NCBI GenBank assembly: GCA_001603275.1
Contig: LUYM01000023.1
Location: 124,001 to 188,000 of the forward strand
Direction: 5' to 3'
Origin: Actinomycetales bacterium Actino_02
Lineage (GTDB): Bacteria > Actinomycetota > Actinomycetes > Propionibacteriales > Propionibacteriaceae
Length of the DNA: 64,000 bases
Below the pieces are notes generated by a model. That model was given only the letters and a program-made list of their open reading frames with translations. It was not told the DNA's origin and did not search any database. Positions within the stretch are counted from its first letter, which is position 1. The number at the start of each line of letters is the position of its first letter. Of this stretch, positions 1 through 64,000 are shown piece after piece. Made by a program: the position numbers and the translations under genes.

Positions 1-3084
<3,084 letters not shown>

Positions 3085-3092
<8 letters not shown>

Positions 3093-4554
3093 TCCCAGAG
3101 GATTCATCACCACCCCGCGGCAAGTTGCCGAACGGCGCCCTGTGGCCGAGCGGGTGGAGGACTGGAACGAGGTCTACCCGGGTACTCCGGGTACGGCCGT
3201 GCTTCCGATCATCAGCCGACAGGCCGGGCGCTGCATGGACTGTGGCATCCCGTTCTGCCACTCCGGCTGTCCACTGGGCAATCTGATTCCGGAGTGGAAC
3301 GACCTGATTTGGCGCGACGACTGGGCCGGGGCCTTGGAGCGGCTGCATGCCACCAACAACTTCCCCGAGTTCACCGGACGGCTCTGCCCGGCACCGTGTG
3401 AGACCGCCTGTGTGGTCGGGATCAACCGTGAGCCGGTGACCATCAAGAACGTCGAGGTCTCGATCATCGACCGCGCCTGGGGTGACCGTCGCGTTGTCGC
3501 TCAGCCGGCGGCTTGGCACACCGGCAAGACGGTGGCCGTGGTCGGATCCGGCCCGGCGGGCTTGGCCGCTGCGCAGCAGCTGTCCCGAGCCGGGCACACG
3601 GTCGTCGTGTACGAACGGGCCGACGCCGTTGGCGGCCTGCTGCGCTACGGGATCCCCGAGTTCAAGATGGAGAAGAAGGTCCTGGACCGGCGCCTGAAGC
3701 AGATGGTGCTGGAGGGGACGGTCTTCAAGACCGGAGTGAACATCGGCGTCGACATCACCGGTGAGCAGCTCTTGGAGCGTTTCGACTCGGTGGTCTTGGC
3801 GATCGGGTCCACTGTGGCGCGTGATCTTCCGGTGCCCGGTCGTGAGCTGGCCGGCATCCACCAGGCCATGGAGTTCCTGCCGCAGGCCAACCGGGTCGCG
3901 GTCGGTCAGGAGGTGCCCGATCAGATCCTGGCCACAGGCAAGGATGTGGTGATCATCGGTGGCGGTGACACCGGTGCCGACTGCTTGGGCACCTCACTGC
4001 GCCAGGGTGCGCGTTCGGTGACCCAGCTGGAGATCATGCCGATCCCGCCGCAGGCTCGCCCGTCCGGCCAGCCGTGGCCGACCTACCCGATGGTCTACCG
4101 GGTCTCCTCGGCCCATGAGGAGGGTGGCGAGCGGCTCTACTCGGTTTCCACGCAGCGCTTCCTGGGTGACGAGTCCGGCAACGTCAGCGGGTTGGAGCTG
4201 AACGAGGTCCGCTTCGTCGAGGGACGCCTGGAAACCGTCGAGGGGACCACTCGCGAGCTGCCCGCCCAGCTGGTGTTGCTGGCCATGGGCTTCACCGGAC
4301 CGCAGCGCGAGGGCGTTGTCGAGCAACTCGGTGTCGCGCTCGATCCGCGCGGGAACATTGCCCGGGACGAGAACTACGCCACCAGTGTTGATCGGGTCTT
4401 CGTGGCCGGAGATGCCGGACGTGGCCAGTCGCTGATCGTGTGGGCCATCGCCGAAGGACGCTCGTGCGCCAATGGGGTGGACGCCTACCTGAACCAGCGC
4501 GAGTCCCGGCTGCCCAAGCCGATCCTGCCGACGGAACGTCCACTAGCGGTCTAG
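3085..4554 (+). CDS. gltD: glutamate synthase small subunit
   Basis: Beta subunit of glutamate synthase (489 aa, normal length). It oxidises NAD(P)H at FAD and passes electrons through iron-sulfur clusters to GltB. The N-terminal third carries the cysteine clusters [14 protein letters not shown] and CPAPCETAC, which ligate 4Fe-4S centres. A dinucleotide-binding motif [10 protein letters not shown] follows near residue 150, and a second one, GGGDTGADC, near residue 290. The C-terminus has the FAD-binding [13 protein letters not shown] segment. The ATG at 3085 lies inside the last codons of gltB. The gene ends 37 bases before the next start, in a gap that holds a good -10 hexamer, so the operon probably stops here. 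Confidence 0.97.
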
Positions 4555-4557
4555 CCC

Positions 4558-4563
4558 TAGAAT
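4558..4563 (+). promoter_or_regulatory. -10 hexamer TAGAAT ahead of the membrane-protein gene
   Basis: TAGAAT fits the actinobacterial TANNNT -10 element and lies 28 bases before the ATG at 4592. The predicted leader is about 22 bases and contains a strong GGGAGG ribosome site. No clear -35 is seen. It sits just after the gltD stop and suggests the downstream gene is transcribed independently. Confidence 0.55.
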
Positions 4564-4591
4564 CGCACCTGCCGTCCGAGGGAGGAAGCTG

Positions 4592-6118
4592 ATGGGCCGG
4601 GTGCGTGCAGCCCTGTCGGGTGTTGCCACGCCTCGCTGGGATCGACTCCTGGTCGCGATCTGGCTGGTGGGCTTCGCCGTCGCGCGTTCGGCCCGGTTCA
4701 ACGAGCGCGACCCGTACTGGCAGGTGCGGGCTGGGCTGGAGAACCTGGCCGGCCAGCCACTGGCCCGTCCCGACACCTGGAGTTGGGCGCCGGTCGGCGG
4801 TGACTGGTATCAGAACTCACCGCTGTGGGACAGCTTCCTGGGGCTGGGTTATGCCGGTGGTGGGTTCTGGGGACTCTTCGCAGTCACTGTGCTCACCATG
4901 GCCGGCTACTTTCTGTTGGCCGAGCGGCTGGCGCTGCGATTGGGTGCGCGCCCATTGCCGAGTCTGGCCGGACTGCTCGCGGTCTTCTGCTCTACCTTGG
5001 CCATGCTGTCGCCCCGAGCGACGTTGGCTGCGCAGGTGCTGATTCTGGGCGCGGTGCTGATCGCGCTGGAATGGGCGGACGGCCCGGCCCGGCGGCTGAG
5101 CTGGCCGGTCAACCTCACCCTCGGCTTCGTGCTGGCGATGGGGCTGTCCACCCTGGGCAACTGGGTGCATCTATCCTTCCTGCTGATCGGCCCAGGGCTA
5201 GGTGTGGTCTGGCTGGTGGTGTGGTTCTTCGCCCCGGTGACCAGAGCGGTGAAAACCGCGCTCAGCGTGGCCGGGCTGGTCGGTTGGGGACTGGGCCCGC
5301 TGCTGTCGCCCTACGGACTGGTCGGCGGGCTGGAGCGCACCGCGGCGGTCCAGGCGGCCTGCCAGGGCGTCGTGGTGGAGTGGTCCTCGCCGTTCACCGC
5401 GGGGCTGCCCGTTGAGCTGCTCGCCATGGCCCTGATCGCAACTGTGATCTCGGCCTGGGCTGCGGTCTGGTTGTGGCGGCGAGTGCGCCGCGGCCCCGTG
5501 GATCTGGCGCTCGGCGCGGCGCTCGCACTCGCCACGATCGCGGTGCCGGCCTGTCTGGCCGGGCTGACCGCCATCCGCTTCCTCGGGATTGGCCTTCTCA
5601 CCATGGCCCCGCTGGTAGCGGCCATGGTCACCACTGCTGTGGATGGGATTCGGCGTCGATGGCAGCACACGGCCGGTTCGCGTTGGTGGGAGTACACGAC
5701 TGGGCGGGTCTGGCGGGTCGTGTTGTGGCTGACCGCGGCCGTGCTGACGGTGCCCACTGTGGTCCTGGCGGCGAACCATGCGGTTCCGGCTGAGGCTGAG
5801 TTGGTGGCAAAGCTGCCCGCAGGATGCCTTCTGTACAGCGATGTGGGCATCGCCGGCCCCACGATCCTGCTGCGCCCGGACGTGCGCGTGTGGATCGACG
5901 GGCGGGCCGACTACTACGGACGGGACCGCATCCTGAGCAGCTATCGATACCGGATCGGCGAAGGAGATCACCTCATTCCGGTTGGCGCCACCTGTGTCGC
6001 CCTGGATCTCTCGCTCGGCGAGAGCGACCTGGTCCGCAAGCTGGACGAGTCGCCCGAGTGGCAGCCCGCGGGCCAGGTCGACGTCTATCGGCTCTGGCTG
6101 CCCAGGCACGACCGATGA
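4592..6118 (+). CDS. polytopic membrane protein, GT-C-like
   Basis: A 508-residue integral membrane protein with roughly nine or ten hydrophobic segments and a soluble C-terminal tail. The N-terminal part reads ERDPYWQVRAG, then RPDTWSW and SPLWDSFLGLGYAGGGFWG. An acidic residue in the first loop, an arginine-containing helix and a D-x-W-S-W loop resemble GT-C-fold lipid-linked sugar transferases and their relatives. The tail carries VWIDGRADYYG, a segment I associate with the same membrane-protein group. Substrate and reaction cannot be read from the sequence. The start is supported by GGGAGGAAG upstream of the ATG. The stop overlaps the next gene (ATGA), so the two are coupled. Confidence 0.7.
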   Translation: MGRVRAALSGVATPRWDRLLVAIWLVGFAVARSARFNERDPYWQVRAGLENLAGQPLARPDTWSWAPVGGDWYQNSPLWDSFLGLGYAGGGFWGLFAVTVLTMAGYFLLAERLALRLGARPLPSLAGLLAVFCSTLAMLSPRATLAAQVLILGAVLIALEWADGPARRLSWPVNLTLGFVLAMGLSTLGNWVHLSFLLIGPGLGVVWLVVWFFAPVTRAVKTALSVAGLVGWGLGPLLSPYGLVGGLERTAAVQAACQGVVVEWSSPFTAGLPVELLAMALIATVISAWAAVWLWRRVRRGPVDLALGAALALATIAVPACLAGLTAIRFLGIGLLTMAPLVAAMVTTAVDGIRRRWQHTAGSRWWEYTTGRVWRVVLWLTAAVLTVPTVVLAANHAVPAEAELVAKLPAGCLLYSDVGIAGPTILLRPDVRVWIDGRADYYGRDRILSSYRYRIGEGDHLIPVGATCVALDLSLGESDLVRKLDESPEWQPAGQVDVYRLWLPRHDR

Positions 6119-6672
6119 GCGACCTCGAGCCACGGGTGGCGCTGCTGCGCGGGGTGAACCTCGGCCCCCAGCGACGCATGTCCATGGCTGAGTTGCGGGC
6201 GCTGGCCTCCGGCCTGGGCTGGACGGGTGTGGCCACCCACCTGCAGTCGGGCAACCTGATCTTCCAGGCGCCGGGCAGCGACGCGGACGTGGCCGGGCAA
6301 CTCGGTGCCGCACTTGACCAGCGCTGTGGACTGCACATTGATGTGGTGATTCGGGACCAGGAGCGGCTCCGGACGCTCCTGGAGGCGCATCCCTACGCCG
6401 ACGGCGATCCTTCGCGGGTGATGGTGGCCTGCGGTGACCGTCCGATCGACGCGGCGGCACTGGCCCGGCTGGGCAGGCTGCGCCGTGGGGACGAGCAGTT
6501 CGCGCTGGCCGCCAGCGGTCAGGATCTGTACGCCAGCTTCCCCGACGGCCAGGCCCGCTCGCGGCTCGCGGCCGGCCTGATCGAGGCACTGTCGCCGGCC
6601 CTGGCAACCGCTCGCAACCTGCGTACGATGAGCACCTTGGTGGATCTGCTGAGGGCTGAACCCGCACGGTGA
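6115..6672 (+). CDS. DUF1697 family protein
   Basis: A 185-residue cytoplasmic protein. The opening VALLRGVNLGPQRRMSMAELR, the following THLQSGNLIF and the closing NLRTMSTLVDL match the DUF1697 family, which is widespread in actinobacteria and has no established activity. The ATG at 6115 overlaps the upstream stop (ATGA), which fixes the start even though the frame stays open well upstream. Its coupling to a membrane protein is probably opportunistic, since nothing in the sequence links their functions. Confidence 0.8.
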   Translation: MSDLEPRVALLRGVNLGPQRRMSMAELRALASGLGWTGVATHLQSGNLIFQAPGSDADVAGQLGAALDQRCGLHIDVVIRDQERLRTLLEAHPYADGDPSRVMVACGDRPIDAAALARLGRLRRGDEQFALAASGQDLYASFPDGQARSRLAAGLIEALSPALATARNLRTMSTLVDLLRAEPAR

Positions 6673-6703
6673 GTCGATGGTCCGGATGCGGCGTCGTCGG
6701 AGT

Positions 6704-6709
6704 TAGGGT
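6704..6709 (+). promoter_or_regulatory. possible -10 hexamer for dnaE1
   Basis: TAGGGT in the 101-base gap before dnaE1 predicts a leader of nearly 60 bases. A GGAGG core lies about 13 bases before the GTG, a rather long spacing. The rest of the gap holds no gene and no RNA that I can recognise. Confidence 0.4.
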
Positions 6710-6773
6710 GAGTACTCGCTGACTTCCCCCAGCGGGTTATCTGTCACTTCCACAGTTCGGAGGCTCGGTCAGC

Positions 6774-9700
6774 GTGACCGCCGATTTCGTGCATCTGCAT
6801 TGCCACTCGGAGTACTCGATGCTGGACGGTGCTGCACGTCTGAAGGATCTGGTCGGGCGCGCGGAACAGCTGGGCATGAACGCGCTGGCGGTCACCGATC
6901 ATGGCAACCTGTTCGGCGCCTACGAGTTCTACAAGGTCGCCAAGAACTCCCCGGTGAAGCCGATCATCGGCCTGGAGGCCTACCTCACTCCCAAGACTCA
7001 TCGCAGTGAGCGCAAGCGCGTCCAGTTCGGGGACGGGACCGGCGACGATGTGGCGTCCAAGGGCGCCTACACCCACATGACGATGTGGGCCGAGAGCGCC
7101 GACGGCATGCACAACCTGTTCCGGCTGAGTTCACTGAGCTCGCTGGAGGGCTTCTTCTACAAGCCACGCGCCGACCGGGAGTTGCTCAACCGCTACGGCA
7201 AGGGGCTGATCGCAACCACCGGATGCCCCTCGGGAGAGGTGCAGACCTACTTGCGGCTGGGCCAGTACAAGGACGCCGTGGCCTCGGCAGCGGAGTTCCG
7301 GGACATCTTTGGTGCCGGCAACTTCTATGTGGAGCTGATGGACCACGGCCTCGAAATCGAGAATCGGGTTCGTTCCGACCTGCTCCGGCTGGCCAAGGAC
7401 CTGTCGTTGCCCCTGGTTGCGAGCAACGACTTGCACTACGTCCATGCCCACGACGCCGAGGACCACGACACGCTCCTGTGCGTGTCTGCGGGGGCGAACA
7501 AGGACACCCCGAACCGGTTCAAGTTCGACGGAAACGGCTACTACCTGAAGTCGCCTGAGGAGATGCGGGCGCTGTTCGCCGATCTGCCGGAAGCCTGCGA
7601 CAACACCTTGGCCATCGCCGAGCGCTGCCAGACCCACTTCGAAGAGGGCACCGGCACTTACATGCCGCAGTTCCCGGTGCCGGACGGCGAAACTGAGACC
7701 TCCTGGTTCATCAAGGAGGTGCGCACCGGTCTGGACAAGCGCTATCGCGGTCAGGTTCCCGAGTACGCGATCAAGCAGGCCGAGTACGAGGAGGAGGTGA
7801 TCCTCGGCAAGGGCTATGCCGGGTACTTCCTGGTGGTGGCTGACTTCATCAACTGGGCCAAGCGCAACGGGATCCGGGTCGGGCCGGGCCGCGGCTCCGG
7901 TGCCGGCTCGATGTGCGCCTATGCCATGGGCATCACCGACTTGGACCCGGTGCCGCACGGTCTGATCTTCGAGCGCTTCCTCAATCCTGAGCGTCCCTCG
8001 ATGCCCGACTTCGACGTCGACTTCGATGATCGTCGTCGCAGCGAGGTGATTCGCTACGTCACCGAGAAGTACGGCGACGACCGGGTCTGCCAGATCGTCA
8101 CCTACGGCACCATCAAGGCCAAGCAGGCCATCAAGGACGCCGGTCGGGTGCTCGGCATGCCGTTCTCGATGGGGGAGAAGCTGACCAAGGCCTACCCGGC
8201 CCCGGTCCAGGGCAAGGACCTGCCGCTGCCCTATGTCTTCGATCCCGAGCATGAGCGCTATGGCGAAGGCACCGAGTTCCGTGAGCTGTACGAGTCCGAT
8301 CCGGACGCCAAGACCGTTGTCGATACAGCGCGGGGGATCGAGGGCCTGAAGCGGCAGTGGGGCGTGCATGCCGCGGGCGTGATCATGTCCAGCGTCCCGT
8401 TGATGGACGTGATCCCGGTGATGAAGCGCGAGCAGGACGGCCAGATCATCACCCAGTTCGACTACCCGAGCTGCGAGTCGCTCGGCCTGGTCAAGATGGA
8501 CTTCCTGGGGCTGCGGAACCTGACGATCCTCGACGACGCCGTCCGCAATGTGAAGATCAACCGCGGCATCGACCTCGACCTGGACGCGTTGCGCCGGGAC
8601 ATGACCGATCGACCGACCTACGACCTGCTCGCCTCGGGCGAGACGCTCGGGGTGTTCCAGCTCGACGGTGGCGGGCTGCGCTCGCTGCTGAAGATGATGC
8701 GTCCGGACAACTTCGAAGACATCTCGGCCACCATCGCGCTGTATCGGCCCGGCCCGATGGGTGCCGACAGTCACACCAACTACGCCCTGCGCAAGACCGG
8801 ACGCCAGAAGGTCGAGCCGATCCACCCTGAGCTCGCCGAGCCGCTGGCCGACATCCTGGACATGACCTACGGCCTCATCGTCTATCAGGAGCAGATCCAG
8901 CAGATCGCGCAGCGGGTGGCCGGCTACAGCCTGGGTCAGGCAGACCTGCTGCGCCGAGCCATGGGCAAGAAGAAGAAGGAAGTTCTGGAGGCCGAGTTCA
9001 AGCCGTTCAGCAGCGGCATGAAGGCCAACGGCTTCTCCGACGCCGCGATCTCCACACTGTGGGAGATCATGGTCCCCTTCGCGGCTTACGCCTTCAACAA
9101 GGCGCACTCGGCTGCCTACGGGGTGATCTCGTACTGGACGGCCTATCTGAAGGCCAACTACCCGGCAGAGTTCATGGCCGCCCTGCTGGAGTCGGTCAAG
9201 CAGGACAAGGACAAGACCGCGCTCTATCTGGGTGAATGCCGCCGGATGGGGATCCACGTGCTGCCGCCGGACGTGAACGAGTCCGAGGGCATGTTCACCC
9301 CGGTGGGTGAGGACGTGCGCTACGGCCTGGCCGCCGTGCGAAATGTCGGTGACAACGTGGTGAAGGGCATCGTCGAAGCACGCACCGAGTCCGGCAAGGC
9401 CGCGGATTTCAACGCCTTCCTCGACCAGGTGCCACTGGTGGTGTGCAACAAGCGAGTGATCGAGTCGCTGATCAAGGCGGGCGCTTTCGACTCGATGGGG
9501 CACACCCGGCGCGCACTGATGGAGTGCTTCGAACGCCGCGTCGACGAGGTGATCGACCTCAAGCGCAACCAGGCCAACGGCCAAGACGATCTGTTCGGAG
9601 ACATCGGCAGCGCGGACCACGTGGCCGCTGCGCCGGTGCCGGATCTGCCCGAGTGGGACAAGCGGGTGCGGTTGGGCTTCGAGAGGGAGATGCTCGGCCT

Positions 9701-10292
9701 GTATGTCAGCGACCACCCGCTGCAGGGGCTGGAGCACATTCTGCTGGCCCAACGCGACCTGTCGATCGGCCAACTGCGCGCCGACGACGGCCCGCGCGAC
9801 GGCATGATCACCATCGCCGGGATGATCACCCAGGTCGTCCGCAAGCAGACCAAGAACGGCGATCTGTGGGCGATTGTCACCGTTGAAGACCTGGAGTCCG
9901 CGGTCGAGGTGCTGCTGTTCCCGAAGGTCTACGCGACCGTGGCCTCCGGGCTGGCCAGCGACGTGGTGGTGCGGATCAAGGGCCGGGTGCGAACCAAGGA
10001 CGACAGTCTGGAGCTGACCGGACAGGAGGTCGCCTTCCCGGACGTCTCCGAAGGACCGTCCGGTCCGCTGGTGATCCAGTTGCCCGCGGTGCGATGCACG
10101 CCGGCCGTGGTGGAGCAGCTTCGGCAGGTGCTGCGCTCGCATCCCGGGCCGACGGAGGTGCGGGTGAAGTTGGTCTCGACCACGAACGGCGCCAAGATCT
10201 GGCGGCTGGACGACGGGCTGCGGGTGGCCACGTCCCGGCCACTGATGGCCGACCTCAAGGCACTGCTAGGCCCCTCCTGTGTCGCCGGCTGA
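6774..10292 (+). CDS. dnaE1: DNA polymerase III alpha subunit, DnaE1 type
   Basis: Replicative polymerase, 1172 aa, the normal DnaE1 size. Domains in order: PHP exonuclease-like domain (1 to about 280), palm with the catalytic aspartates in PDFDVDFDDRR (about residue 405-415), fingers and beta-clamp-binding region, and an OB-fold (about 1000-1080). By eye all nine PHP metal ligands known from mycobacterial DnaE1 are present: HLHCH with D18, TDHG, the glutamate in GLEAY, the histidine in AYTH, the cysteine in TTGCPSGE, and the D and H in SNDLHY. The domain is therefore probably a working proofreading exonuclease, as in Mycobacterium tuberculosis. Start is GTG at 6774; translation through VHLHCHSEYS confirms the frame. 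Confidence 0.97.
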   Translation: MTADFVHLHCHSEYSMLDGAARLKDLVGRAEQLGMNALAVTDHGNLFGAYEFYKVAKNSPVKPIIGLEAYLTPKTHRSERKRVQFGDGTGDDVASKGAYTHMTMWAESADGMHNLFRLSSLSSLEGFFYKPRADRELLNRYGKGLIATTGCPSGEVQTYLRLGQYKDAVASAAEFRDIFGAGNFYVELMDHGLEIENRVRSDLLRLAKDLSLPLVASNDLHYVHAHDAEDHDTLLCVSAGANKDTPNRFKFDGNGYYLKSPEEMRALFADLPEACDNTLAIAERCQTHFEEGTGTYMPQFPVPDGETETSWFIKEVRTGLDKRYRGQVPEYAIKQAEYEEEVILGKGYAGYFLVVADFINWAKRNGIRVGPGRGSGAGSMCAYAMGITDLDPVPHGLIFERFLNPERPSMPDFDVDFDDRRRSEVIRYVTEKYGDDRVCQIVTYGTIKAKQAIKDAGRVLGMPFSMGEKLTKAYPAPVQGKDLPLPYVFDPEHERYGEGTEFRELYESDPDAKTVVDTARGIEGLKRQWGVHAAGVIMSSVPLMDVIPVMKREQDGQIITQFDYPSCESLGLVKMDFLGLRNLTILDDAVRNVKINRGIDLDLDALRRDMTDRPTYDLLASGETLGVFQLDGGGLRSLLKMMRPDNFEDISATIALYRPGPMGADSHTNYALRKTGRQKVEPIHPELAEPLADILDMTYGLIVYQEQIQQIAQRVAGYSLGQADLLRRAMGKKKKEVLEAEFKPFSSGMKANGFSDAAISTLWEIMVPFAAYAFNKAHSAAYGVISYWTAYLKANYPAEFMAALLESVKQDKDKTALYLGECRRMGIHVLPPDVNESEGMFTPVGEDVRYGLAAVRNVGDNVVKGIVEARTESGKAADFNAFLDQVPLVVCNKRVIESLIKAGAFDSMGHTRRALMECFERRVDEVIDLKRNQANGQDDLFGDIGSADHVAAAPVPDLPEWDKRVRLGFEREMLGLYVSDHPLQGLEHILLAQRDLSIGQLRADDGPRDGMITIAGMITQVVRKQTKNGDLWAIVTVEDLESAVEVLLFPKVYATVASGLASDVVVRIKGRVRTKDDSLELTGQEVAFPDVSEGPSGPLVIQLPAVRCTPAVVEQLRQVLRSHPGPTEVRVKLVSTTNGAKIWRLDDGLRVATSRPLMADLKALLGPSCVAG

Positions 10293-10340
10293 CCGGGTCT
10301 TTGCGGGTGCGTCGATGGTGCGTGCCGCGGACGAAGCGCC

Positions 10341-10346
10341 TAGGCT
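10341..10346 (+). promoter_or_regulatory. -10 hexamer, leaderless promoter
   Basis: TAGGCT is followed by exactly six bases and then the GTG start at 10353, so transcription should begin on the start codon itself. No ribosome binding site is visible. The rest of the 60-base gap after dnaE1 shows no other element. Confidence 0.6.
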
Positions 10347-10352
10347 TCCTGC

Positions 10353-10988
10353 GTGACCACGACTCCCGTTGCCTCGACATCGCACCTGCCTGCCGATGGT
10401 CCTGCGCGAGTGCTGCCCTGGATCGCCATCCTGGCCGGGCTGTCGATCGTCGTCGGCGCGCTGGGTGGGGTCTTCTGGGCGGCTGTGGTGAAGCTGCCGG
10501 CCTACCTGGTCGGGGCGGACGGCTCGGGGACCATGACCGAACGAGGCCTCACCGAGATCGTCAGCGGCGACGCCTGGTACGTCATTGTGGGCGTCTTGAT
10601 CGGGGTCGGGCTCGGACTCGTGGCCTGGCGCTGGTTCCGTCCGCTCGGCTGGCCGACGCCGCTGCTGGCCATCGGGGCCGGTCTGGTGGCCGGTCTGGTC
10701 TGCTGGCAAGTGGGACAGCTGGTTGGGCCGGGCAACTTCAACGACCGGCTGGCAGCGGCCAGCCCTGGTGATCTGGTCCGAATGTCGCTGGAGTTGCACT
10801 CCTGGTCGGCGTTGGCAGTGTGGGCATTCGCCGCCGTCACTCCGGTGCTGCTGATCTCCTCGCTCGGACCTGACGACGAGGAGCATCACCGAAAGCCGCG
10901 AGTCAAGCGCCCGGCCTCCGTGCAGCTGGCTGAGCCGGAGAGTGTTGACGAGCGCGGCGTGGTGACGGCGGAAAGCGACGCCGAGTGA
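10353..10988 (+). CDS. small membrane protein, DUF2567-like
   Basis: A 211-residue membrane protein with four predicted helices: about 22-45 (ending in GGVFWAAVVKLPAYLV), 70-92, 100-122 and 150-170. The cytoplasmic C-terminal tail is charged (DDEEHHRKPRVKR). The layout resembles actinobacterial DUF2567 proteins; function unknown. The GTG start is chosen because a -10 element sits at leaderless spacing directly before it. Its stop overlaps the CYTH-CHAD start (GTGA), so both are probably made from one transcript. Confidence 0.65.
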   Translation: MTTTPVASTSHLPADGPARVLPWIAILAGLSIVVGALGGVFWAAVVKLPAYLVGADGSGTMTERGLTEIVSGDAWYVIVGVLIGVGLGLVAWRWFRPLGWPTPLLAIGAGLVAGLVCWQVGQLVGPGNFNDRLAAASPGDLVRMSLELHSWSALAVWAFAAVTPVLLISSLGPDDEEHHRKPRVKRPASVQLAEPESVDERGVVTAESDAE

Positions 10989-12421
10989 GGCCTGCCGTAG
11001 AGCTGGAGATCGAGCGCAAGTATGCGCTCAGCCTCGAGCAGGACGTGCCATCGCTGGCCGGTACCGTAATCGAAGGTCCGGCGGCCGACTATCACCTGGT
11101 TGCGGTCTATTACGACACCCCCGACGGTCGGTTGGGGGCTGACCGGCTAGTGATCCGGCGTCGCACCGGTGGCCGCGACGACGGCTGGCATCTCAAGGCA
11201 CCCGGGCCGGACGCAGATCACCGCGTGGAGCTGCAGTTGCCGATCGATCCGCAGGCCCCGGGGCTGATCCCGGAGGGCTTCTGGGATGAAGTCAGCGAGC
11301 GGCTCGGCGAGCAGCCACTGGTCCCGGTCGCCACCCTGCGCACCTTCCGGCAGGAGCGCGACCTGCTCGGTGCTGATGACAGCGTGCTGGCCCGGCTCTG
11401 TATCGACGAGGTGCACTCCGAGGTTGGGTCGTACACCGACCACTGGCGTGAGGCGGAGCTGGAACTGGCGAGCGGCCAGCTGGCGCTCCTGGACGAGCTG
11501 GAGGCGGTCTTTGCAGCGGCCGGAATCGGCCGGGCCACCGACGTGGCCAAGATCGCCCGCGCTCTGGGCTCGTCGAATCAACAGCCGGCTGCGGCCACTG
11601 CCGGCAGTGTGGTCCAGTCCTATCTGGCCGCCCAGCTGGGTGCACTCCAGCACTGGTATCGGGATCCGTCCGGTCTGCCCGCCGGTGACGCGCATGACGG
11701 TCGCGTCGCCTGCCGCCGGCTGCGCAGCGTCCTGAACACGTTCGCGGACGTGTTCGCCCCGGGCTCGCGGGGACGGCTGCGCACGGAACTGCGCTGGCTG
11801 GGCCTGCAGCTCAGTCCGCTGCGAGACGCCGAGGTCGTTGCCGATCGTTTGGCGGGTGGACCGGTCGAGCCGGCCGCCGAATGGGCCGGCTTCGTGGCGA
11901 GCTATCGGCAGGTGGTGCTGGCGGGGCGGCGCACGTCGCTGGAGGAGTCTCTGGATCGTCCGCGGGTTGCGGCATTGCTGGCCGGGTTGGAGGGCCTCCT
12001 GGCCGGATCGGCACTGTCCGCTGCGGCCGCCGGAGAGCCGGACGAGCTGGTCGCGCACTGGCTGGCCGCAGTTCGCAGAGTAGGGACCGCCGCCCGGACC
12101 GCTGAACAGCGCGGCGACGAGCCGTCCTGGCATGAGGTGCGTAAGGCGGCTAAGGCCGCCCGCTACGGGGCCGAACTCCTGGCGCGCCGGCTGCCGGCCT
12201 TCGAACAGCAGCAGACCGCCTGGGAGCAGGTCACCGAGCAGCTCGGTGCCGTCCAGGACGCCGCGGTCACCCGCGCCGAGTTGCAGCGGCCGGAGGTGGC
12301 GGCACTGCCCGGAGCGACCCCCCAGCTGCTTGCCCAGCTCGACCAGCGGGAACAGGAGGCTCAGCGGATGGCTTTGCAGCGGGGACGGGCGGCGGTGACG
12401 GCGGCGCTGACGCTGAGCTGA
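10985..12421 (+). CDS. CYTH and CHAD domain protein
   Basis: A 478-residue protein with an N-terminal CYTH domain and a C-terminal CHAD domain. The CYTH part (about 3-200) opens with ELEIERKYAL, the ExExK signature of triphosphate-tunnel enzymes. Its basic and acidic strands (VIRRRTGG, WHLKAPG) fit a metal-dependent triphosphate site. The CHAD part (about 205-470) is helical, with conserved histidine-arginine pairs such as DGRVACRRLRSVL and WHEVRKAAKAARYGAEL; CHAD domains are known to bind polyphosphate. An inorganic triphosphatase or polyphosphate-associated role is likely, but the substrate cannot be read. GTG start overlaps the previous stop. Confidence 0.88.
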   Translation: MRPAVELEIERKYALSLEQDVPSLAGTVIEGPAADYHLVAVYYDTPDGRLGADRLVIRRRTGGRDDGWHLKAPGPDADHRVELQLPIDPQAPGLIPEGFWDEVSERLGEQPLVPVATLRTFRQERDLLGADDSVLARLCIDEVHSEVGSYTDHWREAELELASGQLALLDELEAVFAAAGIGRATDVAKIARALGSSNQQPAAATAGSVVQSYLAAQLGALQHWYRDPSGLPAGDAHDGRVACRRLRSVLNTFADVFAPGSRGRLRTELRWLGLQLSPLRDAEVVADRLAGGPVEPAAEWAGFVASYRQVVLAGRRTSLEESLDRPRVAALLAGLEGLLAGSALSAAAAGEPDELVAHWLAAVRRVGTAARTAEQRGDEPSWHEVRKAAKAARYGAELLARRLPAFEQQQTAWEQVTEQLGAVQDAAVTRAELQRPEVAALPGATPQLLAQLDQREQEAQRMALQRGRAAVTAALTLS

Positions 12422-12433
12422 TCGGACTCAGCG
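12411..12433. terminator. possible bidirectional terminator hairpin
   Basis: CGCTGAG (12411-12417), a 9-base loop and CTCAGCG (12427-12433) form a perfect 7-bp stem. It spans the two stop codons of convergent genes that lie only six bases apart. There is no T-run on either side, so any termination would be weak or of the actinobacterial tail-less type. Confidence 0.4.
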
Positions 12434-12910
12434 AGCGATATCAGCGAAGCTGCCCGCACAGGCTGCAGCCAGATCGTCGGGGGCGAGCTCGACCTGCAGA
12501 CCGCGGCGGCCGGCCGAGACCAGGATGGTCTCCCACAGCTGGGCGGTCTCGTCGATCACCGTGGGCAGCGGGTTCTTCTGACCCAGTGGCGACACTCCGC
12601 CCAGCAGGTAGCCGGTGCTGCGGGTGACCAGCGCCTTGTCGGCCATGACCGCCTTCTTGGCGCCCATCACCTGCGCGAAGTGCTTCAGGTCCAGCTGGGT
12701 GGCGACCGGGACCACGGCCACGGCCAGTTCGGGACGTTCTGCACCCAGGTCGACGACCAGCGTCTTGAAGAGCCGCTCCGGGTCCATGCCGAGAGCCGCG
12801 GCGGCCTCGGCCCCGTAGTTGATCACGGCAGGGTCATGGTCGTAGGGGTGGACGACGTGGGCGATGCCGGCCTGGACCAGAACCTCGAGCGCAGCGGTTG
12901 CCGCCGGCAT
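12428..12910 (-). CDS. ybaK: YbaK-type Cys-tRNA(Pro)/aminoacyl-tRNA deacylase
   Basis: A 160-residue trans-acting editing enzyme that hydrolyses mischarged tRNA, classically Cys-tRNA(Pro). Recognisable family segments are YDHDPAVINYGAEAAAALG, FKTLVVDL, VVPVATQLDLK and GYLLGGVSPLGQKNPLPTVID; the last contains the conserved GGxSPxGxK substrate-pocket motif. Length is normal. Its ATG overlaps the stop of the upstream minus-strand gene by one base, so it is translated from a DUF554-ybaK bicistronic message. It faces the CYTH-CHAD gene tail to tail. Confidence 0.92.
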   Translation of the reverse strand: MPAATAALEVLVQAGIAHVVHPYDHDPAVINYGAEAAAALGMDPERLFKTLVVDLGAERPELAVAVVPVATQLDLKHFAQVMGAKKAVMADKALVTRSTGYLLGGVSPLGQKNPLPTVIDETAQLWETILVSAGRRGLQVELAPDDLAAACAGSFADIAR

Positions 12911-13647
12911 CAGAGCACAGCTCCCACCAGTGCCACCAGGACCGGGGCCAGCACCAGTGCCGGCAGGAGATCTCCGACCGGAATCTGCTTGATGCCGGCC
13001 AGCCGGAAGCCCAGGCCCAGCAGAATCACTCCGCCGGTGGCTCCCAGCGCGTCCACTTGGGCGACCGGCAGGAAGTTGCCCAAGGCGAAGCCCAGCAGGG
13101 TCAACAACCCTTGGTAGATGGCCAGTGGCAGCACCGAGACCAGCACGCCGATCCCGAAGGTGGAGGCGAAGGCGATGGCCGCGAACCCGTCCATCACGGC
13201 CTTGACCAGCAGTTGCTCCGAACCGTGACCTAAGCCATCGGACAACGAGCCCAGGATGGCCAGCGGGCCGATGCAGAACACCAAGGTCGCGGTGACCGCA
13301 CCTTCGACGAAACGACCATCCTCGGCGCCGCGGGAGAACCGTTGGTGCAGAGAGTTCACGGCGCCGTCGAGCCGATCCTCGATCCGCAGAATCGAGCCGA
13401 TGATGCCGCCGATCAGCAAGGCGCCGAGCACGATCAGCAACGGTGCCGACGAGCCGACTTCGGCGGTCAGTGCGGGGGACAGCCCTGACGCGATCGACGA
13501 GGCACCGATCACCATCGTGAACAGGCCAAGCACCTGGGTGACCAGGGTGCGGGTTCGCTCACGGAGTCGGTGCCCGGCCAGCACCCCCAACCCGGTACCG
13601 AGCGCGATGGCGGCGACATTGGCGACGGTGCCCAGCCCGATGAACAT
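12910..13647 (-). CDS. DUF554 family membrane protein
   Basis: A 245-residue membrane protein with about seven hydrophobic segments, beginning MFIGLGTVANVAAIALGTG. The segment with GSSIASGLSPALT and the later ILLGLGFRLAGIKQIPVGDLLPAL match the DUF554 (YdfK-like) family, for which no transport substrate is firmly established. It is the first gene of a two-gene minus-strand unit with ybaK. It diverges from hisD across a 100-base gap. I found no convincing -10 on this strand. Confidence 0.82.
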   Translation of the reverse strand: MFIGLGTVANVAAIALGTGLGVLAGHRLRERTRTLVTQVLGLFTMVIGASSIASGLSPALTAEVGSSAPLLIVLGALLIGGIIGSILRIEDRLDGAVNSLHQRFSRGAEDGRFVEGAVTATLVFCIGPLAILGSLSDGLGHGSEQLLVKAVMDGFAAIAFASTFGIGVLVSVLPLAIYQGLLTLLGFALGNFLPVAQVDALGATGGVILLGLGFRLAGIKQIPVGDLLPALVLAPVLVALVGAVL

Positions 13648-13735
13648 GAGGGCTAGTCAACCACCAGCGACCCGGCCGGCTGGGCCAGGTGCCCACGAAC
13701 GGACGCGGTGCAGGCCGTCGGCTGAGCCCAGCCAA

Positions 13736-13741
13736 TAGAAT
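13736..13741 (+). promoter_or_regulatory. -10 hexamer, leaderless promoter of the his operon
   Basis: TAGAAT is followed by six bases and then the GTG of hisD at 13748, which predicts a transcript starting on the start codon with no attenuation leader. An 8-base inverted pair, GGCTGGGC (13678-13685) and GCCCAGCC (13726-13733), ends two bases upstream. The rest of the 100-base divergent gap holds nothing else recognisable. Confidence 0.6.
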
Positions 13742-13747
13742 CCCGGT

Positions 13748-15049
13748 GTGCTCACAACCATCGACCTCCGCGGAGTCAGCGTTCCCGATTACCGCGCCGT
13801 GGTGCCGCGGGCCGGTTTCGATGTCGCTGCCGCCACCACCGTGGTCCAGCCGATCATCGACGCCGTCGCCGAGCGTGGTGCCGCGGCCCTGGCCGAGTTC
13901 TCCGAGCGCTTCGACCATGTGGTTCCGCACAGCTTCCGGGTGCCAGCGGAGGCGTTGGCTACGGCTTTGGCCGGCCTGGACGCCGAGGTTCGCGCGGCTT
14001 TCGAGGTGGCCATCGACCGCCGCCGCCGAGTTGCTGAAGCTGAGGCCGCGCACGAGCCGGTGCGCGTCGAACTCGCAGCCGGGGCGATCGTCGAGCAGCG
14101 GTTGGTGCCGGTCGGCCGGGTGGGTCTGTACGTCCCCGGCGGCTTGGCGCCGTTGGCCTCCAGTGTGCTGATGAACGTCGTGCCGGCCCAGGTGGCCGGG
14201 GTTGCGTCGATCGCGGTGGCCAGCCCGCCGCAGGCCGAGTTCGACGGGCTCCCGCACCCGAACATCCTGGCGGTGTGTGCGCTGCTCGGCGTTGAAGAGG
14301 TCTACGCCGTCGGTGGCGCTCAGGCCATCGCCATGTTCGCCTACGGGGTGGACGGGCTGTGCGCGCCGGTGGATCTGGTCACCGGCCCCGGCAACATCTA
14401 CGTGGTGGCGGCCAAGCGACTGCTCCGCGGACGGATCGGCATCGACTCCGAGGCCGGCCCCACCGAGATCGCCATCCTGGCCGACGAAACGGCGAACCCG
14501 GTCTACGTGGCCGCTGATCTGATCTCCCAGGCCGAGCACGACCCGCTGGCTGCCAGCGTGCTGGTCACCACCTCGCCGGAGCTGGCCGAGGCGGTGCGGG
14601 CCGAGCTGGAGCCGCAGATCGCCGTCACCACGCACGCGGAGAGGATTCGCACCGCCCTGGGCGGAGCCCAGTCCGCCGTGGTCCTGGTCTCCGACCTGGA
14701 GCAGGGGATCGCCGTGGTCGATGCCTATGCCGCCGAGCACCTGGAGATTCAGACCGCCGATGCCGCCGCCGTGGCCTCGCGGATCCGCAATGCGGGAGCC
14801 ATCTTCGTGGGCTCGTTCTCCCCGGTGTCGCTGGGTGACTACAGCGCGGGCTCGACTCACGTGCTACCCACGGCCGGCTGCGCCTGCCACTCGTCGGGAC
14901 TGAATGTGCACAGCTTCCGCAAGCAGGTGCACGTCATCGACTACTCGCGCGAGGCGCTGCTTGAGGTGGCCGGTGTGGTGGAGACCTTTGCCGCCGCGGA
15001 GAATCTTCCCGCGCACGGGGCCGCGGTCACGGTTCGGCGGCGCTCGTGA
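13748..15049 (+). CDS. hisD: histidinol dehydrogenase
   Basis: Zinc-dependent enzyme for the last two oxidations of histidine synthesis (histidinol to histidine). 433 aa, normal length. Family hallmarks: [33 protein letters not shown], the dinucleotide-binding [16 protein letters not shown], and [11 protein letters not shown]. The QAEHDPLA segment and the C-terminal EHLEIQT carry zinc and catalytic residues. First gene of hisDCBHA; the hisD stop overlaps the hisC GTG (GTGA). The GTG start at 13748 is supported by the promoter six bases away. Confidence 0.97.
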
Positions 15050-16140
15050 AGCCGGACGTGCGACTGTCGGAGCTGCCACTACGTCCCGAACTGGTGGGGG
15101 AGGAGCCCTATGGCGCCCCACAACTGGACGTCCCGGTGCGGCTCAACGTCAACGAGAACCCGTATCCGCCGACGCCGACGATCGTGGCCGAGATGGCGCA
15201 GGCGGTGGCTGCCGCCGCGGCCGAGATCGATCGTTACCCCGATCGCGAGGCGCTGGGCTTGCGCACCGACCTGGCCGAGTACCTGGGCCATGGGCTGACT
15301 GCGGCGAACATCTGGGCGGCCAACGGGTCGAACGAGGTGATGACCCACCTGCTGGGCGCCTTCGCCGGGCCTGGACGCACGGTGCTCACCTTCGCTCCGA
15401 CCTACTCGATGTATCCCGAGTACGCCCGCAACACCCACAGCGAGTACGTCGTGGCGCCTCGGCGGGACGACTTCACGGTCTCGGCGGACGACGCCCTGGC
15501 CGCGATCGCCGCCCACCAGCCGACAGTGGTGTTCATCACGACGCCGAACAACCCGACCGGCACCAGCACGCCGCTGTCCGAGATCGAGAAGATCCTGGCC
15601 GGCACGGAGGCCATCGTGGTGGTGGACGAGGCCTATCAGGAGTTCGCTCGGCACCCCGAGCAGACCGCGCTCACCCTGCTGCCGCGATTCGGAAATCTGG
15701 TGGTCAGCCGGACCATGAGCAAGGCCTTCGCGCTCGCCGGCGGACGGCTGGGCTACCTCGCTGCGGCGCCGGCCATCGTGGACGCGTGCCGGATCGTCCG
15801 GCTGCCGTACCACCTGTCCGCGCAGACCCAGGCGCTGGCCCGAGTCGCCCTGGCCCACGCCGAGGAGATGCTGTCCACGGTGGACGAACTGCGCGCAACC
15901 AGAGACGAGCTGCTGGTTCGGCTTCCTCAACTGGGGGTCGAGGTGATCGACTCCGACGCCAACTTCTGCCTGTTCGGACGCTTCGCCGCCCGGCATGATG
16001 TCTGGCAGCGGTTGCTCGACCGCGGCGTCCTGGTGCGCGAAACCGGGCCGGCCGGCTACTTGCGGGTCTCGGTGGGCACCCCGGCCGAGATGGAACAGTT
16101 CTACCAAGCTCTGTCCGAAGCGATTGAGGAGATTCGATGA
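15046..16140 (+). CDS. hisC: histidinol-phosphate aminotransferase
   Basis: PLP-dependent class I/II aminotransferase (364 aa) that converts imidazole acetol phosphate plus glutamate to histidinol phosphate. Visible motifs: [10 protein letters not shown] at the N-terminus, AANGSNEV, the PLP-ring contact [19 protein letters not shown], and the Schiff-base lysine in [27 protein letters not shown] near the C-terminus provides the phosphate-binding arginine. GTG start overlaps hisD and the stop overlaps hisB (ATGA), so it is an internal operon gene. Confidence 0.96.
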
Positions 16141-16751
16141 GTGCGCGAACGGCTGTCCGCGAGCGTCGGACCAGCGAGTCCGAGGTACGGGTCAGCCTGA
16201 ACCTGGATGGGACCGGGCAATCGACGATCAGCACCGGGGTCGGCTTCTACGACCACATGCTGACCGCGCTGGCTCGGCACTCCCTGATCGACCTGGACAT
16301 CGCGACCACCGGAGATCTGCACATCGACGGGCACCACAGCATCGAGGACACGGCAATCGTCCTGGGCCAAGCGTTCGCCGAGGCACTGGGCGACAAGGCC
16401 GGCGTGCGCCGCTACGGCGACGCCACCGTCCCGCTCGATGAGGCTTTGGCCCACGCAGTGGTCGACCTGGCCGGACGGGCTTACCTGGTGCACACCGGCG
16501 AGCCCGAGGGCCAGCAGTACGCGATGATCGGAGGTGCGGGACCGCTGTTCGCAGGGTCGATGACCCGGCACGTCTTCGAGTCCTTTGCCATGAATGCCGG
16601 CATCACCGTGCACCTGCGGGTGCTGGCCGGCCGCGATCCGCACCACATCGTGGAGGCTCAGTTCAAGGCGCTGGCTCGCGCCTTGCGAGACGCGGTCGCC
16701 ATCGACCCGCGGATCGCCGGGATCGTTCCGTCCACCAAGGGCAGCCTGTGA
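16137..16751 (+). CDS. hisB: imidazoleglycerol-phosphate dehydratase
   Basis: Manganese enzyme that dehydrates imidazoleglycerol phosphate to imidazole acetol phosphate. At 204 aa it is the monofunctional type without the histidinol-phosphatase domain of enterobacterial HisB. Both duplicated metal-binding motifs are present: [12 protein letters not shown] followed by [16 protein letters not shown], and the second-half [17 protein letters not shown]. The closing VPSTKGSL is family-typical. Starts and ends within 4-base overlaps. Confidence 0.97.
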
Positions 16752-17395
16752 CTGCTGAGCGTCCGCTGGTCGCGGTGCTGGACTACGGCTCGGGGAATCT
16801 GCACTCGGCCACCCGGGCACTGGCCGCCGCGGGTGCCGAGGTCGTGCTCAGTGCCGATCCAGATACGTGCCTGAACGCGGACGGTCTGGTCGTCCCCGGG
16901 GTGGGTGCCTTCGCTGCTTGCATGGCCGGGCTGCTGGCTGTGGACGGCGGCCGGATTGTCGCCGAGCGGCTGGCCGCTGGGCGTCCGGTGCTGGGCATCT
17001 GTGTGGGCCATCAGGTGATGTTCGCCGACGGGGTTGAGCACGGCGAGCAGACCGCCGGGTTGGCAGTGCTGCCTGGGGTGGTGGCCGAGCTTGAGGCTCG
17101 TCCGTTGCCGCATATGGGCTGGAACACGGTGGCCGCTGGCTCCGGCAGTCGGATGTTCGCCGGTATCGAAGACCAGCGGTTCTACTTCGTCCACTCCTAC
17201 GGTGTGCGCGAGGTCGACGGCTGGCCGGAGGGTGCTCTGCCGAGCTTCACCGAGCATGGTGGGGACCGCTTCGTGGCCGCCGTCGAGTACGGCCCGCTGT
17301 GGAGCACCCAGTTCCACCCCGAGAAGTCGGGGACGGCCGGGGCGCAGCTGCTGCGCAACTGGCTCACCGTCGTGAAGGAGACCAATGAAGCTTGA
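16748..17395 (+). CDS. hisH: imidazole glycerol phosphate synthase, glutaminase subunit
   Basis: Class I glutamine amidotransferase subunit (215 aa) that feeds ammonia to the HisF cyclase. The oxyanion/nucleophile segment reads [11 protein letters not shown] with the catalytic cysteine, and the catalytic His-Glu pair is in [18 protein letters not shown] is the characteristic HisH segment. The GTG start overlaps hisB and the end overlaps hisA by 11 bases. Its partner gene hisF is not in this cluster or elsewhere in the window, so it must be encoded elsewhere for HisH to work. Confidence 0.95.
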
Positions 17396-18107
17396 ACTGT
17401 TGCCGGCCGTCGACGTCCAGGGCGGCCAGGCGGTTCAGCTGGTCCAAGGCGTGGCAGGCAGTGAGAAGGTCTTCGGTGATCCGCTGGCCGCGGCCAAGCG
17501 CTGGCAGGATGCCGGTGCCGAGTGGCTGCATCTGGTCGATCTGGACGCAGCCTTCGGCCGGGGCAGCAATGCCGAGCTGTTGGCCGGCATCATCGCTGAG
17601 CTCGACCTGAAGGTGGAGTTGTCCGGAGGAATTCGGGACGACGCGTCACTGACTCGCGCCTTGGGCACCGGCTGTCGACGGGTGAACATCGGCACCGCAG
17701 CCCTGGAGAACCCGGACTGGTGCGACCAGATCATCGCTGAGTATGGCGACCGGATCGCGATCGGCTTGGACGTCCGTGGCACCCGGCTGGCCGCCCGCGG
17801 TTGGACCCGCGAGGGTGGCGAGCTCTGGCCGACGCTGGACCGGCTGAACGCGGCCGGCTGTACTCGCTATGTGGTGACCGATGTGGCCAGCGACGGCATG
17901 CTCACCGGGCCGAACCTGGAGCTGCTTGCCGAGGTGTGTGCCCGGACCGACGCGAAGGTGGTGGCCAGCGGCGGTATCTCCCAGCTGGACGATCTGCGCG
18001 CACTGCGCGAGCTGGTTCCACTCGGGGTCGAAGGTGCGATCATCGGCACCGCGCTGTATGTGGGCAACTTCACTCTCGAGGAAGCGCTGCATGTCGCCGG
18101 AGCCTGA
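17385..18107 (+). CDS. hisA: ProFAR isomerase (HisA; possibly the bifunctional PriA-type isomerase)
   Basis: TIM-barrel isomerase (240 aa) that opens the ribose of ProFAR in histidine synthesis. The catalytic aspartates are in [10 protein letters not shown] (N-terminal half) and [16 protein letters not shown] (C-terminal half); phosphate-binding loops are ELSGGIRDD and [12 protein letters not shown]. In many actinobacteria HisA also does the TrpF reaction (the PriA/HisA isomerase). No trpF is visible here, so dual function is possible but not shown. ATG lies 11 bases inside hisH, and the 3' end overlaps the GNAT gene by 17 bases. Confidence 0.94.
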
Positions 18108-18903
18108 CCCGGACCTGCAACGCCTACTGGCCGCGCACGACCGGCTGCTGCGTGGCCAGCGCGAGGTGGCCAGTGCGACCCGGCATGCGCAGCTGGGGCC
18201 GCTGTGGCTGGCCGATTTCGGCGGCTACGGAATGGTCAGCTATCAGGGCGTCGACCTCGCCAACGCCGATCTGGACGAGCTGATCGCGTCATCGGTGGAG
18301 TGGTTCACCGAGCGCGGCATCGTCGAGTTTGAGTGGAAGACCCGCGGCCATGACGACCTGCCTGCGCTCGATCCTGCACTGAGGGCTGCGGGGTTCGCGC
18401 CGGACCCGGTCGAGGTGGTGATGATCGGAGAGCCGGCCATGCTGGCCCGCCCTGAGGCGCTGCCGGACGGGCTCGAGTTGCGCCAGGCCGGAGCTGGCGC
18501 GGCCAGTCTGGCCGCCGATGTGGAGGCCGTCTCCCGGCTGCACAGCTCGGTCTTCGAGCACGCGGGGCCGGACCGGCAGGAGCGCACCATCGCCATCCTG
18601 ACCGAGAAGCCGGAGACCATGCAGCTGTGGCTGGTGGCCGAGGGCGACCAGGCCATCTGTGCCGGACGAGTGGATCTGGAGCCACCGGTGGCCGGTCTGT
18701 TCGGGGGCGCCACCGCGCCGCAATGGCGGGGCAGAGGCATCTACCGCACCCTCACCGCTGCACGTGCTCAGGCGGCGGCCGCCGCCGGCTGTGAGCTGAT
18801 CTATGCCGAATGCACGCCGTTCAGCCGGCCCATCCTGGAACGCGCCGGCCTGCGCGCGATCACCAGCACCACGCCCTACCTGTGGCAGGGCGCGGCCAAC
18901 TGA
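18091..18903 (+). CDS. GNAT family N-acetyltransferase
   Basis: A 270-residue protein whose C-terminal half is a GNAT fold. The acetyl-CoA pyrophosphate loop is [18 protein letters not shown], followed by the beta5/helix4 segment [20 protein letters not shown]. The N-terminal half (about 1-120) is less typical and may be a degenerate second GNAT-like unit. The frame stays open far upstream through hisA, but the ATG at 18091 gives a sensible start. Substrate unknown. It occupies the place where actinobacterial operons often carry hisF. Confidence 0.8.
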
Positions 18904-18907
18904 GGGA

Positions 18908-19996
18908 TCACGGCACCCGGGCGGTCCACTCCGGAGTGGAGAACTTGGTCCGGACCAGTTCCTCAGCTTTGGCCAACTCGTCCGCGGTGAGCTCGGAGTC
19001 GACCACCCGGTAGAGCTCGCGGAAGGTCTGGCTGAACGAGGCCATCACCTCGGCGCGGCCGAGATGAGTCTGCGAGCGAACCGGGTCGACTCGCTTGTTG
19101 GCGCTCTTGGTGCCCTTGTCGGACAGCTTCTCTCGACCGATCCGCAGCACCTGCAGCATCTTGTCGGCGTCGATGTCGTAGGCCATCGTCACGTGGTGCA
19201 GCACCGCTCCGCCGACGAACCGCTTCTGGGCGGCTCCGGCCAGCTTGCCGGCATCCGATGCGATGTCGTTCAGCCCGGCATAGTGGGCCTGGACGCCGAC
19301 CCGCTCCAATGCGGTGAGCACCCACTGGTCGAGGAAGGCGTAGGAGGCTTCGTAGCTCATTCCGTCCACCAAGGTCTCGGGGACGACCAGAGAGAAGGTG
19401 ATGCAGTTGCCGGCCTCCATGAACATGGCTCCGCCGCCGGAGATCCGCCGGACGACCTGAATCCCCAACTCGGCGGCCGCCTCCTGGTCGACCTCGTTGT
19501 GCAGGGACTGGAAGGAGCCGATCACCACGGCAGGATCGCGCCACTCCCAGAATCGGAAGGTGGGTCCGCGGCGGCCGGCGGCCAACTCGCGTCCCAGCAC
19601 CTCGTCCAGGGCTGCGTGCATCACCGGCGGCAACGGGCCGGGATCCAGGAAGCTGATCTCGTGATCGGCCCAGCCGCTGGCCTTGCCGAGTGCGCGGCGC
19701 ACGGCCATGGCGATCGCATGGGAGTCGAAACCGGCCATGATTAACGGAGCCGGCAGGGTCGCCTCAGTGCGGGCCCGATCCAGAGCTTCCCGCACCCGGC
19801 GGGCCAGCTCGGATGGTGGTGCGGTCACCGGCGTCCCCTGCAGCGAAGAGTTGATCACCTCGAGCGCCTCATCGGGATCGAGGAAGAAGTCACCGTGGAC
19901 GTGAACCTGCTCGATTCGGTCCTCGGTGACGCTCAGATCGACGGCGACCAGCTTTCCGCCGGGCACCTTGTACTCGCCATGCAGAGGCTCGCTCAT
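18908..19996 (-). CDS. lipoate-protein ligase-like protein with permuted domain order
   Basis: A 362-residue member of the biotin/lipoate protein ligase superfamily. Residues about 5-70 (GEYKVPGGKLVAVDL, then HVHGDFFLDP) resemble the small accessory domain that is C-terminal in LplA or separate as LplB; here it comes first. The catalytic domain (about 90-340) has the RRISGGGAMFM loop, the GKLAGAAQ segment with the conserved lysine, and VGGAVLHHVTM. Attachment of lipoate or octanoate to E2/GcvH proteins is the likely role, but no substrate-protein gene is adjacent. It is a single gene, convergent with the GNAT gene, and has a leaderless-type promoter. Confidence 0.85.
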   Translation of the reverse strand: MSEPLHGEYKVPGGKLVAVDLSVTEDRIEQVHVHGDFFLDPDEALEVINSSLQGTPVTAPPSELARRVREALDRARTEATLPAPLIMAGFDSHAIAMAVRRALGKASGWADHEISFLDPGPLPPVMHAALDEVLGRELAAGRRGPTFRFWEWRDPAVVIGSFQSLHNEVDQEAAAELGIQVVRRISGGGAMFMEAGNCITFSLVVPETLVDGMSYEASYAFLDQWVLTALERVGVQAHYAGLNDIASDAGKLAGAAQKRFVGGAVLHHVTMAYDIDADKMLQVLRIGREKLSDKGTKSANKRVDPVRSQTHLGRAEVMASFSQTFRELYRVVDSELTADELAKAEELVRTKFSTPEWTARVP

Positions 19997-20003
19997 GAAG
20001 GCG

Positions 20004-20009
20004 AGAGTA
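20004..20009 (-). promoter_or_regulatory. -10 hexamer, leaderless promoter of the lipoate-ligase-like gene
   Basis: On the minus strand TACTCT is followed by seven bases and the ATG at 19996. No ribosome site is present. It lies 8 bases from the yebC -10 on the other strand. Confidence 0.5.
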
Positions 20010-20016
20010 GGTGGCC

Positions 20017-20022
20017 TAGACT
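20017..20022 (+). promoter_or_regulatory. -10 hexamer of yebC within a palindrome
   Basis: TAGACT lies in the perfect palindrome CCTAGACTAGG (20015-20025), so it reads TAGTCT on the other strand. The predicted yebC leader is about 35 bases with a GGACGGG ribosome site. The 67-base divergent gap holds promoters for both flanking genes and no RNA gene. Confidence 0.5.
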
Positions 20023-20063
20023 AGGGCGCGCAAAATGCACCTGCGACGACGGACGGGATGTAC

Positions 20064-20831
20064 ATGAGCGGTCACTCCAAGTGGGCCACCACCAAGCACA
20101 AGAAGGCTGCCATCGATGCCAAGCGCGGCAAGCTCTTTGCCAAGCTGATCAAGAACATCGAGGTTGCGGCCCGGACCGGTGGCCCCGACCCCTCTGGCAA
20201 CCCCACGTTGTACGACGCGATTCAGAAGGCGCGCAAGAACTCCGTCCCGGTGGACAACATCGACCGTGCGGTCAAGCGTGGCGGCGGTCTCGGCGGAGAA
20301 TCGGTGGACTACATCGAGATCACCTACGAGGCGTACGGCCCGGCCGGCGTGTCGATTCTGATCGAATGCCTCACCGACAACCGCAACCGGTCGGCAGCCG
20401 ACGTGAAGGTGGCCGTGACCCGCAATGGCGGCACCATGGCCGATGTCGGCTCGGTGTCGCGGATCTTCGACCGCAAGGGTGTGGTCGAAGTGGCCAAGGC
20501 CCAGGGCGGCAAGACTCTGACCGAGGACGACCTGCTTGAGGCCACCTTGGACGCCGGTCCGGAGGACGTCACCGACGAGGGCGAGGTCTTCAAGGTGATC
20601 AGCGATCCCAGCGTGCTGGTCGAGGTCCGCAAGGCCGTTCAGGCCGCCGGATTCGACTACGAGTCGGCCGAGGTCCAGTTCATGCCGCAGTACGGCCAGG
20701 CCATCGACTCGGTCGAGACTGCGGAGAAGCTGTTCAAGCTGCTGGACGCCATTGAGGACCTCGACGACGTGCAAAACGTCTACACCAACGAGGACGTGCC
20801 CGACGAGATCGGCGAGCAACTGGCCGAGTGA
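20064..20831 (+). CDS. yebC: YebC/PmpR family protein
   Basis: A 255-residue member of the YebC/PmpR family, known as DNA-binding regulators and, for some members, as translation factors that relieve ribosome stalling. Diagnostic segments: [25 protein letters not shown] at the N-terminus, [14 protein letters not shown], and [15 protein letters not shown]. An ATG two codons upstream (20058) is possible, but the family almost always begins MSGHSKW, and GGACGGG is well placed for 20064. It sits directly ahead of ruvCAB, as in many bacteria, with a separate promoter between them. Confidence 0.95.
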
Positions 20832-20869
20832 CCCGGCGTGGCAGCCGCGTGGCTGACGGCCGCGCGGGC

Positions 20870-20875
20870 TAGTCT
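20870..20875 (+). promoter_or_regulatory. -10 hexamer of ruvCAB
   Basis: TAGTCT is followed by six bases and an ATG at 20882. The predicted transcript starts on this ATG, which opens a 6-codon ORF ahead of ruvC. The LexA-type box begins on the base after the hexamer. Confidence 0.6.
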
Positions 20876-20891
20876 TCGAACATGCGTTCGG
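20876..20891. promoter_or_regulatory. LexA (SOS) box upstream of ruvC
   Basis: TCGAAC-ATGC-GTTCGG matches the known actinobacterial LexA consensus TCGAAC-N4-GTTCGA at 11 of 12 specified bases. It covers the predicted transcription start, where a bound repressor would block polymerase. Known biology: ruvCAB belongs to the SOS regulon in many bacteria. I saw no second box of this quality in the window. Confidence 0.85.
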
Positions 20892-20902
20892 ATGGCCGCT
20901 GA
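20882..20902 (+). CDS. predicted leaderless 6-codon ORF ahead of ruvC
   Basis: ATG CGT TCG GAT GGC CGC TGA encodes MRSDGR. Its ATG lies exactly six bases after the -10 hexamer, and its TGA shares an A with the ruvC ATG (TGATG). Because ruvC lacks a clear ribosome site, ribosomes could load on the leaderless ATG and restart at ruvC. The ATG is also the spacer of the LexA box, so coincidence is possible. No protein evidence is available. Confidence 0.4.
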
Positions 20903-21426
20903 TGCGGGTGCTCGGTGTCGACCCTGGCCTGACCAGGTGCGGAGTCGGCGTGGTCGAGGGTGGACCGGGCCGGCCCCTGCAGTTGGTCGCGGTGGGCGTG
21001 ATCACCACTCCGTCTGACCTGGAGCTTCCGCAGCGGCTGCTGCGGATCGAGGCCGGGCTGAGCGAGTGGGTTGCCGAGAACCGTCCTGACGCGGTGGCCG
21101 TCGAGCGGGTCTTCGCCGACCAGAACGTGCTGTCGGTGATCGGGACGGCTCAGGCGGCCGGGCTGGCCATGCTGGTGGCTGCGCGGGCCGGCCTACCGGT
21201 GCACACCCACACCCCGACCGAAGTCAAAGCGGCAATCACCGGCTCTGGCAGGGCGGACAAGGCCCAGGTCGGCGCGATGGTGGCCCGACTGCTCAAGCTG
21301 AGCGCGGCCCCGAAGCCGGCCGACGCCGCCGACGCGGTGGCGCTGGCCATCTGTCATCTGTGGCGCGGCGCGGCCGACGACCGGATCGCGGCGGCGCTGG
21401 CCCGACAGGGAAGGACGACCAGATGA
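20902..21426 (+). CDS. ruvC: Holliday junction resolvase RuvC
   Basis: Endonuclease (174 aa) that cuts Holliday junctions in complex with RuvAB. The catalytic acidic residues are in [14 protein letters not shown] (first Asp), AVERVF (Glu), and the C-terminal [14 protein letters not shown] (two Asp). The DNA-contacting segment [15 protein letters not shown] is also typical. Length is normal. ATG at 20902 overlaps the stop of the preceding 6-codon ORF, and the stop overlaps ruvA (ATGA). It is likely induced by DNA damage through the LexA box at 20876. Confidence 0.97.
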
Positions 21427-22025
21427 TTGCGCAACTGAGCGGGCGGGTGGCCGCCGTGGGCGGAACCTGGGTGGTGATCGAGCTTCACGGGCTCGGCTTG
21501 CGGGTCGCCTGCACGCCGGCCACCGCCGGCGGGGCCCGACCGGGGGAGCAGCTCAGTCTGCACACGTCCTTGGTGGTCCGGGAGGACTCACTCACCCTTT
21601 ACGGCTTCGCCGAGGCCGCCGAACGTGACTGCTTCGAACTCGTGCAGACCGCTTCGGGCATCGGCCCGCGGATCGCGCTGGCCGTGGTCTCGGTGTTCAC
21701 TCCCTCCGACTTTGCCCAGGCGGTCAGTTCCGGCAACACGGCGGCCATCACCAAGGTCCCCGGCATCGGGGCCAAAGGGGCAGCCAAGCTGGTCCTCGAA
21801 CTCAAGGACAAGGTGGCTGTACTGGCGGCCAGTGGGTCGTCCCGAGACCTCGGGGTGGTCTTCGGTGACTGGCGCGATCAGGTGCGTGGCGGCTTGGAGG
21901 GCCTGGGCTACTCCTCCCGCGACGCGGACGCGGCCTGTGATCAGGTGGCCGGGCTTGTTGAAGCCGAGCCGAACACGCCGGTGGCCGTGCTGCTGCGGGC
22001 CGCGTTGCGAACCCTGGCAAAGTGA
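21423..22025 (+). CDS. ruvA: Holliday junction branch migration protein RuvA
   Basis: DNA-binding tetramer (200 aa) that holds the Holliday junction and loads RuvB. Three domains: an N-terminal OB-fold starting [14 protein letters not shown], tandem helix-hairpin-helix motifs ([12 protein letters not shown] and [16 protein letters not shown]), and the C-terminal RuvB-contacting three-helix domain ([15 protein letters not shown]). The frame is open upstream, but the ATG at 21423 overlapping the ruvC stop gives the family start. Confidence 0.97.
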
Positions 22026-23092
22026 ACGCCGTGGCTTACGAATCCGAGTTCGACCCGCTGGATCCGAACGTCCATTCCGACGAACGGGCGGCCGAGTCGG
22101 CGCTGCGGCCCTCGGCACTGGCTGATTTCCGCGGTCAGCAGCGAGTCAGCGACCAACTCGGTCTGGTGTTGGCTGCCGCGCGGCAGCGGGGGACGGTGCC
22201 CGACCACGTCCTGCTCTCCGGTCCGCCCGGACTGGGCAAGACCACCTTGGCCATGATCATCGCCGCTGAGATGGGTGCTCCGATTCGGATCTCGTCGGGT
22301 CCGGCCATTCAGCATGCCGGCGACCTGGCCGCGATCCTGTCCGGACTGACAGAAGGCGAGGTCTTCTTCCTCGACGAGATTCACCGGATGTCCCGGCCTG
22401 CCGAGGAGATGCTGTACCTGGCCATGGAGGACTTCCGGGTCGATGTCGTCGTCGGCAAGGGTCCCGGCGCCACGGCCATCCCGCTGGAGATCCCGCGGTT
22501 CACCCTGGTCGGAGCGACGACGAGGGCGGGGCTGCTGCCCGGTCCGCTGCGTGACCGCTTTGGCTTCACTGCGCAACTGGACTTCTACGACAGCGCCGAT
22601 CTTGAGCACATCCTGGTCCGTTCGGCCGGAGTCCTGGGGATCCGGCTGGAGACCTCCGCGGCCGTCGAGATCGCCTCCCGATCCCGCGGGACGCCTCGGA
22701 TCGCCAATCGGCTGCTGCGCCGGGTCCGCGACTACGCGCAGGTGCACTCCGACGGCGTGATGACCCAGAAGATCGCCAAGGCCGCCCTCGAGCTCTACGA
22801 GGTGGATCCGCTTGGCCTGGATCGTCTCGACCGTGGCGTCTTGGACGCGCTGTGCCGCAGTTTTGGCGGCGGTCCGGTCGGCCTGACCACCCTCGCCTTG
22901 GCCGTGGCGGAAGAGCCGGAGACCATTGAGGAGGTGGCCGAGCCGTTCCTGGTTCGTGAGGGCTTCCTGATGCGGACGCCCCGTGGACGGGTGGCTACCG
23001 CCCGGGCCTGGCGGCACCTGGGGCTCACCCCGCCCACCCAGGCAGGCGTCGGCCTCGGCCAACTCGATCTATTCGACGACCCGCAAGGCTGA
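22022..23092 (+). CDS. ruvB: Holliday junction branch migration helicase RuvB
   Basis: AAA+ motor (356 aa) that drives branch migration on RuvA-bound junctions. The Walker A is [15 protein letters not shown], Walker B is [10 protein letters not shown], sensor 1 is [11 protein letters not shown], and the arginine finger lies in PLRDRFG. The C-terminal winged helix carries [17 protein letters not shown]. Start GTG at 22022 overlaps the ruvA stop (GTGA). It is the last gene of the ruvCAB unit; the following 100-base gap contains the promoter for yajC. Confidence 0.97.
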
Positions 23093-23132
23093 ACTCGGCG
23101 GGCCTCGGATGGGAGTTGGCTGGTCGGGGCGC

Positions 23133-23138
23133 TAGGCT
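23133..23138 (+). promoter_or_regulatory. -10 hexamer of yajC-secDF
   Basis: TAGGCT lies in the 100-base gap after ruvB. It predicts a leader of about 48 bases with a GGTAAGGA ribosome site before the yajC ATG. No tRNA-like or riboswitch-like structure is evident in the gap. Confidence 0.5.
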
Positions 23139-23192
23139 TCTACCTCGGCTGGCCTTCGTTGTCGGCCACCACCAAACGGTAAGGACTTTGAG

Positions 23193-23543
23193 ATGCCAGA
23201 AAACCTGACTCTGCCCTTCCTGGTCGTGCTGATGGTCGCGGGTTTCTACTTCATGATCATCCGCCCTCAGCAGAAGCGGGCCAAGGAGCAGAAGCAGCAC
23301 ATGGAGACCCTGGCTCCGGGCGTCCGGGTGATGACCATCTCCGGCATCGTCGGCACCATCAAGCACCTGGGCGAGAAGCAGGCCATCCTCGAGATTTCTC
23401 CCGGGGTCGAGATGACCGTGGTCAAGGGTGCGATCAGCATGCAGCCGGTGGATGACGAGTTCGAGTATGCCGACGATGATGAGAACACCGAAAGTGCCGA
23501 GCCGGACGTCACCGACGACGCTCCTGCGGCCGAACAGAACTGA
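23193..23543 (+). CDS. yajC: preprotein translocase subunit YajC
   Basis: Small single-pass membrane protein (116 aa) that associates with SecDF and the SecYEG translocon. One transmembrane helix (about 5-25) is followed by the family motif MIIRPQQKRAKEQ, a small basic cytoplasmic domain (GVRVMTISGIVGTI), and a long acidic C-terminal tail. It directly precedes secD by 16 bases, the classic yajC-secD-secF order. Confidence 0.94.
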   Translation: MPENLTLPFLVVLMVAGFYFMIIRPQQKRAKEQKQHMETLAPGVRVMTISGIVGTIKHLGEKQAILEISPGVEMTVVKGAISMQPVDDEFEYADDDENTESAEPDVTDDAPAAEQN

Positions 23544-23559
23544 ACTGACAAGGTAGACA

Positions 23560-25260
23560 GTGGCAACAAGCAAGCACCACGCGCACTCGTTGCGCACTCT
23601 GGTGATTCTCGCGCTGGTGATTTGTGGGATGTTCACCATCATGGCGGTCACCGGCGCCTGGGCACCCAAGCTCGGTCTGGACCTGCGCGGTGGCACCACC
23701 ATCACGCTGACCGCCAAGAACTCCACCGGTGACGGTCGGGTCGACCCGAAGAGCCTGGAGCTGGCCCGGACGATCCTGCAGCAACGCGTCGACTCCCAGG
23801 GCGTCGGTGAGACCGAAGTCACCACCTCTGGCGAGACCCAGATCATCGTCACCGCGCCGAACGTCCAGCGCGACGACCTGCTGAAGATGGTCGGTCAGAC
23901 CGCGCAGCTGTACTTCCGGGCGGTCTATGCCGCTGACGCATCGCCGACCGGCACGGTCAGCGGCGGCGACGCGACCCCGACGGCATCGGCCTCGCCGAGC
24001 GACTCTGCGTCGCCTGCGGCCTCGACCAGTGCCTCCCCGACCCCGCAGGCCACCGAGTCCACCAACAAGCGTCCGCTGCCCGCGCTGCCCACTCCGGTGG
24101 CCAGCCCGCGACCGAGTGTCGAGCCCGCCGGTGGCCAGACCAAGAGCCTGACGGACTTGCTGGCCTGGACGCCTAGCGACCGGGACAACGCCGACTTCGC
24201 CGCATACAAGTGCGGGGATCCGTTCCCTGATGTCACCACCGAGCCGCTGATCGCCTGTGACCAGACCGGCACCTACAAGTACCTGCTCGGTCCGGCCCTG
24301 ATCAAGGGCTCGGACGTGACCCGGGCTACGGCAGGCATCCCGCAGAACTCGGTGAGCTGGGAGGTCGAGCTGCAGTTCAACTCGACCGCGGCCGACCAGT
24401 TCTACCAAGTGACCAAATACCTCAACGAGCAGACCAGCCCGAAGAACCAGTTCGGCATCGTTCTGGACGGGAAAGTCATCTCCTCGCCCGAGGTGACCAA
24501 GGGCGCCATCGCCGGTGGCCGGGCGTCGATCTCCGGCAGCTTCACCCAGAAGACCGCCAGCGATCTGGCCACGGTGCTTTCCTACGGCGCACTGCCGCTG
24601 ACCTTCGACCTGTCCAGTGTGGAGAACGTGTCCGCAAAGTTGGGCGTCGATCAGTTGAACGCTGGCATCGTCGCGGGCCTGATCGGTTTGGCCCTGGTGC
24701 TGCTGTACAGCATCGTGTACTACCGGGGCTTGGCCGTGGTGGTGTCGATGTCGCTGGTGGTGGCCGCACTGCTCACCTGGTCGTCCATGGTGCTGCTGGG
24801 CCAAGCGATCGGTTTCGCGCTCAATCTGCCCGGCGTAGCCGGAGCGATCGTGGCGATCGGTGTGACCGCGGACTCGTTCATCATCTACTTCGAACGAATA
24901 CGAGACGAAGTGCGAGAGGGGCGGTCCCTGCGGACGGCCATCGAGACTGGCTGGGTGCGGTCCCGCAAGACCATCCTGGCCGCCGACTCGGTTTCGCTGC
25001 TGTCGGCGCTGGTGCTGTACATCCTGGCCATCGGTGCGGTGAAGGGCTTCGCCTTCACTCTCGGCCTCACCACGATCATCGACCTGGTGGTGGTGTTCAC
25101 CTTCACCAAGCCACTGATGACCCTGCTCGGCAAGACCAAGTTCTACGGCGAGGGGCATCGCTTCTCCGGCTTTGAGGCCGAGCACATGGGTGCGAGCAAT
25201 GCGCCGTTGCACAACTCGCGGCGCAAGGCCGCAGCGACTGTGGGAGGGGAGACCCGATGA
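23560..25260 (+). CDS. secD: protein translocase subunit SecD
   Basis: RND-superfamily membrane protein (566 aa) that uses the proton gradient to complete export through SecYEG. One N-terminal helix (about 11-33), then GLDLRGGTTITL, the first extracytoplasmic domain, and five C-terminal helices from about residue 365 containing GVTADSFIIYFERIRDEVREG. Residues about 127-196 are a Ser/Thr/Ala/Pro-rich low-complexity stretch set into the extracytoplasmic domain, which makes the protein longer than compact SecD proteins. Start GTG at 23560; stop overlaps secF (ATGA). Confidence 0.96.
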   Translation: MATSKHHAHSLRTLVILALVICGMFTIMAVTGAWAPKLGLDLRGGTTITLTAKNSTGDGRVDPKSLELARTILQQRVDSQGVGETEVTTSGETQIIVTAPNVQRDDLLKMVGQTAQLYFRAVYAADASPTGTVSGGDATPTASASPSDSASPAASTSASPTPQATESTNKRPLPALPTPVASPRPSVEPAGGQTKSLTDLLAWTPSDRDNADFAAYKCGDPFPDVTTEPLIACDQTGTYKYLLGPALIKGSDVTRATAGIPQNSVSWEVELQFNSTAADQFYQVTKYLNEQTSPKNQFGIVLDGKVISSPEVTKGAIAGGRASISGSFTQKTASDLATVLSYGALPLTFDLSSVENVSAKLGVDQLNAGIVAGLIGLALVLLYSIVYYRGLAVVVSMSLVVAALLTWSSMVLLGQAIGFALNLPGVAGAIVAIGVTADSFIIYFERIRDEVREGRSLRTAIETGWVRSRKTILAADSVSLLSALVLYILAIGAVKGFAFTLGLTTIIDLVVVFTFTKPLMTLLGKTKFYGEGHRFSGFEAEHMGASNAPLHNSRRKAAATVGGETR

Positions 25261-26450
25261 GCGAGCAGCAGACGCCGGTTTCGCCGGACGAAGCCGCACC
25301 GGTCGCAGTCCGCAAGGCCGGTCTTGCCCACAAGCTGTATACCGGCGAGGTCTCCTACGACTTCGTGGCCAAGCGCAAGCGCTGGTACCTCATCTCGGCC
25401 ATCGCGCTGGCCATCGCCTTCCTGGCGTTGGGCATCCGCGGCCTGAACTGGGGCATCGAGTTCCAGGGCGGGTCGGTCTTCCAGGCTCCGATGCAGGTCA
25501 CCGCCAGCACCGTCCCGGATGTTCGGACCGCGGTGGAGTCGCTCGGCCTGGCGGAGGCCAATGAGGTCACCGTCACCACGGTGGGCGATAACCAGGTCCG
25601 AGTGCAGACTCTGGCCCTGAACGCCGACGAGGTGACCAAGGTGAAGGGTGCCATCGCCAAGGCTGCCGGGCTGCAGCCGGAGCAGGTGGCTTACTCGCTG
25701 ATCGGCGCCTCCTGGGGTGCGCAGATCACCACTCAGGCGCTGATCGCGTTGGTGGTCTTCCTGGTCCTGGTCATGGTCTTGATCTGGGTGTACTTCCGCG
25801 ACTTCAAGATGAGCGTCTCGGCCATCATCGCCTTGCTGCACGACTTGGTGATCACGGTCGGCGTCTACGCGCTGGTCGGCTTCACGGTCACGCCGGCCAC
25901 GATGATCGGTGTGCTGACCATCCTTGGTTACTCGCTGTACGACACCGTCGTGGTGTTCGACAAGATCCGTGAGAACACCAAGGACATCACGAACTCGCGA
26001 CTGACCTACTCGGCGCTGGCCAACACGGCACTGAACCAGGTGTTGGTGCGGTCGGTGAACACCACCATCATCGGTGTGTTGCCGGTGGCCGCGTTGCTCA
26101 CGGCCGGTGTCTTCTTCCTCGGCGGGGGTCCGCTGGAGGATCTGGGCCTGGCCCTGTTCGTCGGCATGATCGCCGGCGCCTACTCCTCGATCTTCATCGC
26201 TACGCCGCTGCTCGCACAGATGCGCGAGGCCGATCCGGACATGGTGGAGCATCGTGAGCGGCTCGAGCGGCGCGCGTCTCGTGGCGTCGAGAAGAACCCG
26301 ACCAAGTCTCGCAAGGTGGCCGTGGCTGTTCCGGGGACGGCTGCGACGGCTGTCGAGCCGGATCAGCTCGGTTTGGTCTCGGCAGAGCGCCTCGACCCGG
26401 GTAATCGCAGTCAGCGGACCAAGCAGACTCGAAGCCAGCGGAAGAAGTAG
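25257..26450 (+). CDS. secF: protein translocase subunit SecF
   Basis: Partner of SecD (397 aa) with six helices. GLNWGIEFQGGSVFQ is the SecF equivalent of the SecD motif after helix 1. The membrane block (about 150-335) contains TILGYSLYDTVVVFDKIRENT and RSVNTTIIGVLPVAALL. A basic, disordered C-terminal tail (about 340-397) ends in QRTKQTRSQRKK. It follows secD by a 4-base overlap and is three bases from apt, so apt may be co-transcribed. Confidence 0.96.
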   Translation: MSEQQTPVSPDEAAPVAVRKAGLAHKLYTGEVSYDFVAKRKRWYLISAIALAIAFLALGIRGLNWGIEFQGGSVFQAPMQVTASTVPDVRTAVESLGLAEANEVTVTTVGDNQVRVQTLALNADEVTKVKGAIAKAAGLQPEQVAYSLIGASWGAQITTQALIALVVFLVLVMVLIWVYFRDFKMSVSAIIALLHDLVITVGVYALVGFTVTPATMIGVLTILGYSLYDTVVVFDKIRENTKDITNSRLTYSALANTALNQVLVRSVNTTIIGVLPVAALLTAGVFFLGGGPLEDLGLALFVGMIAGAYSSIFIATPLLAQMREADPDMVEHRERLERRASRGVEKNPTKSRKVAVAVPGTAATAVEPDQLGLVSAERLDPGNRSQRTKQTRSQRKK

Positions 26451-26452
26451 GA

Positions 26453-26992
26453 ATGGCCAGCGTTGCCAACAAGGAACTGATTTCGTCGCTGATTCGGGAC
26501 ATTCCGGACTTCCCCAAGCCGGGGGTGCTGTTCAAGGACATCACGCCGCTGCTTGCTTCGGCCGCGGGATACCGGGCCGCGATCTCCGAGCTCGCCGCGT
26601 CCGCCCCCGAGGGGATCGACGTGGTGGTCGGCATGGAGGCCCGGGGCTTCATCTTCGCCGGCCCGGTGGCCCTCGAGCTGGGGGCCGGTTTCGTGCCGGT
26701 CCGCAAGCCCGGCAAGCTGCCCGGTGACGTCTACACCCAGACCTTCTCCCTGGAATACGGGGACGAGACGCTGGCCGTCCACACCGACGCCATCATGCCC
26801 GGGGCCAAGGTACTGGTGATCGATGACGTGCTGGCCACCGGCGGAACCATCGGGGCCACTGCGGCCCTGATCAACCGGCTGGGCGCGGAGCTGGTTGCCG
26901 TCTCCGTCCTGCTTGAGTTGAGCTTCCTGGGTGGCCGCGATCACCTGGCCGGGCTCGGGATCGACAACACGACAGCCGTCATCACGGTGTGA
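26453..26992 (+). CDS. apt: adenine phosphoribosyltransferase
   Basis: Purine salvage enzyme (179 aa) that makes AMP from adenine and PRPP. The N-terminal DIPDFPKPGVLFKDITPLL is family-diagnostic. The PRPP-binding loop is KVLVIDDVLATGGTIGAT, and VVVGMEARGFIFAGPVAL is also typical. The apt-rel arrangement downstream of secDF is common in actinobacteria and links adenine salvage with (p)ppGpp metabolism by position; here a K+ channel gene lies in between. Confidence 0.96.
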   Translation: MASVANKELISSLIRDIPDFPKPGVLFKDITPLLASAAGYRAAISELAASAPEGIDVVVGMEARGFIFAGPVALELGAGFVPVRKPGKLPGDVYTQTFSLEYGDETLAVHTDAIMPGAKVLVIDDVLATGGTIGATAALINRLGAELVAVSVLLELSFLGGRDHLAGLGIDNTTAVITV

Positions 26993-28068
26993 TGGAGCCA
27001 CCCAGGGTGCGTTTCGGACGAGCGCGAACACCCTGGGTGGGGCTTGCCCAGGTCCGGCTGCCCGGACGGCGGCGTACCTGGGCGGGAGAGCTGGCCTGGC
27101 GGCTGATGCTGGCCCTCGGGCTGCTGTTGGTACTCACGCTGATCGTCTACCTCGACCGCGACGCCTATGTCGATCATGCTGCCGGCGATGGCGTCTCCTT
27201 CCTGGACGCGCTCTATTACGCCACGGTCACCATGACCACGACCGGCTATGGCGACATCACGCCGGTGGCCGACCACGCCAGGCTGATCAACACCCTGCTC
27301 GTCACGCCCATCCGAATCGCCTTCCTGGTCTTGTTGGTCGGCACCACTGTCGAGGTGCTGGCCAATGAGGGACGGCGGGCGTTGGCGGACTCCCGCTGGA
27401 GGAAGACCATGCGCAACCACACAGTCGTGATCGGCTTCGGAACCACCGGCCAAAGCGCGGTGCAGACGCTGATGCGAGGCGGGCTCACCGCCGACCGGAT
27501 CGTCGTCATCGACACCGATCCGTTGGCCGTGGCGGCAGCCAACCGGGCCGGCGTGGCCGGCTTCGAGGGTGACGCCACTGCCCGGGAACTGCTGCATCGC
27601 GCCGAGCTGCCGAAGGCCAGGGAAGTGATCATCACGGTCGGCCGGGACGACACCGCGATCTTGACCACGCTCACCGTGCGGCAGCTGAACCACGGTGCTC
27701 ATGTGGTGGTCGCCGTCCGGGACTCCGACAATGTGCCGCTCATTCGGCAGTCCGGAGCGGATGCGGTGATCACGTCGTCGGACACGGTCGGACGGCTGAT
27801 GGGCCTGTCCTCGATCAGTCCGGATCTGGGTCAGGTGATCGAGGACCTGCTCACCACCGGCGAGGGGCTGGAGGTCACCCAGCGCCAAGTGGAGCCCGAC
27901 GAGATCGGTCAGCTGCCCGATCAGCTGACCGGTGAGAAGGTGCTGGCCGTTGTCCGACACAAGACGATGCGCCGCTACTACGAGCCCGGGGTGGACGCCC
28001 TGGCCGCCGGAGACCAGGTAGTGGTCGTGCGGCAAGCGGCCAAGCAGCGGACGCCACGGGTAGAGTGA
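26992..28068 (+). CDS. potassium channel with TrkA-N (RCK) domain
   Basis: A two-helix potassium channel (358 aa from this ATG). Helix 1 is about residues 33-53, the pore loop holds the selectivity filter TTTGYGDITP, and helix 2 is IAFLVLLVGTTVEVL. The cytoplasmic part (about 140-350) is an RCK/TrkA-N domain with the nucleotide-binding VVIGFGTTGQSAVQTLM and a following TrkA-C-like segment ending in LAAGDQVVVV. This layout fits MthK/Kch-type channels gated by a ligand. An in-frame GTG at 26989 is an alternative start; both overlap the apt stop. Confidence 0.92.
   Translation: MEPPRVRFGRARTPWVGLAQVRLPGRRRTWAGELAWRLMLALGLLLVLTLIVYLDRDAYVDHAAGDGVSFLDALYYATVTMTTTGYGDITPVADHARLINTLLVTPIRIAFLVLLVGTTVEVLANEGRRALADSRWRKTMRNHTVVIGFGTTGQSAVQTLMRGGLTADRIVVIDTDPLAVAAANRAGVAGFEGDATARELLHRAELPKAREVIITVGRDDTAILTTLTVRQLNHGAHVVVAVRDSDNVPLIRQSGADAVITSSDTVGRLMGLSSISPDLGQVIEDLLTTGEGLEVTQRQVEPDEIGQLPDQLTGEKVLAVVRHKTMRRYYEPGVDALAAGDQVVVVRQAAKQRTPRVE
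28061..28066 (+). promoter_or_regulatory. -10 hexamer of rel
   Basis: TAGAGT lies in the last codons of the K+ channel gene. It predicts a 26-base leader with a strong GGAGG ribosome site before the GTG at 28099, so rel can be transcribed separately from the genes upstream. Confidence 0.45.
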
Positions 28069-28098
28069 TACCCCACAGCGAGAAGCTCGGAGGATTGC

Positions 28099-30396
28099 GT
28101 GTCGGCCGAAGGCATCCATGGTCCCTACGGTGAGGGCGATGGGCTGCCGGGAGAGCCCCGGAACCGCCTGACCACCGATCAGCCGCGTGCCCGCATGCGG
28201 CAGGCGCTGGCCCGGCTCGGAGCCCAGCGCAACCAGCCGGTGGCAGTCCTCGATCCGCTGATCCGGATCGTCCACACCCATCACCCCAAGGCGGACATCG
28301 CGCTCATCGAGCGCGCCTACCGGACCGCCGAGCACTATCACACCGGTCAGCTCCGCAAGAGCGGGGACGCCTACATCACCCACCCGCTGGCCGTGGCCAC
28401 CATCTTGGCCGAGCTCGGCATGAACGAGCCGACGATCTGCGCGGCCCTGCTCCACGACACCGTCGAGGACACCTCCTACACCGTCGAGCAGCTCACCGCC
28501 GACTTCGGTCCGGAGATCGCGGCCATGGTCGACGGGGTCACCAAGCTGGACAAGATCGCCTACGGCGAGTCGGCCAAGGCCGAGACCATCCGCAAGATGG
28601 TGCTGGCCATGAGCCGCGACATTCGGGTCCTGGTGATCAAGCTGGCCGACCGGCTGCACAACATGCGCACCCTGGGTCATCTGCGCCAGGACAAGCAGAT
28701 GGTGATCGCTCGCGACACCTTGGAGATCTTCGCTCCGCTGGCCCACCGGCTGGGCATGAACGCCATCAAGTGGGAACTGGAAGACCTGGCCTTTGCCACC
28801 TTGCAGCCCAAGATCTACGACGAGATCGTGAAGTTGGTGGCCACCCGGGCCCCGCTGCGCGAGGAGTACCTGCGTCAGGTCACCGAGCAGGTGCGCGCCG
28901 ATCTGGCCGACGCCGGGCTGAAGGCGACCGTCTACGGCCGTCCCAAGCACTACTACTCGATCTACCAGAAGATGGTGGTTCGCGGACGCGACTTCGCCGA
29001 CATCTACGATCTGGTCGGCCTGCGGATCCTGGTCGACACCCAACGCGACTGCTACGCGGCGTTGGGCACACTGCATGCGCGCTGGAACCCGCTGCCGGGC
29101 CGGTTCAAGGACTACATCGCCATGCCGAAGTTCAACTTGTACCAGTCCCTGCACACCACGGTGCTCGGGCCCGGCGGCAAGCCGGTGGAGCTGCAGATCC
29201 GCACCCACGAGATGCATCGGCAGGCCGAGTACGGCGTCGCTGCGCACTGGAAGTACAAAGAGGGCAAGGTCGACGGCACCGAGCTGAACTGGGTTCAGCA
29301 GATCAGCCAGTGGCAGCGCGAGACCGAGGATCCGGCCGAGTTCCTGGACACGCTGCGCTTCGAGATCGCCACCGACGAAGTCTTCGTGTTCACCCCCAAG
29401 GGCGACGTGATCAGCCTCCCGCAAGGGGCAACGCCGGTCGACTTCGCCTACGCCGTACACACAGAGGTGGGCCACCGAACCATCGGCGCCCGGGTGAACA
29501 ACCGGCTGGTGTCACTGGAATCGGCCCTGTCCAGCGGGGACGTCGTGGAGGTGCTCACCTCCAAGGCCGCCAACGCCGGCCCGAGCCGAGACTGGCTCGG
29601 CTTCGTCAAGAGCCCACGAGCCCGGGGCAAGATCCGTCAGTACTTCCAGCGGGAGCGCCGCGAGGAGTCGGTTGAGGCCGGCCGGGAGATGCTGACCCGC
29701 CAGTTGCGGCGAGCCGGACTGCCGCTGCAGCGCCTGCTGACCCCGGAGCACCTGGCAGGTCTCGTCGAGCACTTCCGCGTCGCCGACATCGACGGACTGT
29801 ATGCCGCCGTGGGGGAGTCCACGATCAGCCCGCAGGCCATCGTTCAGCGTCTGATCGCCTCCGAAGGTGGCGCCGAGGAAGTCGCTGAGCTCGGTGGTGA
29901 GGACACCACAGTTCTGGGACGAGTGCGCCGGGCCCGGGCGTCGGGCAACGAGGCCGGCGTGGTCGTCCAGGGCGACCCCAATGTGTGGGTCAAGCTGGCT
30001 CGCTGCTGTCGTCCGGTTCCTGGTGACGCCATCCTGGGCTTCATCACCCGGGAGAACGGAGTGTCGGTGCATCGCACCGACTGCACCAATGCACAGAATC
30101 TGCGCACTCAGCCCGAGCGGGTCGTCGAGGTCGCCTGGGCGCCGACGGCATCGAGTTCTTTCCAGGTGGCGCTGCATGTCGAAGGACTGGATCGCACCGG
30201 TGTGCTGGCTGAAGTGACCAAGGTGATGGGCGACCACCACATCTCGATTCAGTCCGCCAGCCTGAACACGACCAAGGACCACATCTTCCGGTTCCGGTTC
30301 ACCTTCGAGACCACCGACCTGACTCACCTGGGGCACCTGATCAGTGCCATCCGACGAGTGGCCGGCGTCTACGACGTCTACCGGGTGAAGGACTGA
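28099..30396 (+). CDS. rel: bifunctional (p)ppGpp synthetase/hydrolase Rel
   Basis: Stringent-response enzyme (765 aa) that makes (p)ppGpp from ATP and GTP/GDP and also degrades it. Domains in order: HD hydrolase (about 70-220) with the HD pair in ALLHDTVEDT; synthetase (about 270-385) with GRPKHYYSIYQKM, YDLVGLRILV and YIAMPKFNLYQSLHTTV; TGS domain (DEVFVFTPKGDVISLPQG); the CC/zinc-finger-like segment KLARCCRPVPGD; and a C-terminal ACT domain. The intact HD pair argues for a bifunctional Rel rather than a RelA-only type. GTG start with GGAGG at good spacing. Confidence 0.97.
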   Translation: MSAEGIHGPYGEGDGLPGEPRNRLTTDQPRARMRQALARLGAQRNQPVAVLDPLIRIVHTHHPKADIALIERAYRTAEHYHTGQLRKSGDAYITHPLAVATILAELGMNEPTICAALLHDTVEDTSYTVEQLTADFGPEIAAMVDGVTKLDKIAYGESAKAETIRKMVLAMSRDIRVLVIKLADRLHNMRTLGHLRQDKQMVIARDTLEIFAPLAHRLGMNAIKWELEDLAFATLQPKIYDEIVKLVATRAPLREEYLRQVTEQVRADLADAGLKATVYGRPKHYYSIYQKMVVRGRDFADIYDLVGLRILVDTQRDCYAALGTLHARWNPLPGRFKDYIAMPKFNLYQSLHTTVLGPGGKPVELQIRTHEMHRQAEYGVAAHWKYKEGKVDGTELNWVQQISQWQRETEDPAEFLDTLRFEIATDEVFVFTPKGDVISLPQGATPVDFAYAVHTEVGHRTIGARVNNRLVSLESALSSGDVVEVLTSKAANAGPSRDWLGFVKSPRARGKIRQYFQRERREESVEAGREMLTRQLRRAGLPLQRLLTPEHLAGLVEHFRVADIDGLYAAVGESTISPQAIVQRLIASEGGAEEVAELGGEDTTVLGRVRRARASGNEAGVVVQGDPNVWVKLARCCRPVPGDAILGFITRENGVSVHRTDCTNAQNLRTQPERVVEVAWAPTASSSFQVALHVEGLDRTGVLAEVTKVMGDHHISIQSASLNTTKDHIFRFRFTFETTDLTHLGHLISAIRRVAGVYDVYRVKD

Positions 30397-30416
30397 GCTC
30401 GGCGCTCAGCCCTTCA
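30386..30416. terminator. likely bidirectional terminator between rel and the DUF349 gene
   Basis: A 13-bp stem with one mismatch: TGAAGGACTGAGC (30386-30398), a 5-base loop, and GCTCAGCCCTTCA (30404-30416). It sits between two convergent genes and includes the rel stop. No T-run follows, as is common for actinobacterial terminators. Confidence 0.6.
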
Positions 30417-30420
30417 CTGT

Positions 30421-31674
30421 TCAGGCCTTGAACTCAGCCAGAGTGGTCTTGGCCTGATCCAGCCAGGTGGTGTAGGTGGCGATGGACTCCCGCGCCTTGT
30501 CGGCAGCCTTCGCGTCGCCCCGAGCCTCGGCCTTGGTGATCTTCTCGGTGAGCTTGGCGATCTCGGTCTCCAGCATGGCGACGGTGTCCTCGGCCCTGGC
30601 TCGCGCTTCGGGATCGGTCCGGCGCCACTCGTCCTCCTCGGCCCGACGGACGGCGGCCTCCAGGGCCTTCACCCGAGCGTCGAGGGTACGAATCTGCTCG
30701 CGAGGAACGCGCCCATACTGGTTGTACTTCTCCAGGAACGACCGGAACCCGGCGCGTCCGGCAGCCAGATCGGTGACCGGCAACAGCGTCGCCTCGGCCT
30801 CGTCCAGGAGAGCCAGCTTCGCGTCCAGGTTGACCTTGAACTCGGCATCCTGCTCGCTGAGCACCGTTGCGCGGTTGTTGAAGAAGTTGTCCTGGATGCC
30901 ACGGAATTCCGCCCACAGGGCGTCGTCCACCTCGCGCGGTGCGGCGCCCGCGGCCTTCCAGCGGGTCATCAGATCGCGGAAGGCACCGGCGGTCGCACCC
31001 CACTCGGTGGAGTCGGCCAGCTGACGGGCCTCGGCGATGATCTGTTCCTTGGCAGCCTTGGCCTGGTCTCGCTTGGCCGACTGCTCGGCGAACTGCACCT
31101 TGCGACGGCGGGTGTAAGTGGTCCGAGCCGCTGAGAAGCGGTGCCACAGCGCGTCGTCGGTGGCCCGATCGATTCGCGGCAGCGCCTTCCACTCGTCCAG
31201 CAGCGACCGGAAGCGGTTCACTCCGCCACGCCAGTCATTGCCCTGGGCCAGGGTCTCGGCCTCGGCGACCATCTTCTCTTTGGTCTCCCGAGTCGCCTCC
31301 AACTGCTTGGCCCGCTCGGCCTTGCGGGCCTCGGACTGCTCGGCGATCGCCGGAGTGAGTGCCTCAAGGCGTGCGGCCAGGGCGGCCAGATCTCCGACGG
31401 CATTCGCCGAGGCCACCGACGACTTCACCTGGTTGACACTGTGTCTGGCTTCGTCAGGAGAGAGTGCGCCACTGCTGACACGAGCTTCGAGCAGGGCTAC
31501 CTCCACCTCCAGCGCCTCGAAACGGCGGACGTAGAAGGCCATGGCCTCGTCCGCGGAAACGTCGGGGATCTGTCCAACGGCACGCTCACCGTCCGCAGTA
31601 CGGACGTAAACGGTGCCATCGGGGTCGACGCGACCGAAGTCCGCCGGGCCAGCGCTGGAGTTCATGGGCTTCAT
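30421..31674 (-). CDS. DUF349 domain protein
   Basis: A 417-residue, strongly helical and charged cytoplasmic protein. It contains repeated DUF349 units of about 70 residues with W-K-x-[LA]-P/G patterns (FRSLLDEWKALPRIDRATDDALWHRF; FRDLMTRWKAAGAAPREVDDALWAEF; a third around FRSFLEKYNQYGRVPREQ). The N-terminal 60 residues are a small beta-rich part (FGRVDPDGTVYVRTADGER). The family's function is not established. A second ATG lies three codons in. It is divergent from the MBL-fold gene and convergent with rel. Confidence 0.85.
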   Translation of the reverse strand: MKPMNSSAGPADFGRVDPDGTVYVRTADGERAVGQIPDVSADEAMAFYVRRFEALEVEVALLEARVSSGALSPDEARHSVNQVKSSVASANAVGDLAALAARLEALTPAIAEQSEARKAERAKQLEATRETKEKMVAEAETLAQGNDWRGGVNRFRSLLDEWKALPRIDRATDDALWHRFSAARTTYTRRRKVQFAEQSAKRDQAKAAKEQIIAEARQLADSTEWGATAGAFRDLMTRWKAAGAAPREVDDALWAEFRGIQDNFFNNRATVLSEQDAEFKVNLDAKLALLDEAEATLLPVTDLAAGRAGFRSFLEKYNQYGRVPREQIRTLDARVKALEAAVRRAEEDEWRRTDPEARARAEDTVAMLETEIAKLTEKITKAEARGDAKAADKARESIATYTTWLDQAKTTLAEFKA

Positions 31675-31726
31675 CTTGCCCGATTGGACGGGGTTTGTGA
31701 CAACCCTGCCAAAGCCGGACCCACGC

Positions 31727-31732
31727 TAGGCT
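31727..31732 (+). promoter_or_regulatory. -10 hexamer, leaderless promoter of the MBL-fold gene
   Basis: TAGGCT is followed by seven bases and the GTG at 31740. On the other strand TAGCGT (31728 to 31723) overlaps it and could serve the divergent DUF349 gene. Confidence 0.5.
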
Positions 31733-31739
31733 GCTGGAT

Positions 31740-32426
31740 GTGTTCCTGGCATCCTTCCCGAGCGGCGCGTGGCAGGCCAACTGCTACCTGATGGCGCTTG
31801 CTGAGAAGGCCGAATGCGTCATCATCGATCCCGGCCAGGATGCCGCCGAAATGGTCGATCGCCTGGTGGCCGAGCATGGGCTGACTCCGTCGGCTGTGCT
31901 GGCCACTCACGGGCATTTCGACCACGTTGCGGATGCGGCCACCGTCGCGGACCGCTATGGCGTCCCCGTCTACATCGACCCGGCCGATCGGCATCTGCTG
32001 GCCGACCCTGCTGCCGGCCTGGACATCGGCGGCGCAGCCATGATCCGTCAGCTCATCGGCTCGGGCATGGCAGAACCTGATGACGTCCGCGCGTACCCCG
32101 ACGGGACCTTGCCGGTGGCCGGCATCGAGATCTCCGTGCTGCCGGCGCCGGGCCACACCGCCGGTAGCGTGCTGCTGTCGGTGCCGACCCGCGAGCATCC
32201 TGGCGTCGATCGGATCGTCTTCAGTGGCGATGTTGTCTTCGCCGGATCCGTGGGACGCACCGACCTCCCAGGTGGCGACCAGTCGACGATGCTGAGAAGC
32301 TTGCGGGAGGTGGTGCTTGCGCTTCCCGAGCGCACGGCGCTGCTGCCCGGCCACGGACCGCAGACCAGCCTGGCCAACGAACGGCTCCACAATCCCTATC
32401 TGCAACCCGATTTCCTGAGGAACTGA
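31740..32426 (+). CDS. metallo-beta-lactamase fold hydrolase, glyoxalase II-like
   Basis: A 228-residue single-domain MBL-fold protein. The metal-binding motif is ATHGHFDHVADA; further ligands are the histidine in APGHTAGS, the aspartate in VFSGDVVF and the histidine in LLPGHGPQT. The close relation to small glyoxalase II-like hydrolases suggests a thioesterase activity; the substrate is not determinable. An ATG at 31738 is in the wrong frame. The stop overlaps the hisS ATG (TGATG), an arrangement seen in several actinobacteria. Confidence 0.9.
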   Translation: MFLASFPSGAWQANCYLMALAEKAECVIIDPGQDAAEMVDRLVAEHGLTPSAVLATHGHFDHVADAATVADRYGVPVYIDPADRHLLADPAAGLDIGGAAMIRQLIGSGMAEPDDVRAYPDGTLPVAGIEISVLPAPGHTAGSVLLSVPTREHPGVDRIVFSGDVVFAGSVGRTDLPGGDQSTMLRSLREVVLALPERTALLPGHGPQTSLANERLHNPYLQPDFLRN

Positions 32427-33757
32427 TGGCACGTCCCAAGCCTTTGTCCGGCTTCCCCGAGTTCACCCCGGCCGGCCGCATCGTCGAGCAACGCGTGCTG
32501 GCCAGCCTGGCCGACACGTTCGAACTGCACGGTTTCGGCTCGATCGAGACCCGTGCGGTCGAACCGATGGAGCAGCTCACCCGCAAGGGCGAGATCGACA
32601 AGGAAGTGTTCGTTGTGCGCCGGCTGCACGCCGATGCCGATGCCCCCGACGAACTGGGTTTGCACTTCGATCTGACAGTGCCGTTCGCTCGCTACGTGCT
32701 GGAGAACTCCGGTCACCTGCAGTTCCCGTTCCGCCGCTACCAGATCCAGAAGGCCTGGCGTGGCGAGCGGCCCCAGGAGGGCCGCTACCGCGAGTTCACC
32801 CAGGCTGACATCGACATCGTGGGTTCGGAGACGCTGGCCGCCCACCATGACGTCGAGCTGCCGCTGGTCACCTTGGAGGCGCTGGAGAAGCTCCACGTCG
32901 ACTTCGGCGTCCCGCAAGCGACGATGAGCGTGAACAACCGGCAGCTGTCCGAGGGCTTCTACCGAGGACTGGGCGTCGAGGACCACCTGGCCGTCCTGCA
33001 GCGGGTCGACAAGCTGGACAAGATCGGGCCGGACGCCGTGGCCCAGCTTCTGATCGATGAGGTCGGGCTGAGCCGGGCTGCTGCCGACAAGTGCCTGGCG
33101 CTGGCCGGCATCCGCAGTGCCGATGTCAGCTTCGTGGATCAGGTGCAGGCTCTGGGCGTCGAGCACCCGCTGCTCAGCGCGGGCCTGGAGCTGCTCGCGG
33201 CCGTGGTCGACGAGGCGTCGCGCCAGGTGCCCGGACGACTGGTCGCCGATCTGAAGATCGCCCGCGGCCTGGACTACTACACCGGCACGGTGTACGAGAC
33301 CACGATGGCCGGCTATGAGGCGATGGGCTCGATCTCATCGGGCGGCCGCTATGACTCGCTGGCCAGCGACGGACGCACCACCTATCCCGGCGTGGGCCTC
33401 AGCATCGGGGTGAGCCGGATCCTGGTGCCATTGGTCGGCAAGGGAATCCTCACCGCGTCCCGCTCGGTGCCCACCTGCGTCCTGGTGGCCGTCGACTCCG
33501 AAGAGACCCGCAGTGCGGCGATCGCCACCGCAGCCCGGTTGCGGGCGCGGGGGATTGCCTGCGAGGTGGCCCCCAAGGCCGACAAGTTCGGCAAGCAGAT
33601 TCGCTACGCCGACCGGCGGGGGATCCCGTTCGTCTGGTTCTCCGGCGACGAGGTCAAGGACATTCGCAGCGGCGAGCAGGTTCCGGCCGATCCGGACGCC
33701 TGGCTGCCGCCGGCAACCGACCTGCGCCCAATGGTCGTAAAATCGCCCTCGGCCTGA
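32426..33757 (+). CDS. hisS: histidyl-tRNA synthetase
   Basis: Class II aminoacyl-tRNA synthetase (443 aa) charging tRNA-His. Motif 2 is in RYQIQKAWRGERPQEGRYREFTQ; the histidine-specific segments are LKIARGLDYYTGTVYE and SSGGRYDSL. Motif 3 is VGLSIGVSRIL. The anticodon-binding domain starts near residue 350 (TCVLVAVDSEE). It follows the MBL-fold gene by a one-base overlap and runs into aspS 30 bases later. Confidence 0.96.
   Translation: MARPKPLSGFPEFTPAGRIVEQRVLASLADTFELHGFGSIETRAVEPMEQLTRKGEIDKEVFVVRRLHADADAPDELGLHFDLTVPFARYVLENSGHLQFPFRRYQIQKAWRGERPQEGRYREFTQADIDIVGSETLAAHHDVELPLVTLEALEKLHVDFGVPQATMSVNNRQLSEGFYRGLGVEDHLAVLQRVDKLDKIGPDAVAQLLIDEVGLSRAAADKCLALAGIRSADVSFVDQVQALGVEHPLLSAGLELLAAVVDEASRQVPGRLVADLKIARGLDYYTGTVYETTMAGYEAMGSISSGGRYDSLASDGRTTYPGVGLSIGVSRILVPLVGKGILTASRSVPTCVLVAVDSEETRSAAIATAARLRARGIACEVAPKADKFGKQIRYADRRGIPFVWFSGDEVKDIRSGEQVPADPDAWLPPATDLRPMVVKSPSA
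33738..33743 (+). promoter_or_regulatory. -10 hexamer of aspS
   Basis: TAAAAT in the last codons of hisS predicts a leader of about 38 bases before the GTG of aspS, with a GGAAAGGA ribosome site. AspS may therefore be made both from the hisS transcript and from its own promoter. Confidence 0.4.
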
Positions 33758-33787
33758 TTCGAAGGCCCCGGAAAGGACATTGCACTC

Positions 33788-35581
33788 GTGATTCGCACTC
33801 ATCAGGCCGGAACGCTGCGCACTGAGCAGGTCGGCACCTCCGTCACCCTGGCCGGTTGGGTGGCCAAGCGTCGAGATCTGGGCGGAGTGGCCTTCCTCGA
33901 CCTGCGCGACGCCAGCGGAATCGTCCAGGTGGTCGTCCGCGACGACATCTTGGAGTCCAGCGGGGCGCACGCGTTGCGAAACGAGTACTGCATCGCCGTG
34001 ACCGGCGTGGTCGAGGAGCGTTCGGCCGACACGGTGAACCCGAACCTGGCCACCGGTCAGGTCGAGGTCGCCGCCAGTTCGCTGGAGGTGCTCAACCCGT
34101 CCGCGCCGCTGCCCTTCCAGCTGGACGAGCGCAGCAGTGTGAACGAGGACGCTCGGCTGAAGTACCGCTACCTGGATCTGCGCCGGCAGCGGATGCACGA
34201 TGCCATGGTGCTCCGCTCGTCGGTTACGCACACGATTCGCGAGGTGCTGGCCGGTCTGGACTTCTACGACATCGAGACCCCGACCTTGACCCGCTCCACG
34301 CCGGAGGGTGCTCGCGACTTCGTCGTGCCCGCCCGGCTGCATCCCGGCGCCTGGTATGCGCTGCCGCAGAGCCCACAGCTGTTCAAGCAGTTGCTGATGG
34401 TGGGCGGGATGGAGCGCTACTACCAGATCGCCCGCTGCTACCGCGACGAGGACTTCCGCGCCGACCGGCAGCCGGAGTTCACCCAGCTCGACATCGAGAT
34501 GAGCTTCGTCGACCAGGACGACGTGATTGCCGTCGCCGAGAAGGTGATGGCGGCCTGTTGGGCGCTGATCGGCGTCGAGCTGCCGACTCCGCTGCCACGG
34601 ATGACCTGGGCCGACGCCATGGACAACTACGGCTCGGACAAGCCGGACTTGCGCTTCGACAACAAGATCCGCGAGCTGACCAGCTTCTTCGCCGACACCC
34701 CGTTCCGGGTGTTCCAGGCCGAGTACGTCGGCGCTGTGGTCATGCCCGGTGGCGGCTCCCAGCCGCGGCGCACCTTCGACGCCTGGCAGGAGTGGGCAAA
34801 GCAGCGCGGAGCCAAGGGCCTGGCCTATGTCACCATCGATGAGCACGGCGAGCTCGGCGGTCCGGTGGCCAAGAACATCTCCGAGACCGAGCGGGCCGGC
34901 CTTGCCGCCGCCATGGACGCTCAGCCCGGTGACTGCATCTTCTTCGGTGCCGGACGGCGCGAGGCCACCCAAGAACTGCTCGGCGCGACCCGGCTGGAGA
35001 TCGCCCGCCGCTGCGGTCTGATCGACGAGAACACGTGGTCGTTCCTCTGGGTTGTCGACGCTCCGATGTTCAAGCTGCGCGAGGACGCCGAGGCGTCCGG
35101 CGACGTGGCCGTCGCCGGCGGCAAGTACACCGCCGTCCACCACGCCTTCACCTCGCCCAAGCCGGAGTCGCTGGCCACCTTCGACACCGACCCGGCCTCG
35201 GCACTGAGCTACGGCTACGACTTCATCTGCAACGGCAATGAGGTGGGTGGCGGCTCGATCCGTATCCACCGCCGCGACGTGCAGGAGCGCGTGTTCACGG
35301 TGATGGGGTTGAGCCCCGAGGAGGCGCAGGAGAAGTTCGGCTTCCTGCTGGAGGCTTTCGCCTTCGGCGCCCCGCCGCACGGCGGAATCGCCTTCGGCCT
35401 GGACCGGCTGGTCATGCTGCTGGGCGGCTTCGACACGATTCGTGACGTGATCGCCTTCCCGAAGTCCGGTGGTGGCTTCGATCCACTGACCTCGGCCCCG
35501 GCGCCGATCAGCGCTCAGCAGCGCAAGGAGGCCGGCGTCGACTTCGTCCCGAAGCCGAAGGTGGACGCCCCCACCGCCTGA
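33788..35581 (+). CDS. aspS: aspartyl-tRNA synthetase
   Basis: Class IIb synthetase (597 aa, the bacterial long form). N-terminal OB-fold anticodon domain (about 1-105: [23 protein letters not shown]), catalytic core with motif 1, motif 2 in [20 protein letters not shown], the bacterial GAD insertion (about 290-410), and motif 3 in [13 protein letters not shown]. The [12 protein letters not shown] segment is typical. Whether it also charges tRNA-Asn cannot be settled here. Start GTG at 33788. Confidence 0.96.
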
Positions 35582-35590
35582 TCCAACAAG

Positions 35591-35641
35591 CGCAAAGTGG
35601 ACAGTTCTGGCGGGTAGCGCCGAAGAACTGTCCACTTTGCG
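35591..35641. terminator. 18-bp perfect inverted repeat between aspS and padR
   Basis: The 18-base arms 35591-35608 (from CGCAAAGTGGACAG) and 35624-35641 (to CTGTCCACTTTGCG) are perfectly complementary around a 15-base spacer that can itself fold as GGCG/CGCC. The element fills the gap between convergent stops. It may be a bidirectional terminator or a copy of a dispersed palindromic repeat. There is no T-run after it. Confidence 0.7.
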
Positions 35642-35646
35642 TCTGT

Positions 35647-36369
35647 CTAGCGCAGGTCGTCGCCGTTCGGGACGTCGTCGGAGCCGGCCAGCAGCGCGTA
35701 GAGCTTGCGCCGGGCCTCAGCGATGACCTTGGCGGCGGCCTCGACCTCGGCGACGCTGGCGTTGCGGGTGAACTCCCTGGCAGCACCGGCCAGCCGGGCG
35801 TACTCCTGCCACAGGGCGCCAACCTGGCTGGGGTTCCAGTCAGCCATGGCGTCGTTGACGACCTGCCACGGGGGAGTCTCCACCTGGCTGGCCTCCTGCT
35901 TGCCGACCTCGGTCAGCCGGAATGCCTTCTGGCCGTCGTTGTCGAAGGCCTCGATCAGTCCTTCGTCTTCCAGCTGAGACAGTGCCGGGTAGACCGCCCC
36001 CGGGCTCGGACGCCAGGCTCCAGCCGTCCGGTCGGACAGCGTCTGCATGATCTGGTATCCGTTCAGCGGGCCTTCGATCAGCAGTGCAAGGATGGACGTG
36101 CGGACGTGCCCGCGGCGTCCGCGTCCTCGGCCGCGCGGCCCCATCGGCCCGCCCGGGCCGAGCGGCCCGCCAGGACCCATGGCGCCACCGGGGCCGAACG
36201 GCCCGGTCGGGCCGAAGGCGCCGCCGGGCCCAAACGCTCCGCCAGGACCAAATGCGCCGGCCCAGTCGCCCCGTCCATCCCAGCCGCGCTCGCGTCGGCG
36301 GGCTCGGCCGCGATGGCGTCCATCATCAGGTTCGTCCCAGAAGGGACCGTCGTTTCGGGTGCTCATCAT
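35647..36369 (-). CDS. PadR family transcriptional regulator with Gly-Pro-rich N-terminus
   Basis: A 240-residue repressor-type protein. The winged helix (about 90-165) reads [22 protein letters not shown] and [19 protein letters not shown], both diagnostic for PadR; a helical dimerisation tail follows. Residues about 38-86 are tandem FGPGGA/GPGG units of collagen-like composition, unusual for the family. Start ATG at 36369 (or 36366) has an AGGAG ribosome site six bases upstream. It is divergent from rarA. A palindrome overlapping its own predicted start suggests autoregulation. Confidence 0.9.
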
Positions 36370-36400
36370 GAGCTCCTTTCGTGTGTTCTACGTAACGTCG

Positions 36401-36412
36401 TCGATATATCGA
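36401..36412. promoter_or_regulatory. candidate PadR operator palindrome
   Basis: TCGATATATCGA is a perfect 12-base palindrome and the most AT-rich patch in the divergent padR-rarA gap. It lies just downstream of a minus-strand -10 (TACTCT, 36417 to 36412), covering the predicted padR transcription start. PadR proteins usually bind such short AT-cored palindromes near their own gene. Confidence 0.6.
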
Positions 36413-36459
36413 GAGTATGTCGCGTGTTGGGTGAAGTCAAGGACGTCCGCGCGGCGGTG

Positions 36460-36465
36460 TAGCGT
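36460..36465 (+). promoter_or_regulatory. -10 hexamer, leaderless promoter of rarA
   Basis: TAGCGT is followed by six bases and the GTG at 36472, so the mRNA should start on the start codon. The site lies 48 bases from the candidate PadR operator, so control by PadR is less direct on this side. Confidence 0.5.
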
Positions 36466-36471
36466 CGCCGC

Positions 36472-37833
36472 GTGGACACCGATCTCTTCGGCAACCCGGA
36501 GCCGCAGACCCCCGCCGACCTCGGCGGATCACTCAGCGGGCTGAGCCATGCCTCGGTGCCGCTGGCCGTGCGGCTGCGTCCGCGCAGCATCGACGAAATC
36601 GTGGGGCAGCAGCACCTGCTCGGGCCTGGATCACCGCTGCGCCGGCTGGTCGAGGGCAGCACGGCCATGTCGGTCTTCCTGTGGGGGCCGCCCGGCGTGG
36701 GCAAGACCACGATCGCGGCCGTGGTGGCTGCGGCCGGCGGACGCCGCTTCGTGGAGCTGTCTGCGGTGACGGCCGGGGTGAAGGAGGTCCGGGCCGCGCT
36801 GGCCGAGGCGAAGGCCCAGCTGGCCAGGGGAGTGCCCACGGTGCTGTTCGTGGACGAGGTGCACCGCTTCTCCAAGGCCCAGCAGGACGTGCTGCTGCCG
36901 GCCGTGGAGAACCGGCTGGTCACCTTGATCGCGGCCACCACCGAGAACCCGTCGTTCTCGGTGATCTCCCCGCTGCTGAGCCGCTCACTCCTGCTCACCC
37001 TGAAGCCGCTGGAGGAGACCGAGCTGTCGGCGCTGCTGGATCGCGCACTCAGTGACGAGCGGGGCCTGGCCGGCGCCTTCCAGCTCTCCGCAGAAGCGCG
37101 GTCCGATCTGCTCCGGTTCGCCGGTGGCGACGCCCGTCGGGTGCTGACCTACCTCGAGGAGTCCGCAGCCGGCGCCCAGGCCATGGGGGTGACCGAGATC
37201 ACCACCGAGGTGGTGGCCGCGGCCGTCGATCGGGCCGCCGTCCGCTATGACCGCTCCGGCGACCAGCACTACGACGTGATCAGCGCGTTCATCAAGAGTG
37301 TGCGCGGCTCGGACGTCCAGGCCGGCCTGCACTACCTGGCCCGGATGCTCGAGGCCGGCGAGGACCCGCGGTTCATCGCCCGGCGGCTGATCATCCTGGC
37401 CAGTGAGGACATTGGGATGGCTGCCCCTTCGGTGCTGCAGACCTGTGTGGCCGCCGCGCAGGCGGTGGCCCTGATCGGCATGCCCGAAGCCCGGATCAAC
37501 CTGGCCCAGGCTGTGGTGGCCTGTGCGATGGCCCCCAAGTCGAATGCCGTGATCGTGGGCATCGACGCCGCGCTGGCCGACGTCCGGGCCGGACGGATCG
37601 GCACCGTGCCACCGCACCTGCGCGATGCGCACTACTCCGGCGCCAAGGAATACGGGCATGGCAAGGGCTACCAGTACGCGCACGACGCCGAGCACGGCGT
37701 CGCGGCCCAGCAGTACCTCCCCGATGAACTTGCCGACGTCCGCTACTACCGTCCGACAGGACACGGAAACGAGGCCGGGCTGGTCGAGCGGCTGGAGATG
37801 CTCGAGCACCTGCTGGGCCGTAATCCGGAATGA
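36472..37833 (+). CDS. rarA: replication-associated recombination protein A (RarA/MgsA)
   Basis: AAA+ ATPase (453 aa) that acts at stalled replication forks, related to clamp loaders and RuvB. Walker A is [14 protein letters not shown], Walker B is [15 protein letters not shown], sensor 1 is [10 protein letters not shown] and the arginine finger follows in LLSRSLL. The C-terminal part (about 250-450) is the RarA tetramerisation domain: [23 protein letters not shown], and [18 protein letters not shown]. Start GTG at 36472 supported by the promoter spacing. Confidence 0.95.
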
Positions 37834-37853
37834 TCACCGACAACAGATAGTTG

Positions 37854-39356
37854 ATGACGCACGTGACCTCTCCCAAGAGCGCCTGGCCCGCCCTATGGGC
37901 GCTGGTGGTCGGCTTCTTCATGATCCTGGTCGACACCACCATCGTTTCGGTGGCCAATCCGCGGATCATGAAGGGCCTGGACACCGACATCAACTCGGTG
38001 ATCTGGGTGACCAGCGCCTACCTCCTGGCCTACGCGGTGCCGCTGCTGGTCACCGGCCGGCTCGGTGACCGGTTCGGGCCGAAGCGGATCTACCTGATTG
38101 GGCTGGTGATCTTCACGCTGGCATCCGCCTGGTGCGGCGCCTCGACGTCCATCGAGATGCTGATCGCGGCTCGCGCCGTCCAGGGTCTGGGCGCATCGCT
38201 GCTCACCCCGCAGACCATGGCCGTGATCACTCGGACCTTCCCGCCGCAGTCCCGCGGTCAGGCCATGAGCCTGTGGGGTGCCACGGCCGCGGTAGCCACC
38301 CTGGTCGGCCCGATCCTGGGCGGGTTCCTGGTGGATGCCCTGGGCTGGCAGTGGATCTTCTTCGTGAACGTCCCGGTGGGCGTGGTCGGCTTCATCCTGG
38401 CCTGGCGGCTGGTGCCGCACCTGGAGACCCACTCGCACCATTTCGACCTGCCCGGTGTGGCCCTGTGGGCGGTGGGAATGTTCGCCCTGGTGTTCGGGAT
38501 CCAGGAGGGGCAGAGTCACCAGTGGGGACAGCTCTGGGGTCCGATCATGATCTGGGAGGTCATCGCCTTCGGCGTGGTCGTCCTGGGCGTCTTCGTCTGG
38601 TGGCAGCGGGTGGGACGCGGTGAGCCGCTGCTGCCGCTGGATCTGTTCCGTGTCCGCAACTTCGCGCTGGGCAACCTGGCCATCGGACTGGTCGGGCTGG
38701 CCGTGACCTCGAACTCGCTGCCGCTGGTCTTCTACTACCAGCTGGTCCTGGGCTTCAGCCCGACCCGCGCTGCCCTGCAGCTGGTGCCGATGGCGCTGCT
38801 GTCTGGTGCCTTGGCTCCGCTGGTGGGACGGCTCGTCGACCGCTACCCGGCCCGCTACCTGGCCACTGCCGGACTGGCCACCATGGCCATCGCCATGGGC
38901 TGGTATGCCCTGTGGTTGGTGCCCGATGAGTCGCTGTGGTGGCGGCTGCTGCTGCCCAGCGCTCTGATGGGGATCGGCAGTGCGTTCACCTGGTCGCCGA
39001 TCGGCGTCACCGCCACCCGAGACCTGGCCCCGCAGAATGCCGGCGCCGGCTCCGGTGTGTACAACTCGGTGCGTCAAGTGGGCTCGGTGCTGGGTAGTGC
39101 GGCCATCGCGGCGCTGATCCAGGCGCAGTTGGCCATGTTGCTGCCCGGCGGCGGTCAGGCGGCGAGTTCGGCGGAGTCGTCCGGCCAGCTGCCACCCATG
39201 CTGCAGGCTGGATTCGCCCAGGCCATGGCCAACAGCATGCTGTTGCCGGCCGCGGCAGCCCTGGTCGGAGCGATCGTGGCCGCCTTCTTCGCCATCAGTG
39301 GTGGCGAGCGGCACCACCGGAAGGTCCCCGCGGTGCCGGGTGCGAGCGTGCACTAG
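37854..39356 (+). CDS. MFS drug:H+ antiporter, DHA2 type
   Basis: A 500-residue transporter with 14 predicted helices, typical of the DHA2 (EmrB/QacA) family of exporters. Motif A-like GRLGDRFGPKRIY lies between helices 2 and 3. VDTTIVSVANPRI in helix 1 matches the D1 motif of 14-helix drug exporters. GPILGGFLVDALGWQWIFFVNVPVG is motif C and its following loop. Substrate unknown. The adjacent padR gene could control it, since PadR regulators often govern exporters, but rarA lies between them. Start ATG at 37854; a TTG one codon earlier is less likely. Confidence 0.92.
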   Translation: MTHVTSPKSAWPALWALVVGFFMILVDTTIVSVANPRIMKGLDTDINSVIWVTSAYLLAYAVPLLVTGRLGDRFGPKRIYLIGLVIFTLASAWCGASTSIEMLIAARAVQGLGASLLTPQTMAVITRTFPPQSRGQAMSLWGATAAVATLVGPILGGFLVDALGWQWIFFVNVPVGVVGFILAWRLVPHLETHSHHFDLPGVALWAVGMFALVFGIQEGQSHQWGQLWGPIMIWEVIAFGVVVLGVFVWWQRVGRGEPLLPLDLFRVRNFALGNLAIGLVGLAVTSNSLPLVFYYQLVLGFSPTRAALQLVPMALLSGALAPLVGRLVDRYPARYLATAGLATMAIAMGWYALWLVPDESLWWRLLLPSALMGIGSAFTWSPIGVTATRDLAPQNAGAGSGVYNSVRQVGSVLGSAAIAALIQAQLAMLLPGGGQAASSAESSGQLPPMLQAGFAQAMANSMLLPAAAALVGAIVAAFFAISGGERHHRKVPAVPGASVH

Positions 39357-39359
39357 GCT
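39354..39359 (+). promoter_or_regulatory. -10 hexamer formed partly by the MFS stop codon
   Basis: TAGGCT begins with the TAG stop of the MFS gene. Six bases later a GTG opens a 4-codon ORF (39366-39380), so the predicted transcript again starts on a start codon. The DUF948 gene follows 18 bases after that ORF with a GAGGT ribosome site. Confidence 0.5.
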
Positions 39360-39365
39360 TCACCA

Positions 39366-39380
39366 GTGATCTTCGTCTGA
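39366..39380 (+). CDS. predicted leaderless 4-codon ORF ahead of the DUF948 gene
   Basis: GTG ATC TTC GTC TGA (MIFV) lies at exact leaderless spacing from TAGGCT and ends 17 bases before the next start. Such a short frame can occur by chance; only the promoter spacing supports it. Confidence 0.25.
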   Translation: MIFV

Positions 39381-39397
39381 GAAATGCGAGGTAGCCA

Positions 39398-39793
39398 ATG
39401 TCTGTCGGAGAGGTCGCCGGCCTGATCGCTGCGGTAGCCGCAGTTGCCCTGGTCGGGTTCAGCGCCGTGCCGCTGCTGAAGCTGGGTCGCGTCTTGGAGG
39501 AGTTGCGGTTGGCCGTCCGCGACGTCGGTCACAACTCCGTGCCGATCCTGGTCGAGTTGAAAAACACGGTCAGCGCCACCAATGACGAACTCGGCAAGCT
39601 GAGCCTGGTCACTGAGGACGTGGCCAAGGTGAGCGCGAACGCCTCGGTGGTGACCCAGAACGCAGCCCAGCTGTCGACGCTGTTCACCTCAACCCTGGGT
39701 GGTCCGCTGATCAAGACTGCGGCCTTCACTTACGGCGTCCGTCAGGCTGTCACCGGCAAGAAGCCGGCCGCGACCAAGAAGAGGGGCAAGTGA
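39398..39793 (+). CDS. DUF948 domain protein
   Basis: A 131-residue protein with one N-terminal transmembrane helix (about 6-28) and a helical extramembrane part of repeated V-x-x-N/D spacing (VELKNTVSATNDELGKLSLVTEDVAKVS), matching DUF948. The family often sits ahead of alaS in actinobacteria; its role is unknown. A GCGAGGTAG ribosome site precedes the ATG. The stop overlaps the next ATG by one base. Confidence 0.82.
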   Translation: MSVGEVAGLIAAVAAVALVGFSAVPLLKLGRVLEELRLAVRDVGHNSVPILVELKNTVSATNDELGKLSLVTEDVAKVSANASVVTQNAAQLSTLFTSTLGGPLIKTAAFTYGVRQAVTGKKPAATKKRGK

Positions 39794-40020
39794 TGGGCAA
39801 GCGGCTGTTCTGGCTGGCCGTCGGGGTCGGCGTGACCGCTGTCGTCGTGCTGAAGGGCCGCGAGTTGTACGAGCGGTTCACCCCGAAGGGGGTCGTTGAG
39901 CAGATCGAACGGACCCGTAGCGGATTGTTCGAATGGGCTGGGGAGTTCCTGGCCACCATGGGAGAGGCCATGGACGAGCGGGAAGAGGAGTTGCGAGACG
40001 CTCTCGGCCTGGACGAGTGA
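39793..40020 (+). CDS. small membrane-anchored protein
   Basis: A 75-residue protein with an N-terminal helix (LFWLAVGVGVTAVVVLKG) followed by a short charged helical tail rich in glutamate (EAMDEREEELRDALGLDE). I do not recognise a named family with certainty. Similar small ORFs accompany DUF948 genes upstream of alaS in actinobacteria. GTG at 39790 in frame is an alternative start, but the ATG at 39793 overlapping the previous stop is preferred. Confidence 0.75.
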   Translation: MGKRLFWLAVGVGVTAVVVLKGRELYERFTPKGVVEQIERTRSGLFEWAGEFLATMGEAMDEREEELRDALGLDE

Positions 40021-40082
40021 AGGCTGATCTCGTCCAGGAGACACCGACCGCATCCGCAACCAACAACTAAGGAACTATCGCT

Positions 40083-42731
40083 ATGCAAACCGCCGAAATC
40101 CGGCGTCGATTCATCGACTACTTCGCGGCCCGGGGTCACACCATCGTGCCGTCCACCCCGCTGGTCTACAACGACCCCACCCTGCTGTTCGTCAACGCCG
40201 GCATGGTCCCGTTCAAGCCGTACTTCACCGGCGCCGAGGACGCTCCGTACAAGCGCGCGGTGAGCGTGCAGAAGTGCGTCCGAACCCTCGACATCGAGGA
40301 GGTCGGCAAGACCACTCGGCACGGCACGTTCTTCCAGATGAACGGCAACTTCTCCTTCGGCGACTACTTCAAGGCCGAGGCTATCGAGTTCGCCTGGGAA
40401 CTGGTCACCGGCAGTCAGGCCGACGGCTTCCTGGGCTTCGACCCGGACAAGGTGTGGGTCACCGCGTACTACGACGACGACGAGGCTGCCGCGCTGTGGC
40501 GCGGGGTCGGCGTCCCGGACGCGCACATTCAGCGCCGCGGCCTGAAGGACAACTACTGGCACATGGGGATCCCCGGCCCGGGCGGTCCGTGCAGCGAGAT
40601 CTACATCGACCGAGGCCCCGAGTTCGGCCCCGACGGTGGCCCGGAGGCCGATGAGGACCGCTTCCTGGAAATCTGGAATCTGGTCTTCCAGACCGAGGAG
40701 CTGTCCGCGGTTCGCGCCAAGGACGACTTCGACGTGCGCGGCCCGCTGCCGAGCAAGAACATCGACACCGGCATGGGTCTGGAGCGCACCGCCTACCTGC
40801 TGCAGGGCGTGGCGAACATGTACGAGATCGACGAAATCTTCCCGGTGATCACCAAGGCCGCCGAGCTCGCCGGCACGCAGTACGGCAAGAACGCCCAAGA
40901 TGACGTCCGGCTTCGGGTGGTCGGCGATCACGTGCGCTCGGCCCTGATGCTGATGACCGACGGAGTCACCCCCGGCAACGAGGCGCGCGGCTACGTGCTG
41001 CGTCGGCTGCTGCGGCGCAGTATCCGCTCGATGCGCCTGCTGGGTGTCAACGACCCGGTGCTGCCCGAGTTGCTGCCGGTCAGCCGCGACCTGATGGCCG
41101 CCTCGTACTCCGAGGTGCCCGATCAGTGGGTGCGGACCAGCCAGGTGGCCTACGCAGAAGAGGAGGCGTTCCGGCGCACCCTGGCTGCCGGCACCCAGAT
41201 CTTCGACCTGGCCGCTGGTCAGGCGCGCTCCGAGCAGTCGGGGACGCTGAGCGGGGCCCAGGTCTTCCAGCTGCACGACACCTACGGCTTCCCGTTCGAC
41301 CTGACCCTGGAGATGGCCGCCGAGCAAGGTCTCAATGTGGACGCCGAAGGCTTCCGCACCCTGATGACCGAGCAGCGTGAGCGGGCCAAGGCCGACGCCA
41401 AGGCCAAGAAGGGTGCCACCGTGGCATCCGAGGCCTACCGAAGCCTGCGGGCCTCCGGCGAGGTGCCCTTCCTGGGCTTCACCGACCTCAAAGCCGAGAC
41501 CAAGGTTCGCGGCATCATCGCCGACGGCCAGCTGGTCGACCGGGCTCAGCCGGGCTCGGTGGTGGAGGTCGTCCTTGAGGAGACTCCGTTCTACGCCGAG
41601 GCCGGCGGCCAGGACGCCGACTCCGGCCTGATCACTGGCGATGGGCTCAGCCTTGAGGTGCTGGATGTCCAGCGTCCGGTGCAGGGCCTGGTCGTTCACA
41701 AGGTACGCATCGACGATGGCGAGCTGGCCACCGGTGCGTCCGTGCTGGCTGCGGTGGACGCTGTCGCGCGCCATGCGGCCTGCCAGGCGCATACGGCCAC
41801 CCACATTGTGAATGCGGCGCTGCGGCAGTTGCTGGGCCAGGGCACCCATCAGGCCGGCTCGTACAACAAGCCGGGCTACCTGCGCTTCGACTTCAATGCC
41901 ACCTCGGGGCTCAGCCACGACCTGCAGCAGGAGCTGGAAGGCGTGGCCAACGAGGCGATTCGCGCCGACTACCCGGTTACGGCCACCGAGATGCCGCTGG
42001 ATCAGGCGAAGGCGCTGGGCGCCCAGGCCATGTTCGGCGAGAAGTACGGCGATGTGGTGCGGATGGTCGAGCTGGCCGGGCCGTGGTCGCGAGAGCTGTG
42101 CGGTGGCACCCATGTCGAGCGCACGGCGCAGATCGGTCTGCTCAGCCTGATCGGCGAGTCCTCGGTGGGCTCGGGCCTGCGCCGCGTCGAAGCCTTTGTG
42201 GCTGCGGACGCGTTCGCCGACCTGGCCAAGGAACGGGCGCTGGTTTCCGGGCTCGCCGAGCTGCTGAAGGTCCAGCCCGATCAGCTCACCGAGCGGGTCG
42301 GCAAGCTGATCGCTCAGGTCAAGGCCGCCGAGAAGGAGATCGCGGCCATGCGCAGCCGCGAAGTGCTGTCGCAGGTGCCCACTCTGGTGGCCGGTGCTAC
42401 CGCCGTGGGCGAGTACCGGCTGGTCGCCAAGGAACTGCCCGGACTGGGTGGGGAGGATCTGCGGACCCTGGCCACTGAGGTGCGGGCAAGCTTCGGTGGC
42501 GCAGCCGGCGTCGTGGCCCTGATCGGTGGCGCCGACAAGCCGGTGGTCACCGTGGCCACCACCGAGGCAGCGCGGGCCCTCGGGGCCAAGGCGGGTGCAC
42601 TGGTGAGCATCGGTGCCGCGGCCCTGGGTGGTCGAGGCGGCGGCCGGGACGACCTGGCGCAAGGCGGTGGCTCGGACGCCTCTGCTGCGCCGGCCGCGCT
42701 GGCTGCCATCGGCAAGGCGCTGGCAGGCTGA
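40083..42731 (+). CDS. alaS: alanyl-tRNA synthetase
   Basis: Class II synthetase (882 aa, full length) with editing. The catalytic core starts with EIRRRFIDYFAARGHTIVPS; LFVNAGMVPFKPYF and CVRTLDIEEVGKTTRHGTFFQM are family-typical. The editing domain has the zinc ligands HTATH (about residue 576) and CGGTH (about 675). The C-terminal part is a coiled coil and DHHA1 domain ending in GGRGGGRDDLAQGGG. The 62-base gap before the ATG has no clear -10; TAAGGAA lies near the start as a weak ribosome site. A 1045-residue minus-strand frame over it is a shadow. Confidence 0.97.
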   Translation: MQTAEIRRRFIDYFAARGHTIVPSTPLVYNDPTLLFVNAGMVPFKPYFTGAEDAPYKRAVSVQKCVRTLDIEEVGKTTRHGTFFQMNGNFSFGDYFKAEAIEFAWELVTGSQADGFLGFDPDKVWVTAYYDDDEAAALWRGVGVPDAHIQRRGLKDNYWHMGIPGPGGPCSEIYIDRGPEFGPDGGPEADEDRFLEIWNLVFQTEELSAVRAKDDFDVRGPLPSKNIDTGMGLERTAYLLQGVANMYEIDEIFPVITKAAELAGTQYGKNAQDDVRLRVVGDHVRSALMLMTDGVTPGNEARGYVLRRLLRRSIRSMRLLGVNDPVLPELLPVSRDLMAASYSEVPDQWVRTSQVAYAEEEAFRRTLAAGTQIFDLAAGQARSEQSGTLSGAQVFQLHDTYGFPFDLTLEMAAEQGLNVDAEGFRTLMTEQRERAKADAKAKKGATVASEAYRSLRASGEVPFLGFTDLKAETKVRGIIADGQLVDRAQPGSVVEVVLEETPFYAEAGGQDADSGLITGDGLSLEVLDVQRPVQGLVVHKVRIDDGELATGASVLAAVDAVARHAACQAHTATHIVNAALRQLLGQGTHQAGSYNKPGYLRFDFNATSGLSHDLQQELEGVANEAIRADYPVTATEMPLDQAKALGAQAMFGEKYGDVVRMVELAGPWSRELCGGTHVERTAQIGLLSLIGESSVGSGLRRVEAFVAADAFADLAKERALVSGLAELLKVQPDQLTERVGKLIAQVKAAEKEIAAMRSREVLSQVPTLVAGATAVGEYRLVAKELPGLGGEDLRTLATEVRASFGGAAGVVALIGGADKPVVTVATTEAARALGAKAGALVSIGAAALGGRGGGRDDLAQGGGSDASAAPAALAAIGKALAG

Positions 42732-42737
42732 TCCGGA

Positions 42738-43217
42738 GTGCGGTCCGGCGTGCGATTGGCCCTCGACTGGGGGCGGGCCAGGATCGGGGTGGCGGCCAGC
42801 GACCCCGAGGCGATCATGGCCTTTCCGGTGGAGACCGTCGCAGCCGTGCCCGATCCGTGGCCCCGGCTGGTTGAGCTCGTCACGCACTACCGTCCGATTG
42901 AGATCGTCCTGGGCCTGCCTCGCAATCTGGCCGGGCTCGAGGGTCCGGCCGCCATTGCCATCCGCGAGGTGTCACTGCAGCTCGCCGCGCTCGTGCCAGG
43001 CGTGCCGATCCGGCTGCTGGATGAGAGACTGACCACGGTGACGGCATCTCGTCAGCTGACCGGCGCGGGTCGCAACACCCGGCGCCAGCGGTCGGTGATC
43101 GACCAGGCCGCCGCCGTAGCACTGTTGGAGGAGGCTCTGCGTTCGGAGCGGCTCACCGGAATCGCTCCGGGGGAGCTGGTCGAACCCAGTACAGCAGGAG
43201 AGGACGACGCCCAATGA
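42738..43217 (+). CDS. ruvX: RuvX/YqgF family putative Holliday junction resolvase
   Basis: RNase H-fold nuclease family protein (159 aa). The first catalytic aspartate is in LALDWGRARIGVAASD; the second acidic pair lies in IEIVLGLPRNLAG and the C-terminal DQAAAVALLEEAL. RLLDERLTTVTA is a hallmark segment. YqgF proteins have also been linked to rRNA processing, so the recombination role is not certain. GTG start six bases after alaS; stop overlaps mltG (ATGA). Confidence 0.93.
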   Translation: MRSGVRLALDWGRARIGVAASDPEAIMAFPVETVAAVPDPWPRLVELVTHYRPIEIVLGLPRNLAGLEGPAAIAIREVSLQLAALVPGVPIRLLDERLTTVTASRQLTGAGRNTRRQRSVIDQAAAVALLEEALRSERLTGIAPGELVEPSTAGEDDAQ

Positions 43218-44380
43218 GCGACCGGAACCCGGGTCGGATCAAGGACCCCGAAACGGGTCAGCTCGACCCCAAGGAGATCTGGTACAAGGTGCGCTCCGCC
43301 TTCGCGGTGCTGCTCTCCTTGGCGGTGCTGGTTGCCGGCGGCTGGCTGGTCTATGGCAAGGCCCAGGAGGCTTGGCAGTCCTTCCAGACGTCCGAGGACT
43401 ACGAGGGTGTCGGCGTTGACCCGGTGGTGGTGACGATTCCGGCCGGAGCCACTTTGTCTCAGATCTCCGACATTCTGGTCGAGGACAAGGTGGTGAAGAC
43501 GGCGAAGGCCTTCGACAAAGAGGCGGCCGCCAACGAGCAGTCCACCAAGATCCAGCCCGGCAAGTACAACCTGCTCACCCAGCTGCCTGCCCGGACCGCG
43601 TTGGCCATGCTGCTGGACAAGAAGAACATGGTGCGCAATTGGATGACTCTCGCCGAGGGCAAGTGGGTCTCCCAGCAGGTGGGTACCTTGACCAAGGCGA
43701 CCGGTCTGCCGAAGTCCGACTTCGAGGCGGCCATCAAGAACTGGAAGTCACTCGGCCTGCCGAAGTGGGCCAAGAACGGTCTGGAGGGCTTCCTGTTCCC
43801 CGACACCTACGATGTGCCGGACAAGCCGACGGCGACCTCGGTGCTGAAGATGGCCACCAAGAAGTTCAACTCGGTGGCCAACGACCTGGATCTGGTCAAC
43901 AGCGCAAAGAGCGTGGGCCTGACTCCCTATGAGGTCGTGGTGATGGCCAGCATCATCGACAAGGAGGCCGGCCCCAACGACGAGGATCGGGCCAAGATCG
44001 CCCGGGTCTTCTTCAACCGGCTCGACCCCAAGCTGTGGCCGCTGGGCAAGCTGCAGTCGGATGCGACCGTGGCCTATGCCAACAAGGTCACCGGCCGGGT
44101 CGCGACGACCGACACCGAACGGGCCCTGAAGTCGCCGTACAACACCTACTACGTGAAGGGCCTGCCGGCCGGTCCGATCACCTCCCCGTCGAAGAAGGCA
44201 CTGGACGCCGTGCTGCACCCGGCCGACGGCAAGTGGCTCTACTTCATGGTGGTCAATCTCGACACCGGCGAAACGGTCTTCTCCAATGACCGCAACGGCC
44301 AGAAGGCCGCCGGTCAGCAGTACCAGGCGTGGTGCATGGCCTCGCAGGCCAACCGCGACAAGTGCAACGGCAAGAAGTGA
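43214..44380 (+). CDS. mltG: endolytic murein transglycosylase MltG
   Basis: Cell-wall enzyme (388 aa) that cleaves nascent glycan strands and sets their length. A short cytoplasmic N-terminus, one transmembrane helix (about 28-48: AFAVLLSLAVLVAGGWLVYG), a LysM-like small domain (VTIPAGATLSQISDILVEDKVV), then the YceG catalytic domain with MASIIDKEAG, where most relatives read ASIVEKE; the second glutamate, which I take as the conserved one, is retained. LQSDATVAYA and YNTYYVKGLPAGPI are further family marks. Confidence 0.94.
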   Translation: MSDRNPGRIKDPETGQLDPKEIWYKVRSAFAVLLSLAVLVAGGWLVYGKAQEAWQSFQTSEDYEGVGVDPVVVTIPAGATLSQISDILVEDKVVKTAKAFDKEAAANEQSTKIQPGKYNLLTQLPARTALAMLLDKKNMVRNWMTLAEGKWVSQQVGTLTKATGLPKSDFEAAIKNWKSLGLPKWAKNGLEGFLFPDTYDVPDKPTATSVLKMATKKFNSVANDLDLVNSAKSVGLTPYEVVVMASIIDKEAGPNDEDRAKIARVFFNRLDPKLWPLGKLQSDATVAYANKVTGRVATTDTERALKSPYNTYYVKGLPAGPITSPSKKALDAVLHPADGKWLYFMVVNLDTGETVFSNDRNGQKAAGQQYQAWCMASQANRDKCNGKK

Positions 44381-44392
44381 CGGATTGAACTG

Positions 44393-45580
44393 ATGCTGCG
44401 TTACCTGACTGCAGGGGAGTCTCACGGGCGGGCGCTGGTCGCCACCATCGAAGGACTGCCCTCCCACCTGCTGCTGAGTTCCGCGGACGTGTCCGCGGCG
44501 CTGGCCCGACGCCGACTGGGCACCGGTCGCGGCGCCCGGATGAAGTTCGAGGCTGACGAGGTGACCTTGCTGACCGGCGTCCGGCATGGCGAGACCCTGG
44601 GTTCGCCGATCGCCATCATGGTCGGCAACTCGGAGTGGCCGAAGTGGGATGTTGTCATGTCACCCGACTCGGTGGACGAGGCAGAGCTGGAGCCCCTGGC
44701 GCGCAATGCGGCGCTGACTCGTCCGCGTCCCGGACATGCCGACCTTCCCGGCATGCAGAAGTACGACTGGGATGAGGCTCGTCCGATCCTTGAGCGGGCC
44801 TCCGCCCGGGAGACTGCGGCGCGAGTGGCGCTGGGCGCCGTCGCCAAGGCCTACTTGGAGCAAGCCTTCGGGATCACGGTGATCAGCCATGTGGTGCGGA
44901 TCGGCTCGGTGGCCTGCACGGTGAGCGAGTTGCCGACCGCGGCTGATCTGGCCCGAATCGACGCCGACCCGGTGCGGTGCGCCGATCAGGCGACCAGTGT
45001 GGCCATGCAGGCTGAAATTGAGGCCGCCAAGGCTGCCGGGGACACTCTGGGTGGGGTGGTCGAGGTGCTGGCCTTCGACGTTCCGCCGGGCTTGGGCTCC
45101 CACATCGCCGGTGATCGGCGATTGGACGCCAAGCTGGCCGGAGCCCTGATGGGCATTCAGGCGATCAAGGGCGTGGAGGTCGGTGACGGGTTCGCGCTGG
45201 CTGGCGTCCGCGGCAGCCAGGCCCATGACGAGATCTTCCCGGGCGCCACGGGGCCACGACGGGACACTAATCGCTCCGGAGGCACCGAGGGCGGGATGAG
45301 CAATGGTGAGGTGTTGCGGGTGCGGGCGGCCATGAAGCCGATCGCCACGGTACCGCGTGCCCTGGCCACCATCGACGTCGCGACGGGCGAAGCTGCCTCA
45401 GCCCACCATCAGCGCTCGGATGTCTGCGCGGTACCCGCGGCCGGCGTCGTGGCCGAGGCCATGGTGGCTTTGGTGCTGGCAGAAGCTGCCAACGATAAGT
45501 TCGGCGGCGACTCACTGACCGAAGTTCGAGCCAACTTCCAGCACTACCTCAAGCGGCTGGCTGAACGGCGTCTGGATTGA
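44393..45580 (+). CDS. aroC: chorismate synthase
   Basis: FMN-dependent lyase (395 aa) making chorismate from EPSP. Diagnostic segments: [23 protein letters not shown] at the start, [30 protein letters not shown], and the C-terminal [25 protein letters not shown]. First of aroC-aroK-aroB. Its TGA stop overlaps a TTG start of aroK (TTGA). Confidence 0.97.
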
Positions 45581-46084
45581 GTGGTCCGGAGTTGGTCCTG
45601 GTCGGCGCCCCCGGCGTCGGCAAGTCGACCGTGGGCGCCCTGCTGGCCGCCGAGCTTGGGGTACCCCTGGTCGAGGTCGATGAGCTCGTCGAGGCGGAGC
45701 TCGGCTGCTCGGCAGAGGAGGCCTACGCCAGCACCGGGAGCCCGCCGCTATGGCGACGCCGAGGTACGGCTCAGCCTGCAGGCGCTGGCTGGTCCTGGGA
45801 TCGTGGTGCTGGGCGGAAGCGCCGTGGAGTCGGAGTTGGTGCGCAATGCCTTGCGAGGCCGAAAGGTCGTCTGGCTAGAGGCTTCGGTGGTAGCGATAAC
45901 GCGGCGACTAGGCATGAATTCACTGGGACTGGAAACTCTGATCGCCATCCGGAACCGACTGGACGCGATGCTGCAACAACGTGCAATCTGGTACCGCGAC
46001 GTGGCCACGATGTGCCTGGCCACCGACCGGCTGGACGCAGCGGACGTGGCTCGAACGATTCTGATCGACGAGGAGCACGTATGA
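45577..46084 (+). pseudogene. aroK: shikimate kinase split by a one-base frameshift
   Basis: The N-terminal third is in the frame of the TTG at 45577, with Walker A GAPGVGKSTVGALLA and VEVDELVEAELG. The rest is one frame over: YGDAEVRLSLQALAGPGIVVLGGSAV through QQRAIWYRDVATM to the stop at 46082-46084, which overlaps aroB (ATGA). The frames cross near 45741-45752 in CCCGCCGC; removing one base restores a 168-residue protein, the normal size. By hand alignment to the M. tuberculosis enzyme, D34 and R136 are kept, but R58 becomes G, the GGG loop is GGS, and the lid R117 region (RPLL) is GLET. It may be a real pseudogene, a divergent kinase with a sequencing error, or a frameshifted product. Confidence 0.75.
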
Positions 46085-47160
46085 GCTGGGATCCGATCAA
46101 TGTCTCCGCCGAGCACCCTTACCCGGTGCTCGTCTGCCACGGGAACTTGCGGCTGCTGCCGGAGTTCCTGGACGGCATCGACAAGGTCGCGATCATCCAC
46201 GCTGAGAACCTGAGTGACCGGGCTCGCCAGGTGGCTTTCGAACTCACCCAGCAGGTCACCTTCATTCCGGTTCCCGGTTCCGAGTCGGCAAAGACCGCCA
46301 CCGTGCTGGCCCAGTGCTGGGAGGCCTTGGCCGAGGCCGGCATCACCCGCTCCGACGCAGTGATCGGGCTGGGCGGCGGATCCACCACCGACCTGGCTGG
46401 CTTCGCGGCGGCCACCTGGCTGCGCGGGGTGCGCTACATCGCCATGCCGACCTCGCTGCTGGCCATGGTGGACGCGGCTGTGGGTGGCAAGACCGGCATC
46501 AACCTGCCGGCAGGCAAGAACCTGGTCGGCAACTTCTTCGAGCCCTTCGCCGTACTGTGCGACCTGGACTTCCTGGTGACCCTGCCGCAGAGCGAGCTGC
46601 ACGGAGGGATGGCCGAAGTGCTCAAGGCCGGGTTTGTCTCCGATCCGCGGATCCTGGATGAGTTCGAGGCCGATCCGGCCGAGGCCTTGCGAGCCGGCAG
46701 CGACCTGCAAGCGCGGCTGGTCCGGCTGGCCGTCGAGGTGAAGGCCCAGGTAGTCAGCGCCGACCTCCGCGAGCGGACCTCGGAGGGTTCGGACATCGGC
46801 CGCGAGTTGCTCAACTACGGCCACACCCTCGGCCACGCGATCGAGCGCTACGAGCGGTTCACCTGGCGGCATGGGGAAGCGATCTCGGTGGGGATGGTCT
46901 TCGCCGCCGAGCTCGCTCATCGCCAAGGGATGATCGACGACGAACTGCTGGCTCGGCACCGCAGGGTGCTGACCCTGGCTGGGTTGCCGATCAGCCACCA
47001 TGGCGAGTGGTCCGGGCTGCGCGAGGCCATGAACCTGGACAAGAAGACCCGGGGTGCCAACCTGCGGTTCATTCTGCTGACCGGATTGGCCAAGGCGCGC
47101 GTCTGCGTCGACCCGGACGAGCAGCTTCTGGCCGACGCCTACGCGGCGCTCGTCGACTGA
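46081..47160 (+). CDS. aroB: 3-dehydroquinate synthase
   Basis: NAD- and metal-dependent enzyme (359 aa) of the shikimate pathway. NAD-binding GLGGGSTTDLAGFAAATWLRG; substrate and metal site VDAAVGGKTGINLPAGKNLVG; metal-binding histidines in NYGHTLGHAIE and WRHGEAISVGM. The frame runs open upstream into the first part of aroK, giving an apparent 527-residue fusion, but normal AroB begins near the ATG at 46081, which overlaps the aroK stop. Confidence 0.96.
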   Translation: MSWDPINVSAEHPYPVLVCHGNLRLLPEFLDGIDKVAIIHAENLSDRARQVAFELTQQVTFIPVPGSESAKTATVLAQCWEALAEAGITRSDAVIGLGGGSTTDLAGFAAATWLRGVRYIAMPTSLLAMVDAAVGGKTGINLPAGKNLVGNFFEPFAVLCDLDFLVTLPQSELHGGMAEVLKAGFVSDPRILDEFEADPAEALRAGSDLQARLVRLAVEVKAQVVSADLRERTSEGSDIGRELLNYGHTLGHAIERYERFTWRHGEAISVGMVFAAELAHRQGMIDDELLARHRRVLTLAGLPISHHGEWSGLREAMNLDKKTRGANLRFILLTGLAKARVCVDPDEQLLADAYAALVD

Positions 47161-47198
47161 GCCGCCGGCGCGGTTCGCGGCGGCGGGCCAAGGACCGC

Positions 47199-47204
47199 TA
47201 GACT
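47199..47204 (+). promoter_or_regulatory. -10 hexamer of efp
   Basis: TAGACT in the 86-base gap after aroB predicts a 36-base leader before the GTG of efp with a GAAAGCGGG ribosome site. Confidence 0.45.
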
Positions 47205-47246
47205 GAGCGGTCGCGATTTCACTTAGCAACCGAAAGCGGGCTCTCA

Positions 47247-47810
47247 GTGCCAACGGCATCCACCAATGATCTGAAGAACGGCATGGTCCTCGACCTCGAA
47301 GGCCAGCTGTGGACCGTCATCTGGTTCCAGCACCACAAGCCCGGCAAGGGCAACACCGTCGTACGCTCGAAGCTCAAGCACGTGCTCAGCGGCAAGGTCG
47401 TCGATCGGACCTTCAACTCCGACACCAAGGTGGAGACCGCCAGCGTCGATCGCCGCGAGATGCAATACCTGTACCACGACGGCGAGAACTTCGTGTTCAT
47501 GGACACCGACACCTACGACCAGCTGAACATCAGCGACGAGGTCGTCGGCGACGCCAAGAACTATCTGCTGGAGAATGGCACCGCTACCGTCGCCCTGCAC
47601 GAGGGCAACCCGCTGTTCCTCGATCTGCCGACCTCGGTCGAGCTCGAGGTCACCTACACCGAGCCGGGCCTGCAGGGCGACCGCTCCACCGGTGGCACCA
47701 AGCCGGCCACCGTCGAGACCGGCCTGCAGATTCAGGTGCCGCTGTTCATCACGACCGGCGAGCGGGTCAAGGTGGACACTCGCGACGGCAGCTACCTCGG
47801 TCGGGTCTGA
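47247..47810 (+). CDS. efp: translation elongation factor P
   Basis: Three-domain tRNA-mimic (187 aa) that rescues ribosomes stalled at polyproline. The tip loop of domain I reads HKPGKGNT, where the lysine is the residue modified in many bacteria; no modification genes are nearby. Domain II/III segments [21 protein letters not shown] and the closing [10 protein letters not shown] are typical. It starts a unit with nusB, separated by two bases. Confidence 0.96.
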
Positions 47811-47812
47811 GC

Positions 47813-48250
47813 GTGGCCGAGGCTGCCGCCACCAAACGCGGCACCACTCGGACCAAGGCTCGTAAGCGAGCGCTGGACATCCTTTTCGAGGCGGATCTGC
47901 GCGAGCTTCCGGCGACCACGATCCTGGCCGATCACACCCAGTGGGCCGACCCGGCGGTGCGTCCGTTCACCGCCGAGTTGGTGACCGGCGTTGCCAACTC
48001 CGTGTCCGCATTGGACGCGGAGCTGGCCAAGTACCTTCCGGACGGCTGGAGCGTGGACCGCATGCCGCGGGTCGACCGGAACCTTGCCCGACTTGCCGCC
48101 TTCGAGATTCTGCACACCCAGATCGACCCAGCGATCGTGCTGGCCGAGTGCATGACCCTGGCCACTGAGCTCTCCACCGACGATTCGCCCGCCTTCCTGA
48201 ACGGGGTCCTGGGCGCATTGGTACGCAGCACGCGTCCGGAGAGCGAGTAG
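47813..48250 (+). CDS. nusB: transcription antitermination factor NusB
   Basis: Small helical protein (145 aa) that binds boxA RNA with S10 during rRNA transcription. Family features: a basic N-terminus (TKARKRALDILFEADLRE), the conserved WSVDRMPRVDRNLARLAAFEIL, and the C-terminal DDSPAFLNGVLGAL. The frame is open far upstream, but GTG at 47813, right after the efp stop, gives the normal length. Confidence 0.95.
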   Translation: MAEAAATKRGTTRTKARKRALDILFEADLRELPATTILADHTQWADPAVRPFTAELVTGVANSVSALDAELAKYLPDGWSVDRMPRVDRNLARLAAFEILHTQIDPAIVLAECMTLATELSTDDSPAFLNGVLGALVRSTRPESE

Positions 48251-48278
48251 CGTCACCGGTTGCACCGGAACCTTTTGC

Positions 48279-48284
48279 TAGTCT
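48279..48284 (+). promoter_or_regulatory. -10 hexamer of carAB-pyrDF
   Basis: TAGTCT between nusB and carA predicts a leader of about 20 bases with an AGAGGA ribosome site. It is too short for a PyrR-type attenuator, and no pyrR or pyrB is in the window. Confidence 0.45.
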
Positions 48285-48310
48285 CGATCCGGTCAACAAA
48301 GAGGACGTTT

Positions 48311-49473
48311 ATGCCCGACAGCCTGTTCCCTGCCCAGCACACCCCAGCGTTACTGGTTTTGGAGGACGGCCGTTGGTTCCGAGGGGCGTCCTTCGGCGCC
48401 CAAGGTGAAACCTTCGGCGAGGCGGTGTTCTCCACCGGCATGTCCGGCTACCAGGAGACACTCACTGATCCCAGCTACCACCGCCAGGTGGTGATCGCCA
48501 CGGCGCCCCATATCGGCAACACCGGATGGAATGACGAGGACAGCGAGTCCGACAAGATCTGGGTGGCCGGCTACGTCGTCCGCGATCTGTCCCGGATGCG
48601 CTCGAACTGGCGCTCCAACCGCTCGCTGGACGAGGAGTTGCGCCGCCAAGGCATCGTCGGCGTTGCGGAAGTCGATACCCGGGCGCTGACCCGGCATCTG
48701 CGCGATCACGGTGCCATGCGGGTCGGCATCTCCACGATCGAGCTCGATCCGCAGCGGTTGCTGGCCAAGGTGCTGGCTTCGCCAGGGATGGCCGGAGCGA
48801 ACCTGGTGGCCGATGTCACCGTGACCGAGCCGGAGGTCACCGCAGCGATCGGGGCCAAGCGATTCATGGTGGCGGCCATCGACCTCGGCATCAAGGACAT
48901 GACGCCGCACCGGATGGCGGAGCGGGGGATCGAGGTCCACCTGCTGCCGGCCACGGCCACCATCGACCAGATCAAGGAGCTCGGCCCCGACGGCGTGTTC
49001 TTCTCCAACGGCCCCGGCGACCCGGCCACGGCGGACCAGGAGACCAGGCTGCTCACCCAGGTGCTGGATGCCCGGTTGCCCTTCTTCGGGATCTGCTTCG
49101 GCAATCAGATCTTCGGCCGAGCCTTGGGATTTGGGACCTACAAGCTCAAATACGGGCACCGAGGGATCAACCAGCCGGTGATGGATCTGACCACCCGCAA
49201 GGTGGAGGTCACCGCACACAACCACGGTTTCGCGGTGGACGCCCCCAAGGACCTCGGCGTGGCCACCCCCTGGGGCGAGGCGCGGGTCTCCCACATCAAC
49301 CTCAATGACGGGGTCGTGGAGGGGCTGGAGTTGCGCGGCGCCGGCCAGCAGCTGCGTGGGTTCTCCGTGCAATACCACCCGGAGGCGGCAGCCGGGCCAC
49401 ATGATGCCGCCTACCTGTTCGACCGCTTCGTCGAGATGATGGCGGCCAATCGCGAGTCGGAGGGACGCGCCTG

Positions 49474-49474
<1 letters not shown>
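48311..49474 (+). CDS. carA: carbamoyl-phosphate synthase small subunit
   Basis: Glutaminase subunit (387 aa) supplying ammonia to CarB for arginine and pyrimidine synthesis. The N-terminal domain has [16 protein letters not shown] and [17 protein letters not shown]. The amidotransferase domain has the catalytic cysteine in [19 protein letters not shown] being the form I associate with actinobacteria in place of LGH, and the His-Glu pair in [13 protein letters not shown]. The start is the ATG at 48311 after AGAGGA; the longer frame to 48260 adds unrelated residues. TGATG overlap with carB. Confidence 0.96.
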
Positions 49475-52805
<3,331 letters not shown>

Positions 52806-52809
<4 letters not shown>

Positions 52810-53885
52810 GCCTGCCGCTGCCGCTCCTTGATGCCGGTTACCGGCGCATTCTGCGTCCGGCGATGTTCGCCAGCTACGGCGGCGACCCGGAGCGGGTTCA
52901 CGAGGCGATGATTCACACGCTGGCCACGGTCGGGTCGAACCCCGCAGTCCGGGCAGTGATCCGGCTCTTGGCAGCCACCTCGGGGCGGCCGGTCCGGGTT
53001 GCCGGAGTCGACTTCCCGAATCGGGTCGGGCTCGCCGCCGGTCTGGACAAGGACGCCACCGCGGTGCTGTCGTGGGCGGGGCTGGGCTTCGGCTTCGCCG
53101 AGCTGGGCACGATCACCGGGCGGGCCCAGCCGGGCAATGATCGTCCGCGGGTGTTTCGGCTGCGAGCCAGCCAGGCCCTGATCAACCGGATGGGCTTCAA
53201 CAATCCCGGGGCCGAGGCGGTCGCCGCAACGCTGGCCGCCCGTGGCGTGTTCCGCGGGAACGGAGCCGCCGGGCTGCCGATCGGGGTCTCGATCGGCAAG
53301 ACCAAGCTCGTCGAGATCGATCAGGCCATCGAGGACTACCTGGTCTCGTTGCGAGCTCTGGCTCCGCATGCCGATTACCTCGCCGTGAACGTCTCCAGCC
53401 CGAACACCCCGGGGTTGCGCAGCCTGCAGGACGCCGGTGCACTATCCGACCTGGTCTGCGCCTTGGTCGCCGAGACCGGAGCTACACGGTCACCACTGCC
53501 CATCTTCGTCAAGGTCGCTCCGGATCTGACCTGGGGCCAGCTGGACGAGGTGATCGAGGTCTGCGAGCGCACGGGTGCCGCCGGGCTGATCGCCACGAAC
53601 ACCACGCTGGCCCGGGACGGCCTGGCGGCGTCCGATCGTCCGCTGGCCGAACTCACCGGCGGACTCTCCGGAGCCCCGCTGGCCAGCCGAGCGCGAGAAG
53701 TCGTCGGCTACCTGGCGGGCAGCTCCCGGCTGCCGGTGATCGGAGTGGGTGGCATCATGACGCCTGCCGATGCCACGGCCATGTTCGATGCCGGCGCTCA
53801 ACTCGTCCAGCTGTACACGGGCTTCATCTACGGCGGCCCCGGACTGGTGGCGGCCATCAACACCGAGGACAAGGAGCGGGCATGA
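52806..53885 (+). CDS. pyrD: dihydroorotate dehydrogenase (quinone), class 2
   Basis: FMN enzyme (359 aa) that oxidises dihydroorotate to orotate and passes electrons to the membrane quinone pool. The N-terminal helical segment (about 5-35) is the membrane/quinone-binding extension of class 2. [25 protein letters not shown] and [14 protein letters not shown] (catalytic serine) are diagnostic, as is [20 protein letters not shown] near the end. The start is the ATG overlapping the carB stop; the longer upstream frame is a shadow of carB. Confidence 0.96.
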
Positions 53886-54715
53886 GCAGCTACGGCGAAC
53901 GCCTCGACCAGGTCTGCGCTGCCCGGGGCACCCTGTGCGCCGGAGTCGACCCTCACCCGGGCCTGCTGGCCGCGTGGGGCTTGGAGAACAGCGCGGCGGG
54001 TCTGGAGCGGTTCAGCCGTAGCCTGGTCGAGGCGCTGGGGGAGCGGCTGGCGGTGATCAAGCCGCAGTCGGCCTTCTTCGAGTCGTTCGGTTCGGCAGGC
54101 ATCGCCGTCCTGGAGCGCTTGCTGGCCGACATCCGGGATGCCGGCGCGCTGTCGATCCTGGACGTGAAGCGCGGCGACATCGGCTCGACGATGTCGGCCT
54201 ATGCCCAGGCCTACCTGGCAGACGGAGCACCACTGGCTGCCGACGCCATCACCGTCTCGCCCTATCTGGGCTTCGGCTCACTGCAGCCGGCCTTCGATCA
54301 GGCGCTCCGCTATGGACGTGGCGTCTACGTGTTGGCCCGCACCTCGAATTCGGAGGGCGGCCAGGTGCAACTTGCGCAGTCGGAGGGACTCGCGGTCGCA
54401 CAGCAGATCGTCGACCAGGCCGCCGCAGCCAATGAGTCGTCCGGCCAGTCGGCCATCGGGCTGGTCGTCGGCGGAACCCATCAGAGTCTGGGCTGCGATG
54501 TCTCGGGTTTCAACGGGTCGATCCTGGTGCCGGGGATCGGCGCCCAGGGCGGACGGATGAGCGATCTGCCGACGCTGTTCGGCGCCGCATTCAGCCGCGT
54601 CCTGCCCATGGTGGGGCGTGACTTGCTCGGTGCCGGGGCCGACCAGAATGCCCTGCGCGACAAGGCCACTCAGCTGCTGGAGTCGGTCGCCGAGGCGACT
54701 CAGCATGACTCGTGA
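53882..54715 (+). CDS. pyrF: orotidine 5'-phosphate decarboxylase, type 2
   Basis: Final UMP-synthesis enzyme (277 aa). The catalytic Lys/Asp cluster is in LSILDVKRGDIGSTMSAYAQ, the signature of the longer type 2 family common in actinobacteria. VKPQSAFFESFG and VPGIGAQGGRMSDL are other conserved parts. Its ATG overlaps the pyrD stop (ATGA). It is the last gene of the pyrimidine unit; an 89-base gap follows with the mihF promoter. Confidence 0.95.
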   Translation: MSSYGERLDQVCAARGTLCAGVDPHPGLLAAWGLENSAAGLERFSRSLVEALGERLAVIKPQSAFFESFGSAGIAVLERLLADIRDAGALSILDVKRGDIGSTMSAYAQAYLADGAPLAADAITVSPYLGFGSLQPAFDQALRYGRGVYVLARTSNSEGGQVQLAQSEGLAVAQQIVDQAAAANESSGQSAIGLVVGGTHQSLGCDVSGFNGSILVPGIGAQGGRMSDLPTLFGAAFSRVLPMVGRDLLGAGADQNALRDKATQLLESVAEATQHDS

Positions 54716-54759
54716 ACGCGACCTTGGCCAATATCCACGCGACTTGCCCGAGATGCCGC

Positions 54760-54765
54760 TAGGTT
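54760..54765 (+). promoter_or_regulatory. -10 hexamer of mihF
   Basis: TAGGTT in the 89-base gap after pyrF predicts a leader of about 33 bases with AAAGG shortly before the ATG. No good -35 spacing is present. Nothing else in the gap is recognisable. Confidence 0.4.
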
Positions 54766-54804
54766 TGTGTCGCAATTGAAGGCTCCTGTACCCCACACAA
54801 AGGC

Positions 54805-55128
54805 ATGCCAGTGACTATTCCGCAGCTCACCACTGAGCAACTTGAAGCCGCCCGTGCAGCAGCTACTCAGGCACGTCGTCGGCGCGCCGATCTCAAGGGC
54901 AAGGTTCGCACCGGCGAACTGAGCCTGGCCAGCGCCCTCGACTCCGCAGCCGGGGACGACGTTCTCGCCCACGTGAAGGTGGTGGACCTGCTCAAGGCCC
55001 TGCCGCGTGTCGGCGAGAAGCGCGCCGCCCTGGTCATGGAGCGCTTGGATATCGCCCCGAACCGCCGCATCCGCGGTCTGGGCCGCCACCAGGTGGCGGG
55101 CCTGAAAGCGGAGTTCAGTGATCGGTGA
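54805..55128 (+). CDS. mihF: actinobacterial integration host factor MihF
   Basis: A 107-residue nucleoid protein of the actinobacterial IHF family, unrelated to E. coli IHF. After a basic N-terminus (AAATQARRRRADLKGKVRTG), a helix-two-turn-helix DNA-binding region reads VVDLLKALPRVGEKRAALVMERLDI and ends in IRGLGRHQVAGL. It is first in mihF-gmk-rpoZ, the usual actinobacterial order, and overlaps gmk by 11 bases. Confidence 0.95.
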   Translation: MPVTIPQLTTEQLEAARAAATQARRRRADLKGKVRTGELSLASALDSAAGDDVLAHVKVVDLLKALPRVGEKRAALVMERLDIAPNRRIRGLGRHQVAGLKAEFSDR

Positions 55129-55669
55129 CGTCACCGTCATCTCTGGGCCGTCGGCAGTAGGCAAGGGAACGCTGGTCCACGCGCTGCTGGAGGCACACCC
55201 GGAGGTCTGGCTGTCGGTCTCGGTGACCACCAGGTCACCCAGACCCGGCGAGATCGACGGCCAGCACTACCACTTCATCAGCAACGCCGAGTTCGACCAC
55301 CTGGTGGCCACTGATGGGCTGTTGGAGTGGGCGCTCGTGCATGGCACCGATCGGTACGGCACTCCCGCTGCACCTGCATTGGCAGCGGTCGAGCAGGGCA
55401 AGAAGGTCATTCTCGAGATCGAGATTCAAGGCGCGCGGCAGGTCAAGGAGCGTCTGCCGCAGTGCCGGATGGTCTTCATCGCACCGCCGTCGGAGCAGAC
55501 GCTGCGGGATCGGCTGGTCCATCGAGGCACCGAAACCGAGCAGCAGATGGCCCGCCGGTTGCGCACCGCCGCCGCCGAAATGGCTGCGGTCAGCGAGTTC
55601 GACCACGTCATCGTGAACGACGATTTGGGCACAGCGACCGCCGAGTTGGTAGAGTTGTTGGGTCTGTGA
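55118..55669 (+). CDS. gmk: guanylate kinase
   Basis: GMP to GDP kinase (183 aa). Walker A is [21 protein letters not shown]-binding [23 protein letters not shown] and [15 protein letters not shown] follow; the lid contains [14 protein letters not shown]. Start GTG at 55118 lies inside mihF. Its stop is 53 bases before the rpoZ start chosen here, and a GTG at 55666 overlaps the stop as an alternative rpoZ start. Confidence 0.96.
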
Positions 55670-55719
55670 CGGCTGAGACGCACACGTCCGGCCGATATCA
55701 CCCGATCAGGAAGCAGAAC

Positions 55720-56061
55720 TTGAGCACTCACACTCCCGAGGGGATCACCAATCCGCCGATCGACGAGCTGCTGACCAAGGTGGACTCGAAGTACCGGCTG
55801 GTTCTGTTCGCGGCCAAGCGCGCGCGGCAGATCAACGCGTACTACTCCCAGCTTGGCGAGGGCCTGCTGGAGAACGTGGGACCGCTGGTGGACATCGGCA
55901 TCCAGGAGAAGCCGCTGTCGATCGCACTGCGTGAGGTGAACGCCGGGGTGCTCGAGTGCACCCAGATCGACCCCGAGGCCGAAGCGGCCGCTCGCGCCGA
56001 GGCGCAGGCCGATCCCGACTTCTCGTTCGACCCGTTCGGTACTGACGACGCACTGAGCTGA
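55720..56061 (+). CDS. rpoZ: RNA polymerase omega subunit
   Basis: Assembly subunit of RNA polymerase (113 aa). [35 protein letters not shown] is recognisable in part as the conserved helix region (key part: SKYRLV and AAKRARQI). [15 protein letters not shown] follows, and a disordered acidic tail ends the protein. The start is TTG at 55720 because AGGAAG is six bases upstream and the residues after it match the family N-terminus; GTG at 55666 would add 18 residues and overlap gmk. Confidence 0.93.
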
Positions 56062-56071
56062 GCCTCCGGCC

Positions 56072-57295
56072 ATGAGTCGGATCGTCCTCGGCGTCTCCGG
56101 TGGGATCGCGGCGTACAAGGCGTGCCTGCTGCTGCGGCGGCTCACCGAGGCCGGCCACGAAGTTGAGGTCGTCCCCACAGCGAACTCGCTGAACTTCGTC
56201 GGCGCCACCACGTGGGCCGCGCTGTCGGGGCGTCCGGTGCACTCGGGAGTCTTCGAGGCCGGCGAGCTGGTCAATCACGTCCGGATCGGGCGCGAGGCCG
56301 ATCTGGTGCTGGTCGCCCCGGCCACGGCTGACCTGCTGGCCCGTGCCGCCTCCGGCAGAGCGGACGATCTGCTGACCAATGTCTTGCTGACCGCGCACTG
56401 CCCAGTGGTGTTCGCCCCGGCCATGCACACCGAAATGTGGCAGCACGCTGCGACCAGGGCGAATGTGGCCACCCTGCGCTCGCGTGGCGCCATTGTGCTG
56501 GAGCCGGCCGTAGGCCGGCTCACCGGCCCCGACTCCGGACCCGGGCGGCTGCCCGAACCCGCGGACATCGAAGCCAGCGCGCTGGCCGTGCTCGCCGACC
56601 CGCTGGTGGGCGCGGCGATGTCTGCTCAGGATCTCGCTGGGCGCACCGTGGTGATCAGCGCGGGTGGGACTCGCGAGCAGCTGGATCCGGTCCGGTTCAT
56701 CGGCAACTCGTCCTCGGGGCTGATGGGTGTTGCGCTGGCTCGGGCAGCCGTGCAGCGTGGCGCTCAGGTGACCCTGGTCGCCGCGAATCTGGCCACGGAG
56801 CCTCCGGCCGGGGCAACCGTGGTCGAGGTCGTCTCGACGGCCGACCTTGCGGCAGCCATGGATGCGCATTCCCCGTCCGCTGATCTGGTGGTGATGGCAG
56901 CGGCGCCGGCGGACTACACCGTGCTGGAGCCAAGCCCGGTCAAGCTGAAGAAGTCCGGCGACGCGGGCATGCACCTGGACCTGGTGCAAACCACGGACGT
57001 GCTGGCCGGCCTGGCCAGCCACCGCCCCGACGGTCAGGTGCTGGTCGGCTTTGCGGCCGAAACCGCGGCCGACGACCACGAGCTGCTCAGCTTGGGCGTC
57101 CAGAAGCTGGCTCGCAAGGGTTGTCAGCTCCTGGTGCTCAACAACGTTTCCGGCGGTGCGGTCTTCGGCGCCGAGGAGAACCAGGTCACCATCATCGACG
57201 CAGGCGGCCAGGTCGCTGCCGCCAGCGGCAGCAAGACCACCGTTGCGCATGCGATTCTCAGTGCGTCCGAGGCAGTACGAAAGAGGTTGGGGTAG
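56072..57295 (+). CDS. coaBC: bifunctional CoaBC (phosphopantothenoylcysteine synthetase/decarboxylase)
   Basis: Two-domain coenzyme A biosynthesis enzyme (407 aa). The N-terminal flavin-binding CoaC domain (1 to about 185) has GVSGGIAAYKACLLL, ANSLNFVGATTWAALSG and PAMHTEMWQHAATRANV. The C-terminal CoaB domain has VVISAGGTREQLDPVRFIGNSSSG, the lysine-containing VKLKKSG and VGFAAETAAD. It sits between rpoZ and metK; its TAG stop is directly followed by the metK ATG. Confidence 0.96.
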   Translation: MSRIVLGVSGGIAAYKACLLLRRLTEAGHEVEVVPTANSLNFVGATTWAALSGRPVHSGVFEAGELVNHVRIGREADLVLVAPATADLLARAASGRADDLLTNVLLTAHCPVVFAPAMHTEMWQHAATRANVATLRSRGAIVLEPAVGRLTGPDSGPGRLPEPADIEASALAVLADPLVGAAMSAQDLAGRTVVISAGGTREQLDPVRFIGNSSSGLMGVALARAAVQRGAQVTLVAANLATEPPAGATVVEVVSTADLAAAMDAHSPSADLVVMAAAPADYTVLEPSPVKLKKSGDAGMHLDLVQTTDVLAGLASHRPDGQVLVGFAAETAADDHELLSLGVQKLARKGCQLLVLNNVSGGAVFGAEENQVTIIDAGGQVAAASGSKTTVAHAILSASEAVRKRLG

Positions 57296-58483
57296 ATGAG
57301 TCGTCTGTTCACGTCCGAGTCGGTCACCGAAGGCCATCCGGACAAGGTCGCCGACGCCATCTCCGATGCCGTCCTGGACAAGCTGCTGCAGAAGGATCCG
57401 GCCTCGCGCGTGGCCGTGGAGACCCTGGTCAGCACCGGTCTAGTGGTGGTCGCCGGTGAGGTGACCACGAAGGCCTATGCCGACATCGCCAAGCTGGCCC
57501 GGCGCCGGATCCTCCAGATCGGCTACAACTCGACCGCGGCGAGCTTCGACGGCAACTCGTGCGGCGTACTGGTCTCGCTGGGTGCGCAATCGCCGGACAT
57601 CGCCCAAGGCGTCGACCAGGCCGAGGAGCAGCGGGCTGAGGGCTCCTTCGACGCACTGGACGCCCAGGGCGCCGGCGACCAGGGCTTGATGTTCGGCTAC
57701 GCCTGCACCGACACCGCCACCTTGATGCCGCTGCCGATCGACATCGCGCACCGGCTGGCCGAGCAGCTGGCCCGGGTGCGCCACGAGCACGAGCTCGACT
57801 TCGTGCTTCCCGACGGAAAGACCCAGGTGACCATCGAGTACGACGGCGACCGTCCAGTGCGGGTGGACACCGTGGTGGTCTCCACCCAGCATCTGGAGTC
57901 GGCCAGCCACGCGCTGATCGCCGCCGAGCTGAAGGCCCGGGTGATCGATCCGGTGCTGGCCCGCTACCCGATCAGCACCGCAGGGCTGAAGACCTACGTG
58001 AACCCGACCGGGAAGTTCGTCATCGGCGGACCGATGGGCGATGCCGGCGTCACCGGCCGCAAGATCATCGTCGACAGCTATGGCGGCATGGCTCGCCACG
58101 GCGGCGGCGCCTTCTCCGGCAAGGACCCGTCCAAGGTCGACCGTTCGGCGGCCTACGCGATGCGCTGGGTGGCCAAGAACGTGGTGGCCGCCGGGCTGGC
58201 CGAGCGGTGTGAGGTCCAGGTCGCGTATGCCATCGGACGCGCCCACCCGGTCGGCTTCTACACCGAGTGCTTCGGCACCGAGAAGGTGCCGCAGGAGCAG
58301 ATCACCGACGCCGTGCTGAGCGTGTTCGACCTGCGCCCGGCCGCGATCATTCGCGACCTGGACCTGATTCGTCCGATCTACTCCAAGGTGACCAACTACG
58401 GCCACTTCGGCCGTGAGCTGCCCGAGATGACCTGGGAGCGCACCGACCGGGCCGAGGCGCTGGCTGCTGCGGTAAAGGGCTAG
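57296..58483 (+). CDS. metK: S-adenosylmethionine synthetase
   Basis: Makes SAM from methionine and ATP (395 aa). Family segments: [41 protein letters not shown] (the GAGDQG signature), [22 protein letters not shown] and the P-loop-like [19 protein letters not shown]. The start codon follows the coaBC stop with no gap, and AGAGGTTGGGG provides the ribosome site. Confidence 0.97.
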
Positions 58484-58510
58484 TCGGCCGCAGCTGTCGG
58501 GAGGGCGCTC

Positions 58511-58516
58511 TACGAT
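58511..58516 (+). promoter_or_regulatory. -10 hexamer, leaderless promoter of priA
   Basis: TACGAT is followed by seven bases and the ATG at 58524. It overlaps an upstream in-frame ATG at 58515, which would be untranscribed if this promoter is used. Confidence 0.45.
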
Positions 58517-58523
58517 GCCCTGC

Positions 58524-60455
58524 ATGGAGCGTCCGGTAGCGAGGGTGGCAGTCGATCTGCCGCTGGCCAACCTGGATCGACCCTTCGACTATCTGGTGCC
58601 GCCGGAGTTGGACGAGGCTGCGCAACCGGGCGTCCGGGTGAAGGTGCGCTTCGCCGGCCAGTTGCGGGACGGCTTCCTGCTGGAGCGGACCGAACCGGGG
58701 GAGCGGGACAAGCTCGCCCCGCTGCACAAGGTGATTTCGGCCGAGCCGGTGCTGCAGCCCGCAGTGGCGGAGCTGATTCGGGCCACCGCCGACCACTATG
58801 CCGGCAGCTTCGCCGATGTGGTCCGAACCGCGGTGCCACCACGACATGCCGCCACCGAAAAGGCTGAGCCTCCGGACTATCCCGAGCCGCGCCTCGAGGC
58901 CGTCACGCCCCGCTGTCTGACCAGCTACCCGGCCGGTGATCGATTCCTGAGCGAGCTCGTCGCCGGCCGTCCGCGGGCGGCGTGGACGGTGCTGCCCGCA
59001 GCCCGACCGGAAGGCGACTGGGCCCTGGGCTTTATCGAGGCCGCCGCCGCGACCATGGCCGGTGGCCGGGGAGCGCTGCTTATCGTCCCGGAAGCTCGCA
59101 GCCTGGAGCGGCTCGAGGCCGCCTGTCGAGAACGCTTCGGCAAGGGCAGTTACGCCGTGTTGGCCTCCGACGCCGGCCCTGCTCTGCGCTATCGCAACTT
59201 CCTGGCAGTCAGTCGTGGCGCGGTGAAGCTGGTGATCGGCACCCGGGCAGCAGTCTTCGCCCCGGTGGCTCGCCTCGGGTTGATCGCGGTGTGGGACGAC
59301 GGCAGCGACTCCTACGCCGAGCCGCACGCGCCCTACTGGCACGCTCGCGAGGTGGCAGCAATCCGGGCGCATCAGGCCTCCTGCGCGCTGCTGCTGGCGG
59401 CTCACAGCCGGACCGCGGAGGTTGCTCAGCTGCTCGAGCGAGGCTGGCTGGCGCCCCTGGAGTTGGCGCCGTCGGCGATGCGCCGGCTGGCCCCGGCGGT
59501 CCGCGCGGCCGGAGCCATGCCCAGCCGGGAGCCGGAGTGGGTTCGACTGCCGCAGCAGGCCTTCCAGGCGGTCCGAGCCGGGCTCGCCGCCGGACCGGTG
59601 CTGGTGCAGGTGCCGCGGGCCGGCTACGCGCCCTATCTGGCCTGTCAGAGCTGCCGGACGCCGGCCCACTGCCCCAGCTGTGGCCAGGGCCTGATCCAGG
59701 AGGCCGGTGCGGCACCGAGTTGCCGCTGGTGTGGCCCATTGCTCAAGGCGTGGCGATGCCCCGAGTGCGGCGATCACCGGCTGCGCCGCCCGGTGGCCGG
59801 GGTGGCCCGGACCGCAGAAGAGTTCGGCAAGGCATTTCCGGGGACGACCGTGATCCAGGCCAGCGCGGATCACCGGGTCACCGAAGTGGGCAGCAAACCG
59901 GTCCTGGTGCTGGCGACTCCCGGGGCGGCCCCGCCGGCGCGGGACGGCTACGCGGCCGCGATTCTGCTGGACGCCGAGCAGATGCTGGCTCGTCCGGATC
60001 TGCGGGCAGGGGAGGAGTCGCTACGCCGCTGGCTGGCAGTGACCGCGCTGGTCCGGCCGGCAGAGGACGGTGGCACCGTGGTGATCGTGGCCGAACCCGG
60101 ACTGCGCGAGGTCCAGGGGCTCATTCGGCTGGATCCGGCCGGCTTCGCGGCCACCGAGCTGGCCGAACGGCGGGCCGCCGGCTTCCCGCCGGCCCAGAAG
60201 CTGATCGCCATAGAAGCGCCCACCGCGACGCTGACCGAGGTGCTCACTGCACTCGTCCCCGGCGATCAGGTGGTGGTTGCCGGCCCGTTCGCGATCCCCG
60301 GCAGCTCGGACTCCGCGGACGGACGAGTCACCCTGCGCTGTGAGCCCGGCCGGGCCGGCGACCTACTGGCCAGACTCCGCGAGGTGCTCTCGGTGCGCGC
60401 CGCCAAGAAGCAGGACCCGGTCCGGGTTCGGGTCGATCCGATCGTTGTCGGCTGA
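58524..60455 (+). CDS. priA: PriA-like primosomal protein N' lacking helicase motifs
   Basis: A 643-residue PriA homologue. The N-terminal DNA-binding domain (VARVAVDLPLANLDRPFDYLVPPEL) and the paired zinc-binding motifs CQSCRTPAHCPSC and CRWCG...CPECG are kept. The usual Walker A (GxTGSGKT) and DEEH box are missing: the region reads ALLIVPEARS, then GTRAAVFAPVARLGLIAVWDDG. This matches the known ATPase-deficient PriA of actinobacteria, which probably acts as a structural primosome factor. The start at 58524 is preferred over 58515 because of the promoter spacing and the family N-terminus. Confidence 0.93.
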   Translation: MERPVARVAVDLPLANLDRPFDYLVPPELDEAAQPGVRVKVRFAGQLRDGFLLERTEPGERDKLAPLHKVISAEPVLQPAVAELIRATADHYAGSFADVVRTAVPPRHAATEKAEPPDYPEPRLEAVTPRCLTSYPAGDRFLSELVAGRPRAAWTVLPAARPEGDWALGFIEAAAATMAGGRGALLIVPEARSLERLEAACRERFGKGSYAVLASDAGPALRYRNFLAVSRGAVKLVIGTRAAVFAPVARLGLIAVWDDGSDSYAEPHAPYWHAREVAAIRAHQASCALLLAAHSRTAEVAQLLERGWLAPLELAPSAMRRLAPAVRAAGAMPSREPEWVRLPQQAFQAVRAGLAAGPVLVQVPRAGYAPYLACQSCRTPAHCPSCGQGLIQEAGAAPSCRWCGPLLKAWRCPECGDHRLRRPVAGVARTAEEFGKAFPGTTVIQASADHRVTEVGSKPVLVLATPGAAPPARDGYAAAILLDAEQMLARPDLRAGEESLRRWLAVTALVRPAEDGGTVVIVAEPGLREVQGLIRLDPAGFAATELAERRAAGFPPAQKLIAIEAPTATLTEVLTALVPGDQVVVAGPFAIPGSSDSADGRVTLRCEPGRAGDLLARLREVLSVRAAKKQDPVRVRVDPIVVG

Positions 60456-60458
60456 CAT

Positions 60459-60464
60459 TAGGCT
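60459..60464 (+). promoter_or_regulatory. -10 hexamer, leaderless promoter of the nitrilase-family gene
   Basis: TAGGCT just after the priA stop is followed by six bases and the ATG at 60471. No ribosome site is present. Confidence 0.6.
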
Positions 60465-60470
60465 CGGCTC

Positions 60471-61262
60471 ATGACGATGATCGCGCTGGCCAACCTGGCT
60501 TTCCCGGCCTCACCCACTGCTGCGGTCGAGGCTGCGGAGGCCGCAATCCGCGAAGCGGCCGCTGCCGGAGCCGACCTCGTCTGCTTTCCGGAGTGCTTCG
60601 TCCCCGGCTACCGCGCACTGGGCGCTCCGGTGCCGGTCATGGACGCCACCTGGCTCAACCACGCTCATCAGCACCTCGCCGAGGTGGCCGGACGAGTCGG
60701 AATCGCCGTCGTGTTGGGCACCGAACGCTGGGAGGCCGACCGGCTGCGGATCACCGCCGTGGTGATCGATGCATCCGGGACCGTGCTCGGCTGGCAGGAC
60801 AAGGTGCAACTGGATCCCAGCGAAGATGCGCTCTACGAGCCAGGGGAGAGCCGCCGGCTGTTCGAGGTGGCCGGACTCCTGGTCGGGGTGGCCATCTGCC
60901 ACGAAGGCTTCCGCTACCCGGAGACGGTGCGGTGGGCGGCCCGAGCCGGCGCCCAGCTGGTGGTGCACCCGCACTACAGCCAGGCCGAGCCCGGTGGCTG
61001 GGTGCCTCGCGGCTACGCCGAGCCGGGGAACAGCTTCCATGAGGCGGCAGCTCGCTGTCGCGCTGCCGAGAACGGGATCTGGTACGCCACCGTGAACTGT
61101 GCTGGGCCGAACTCGCCGACCACCTCGGCCGTGATCGATCCGGACGGCGATGTGCTGGCCTGGCAACCGCACGGCCAGGTCGGGTTGCTCCTGGCCGACC
61201 TCGACCCGAGCCGCGCTCAGCGACTGCTGCCCGAGCGGCTGCGTCCGGTGGTGGCTGGATAG
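60471..61262 (+). CDS. carbon-nitrogen hydrolase (nitrilase superfamily)
   Basis: A 263-residue amidase of the nitrilase superfamily. The catalytic triad is visible: Glu in CFPECFVPGY, Lys in GWQDKVQLDP and Cys in VGVAICHEGFRYPE. Length is that of a stand-alone single-domain omega-amidase or carbamoylase type; the substrate is not determinable. It sits between priA and fmt with its own promoter and its TAG stop forms part of the fmt promoter. Confidence 0.9.
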   Translation: MTMIALANLAFPASPTAAVEAAEAAIREAAAAGADLVCFPECFVPGYRALGAPVPVMDATWLNHAHQHLAEVAGRVGIAVVLGTERWEADRLRITAVVIDASGTVLGWQDKVQLDPSEDALYEPGESRRLFEVAGLLVGVAICHEGFRYPETVRWAARAGAQLVVHPHYSQAEPGGWVPRGYAEPGNSFHEAAARCRAAENGIWYATVNCAGPNSPTTSAVIDPDGDVLAWQPHGQVGLLLADLDPSRAQRLLPERLRPVVAG

Positions 61263-61265
61263 GCT
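61260..61265 (+). promoter_or_regulatory. -10 hexamer of fmt that includes the upstream stop codon
   Basis: TAGGCT begins with the TAG stop of the nitrilase-family gene and is followed by seven bases and the fmt ATG at 61273. Confidence 0.55.
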
Positions 61266-61272
61266 GAGGGCC

Positions 61273-62190
61273 ATGCGCTTGGTCTTTGCCGGAACTCCTC
61301 AGCTCGCCGCCGATACTCTGCAGGTCCTGCTGGACTCCGGACGGCACCAGGTGGTTGCGGTGCTGACCAGGCCGGACGCCGCGAAGGGACGTAGTTCGAA
61401 GCTGCTGCCCAGTCCGGTGGCCGAGCTCGCCGAGCAGCGCGGGATCGAGGTGCTGAAGCCGGTCAAGCCCAGTGAGCCGTGGCTCGCCCAGCGGCTGGCG
61501 GAGCTCCAGGTCGACTGCGTGCCGGTGGTCGCCTACGGCGGGCTGATTCCGCGCAGTCTGCTGGACGCCATCCCCAGGGGGTGGGTGAACCTGCACTTCT
61601 CGCTGCTCCCGCGCTGGCGCGGCGCTGCGCCGGTGCAGCGGGCGATCCTGGCCGGTGACCAGGTGAGTGGAGTCACCATCTTCGATCTCGTCCCAGAGCT
61701 GGACGCCGGGCCGGTGCTGGCCCAGGCCGAGTACCACTTCGGGCCGGACGAGACGTCCGGTGAGGCGTTGACCGGCCTGACCGCCATCGGCTCGCGGCTG
61801 CTGGTGGAGACCCTGGATCGGCTGGAGGACGGCACTGCGGTTGCCGAGGACCAACTCTTGGACGGCATCACGCTGGCCCCGAAGCTGACCCCCGCAGAGG
61901 CCCAGCTCGATTGGTCCCAGACCGCCGAGCAGCTGGCCCGGGTGGTCCGGGCCAACAATCCTTCGCCGATCGCGTGGACAACCCTGAACGGCGAGCGGTT
62001 CCGGATCCTGCGGGCCCGCCCGATCGAGGGTGCGGCCGAGCCGGGCACGGTGGAAGCGACGAAGAATGCGGTTCGGGTAGGCACCGGGGCCGGCCTGCTG
62101 GAACTGATCGAAGTGCAGCCGGCGGGCAAGCGGGTGCTCCCGGCCGCCGACTGGGGACGCGGCCTGCGCCAGGCCGTCCGGCTCGGCTGA
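61273..62190 (+). CDS. fmt: methionyl-tRNA formyltransferase
   Basis: Formylates initiator Met-tRNA (305 aa). The N-terminal Rossmann domain opens MRLVFAGTPQLAADTLQ; the formyl-folate site has HFSLLPRWRGAAPVQRAILAGD with the catalytic N/H/D network, and TGVTIF-like SGVTIFDLVPELDAGPVLAQ follows. The C-terminal OB-fold domain binds tRNA (ARPIEGAAEPGTV). The frame is open upstream into the nitrilase gene, but the ATG at 61273 matches the family start. One-base overlap with rsmB (TGATG). Confidence 0.95.
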   Translation: MRLVFAGTPQLAADTLQVLLDSGRHQVVAVLTRPDAAKGRSSKLLPSPVAELAEQRGIEVLKPVKPSEPWLAQRLAELQVDCVPVVAYGGLIPRSLLDAIPRGWVNLHFSLLPRWRGAAPVQRAILAGDQVSGVTIFDLVPELDAGPVLAQAEYHFGPDETSGEALTGLTAIGSRLLVETLDRLEDGTAVAEDQLLDGITLAPKLTPAEAQLDWSQTAEQLARVVRANNPSPIAWTTLNGERFRILRARPIEGAAEPGTVEATKNAVRVGTGAGLLELIEVQPAGKRVLPAADWGRGLRQAVRLG

Positions 62191-63512
62191 TGGCCCGCCG
62201 ACGAACTGCCGATCCGGCACGAACAGCGGCCTTCCGGGTGCTGCGTGCGGTCACGGCCGACGGCGCCTATGCCAATCTCGAGCTCAGCAAGCAGCGGTCC
62301 GGGCTGAGCAGCGCGGACGCCGCTTTCGCCACCGAACTGACCGCAGGCACCTGCCGCGGGATGGGCAGCTACGACGAGATCATCACAGCGGCCTCCGGGC
62401 GTCCGACCCGCAGCCTCCAGCCAGCCGTCCTGGATGCCTTGCGGCTGGGCACCCACCAGCTGCTGGCGATGCGAGTGCCGGCCCATGCCGCGATCGCAGC
62501 CACCGTGGATCTGGCTGCGCTACAGATCGGTGAGCGGGTGTCCGGCGTGGTCAACGCCATTCTGCGCCGCGTCGCCGCGCATGACCTGGACGAGTGGGTG
62601 GCCCAGCTGGGTGCCGACCGGGACGAGTACGGACGCCTGGCCCTGACCTACCAGCACCCACGATGGGTGGTGGAAGCCTTCGCCGAACTGGTCCCCGAGG
62701 ATGAGCTGGCAGCGCTGCTGGCAGCCGACAACCAGCCGCCGGTGCCGAACCTAGTCGTGCGCCCCGGGCTGGCCGAGCAGGCCGAGCTGGGTGGACGGCC
62801 GGCCCGCTACTCGCCCTACGGCGCCTATGCCGACGGTGACCCCGGAGCGGTGCCCGCGGTGGCACAAGGCCGGGCCGGGGTGCAGGATGAGGGCTCGCAG
62901 CTGGTCGCGTTGGCGCTGGCCAGAGCTGAAGCCGGCGACGGGCCGTGGCTGGATCTGTGCGCCGGCCCTGGCGGCAAGTCGGCATTGCTTGCCGGACTGG
63001 CCATCGAGCAGGGCAGCCGGTTGCTGGCCAGCGAGCTGGCTCCGCACCGCGCCGAGCTGGTTGCAGCGAACCTGCGCAGCTATACCGGGGCCGATCGCCC
63101 GATCACGGTGGTGGCCGACGGCACCCGTCCGGCGTGGGCGGCGGACGTCTTCGCCAAAGTGCTGGCGGACGTGCCGTGCACCGGGCTAGGCGCTTTGCGG
63201 CGGCGCCCGGAGAGCCGCTGGCGGCGGCAGCCGAGTGATCTCCCCGGCCTTGTCGCCCTGCAGAAGGCATTGCTGGCCAGCGCCATCGCGTCCACCAAGC
63301 CCGGCGGGGTGATCGGCTACGTCACCTGCTCGCCGCACTCGGCCGAGACCGTCGGAGTCGTGGCCGACGCCCAGGGGGTGGAGGTGCTGACCGCCTCGGA
63401 CTATCTGCCGGAGGTGGCTGAGGCTGCGCTGGGGGACTACGTCCAGTTGTGGCCGCACCGGCACGGTACCGACGCCATGTTCTTGGCGCTGCTCCGCAAA
63501 CGAGCCCGATAG
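62190..63512 (+). CDS. rsmB: 16S rRNA m5C967 methyltransferase RsmB (Sun)
   Basis: A 440-residue rRNA methyltransferase. The N-terminal 150 residues are a NusB-like RNA-binding domain ([21 protein letters not shown]). The catalytic part has the SAM-binding [18 protein letters not shown], the Asp-Pro-Cys motif [16 protein letters not shown] and the second catalytic cysteine in GYVTCSPH. The ATG overlaps the fmt stop; the longer upstream frame is a shadow of fmt. Its TAG stop is the start of the rpe -10 hexamer. Confidence 0.95.
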
Positions 63513-63515
63513 GGT
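63510..63515 (+). promoter_or_regulatory. -10 hexamer of rpe that includes the rsmB stop codon
   Basis: TAGGGT starts with the rsmB TAG stop and is followed by seven bases and the rpe GTG at 63523. Confidence 0.5.
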
Positions 63516-63522
63516 CGACCAC

Positions 63523-64000
63523 GTGGAAATCCGCATCACACCAAGCGTCCTCAATGCCGATCTGGCCAATCTCAGTGCAGAGATCACCCGGGTACCCAGC
63601 GCCGACGGCATTCACCTGGACGTGATGGACAACCGCTTCGTCCCGAACCTCACCTTCGGCCTGCCGGTCGTCGAGTCGGTGCGAGCCCACACCGACCGGT
63701 TCTTGGACATTCACCTGATGATCGCCGACGTGGATCGTTGGGCACCGGGCTACGCCGAGGCGGGTGCGGAGTCGGTGACCTTCCACATCGAGGCCTCCGA
63801 TGACCCGGTGCGACTGGCCCGCACGCTGCGAGCCGCCGGCGCCCGCGCGTCCATGGCGCTCAAGCCGGGCACCCCGATCGAGCCTTACGAGGATCTCCTG
63901 CCCGAGCTGGACATGGTTCTGCTGATGACCGTCGAACCCGGCTTCGGCGGCCAGTCGTTCATGGATTCGGTACTGCCCAAGATCGAACGCACCCGCGCCC
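63523..64000 (+). CDS. rpe: ribulose-phosphate 3-epimerase (3' end outside window)
   Basis: TIM-barrel epimerase of the pentose phosphate pathway that interconverts ribulose-5-P and xylulose-5-P. About 159 of some 220 residues are visible, with no stop before the window end. Seen: the N-terminal [17 protein letters not shown], the metal and catalytic region [44 protein letters not shown]-type [12 protein letters not shown], and [13 protein letters not shown]. The GTG at 63523 gives the family N-terminus and lies seven bases after the -10. Confidence 0.95.

Follow-up and report, generated by a model that had tools for sequence, protein, structure and literature searches.

The ruvC gene in the DNA analysed here (a stretch of 64,000 nucleotides from Actinomycetales bacterium Actino_02, called the window) is probably preceded by a LexA-repressed leaderless promoter, whose transcript would open with a start codon located inside the operator itself and whose first short ORF would deliver ribosomes to ruvC. 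For the window, this reading is plausible, not proven: it rests on a single evolutionary event, a chance of coupling of about 1.5%, a weak Shine-Dalgarno sequence and a parallel in the genus Aeromicrobium. In Aeromicrobium, a leaderless coupled ORF with its start codon in the operator is well supported by comparison of the respective loci.

Table 1. Positions of the promoter elements, the short ORF and the neighbouring genes in the window.
Feature	Position	Strand	Basis
yebC/pmpR, upstream gene on the same strand	20058..20831	+	PRK00110, TIGR01033
GCGTGGC	20836..20842	+	copy of an element that most ruvC box promoters have at a fixed distance ahead of the -10 hexamer
TAGTCT, probable -10 hexamer (TANNNT)	20870..20875	+	sequence; register recurs in 141/218 box loci
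CGAACATGCGTTCG, predicted LexA (SOS) box	20877..20890	no strand	box kept in 27/29 genus loci; genome with one LexA
six-codon ORF MRSDGR, start codon within the box spacer	20882..20902	+	sequence; predicted first transcript base; MRSDGC in sister G015
TGATG junction, short-ORF stop overlapping the ruvC start	20900..20904	+	sequence
ruvC	20902..21426	+	NCBIfam models
ruvA, ATGA overlap with ruvC (21423-21426)	21423..22025	+	NCBIfam model
ruvB, GTGA overlap with ruvA (22022-22025)	22022..23092	+	NCBIfam model

Positions 20870-20904 read TAGTCT-TC-GAACATGCGTTC-GGATGGCCGC-TGATG, and the earlier note, which had described a TAGTCT hexamer followed by six bases, an ATG opening the peptide MRSDGR and a TGATG on the ruvC start, is right to the base. 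The six bases between the hexamer and the ATG (20882-20884) are TCGAAC (20876-20881), and the ATG begins at the 7th base after the hexamer. Compared with TCGAAC-N4-GTTCGA, which we take to be the LexA-box consensus and used for scoring the site, TCGAACATGCGTTCGG agrees at 11 of 12 positions, which bears out the match that had been reported to start right after the hexamer; the arms of the inner 14 bases, CGAACATGCGTTCG (20877-20890), are perfect. The short ORF consists of the codons ATG CGT TCG GAT GGC CGC TGA, and the sequence agrees with the previous description in placing its ATG in the box spacer and the right half-site of the box within codons 2-4. The A at 20902 is common to the short-ORF stop (20900-20902) and the ruvC ATG, as expected of a coupled ORF whose stop overlaps the next start. 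The short ORF, ruvC, ruvA and ruvB form four frames overlapping head to tail (TGATG, ATGA, GTGA), and NCBIfam models bear out the identities of RuvC, RuvA and RuvB, with the RuvC of the window scoring above the cut-off of TIGR00228 and slightly below that of NF000711. Sequence, spacing and coupling geometry are all read directly from the DNA. As judged from RuvC, the close named relatives include Propionicimonas and other Propionibacteriaceae assemblies.

A palindrome of the type CGAACN4GTTCG occurs once in the window, namely as CGAACATGCGTTCG, where 0.065 occurrences are expected from base composition; since base composition predicts about three in the 3.05 Mb genome, the palindrome by itself says little, and the case for a LexA box is carried by position and conservation, as far as the sequence can tell. 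The box lies over the predicted transcript start and is kept in relatives, which is the pattern looked for in a LexA-regulated promoter, and a single LexA scoring above the cut-off (232 bits) is encoded in the genome (G000); in the roughly 300 bases preceding its gene, two further boxes of this type are present (L217). The layout at ruvC does not appear to be a general SOS device of this genome: the genome contains 47 GAACN4GTTC places, comprising the ruvC box, 41 others that were read and five that were left out (C26:6096; C30:140058, 177917, 193874 and 194297), and the layout was seen at none of the 41. Among these, a hexamer 1-3 nt before the box is present only at L228, where the spacer reads ATAC.

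For comparison, ruvC loci were collected from named genomes and from searches in the genus, family, order and class, giving 345 anchored loci, 313 of them distinct. Promoters were read in 104 of the 141 family genomes with ruvC, for the best 30 of 293 order loci plus a few chosen others, and for 70 of the 192 loci of the class search; L136 was left out because it had no anchor, and seven loci were added by hand. The pooled counts from this set are not frequencies, because Aeromicrobium was sampled for showing the feature, and the statistics are descriptive, because the loci share descent. Of the 313 distinct loci, 218 have a GAACN4GTTC box before ruvC, and its spacer begins with ATG in 55 of these 218. 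In all 55 loci, 2-3 nt separate a TANNNT hexamer from GAAC, which puts the ATG at the 7th or 8th base following the hexamer, and the same spacing is found in 86 of the 163 box loci without an in-box ATG, the background for TANNNT per upstream position being 4 in 12,644. The promoter of the window has a poor -35 region, with at best 3/6 matches to TTGACA at a spacer of 15, and this, together with the adjoining yebC gene on the same strand, might be taken to indicate that the transcript starts elsewhere, either at another base or upstream with yebC, leaving the box as operator or roadblock only. Such a start is improbable, as the register of hexamer and box recurs over genera and families, and as a read-through RNA is modelled to fold the box into a hairpin whose loop contains the AUG (-6.1 kcal/mol when only the 18 bases are considered).

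Of the 55 in-box ATGs, 26 are in frame with ruvC, 22 open an ORF that stops on the ruvC start, and seven do neither. In 25 of the 26 in-frame loci, no ATG, GTG or TTG is present at the usual start position of ruvC, and the in-box ATG is therefore the plausible ruvC start. Among out-of-frame cases, 22 of 29 real in-box ATGs are coupled, compared to 3 of 206 pseudo-starts (about 1.5%) placed 6-8 nt downstream of the hexamer in loci lacking an in-box ATG. Extending the count to ATGs that lie as much as two bases further inside the box gives 71, of which 31 are in frame, 22 coupled and 18 neither, and the GTGs in this wider count (n = 22) are distributed as 4, 1 and 17, respectively.

In the genus to which the window belongs, 27 of the 29 distinct ruvC loci have a box ahead of ruvC and two have none, with ruvC starting 24-31 nt after the first GAAC base and with a mostly identical register of TANNNT, two bases and GAAC. 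An ATG at the first spacer base is present only at 2/29 loci, namely in the window and in the sister genome G015, whose RuvC is 92% identical to that of the window. These two agree in 31 of the 32 bases before ruvC, in 26 of the next 38 bases upstream, and differ at 44 of the first 300 bases of ruvC; since they are sister species, they represent one evolutionary event, and within this genus the question of whether the linkage is conserved more than the peptide can only be viewed in these two genomes. Strict conservation of the short ORF across the genus is thereby rejected. The earlier note had regarded relatives that keep the box without the ORF as evidence against its proposal, and precisely this constellation is found at 25 of the 29 loci; as worded, this expectation was too strict, because the box loci without the ATG mostly have a better Shine-Dalgarno sequence before ruvC. 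In six of these 25, an ATG is located two bases further inside the box; it is in frame with ruvC in one of them (L021).

The strength of the Shine-Dalgarno sequences was modelled by pairing the last 15 bases upstream of ruvC with what we take to be the sequence of the 16S tail. The median pairing is -9.0 kcal/mol in 158 box loci without an in-box ATG, -3.8 kcal/mol in the 20 coupled loci of Aeromicrobium and -5.0 kcal/mol in the window pair, although coupled loci with real pairing exist (up to -11.0, L283). The previous statement that ruvC lacks a clear ribosome site holds insofar as the site is weak, with only L020 (-3.3) being weaker among the 29 genus loci, and fails insofar as it is not absent. 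Several genus loci without an in-box ATG are nearly as weak (-5.7 to -6.0). These values are among the points that would fit an ordinary SOS promoter, in which ruvC is translated from a weak GGAUGG, the ATG is a by-product of the preference of LexA boxes for RNRY in the spacer, and the ORF and TGATG of the window pair are coincidental. An ATG at the start of the spacer indeed fits RNRY, which counts against reading it as a start codon; in-box ATGs are rare outside Aeromicrobium (11/173) and mostly uncoupled there (7/11), and the 25 other box-bearing loci of the genus manage without one. Nevertheless, we consider an ordinary promoter rather unlikely in view of the low rate of chance coupling (about 3 in 206), the exact position of the ATG, which coincides with the predicted transcript start and would, as a 5' AUG, hardly be overlooked by ribosomes, and the presence of the same layout under evident selection in Aeromicrobium.

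The latter genus, referred to as g3 in our set, was assigned to Aeromicrobium by the identity of the RuvC and promoter of G318 with those of A. flavum (L107, L241). Together with three named loci, it contributes 45 distinct box loci, 44 of which have an in-box ATG: in 24 it is the in-frame start of ruvC (for example, ATG CGT TCC CTT CGT GTG CTC, encoding MRSLRVLG), in 20 it opens a coupled ORF of 8, 9, 10, 11 or 15 codons, and in none does it do otherwise. The TGA of the coupled ORFs overlaps a ruvC start codon that is ATG in 16 cases, GTG in three and TTG in one, and the second codon of ruvC is AGG in 19 and AAA in one of the 20 loci, its first A completing an ATGA, GTGA or TTGA overlap; AGG or AGA is found as second codon in only 4 of 158 box loci without an in-box ATG. 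The exact 14-mer TCGAACATGCGTTC is present in 41 of 49 Aeromicrobium genomes at 45 places, of which 38 are at ruvC, six elsewhere and one is unassigned. It is clear across the 20 coupled loci that the linkage is kept more than the peptide, and the relatives compared suggest that the in-box start layout is real and under selection in this genus.

Beyond Aeromicrobium there is little support, which matters for the window. The 11 in-box ATGs among the 173 box loci comprise two in frame with ruvC (Aestuariimicrobium kwangyangense L096 and L376 from another family), two coupled ones, i.e., the window and its sister species, and seven that are neither (five of genus g13, plus L112 and L315); counted by lineage, coupling is seen in one of four out-of-frame cases. 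A strong Shine-Dalgarno sequence (about -10 kcal/mol) precedes ruvC in six of the seven, and their ruvC therefore needs no coupling; the exception is L315, with a pairing of -0.4 kcal/mol and an ORF stop 11 bases ahead of ruvC. The five g13 loci (L146, L163, L164, L172 and L177) share an in-box ATG with an ORF of 10 codons, which extends into ruvC as far as a TGATG at ruvC codons 3-4, and have a good Shine-Dalgarno sequence for ruvC; this ORF may possibly compete with ruvC instead of being coupled to it. Another variant is seen in L158, L159 and L161 of genus g34, which are among the in-frame cases added by the wider ATG count. Their apparent ruvC start is an ATG located three quarters of the way through the box (GAACNGATGTTC), with proteins opening as MFEMKRIMG, MFESKRILG and MFEKKRILG, respectively; because these loci have AAG at the usual start position, their ruvC start must be either in the box or further upstream. 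The claim that the site would provide a compact coupling of damage induction to translation is partly supported, in that all 55 in-box ATGs are at the expected transcript start and 48 of 55 are in frame or coupled; it is weakened by the 25 of 29 genus loci with a box but without the ATG, and by only 4 of 11 being in frame or coupled outside Aeromicrobium.

The coupled ORFs have lengths of 6, 8, 9, 10, 11 and 15 codons overall and have in common only the MRS dictated by the box, and a conserved peptide was therefore rejected. Mapped on two RuvC trees, their length has changed 8 and 9 times with the window pair counted in, always by whole codons and always with the overlap retained. The window pair stands apart from Aeromicrobium in the RuvC tree, in which the starred branches force at least three changes of the coupled state, with moderate support for most of the tree (25 starred branches among 112 inner ones). 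A regulatory peptide, or an attenuator sensing via the codons of the short ORF, would have a precedent in some mycobacterial leaderless short ORFs that are rich in Cys and thought to be regulatory according to the accessible part of PMC4633059, but appears very improbable here, given that nothing beyond the box-dictated MRS is shared and that the predicted RNA shows no unusual structure over its first 60 nt (z 1.22). RNA structure as a regulator was also rejected from the values for 60 nt across the box (z 0.55) and for a 100-nt read-through RNA (z -0.18); the one exceptional value is that of the 18-nt palindrome (z -3.51), which is inevitable for a palindrome.

The preferred reading of the site as a leaderless LexA-controlled promoter includes LexA binding, the transcript start, leaderless initiation and restart as steps that we infer from the sequence. 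LexA bound to CGAACATGCGTTCG, which follows the -10 hexamer after a single base, would block RNA polymerase until DNA damage removes it, and transcription would then start at A20882, plus or minus a base or two, in the middle of the operator. The resulting mRNA would open with AUG, and ribosomes would enter it without a leader, read six codons up to the UGA and begin again at the ruvC AUG overlapping it, with ruvC, ruvA and ruvB being translated thereafter via their ATGA and GTGA linkages. The peptide itself would probably be unimportant, its first three residues being set by the repressor site.

A further-reaching view, which we put forward only tentatively and consider rather doubtful, is that the operator may serve as ribosome entry site, that translation of ruvCAB may depend on the promoter from which the transcript originates, and that LexA may gate translation as well as transcription. 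The 5' AUG would then be exposed only on transcripts starting inside the LexA operator, since an RNA starting at 20882 contains only half of the palindrome, and read-through from yebC would hide the AUG in the loop of the operator hairpin, leaving ruvC with a weak entry site. The idea that mainly the SOS transcript makes RuvC follows from this possible hiding of the AUG. If this were true, Aeromicrobium would possess two interchangeable forms, with ruvC either starting in the operator or following a throw-away ORF that hands the ribosomes on. 

Repressor site, transcript start and start codon can apparently persist as one object across a whole genus, with the half-site dictating codons and selection acting on the geometry of the downstream reading frame. 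The Aeromicrobium series and its leadered relatives constitute a natural experiment on whether leaderless short ORFs mainly deliver ribosomes. With respect to annotation, most Aeromicrobium loci read have the start of ruvC, or that of the coupled ORF, inside a LexA box.

Two further observations concern the control of ruvC in other lineages. In 115 of 158 box promoters of ruvC, an element of the type GCGYGBC (CGGCGTGGC-like) lies within 22-45 nt ahead of the hexamer, compared to 10.3 in shuffles, for a motif that was picked after the data were seen; in most of these promoters it begins at a near-constant distance of 33-35 nt ahead of the -10 hexamer, and it is possibly an activator site. Among the loci without a LexA box, 37 of 95 carry the pattern TTGTCRGTG-N8-TANNNT before ruvC, presumably representing a RecA-NDp/PafBC-like motif, as seen in L039, L043, L044 and L046-L048 (Streptomyces, Kitasatospora), while it occurs in only 1 of 218 box loci and the reversed-pattern control yields 0 in both groups. 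As judged from these sequences, the control of ruvC seems to change from LexA to the PafBC type between lineages. RuvA and RuvC are named among the PafBC-controlled genes in the accessible part of a review (PMC8223512). Seven other loci (L121, L123, L131, L133, L137, L147 and L151) have neither a nearby LexA box nor an ATG, GTG or TTG at the usual ruvC start, and the first Met of their core is residue 4 (RVMG).

The individual ingredients of the site are found in several known systems. In mycobacteria, a 5' ATG or GTG is necessary and sufficient for leaderless translation, and 23 of 220 leaderless short ORFs are RTGA-coupled, according to the part of Shell et al. (2015; PMC4633059) available to us. 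As described there, these coupled ORFs resemble those reported here in starting at the first transcript base, which for the latter is a prediction, in ending on the next start, and in keeping the linkage while the peptide diverges; they differ in that the start codon now lies inside an operator with codons 2-4 forming a half-site, and in that the overlap in the window is TGATG instead of RTGA, whereas the Aeromicrobium overlaps conform to the RTGA type as defined in that text. LexA and ruvC have 0 occurrences each in the same portion of the paper. TGATG itself is listed among the enriched overlap spacings in the available part of PMC12548453. Control of ruvC-ruvA by LexA has been established by ChIP-seq and RNA-seq in Streptomyces venezuelae, as given in the accessible text of PMC9380542, making ruvC a LexA target as proposed here; however, the box listed there is at -23 to the start codon, and that text mentions no short ORF and has 0 occurrences of the term leaderless. 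A leaderless SOS gene is lexA of M. tuberculosis, whose start codon coincides with the transcript start and which has no short ORF, and whose start codon is not described as part of the LexA box (PMC2897130, in the part available), and about 21% of the primary transcripts of S. coelicolor are leaderless (PMC4895711, likewise). No paper joining a LexA box, a leaderless start and a coupled ORF at one site was found in the open-licence literature. Each ingredient is thus known, and what appears to be new is their fusion in one site, in which the start codon is part of the operator.
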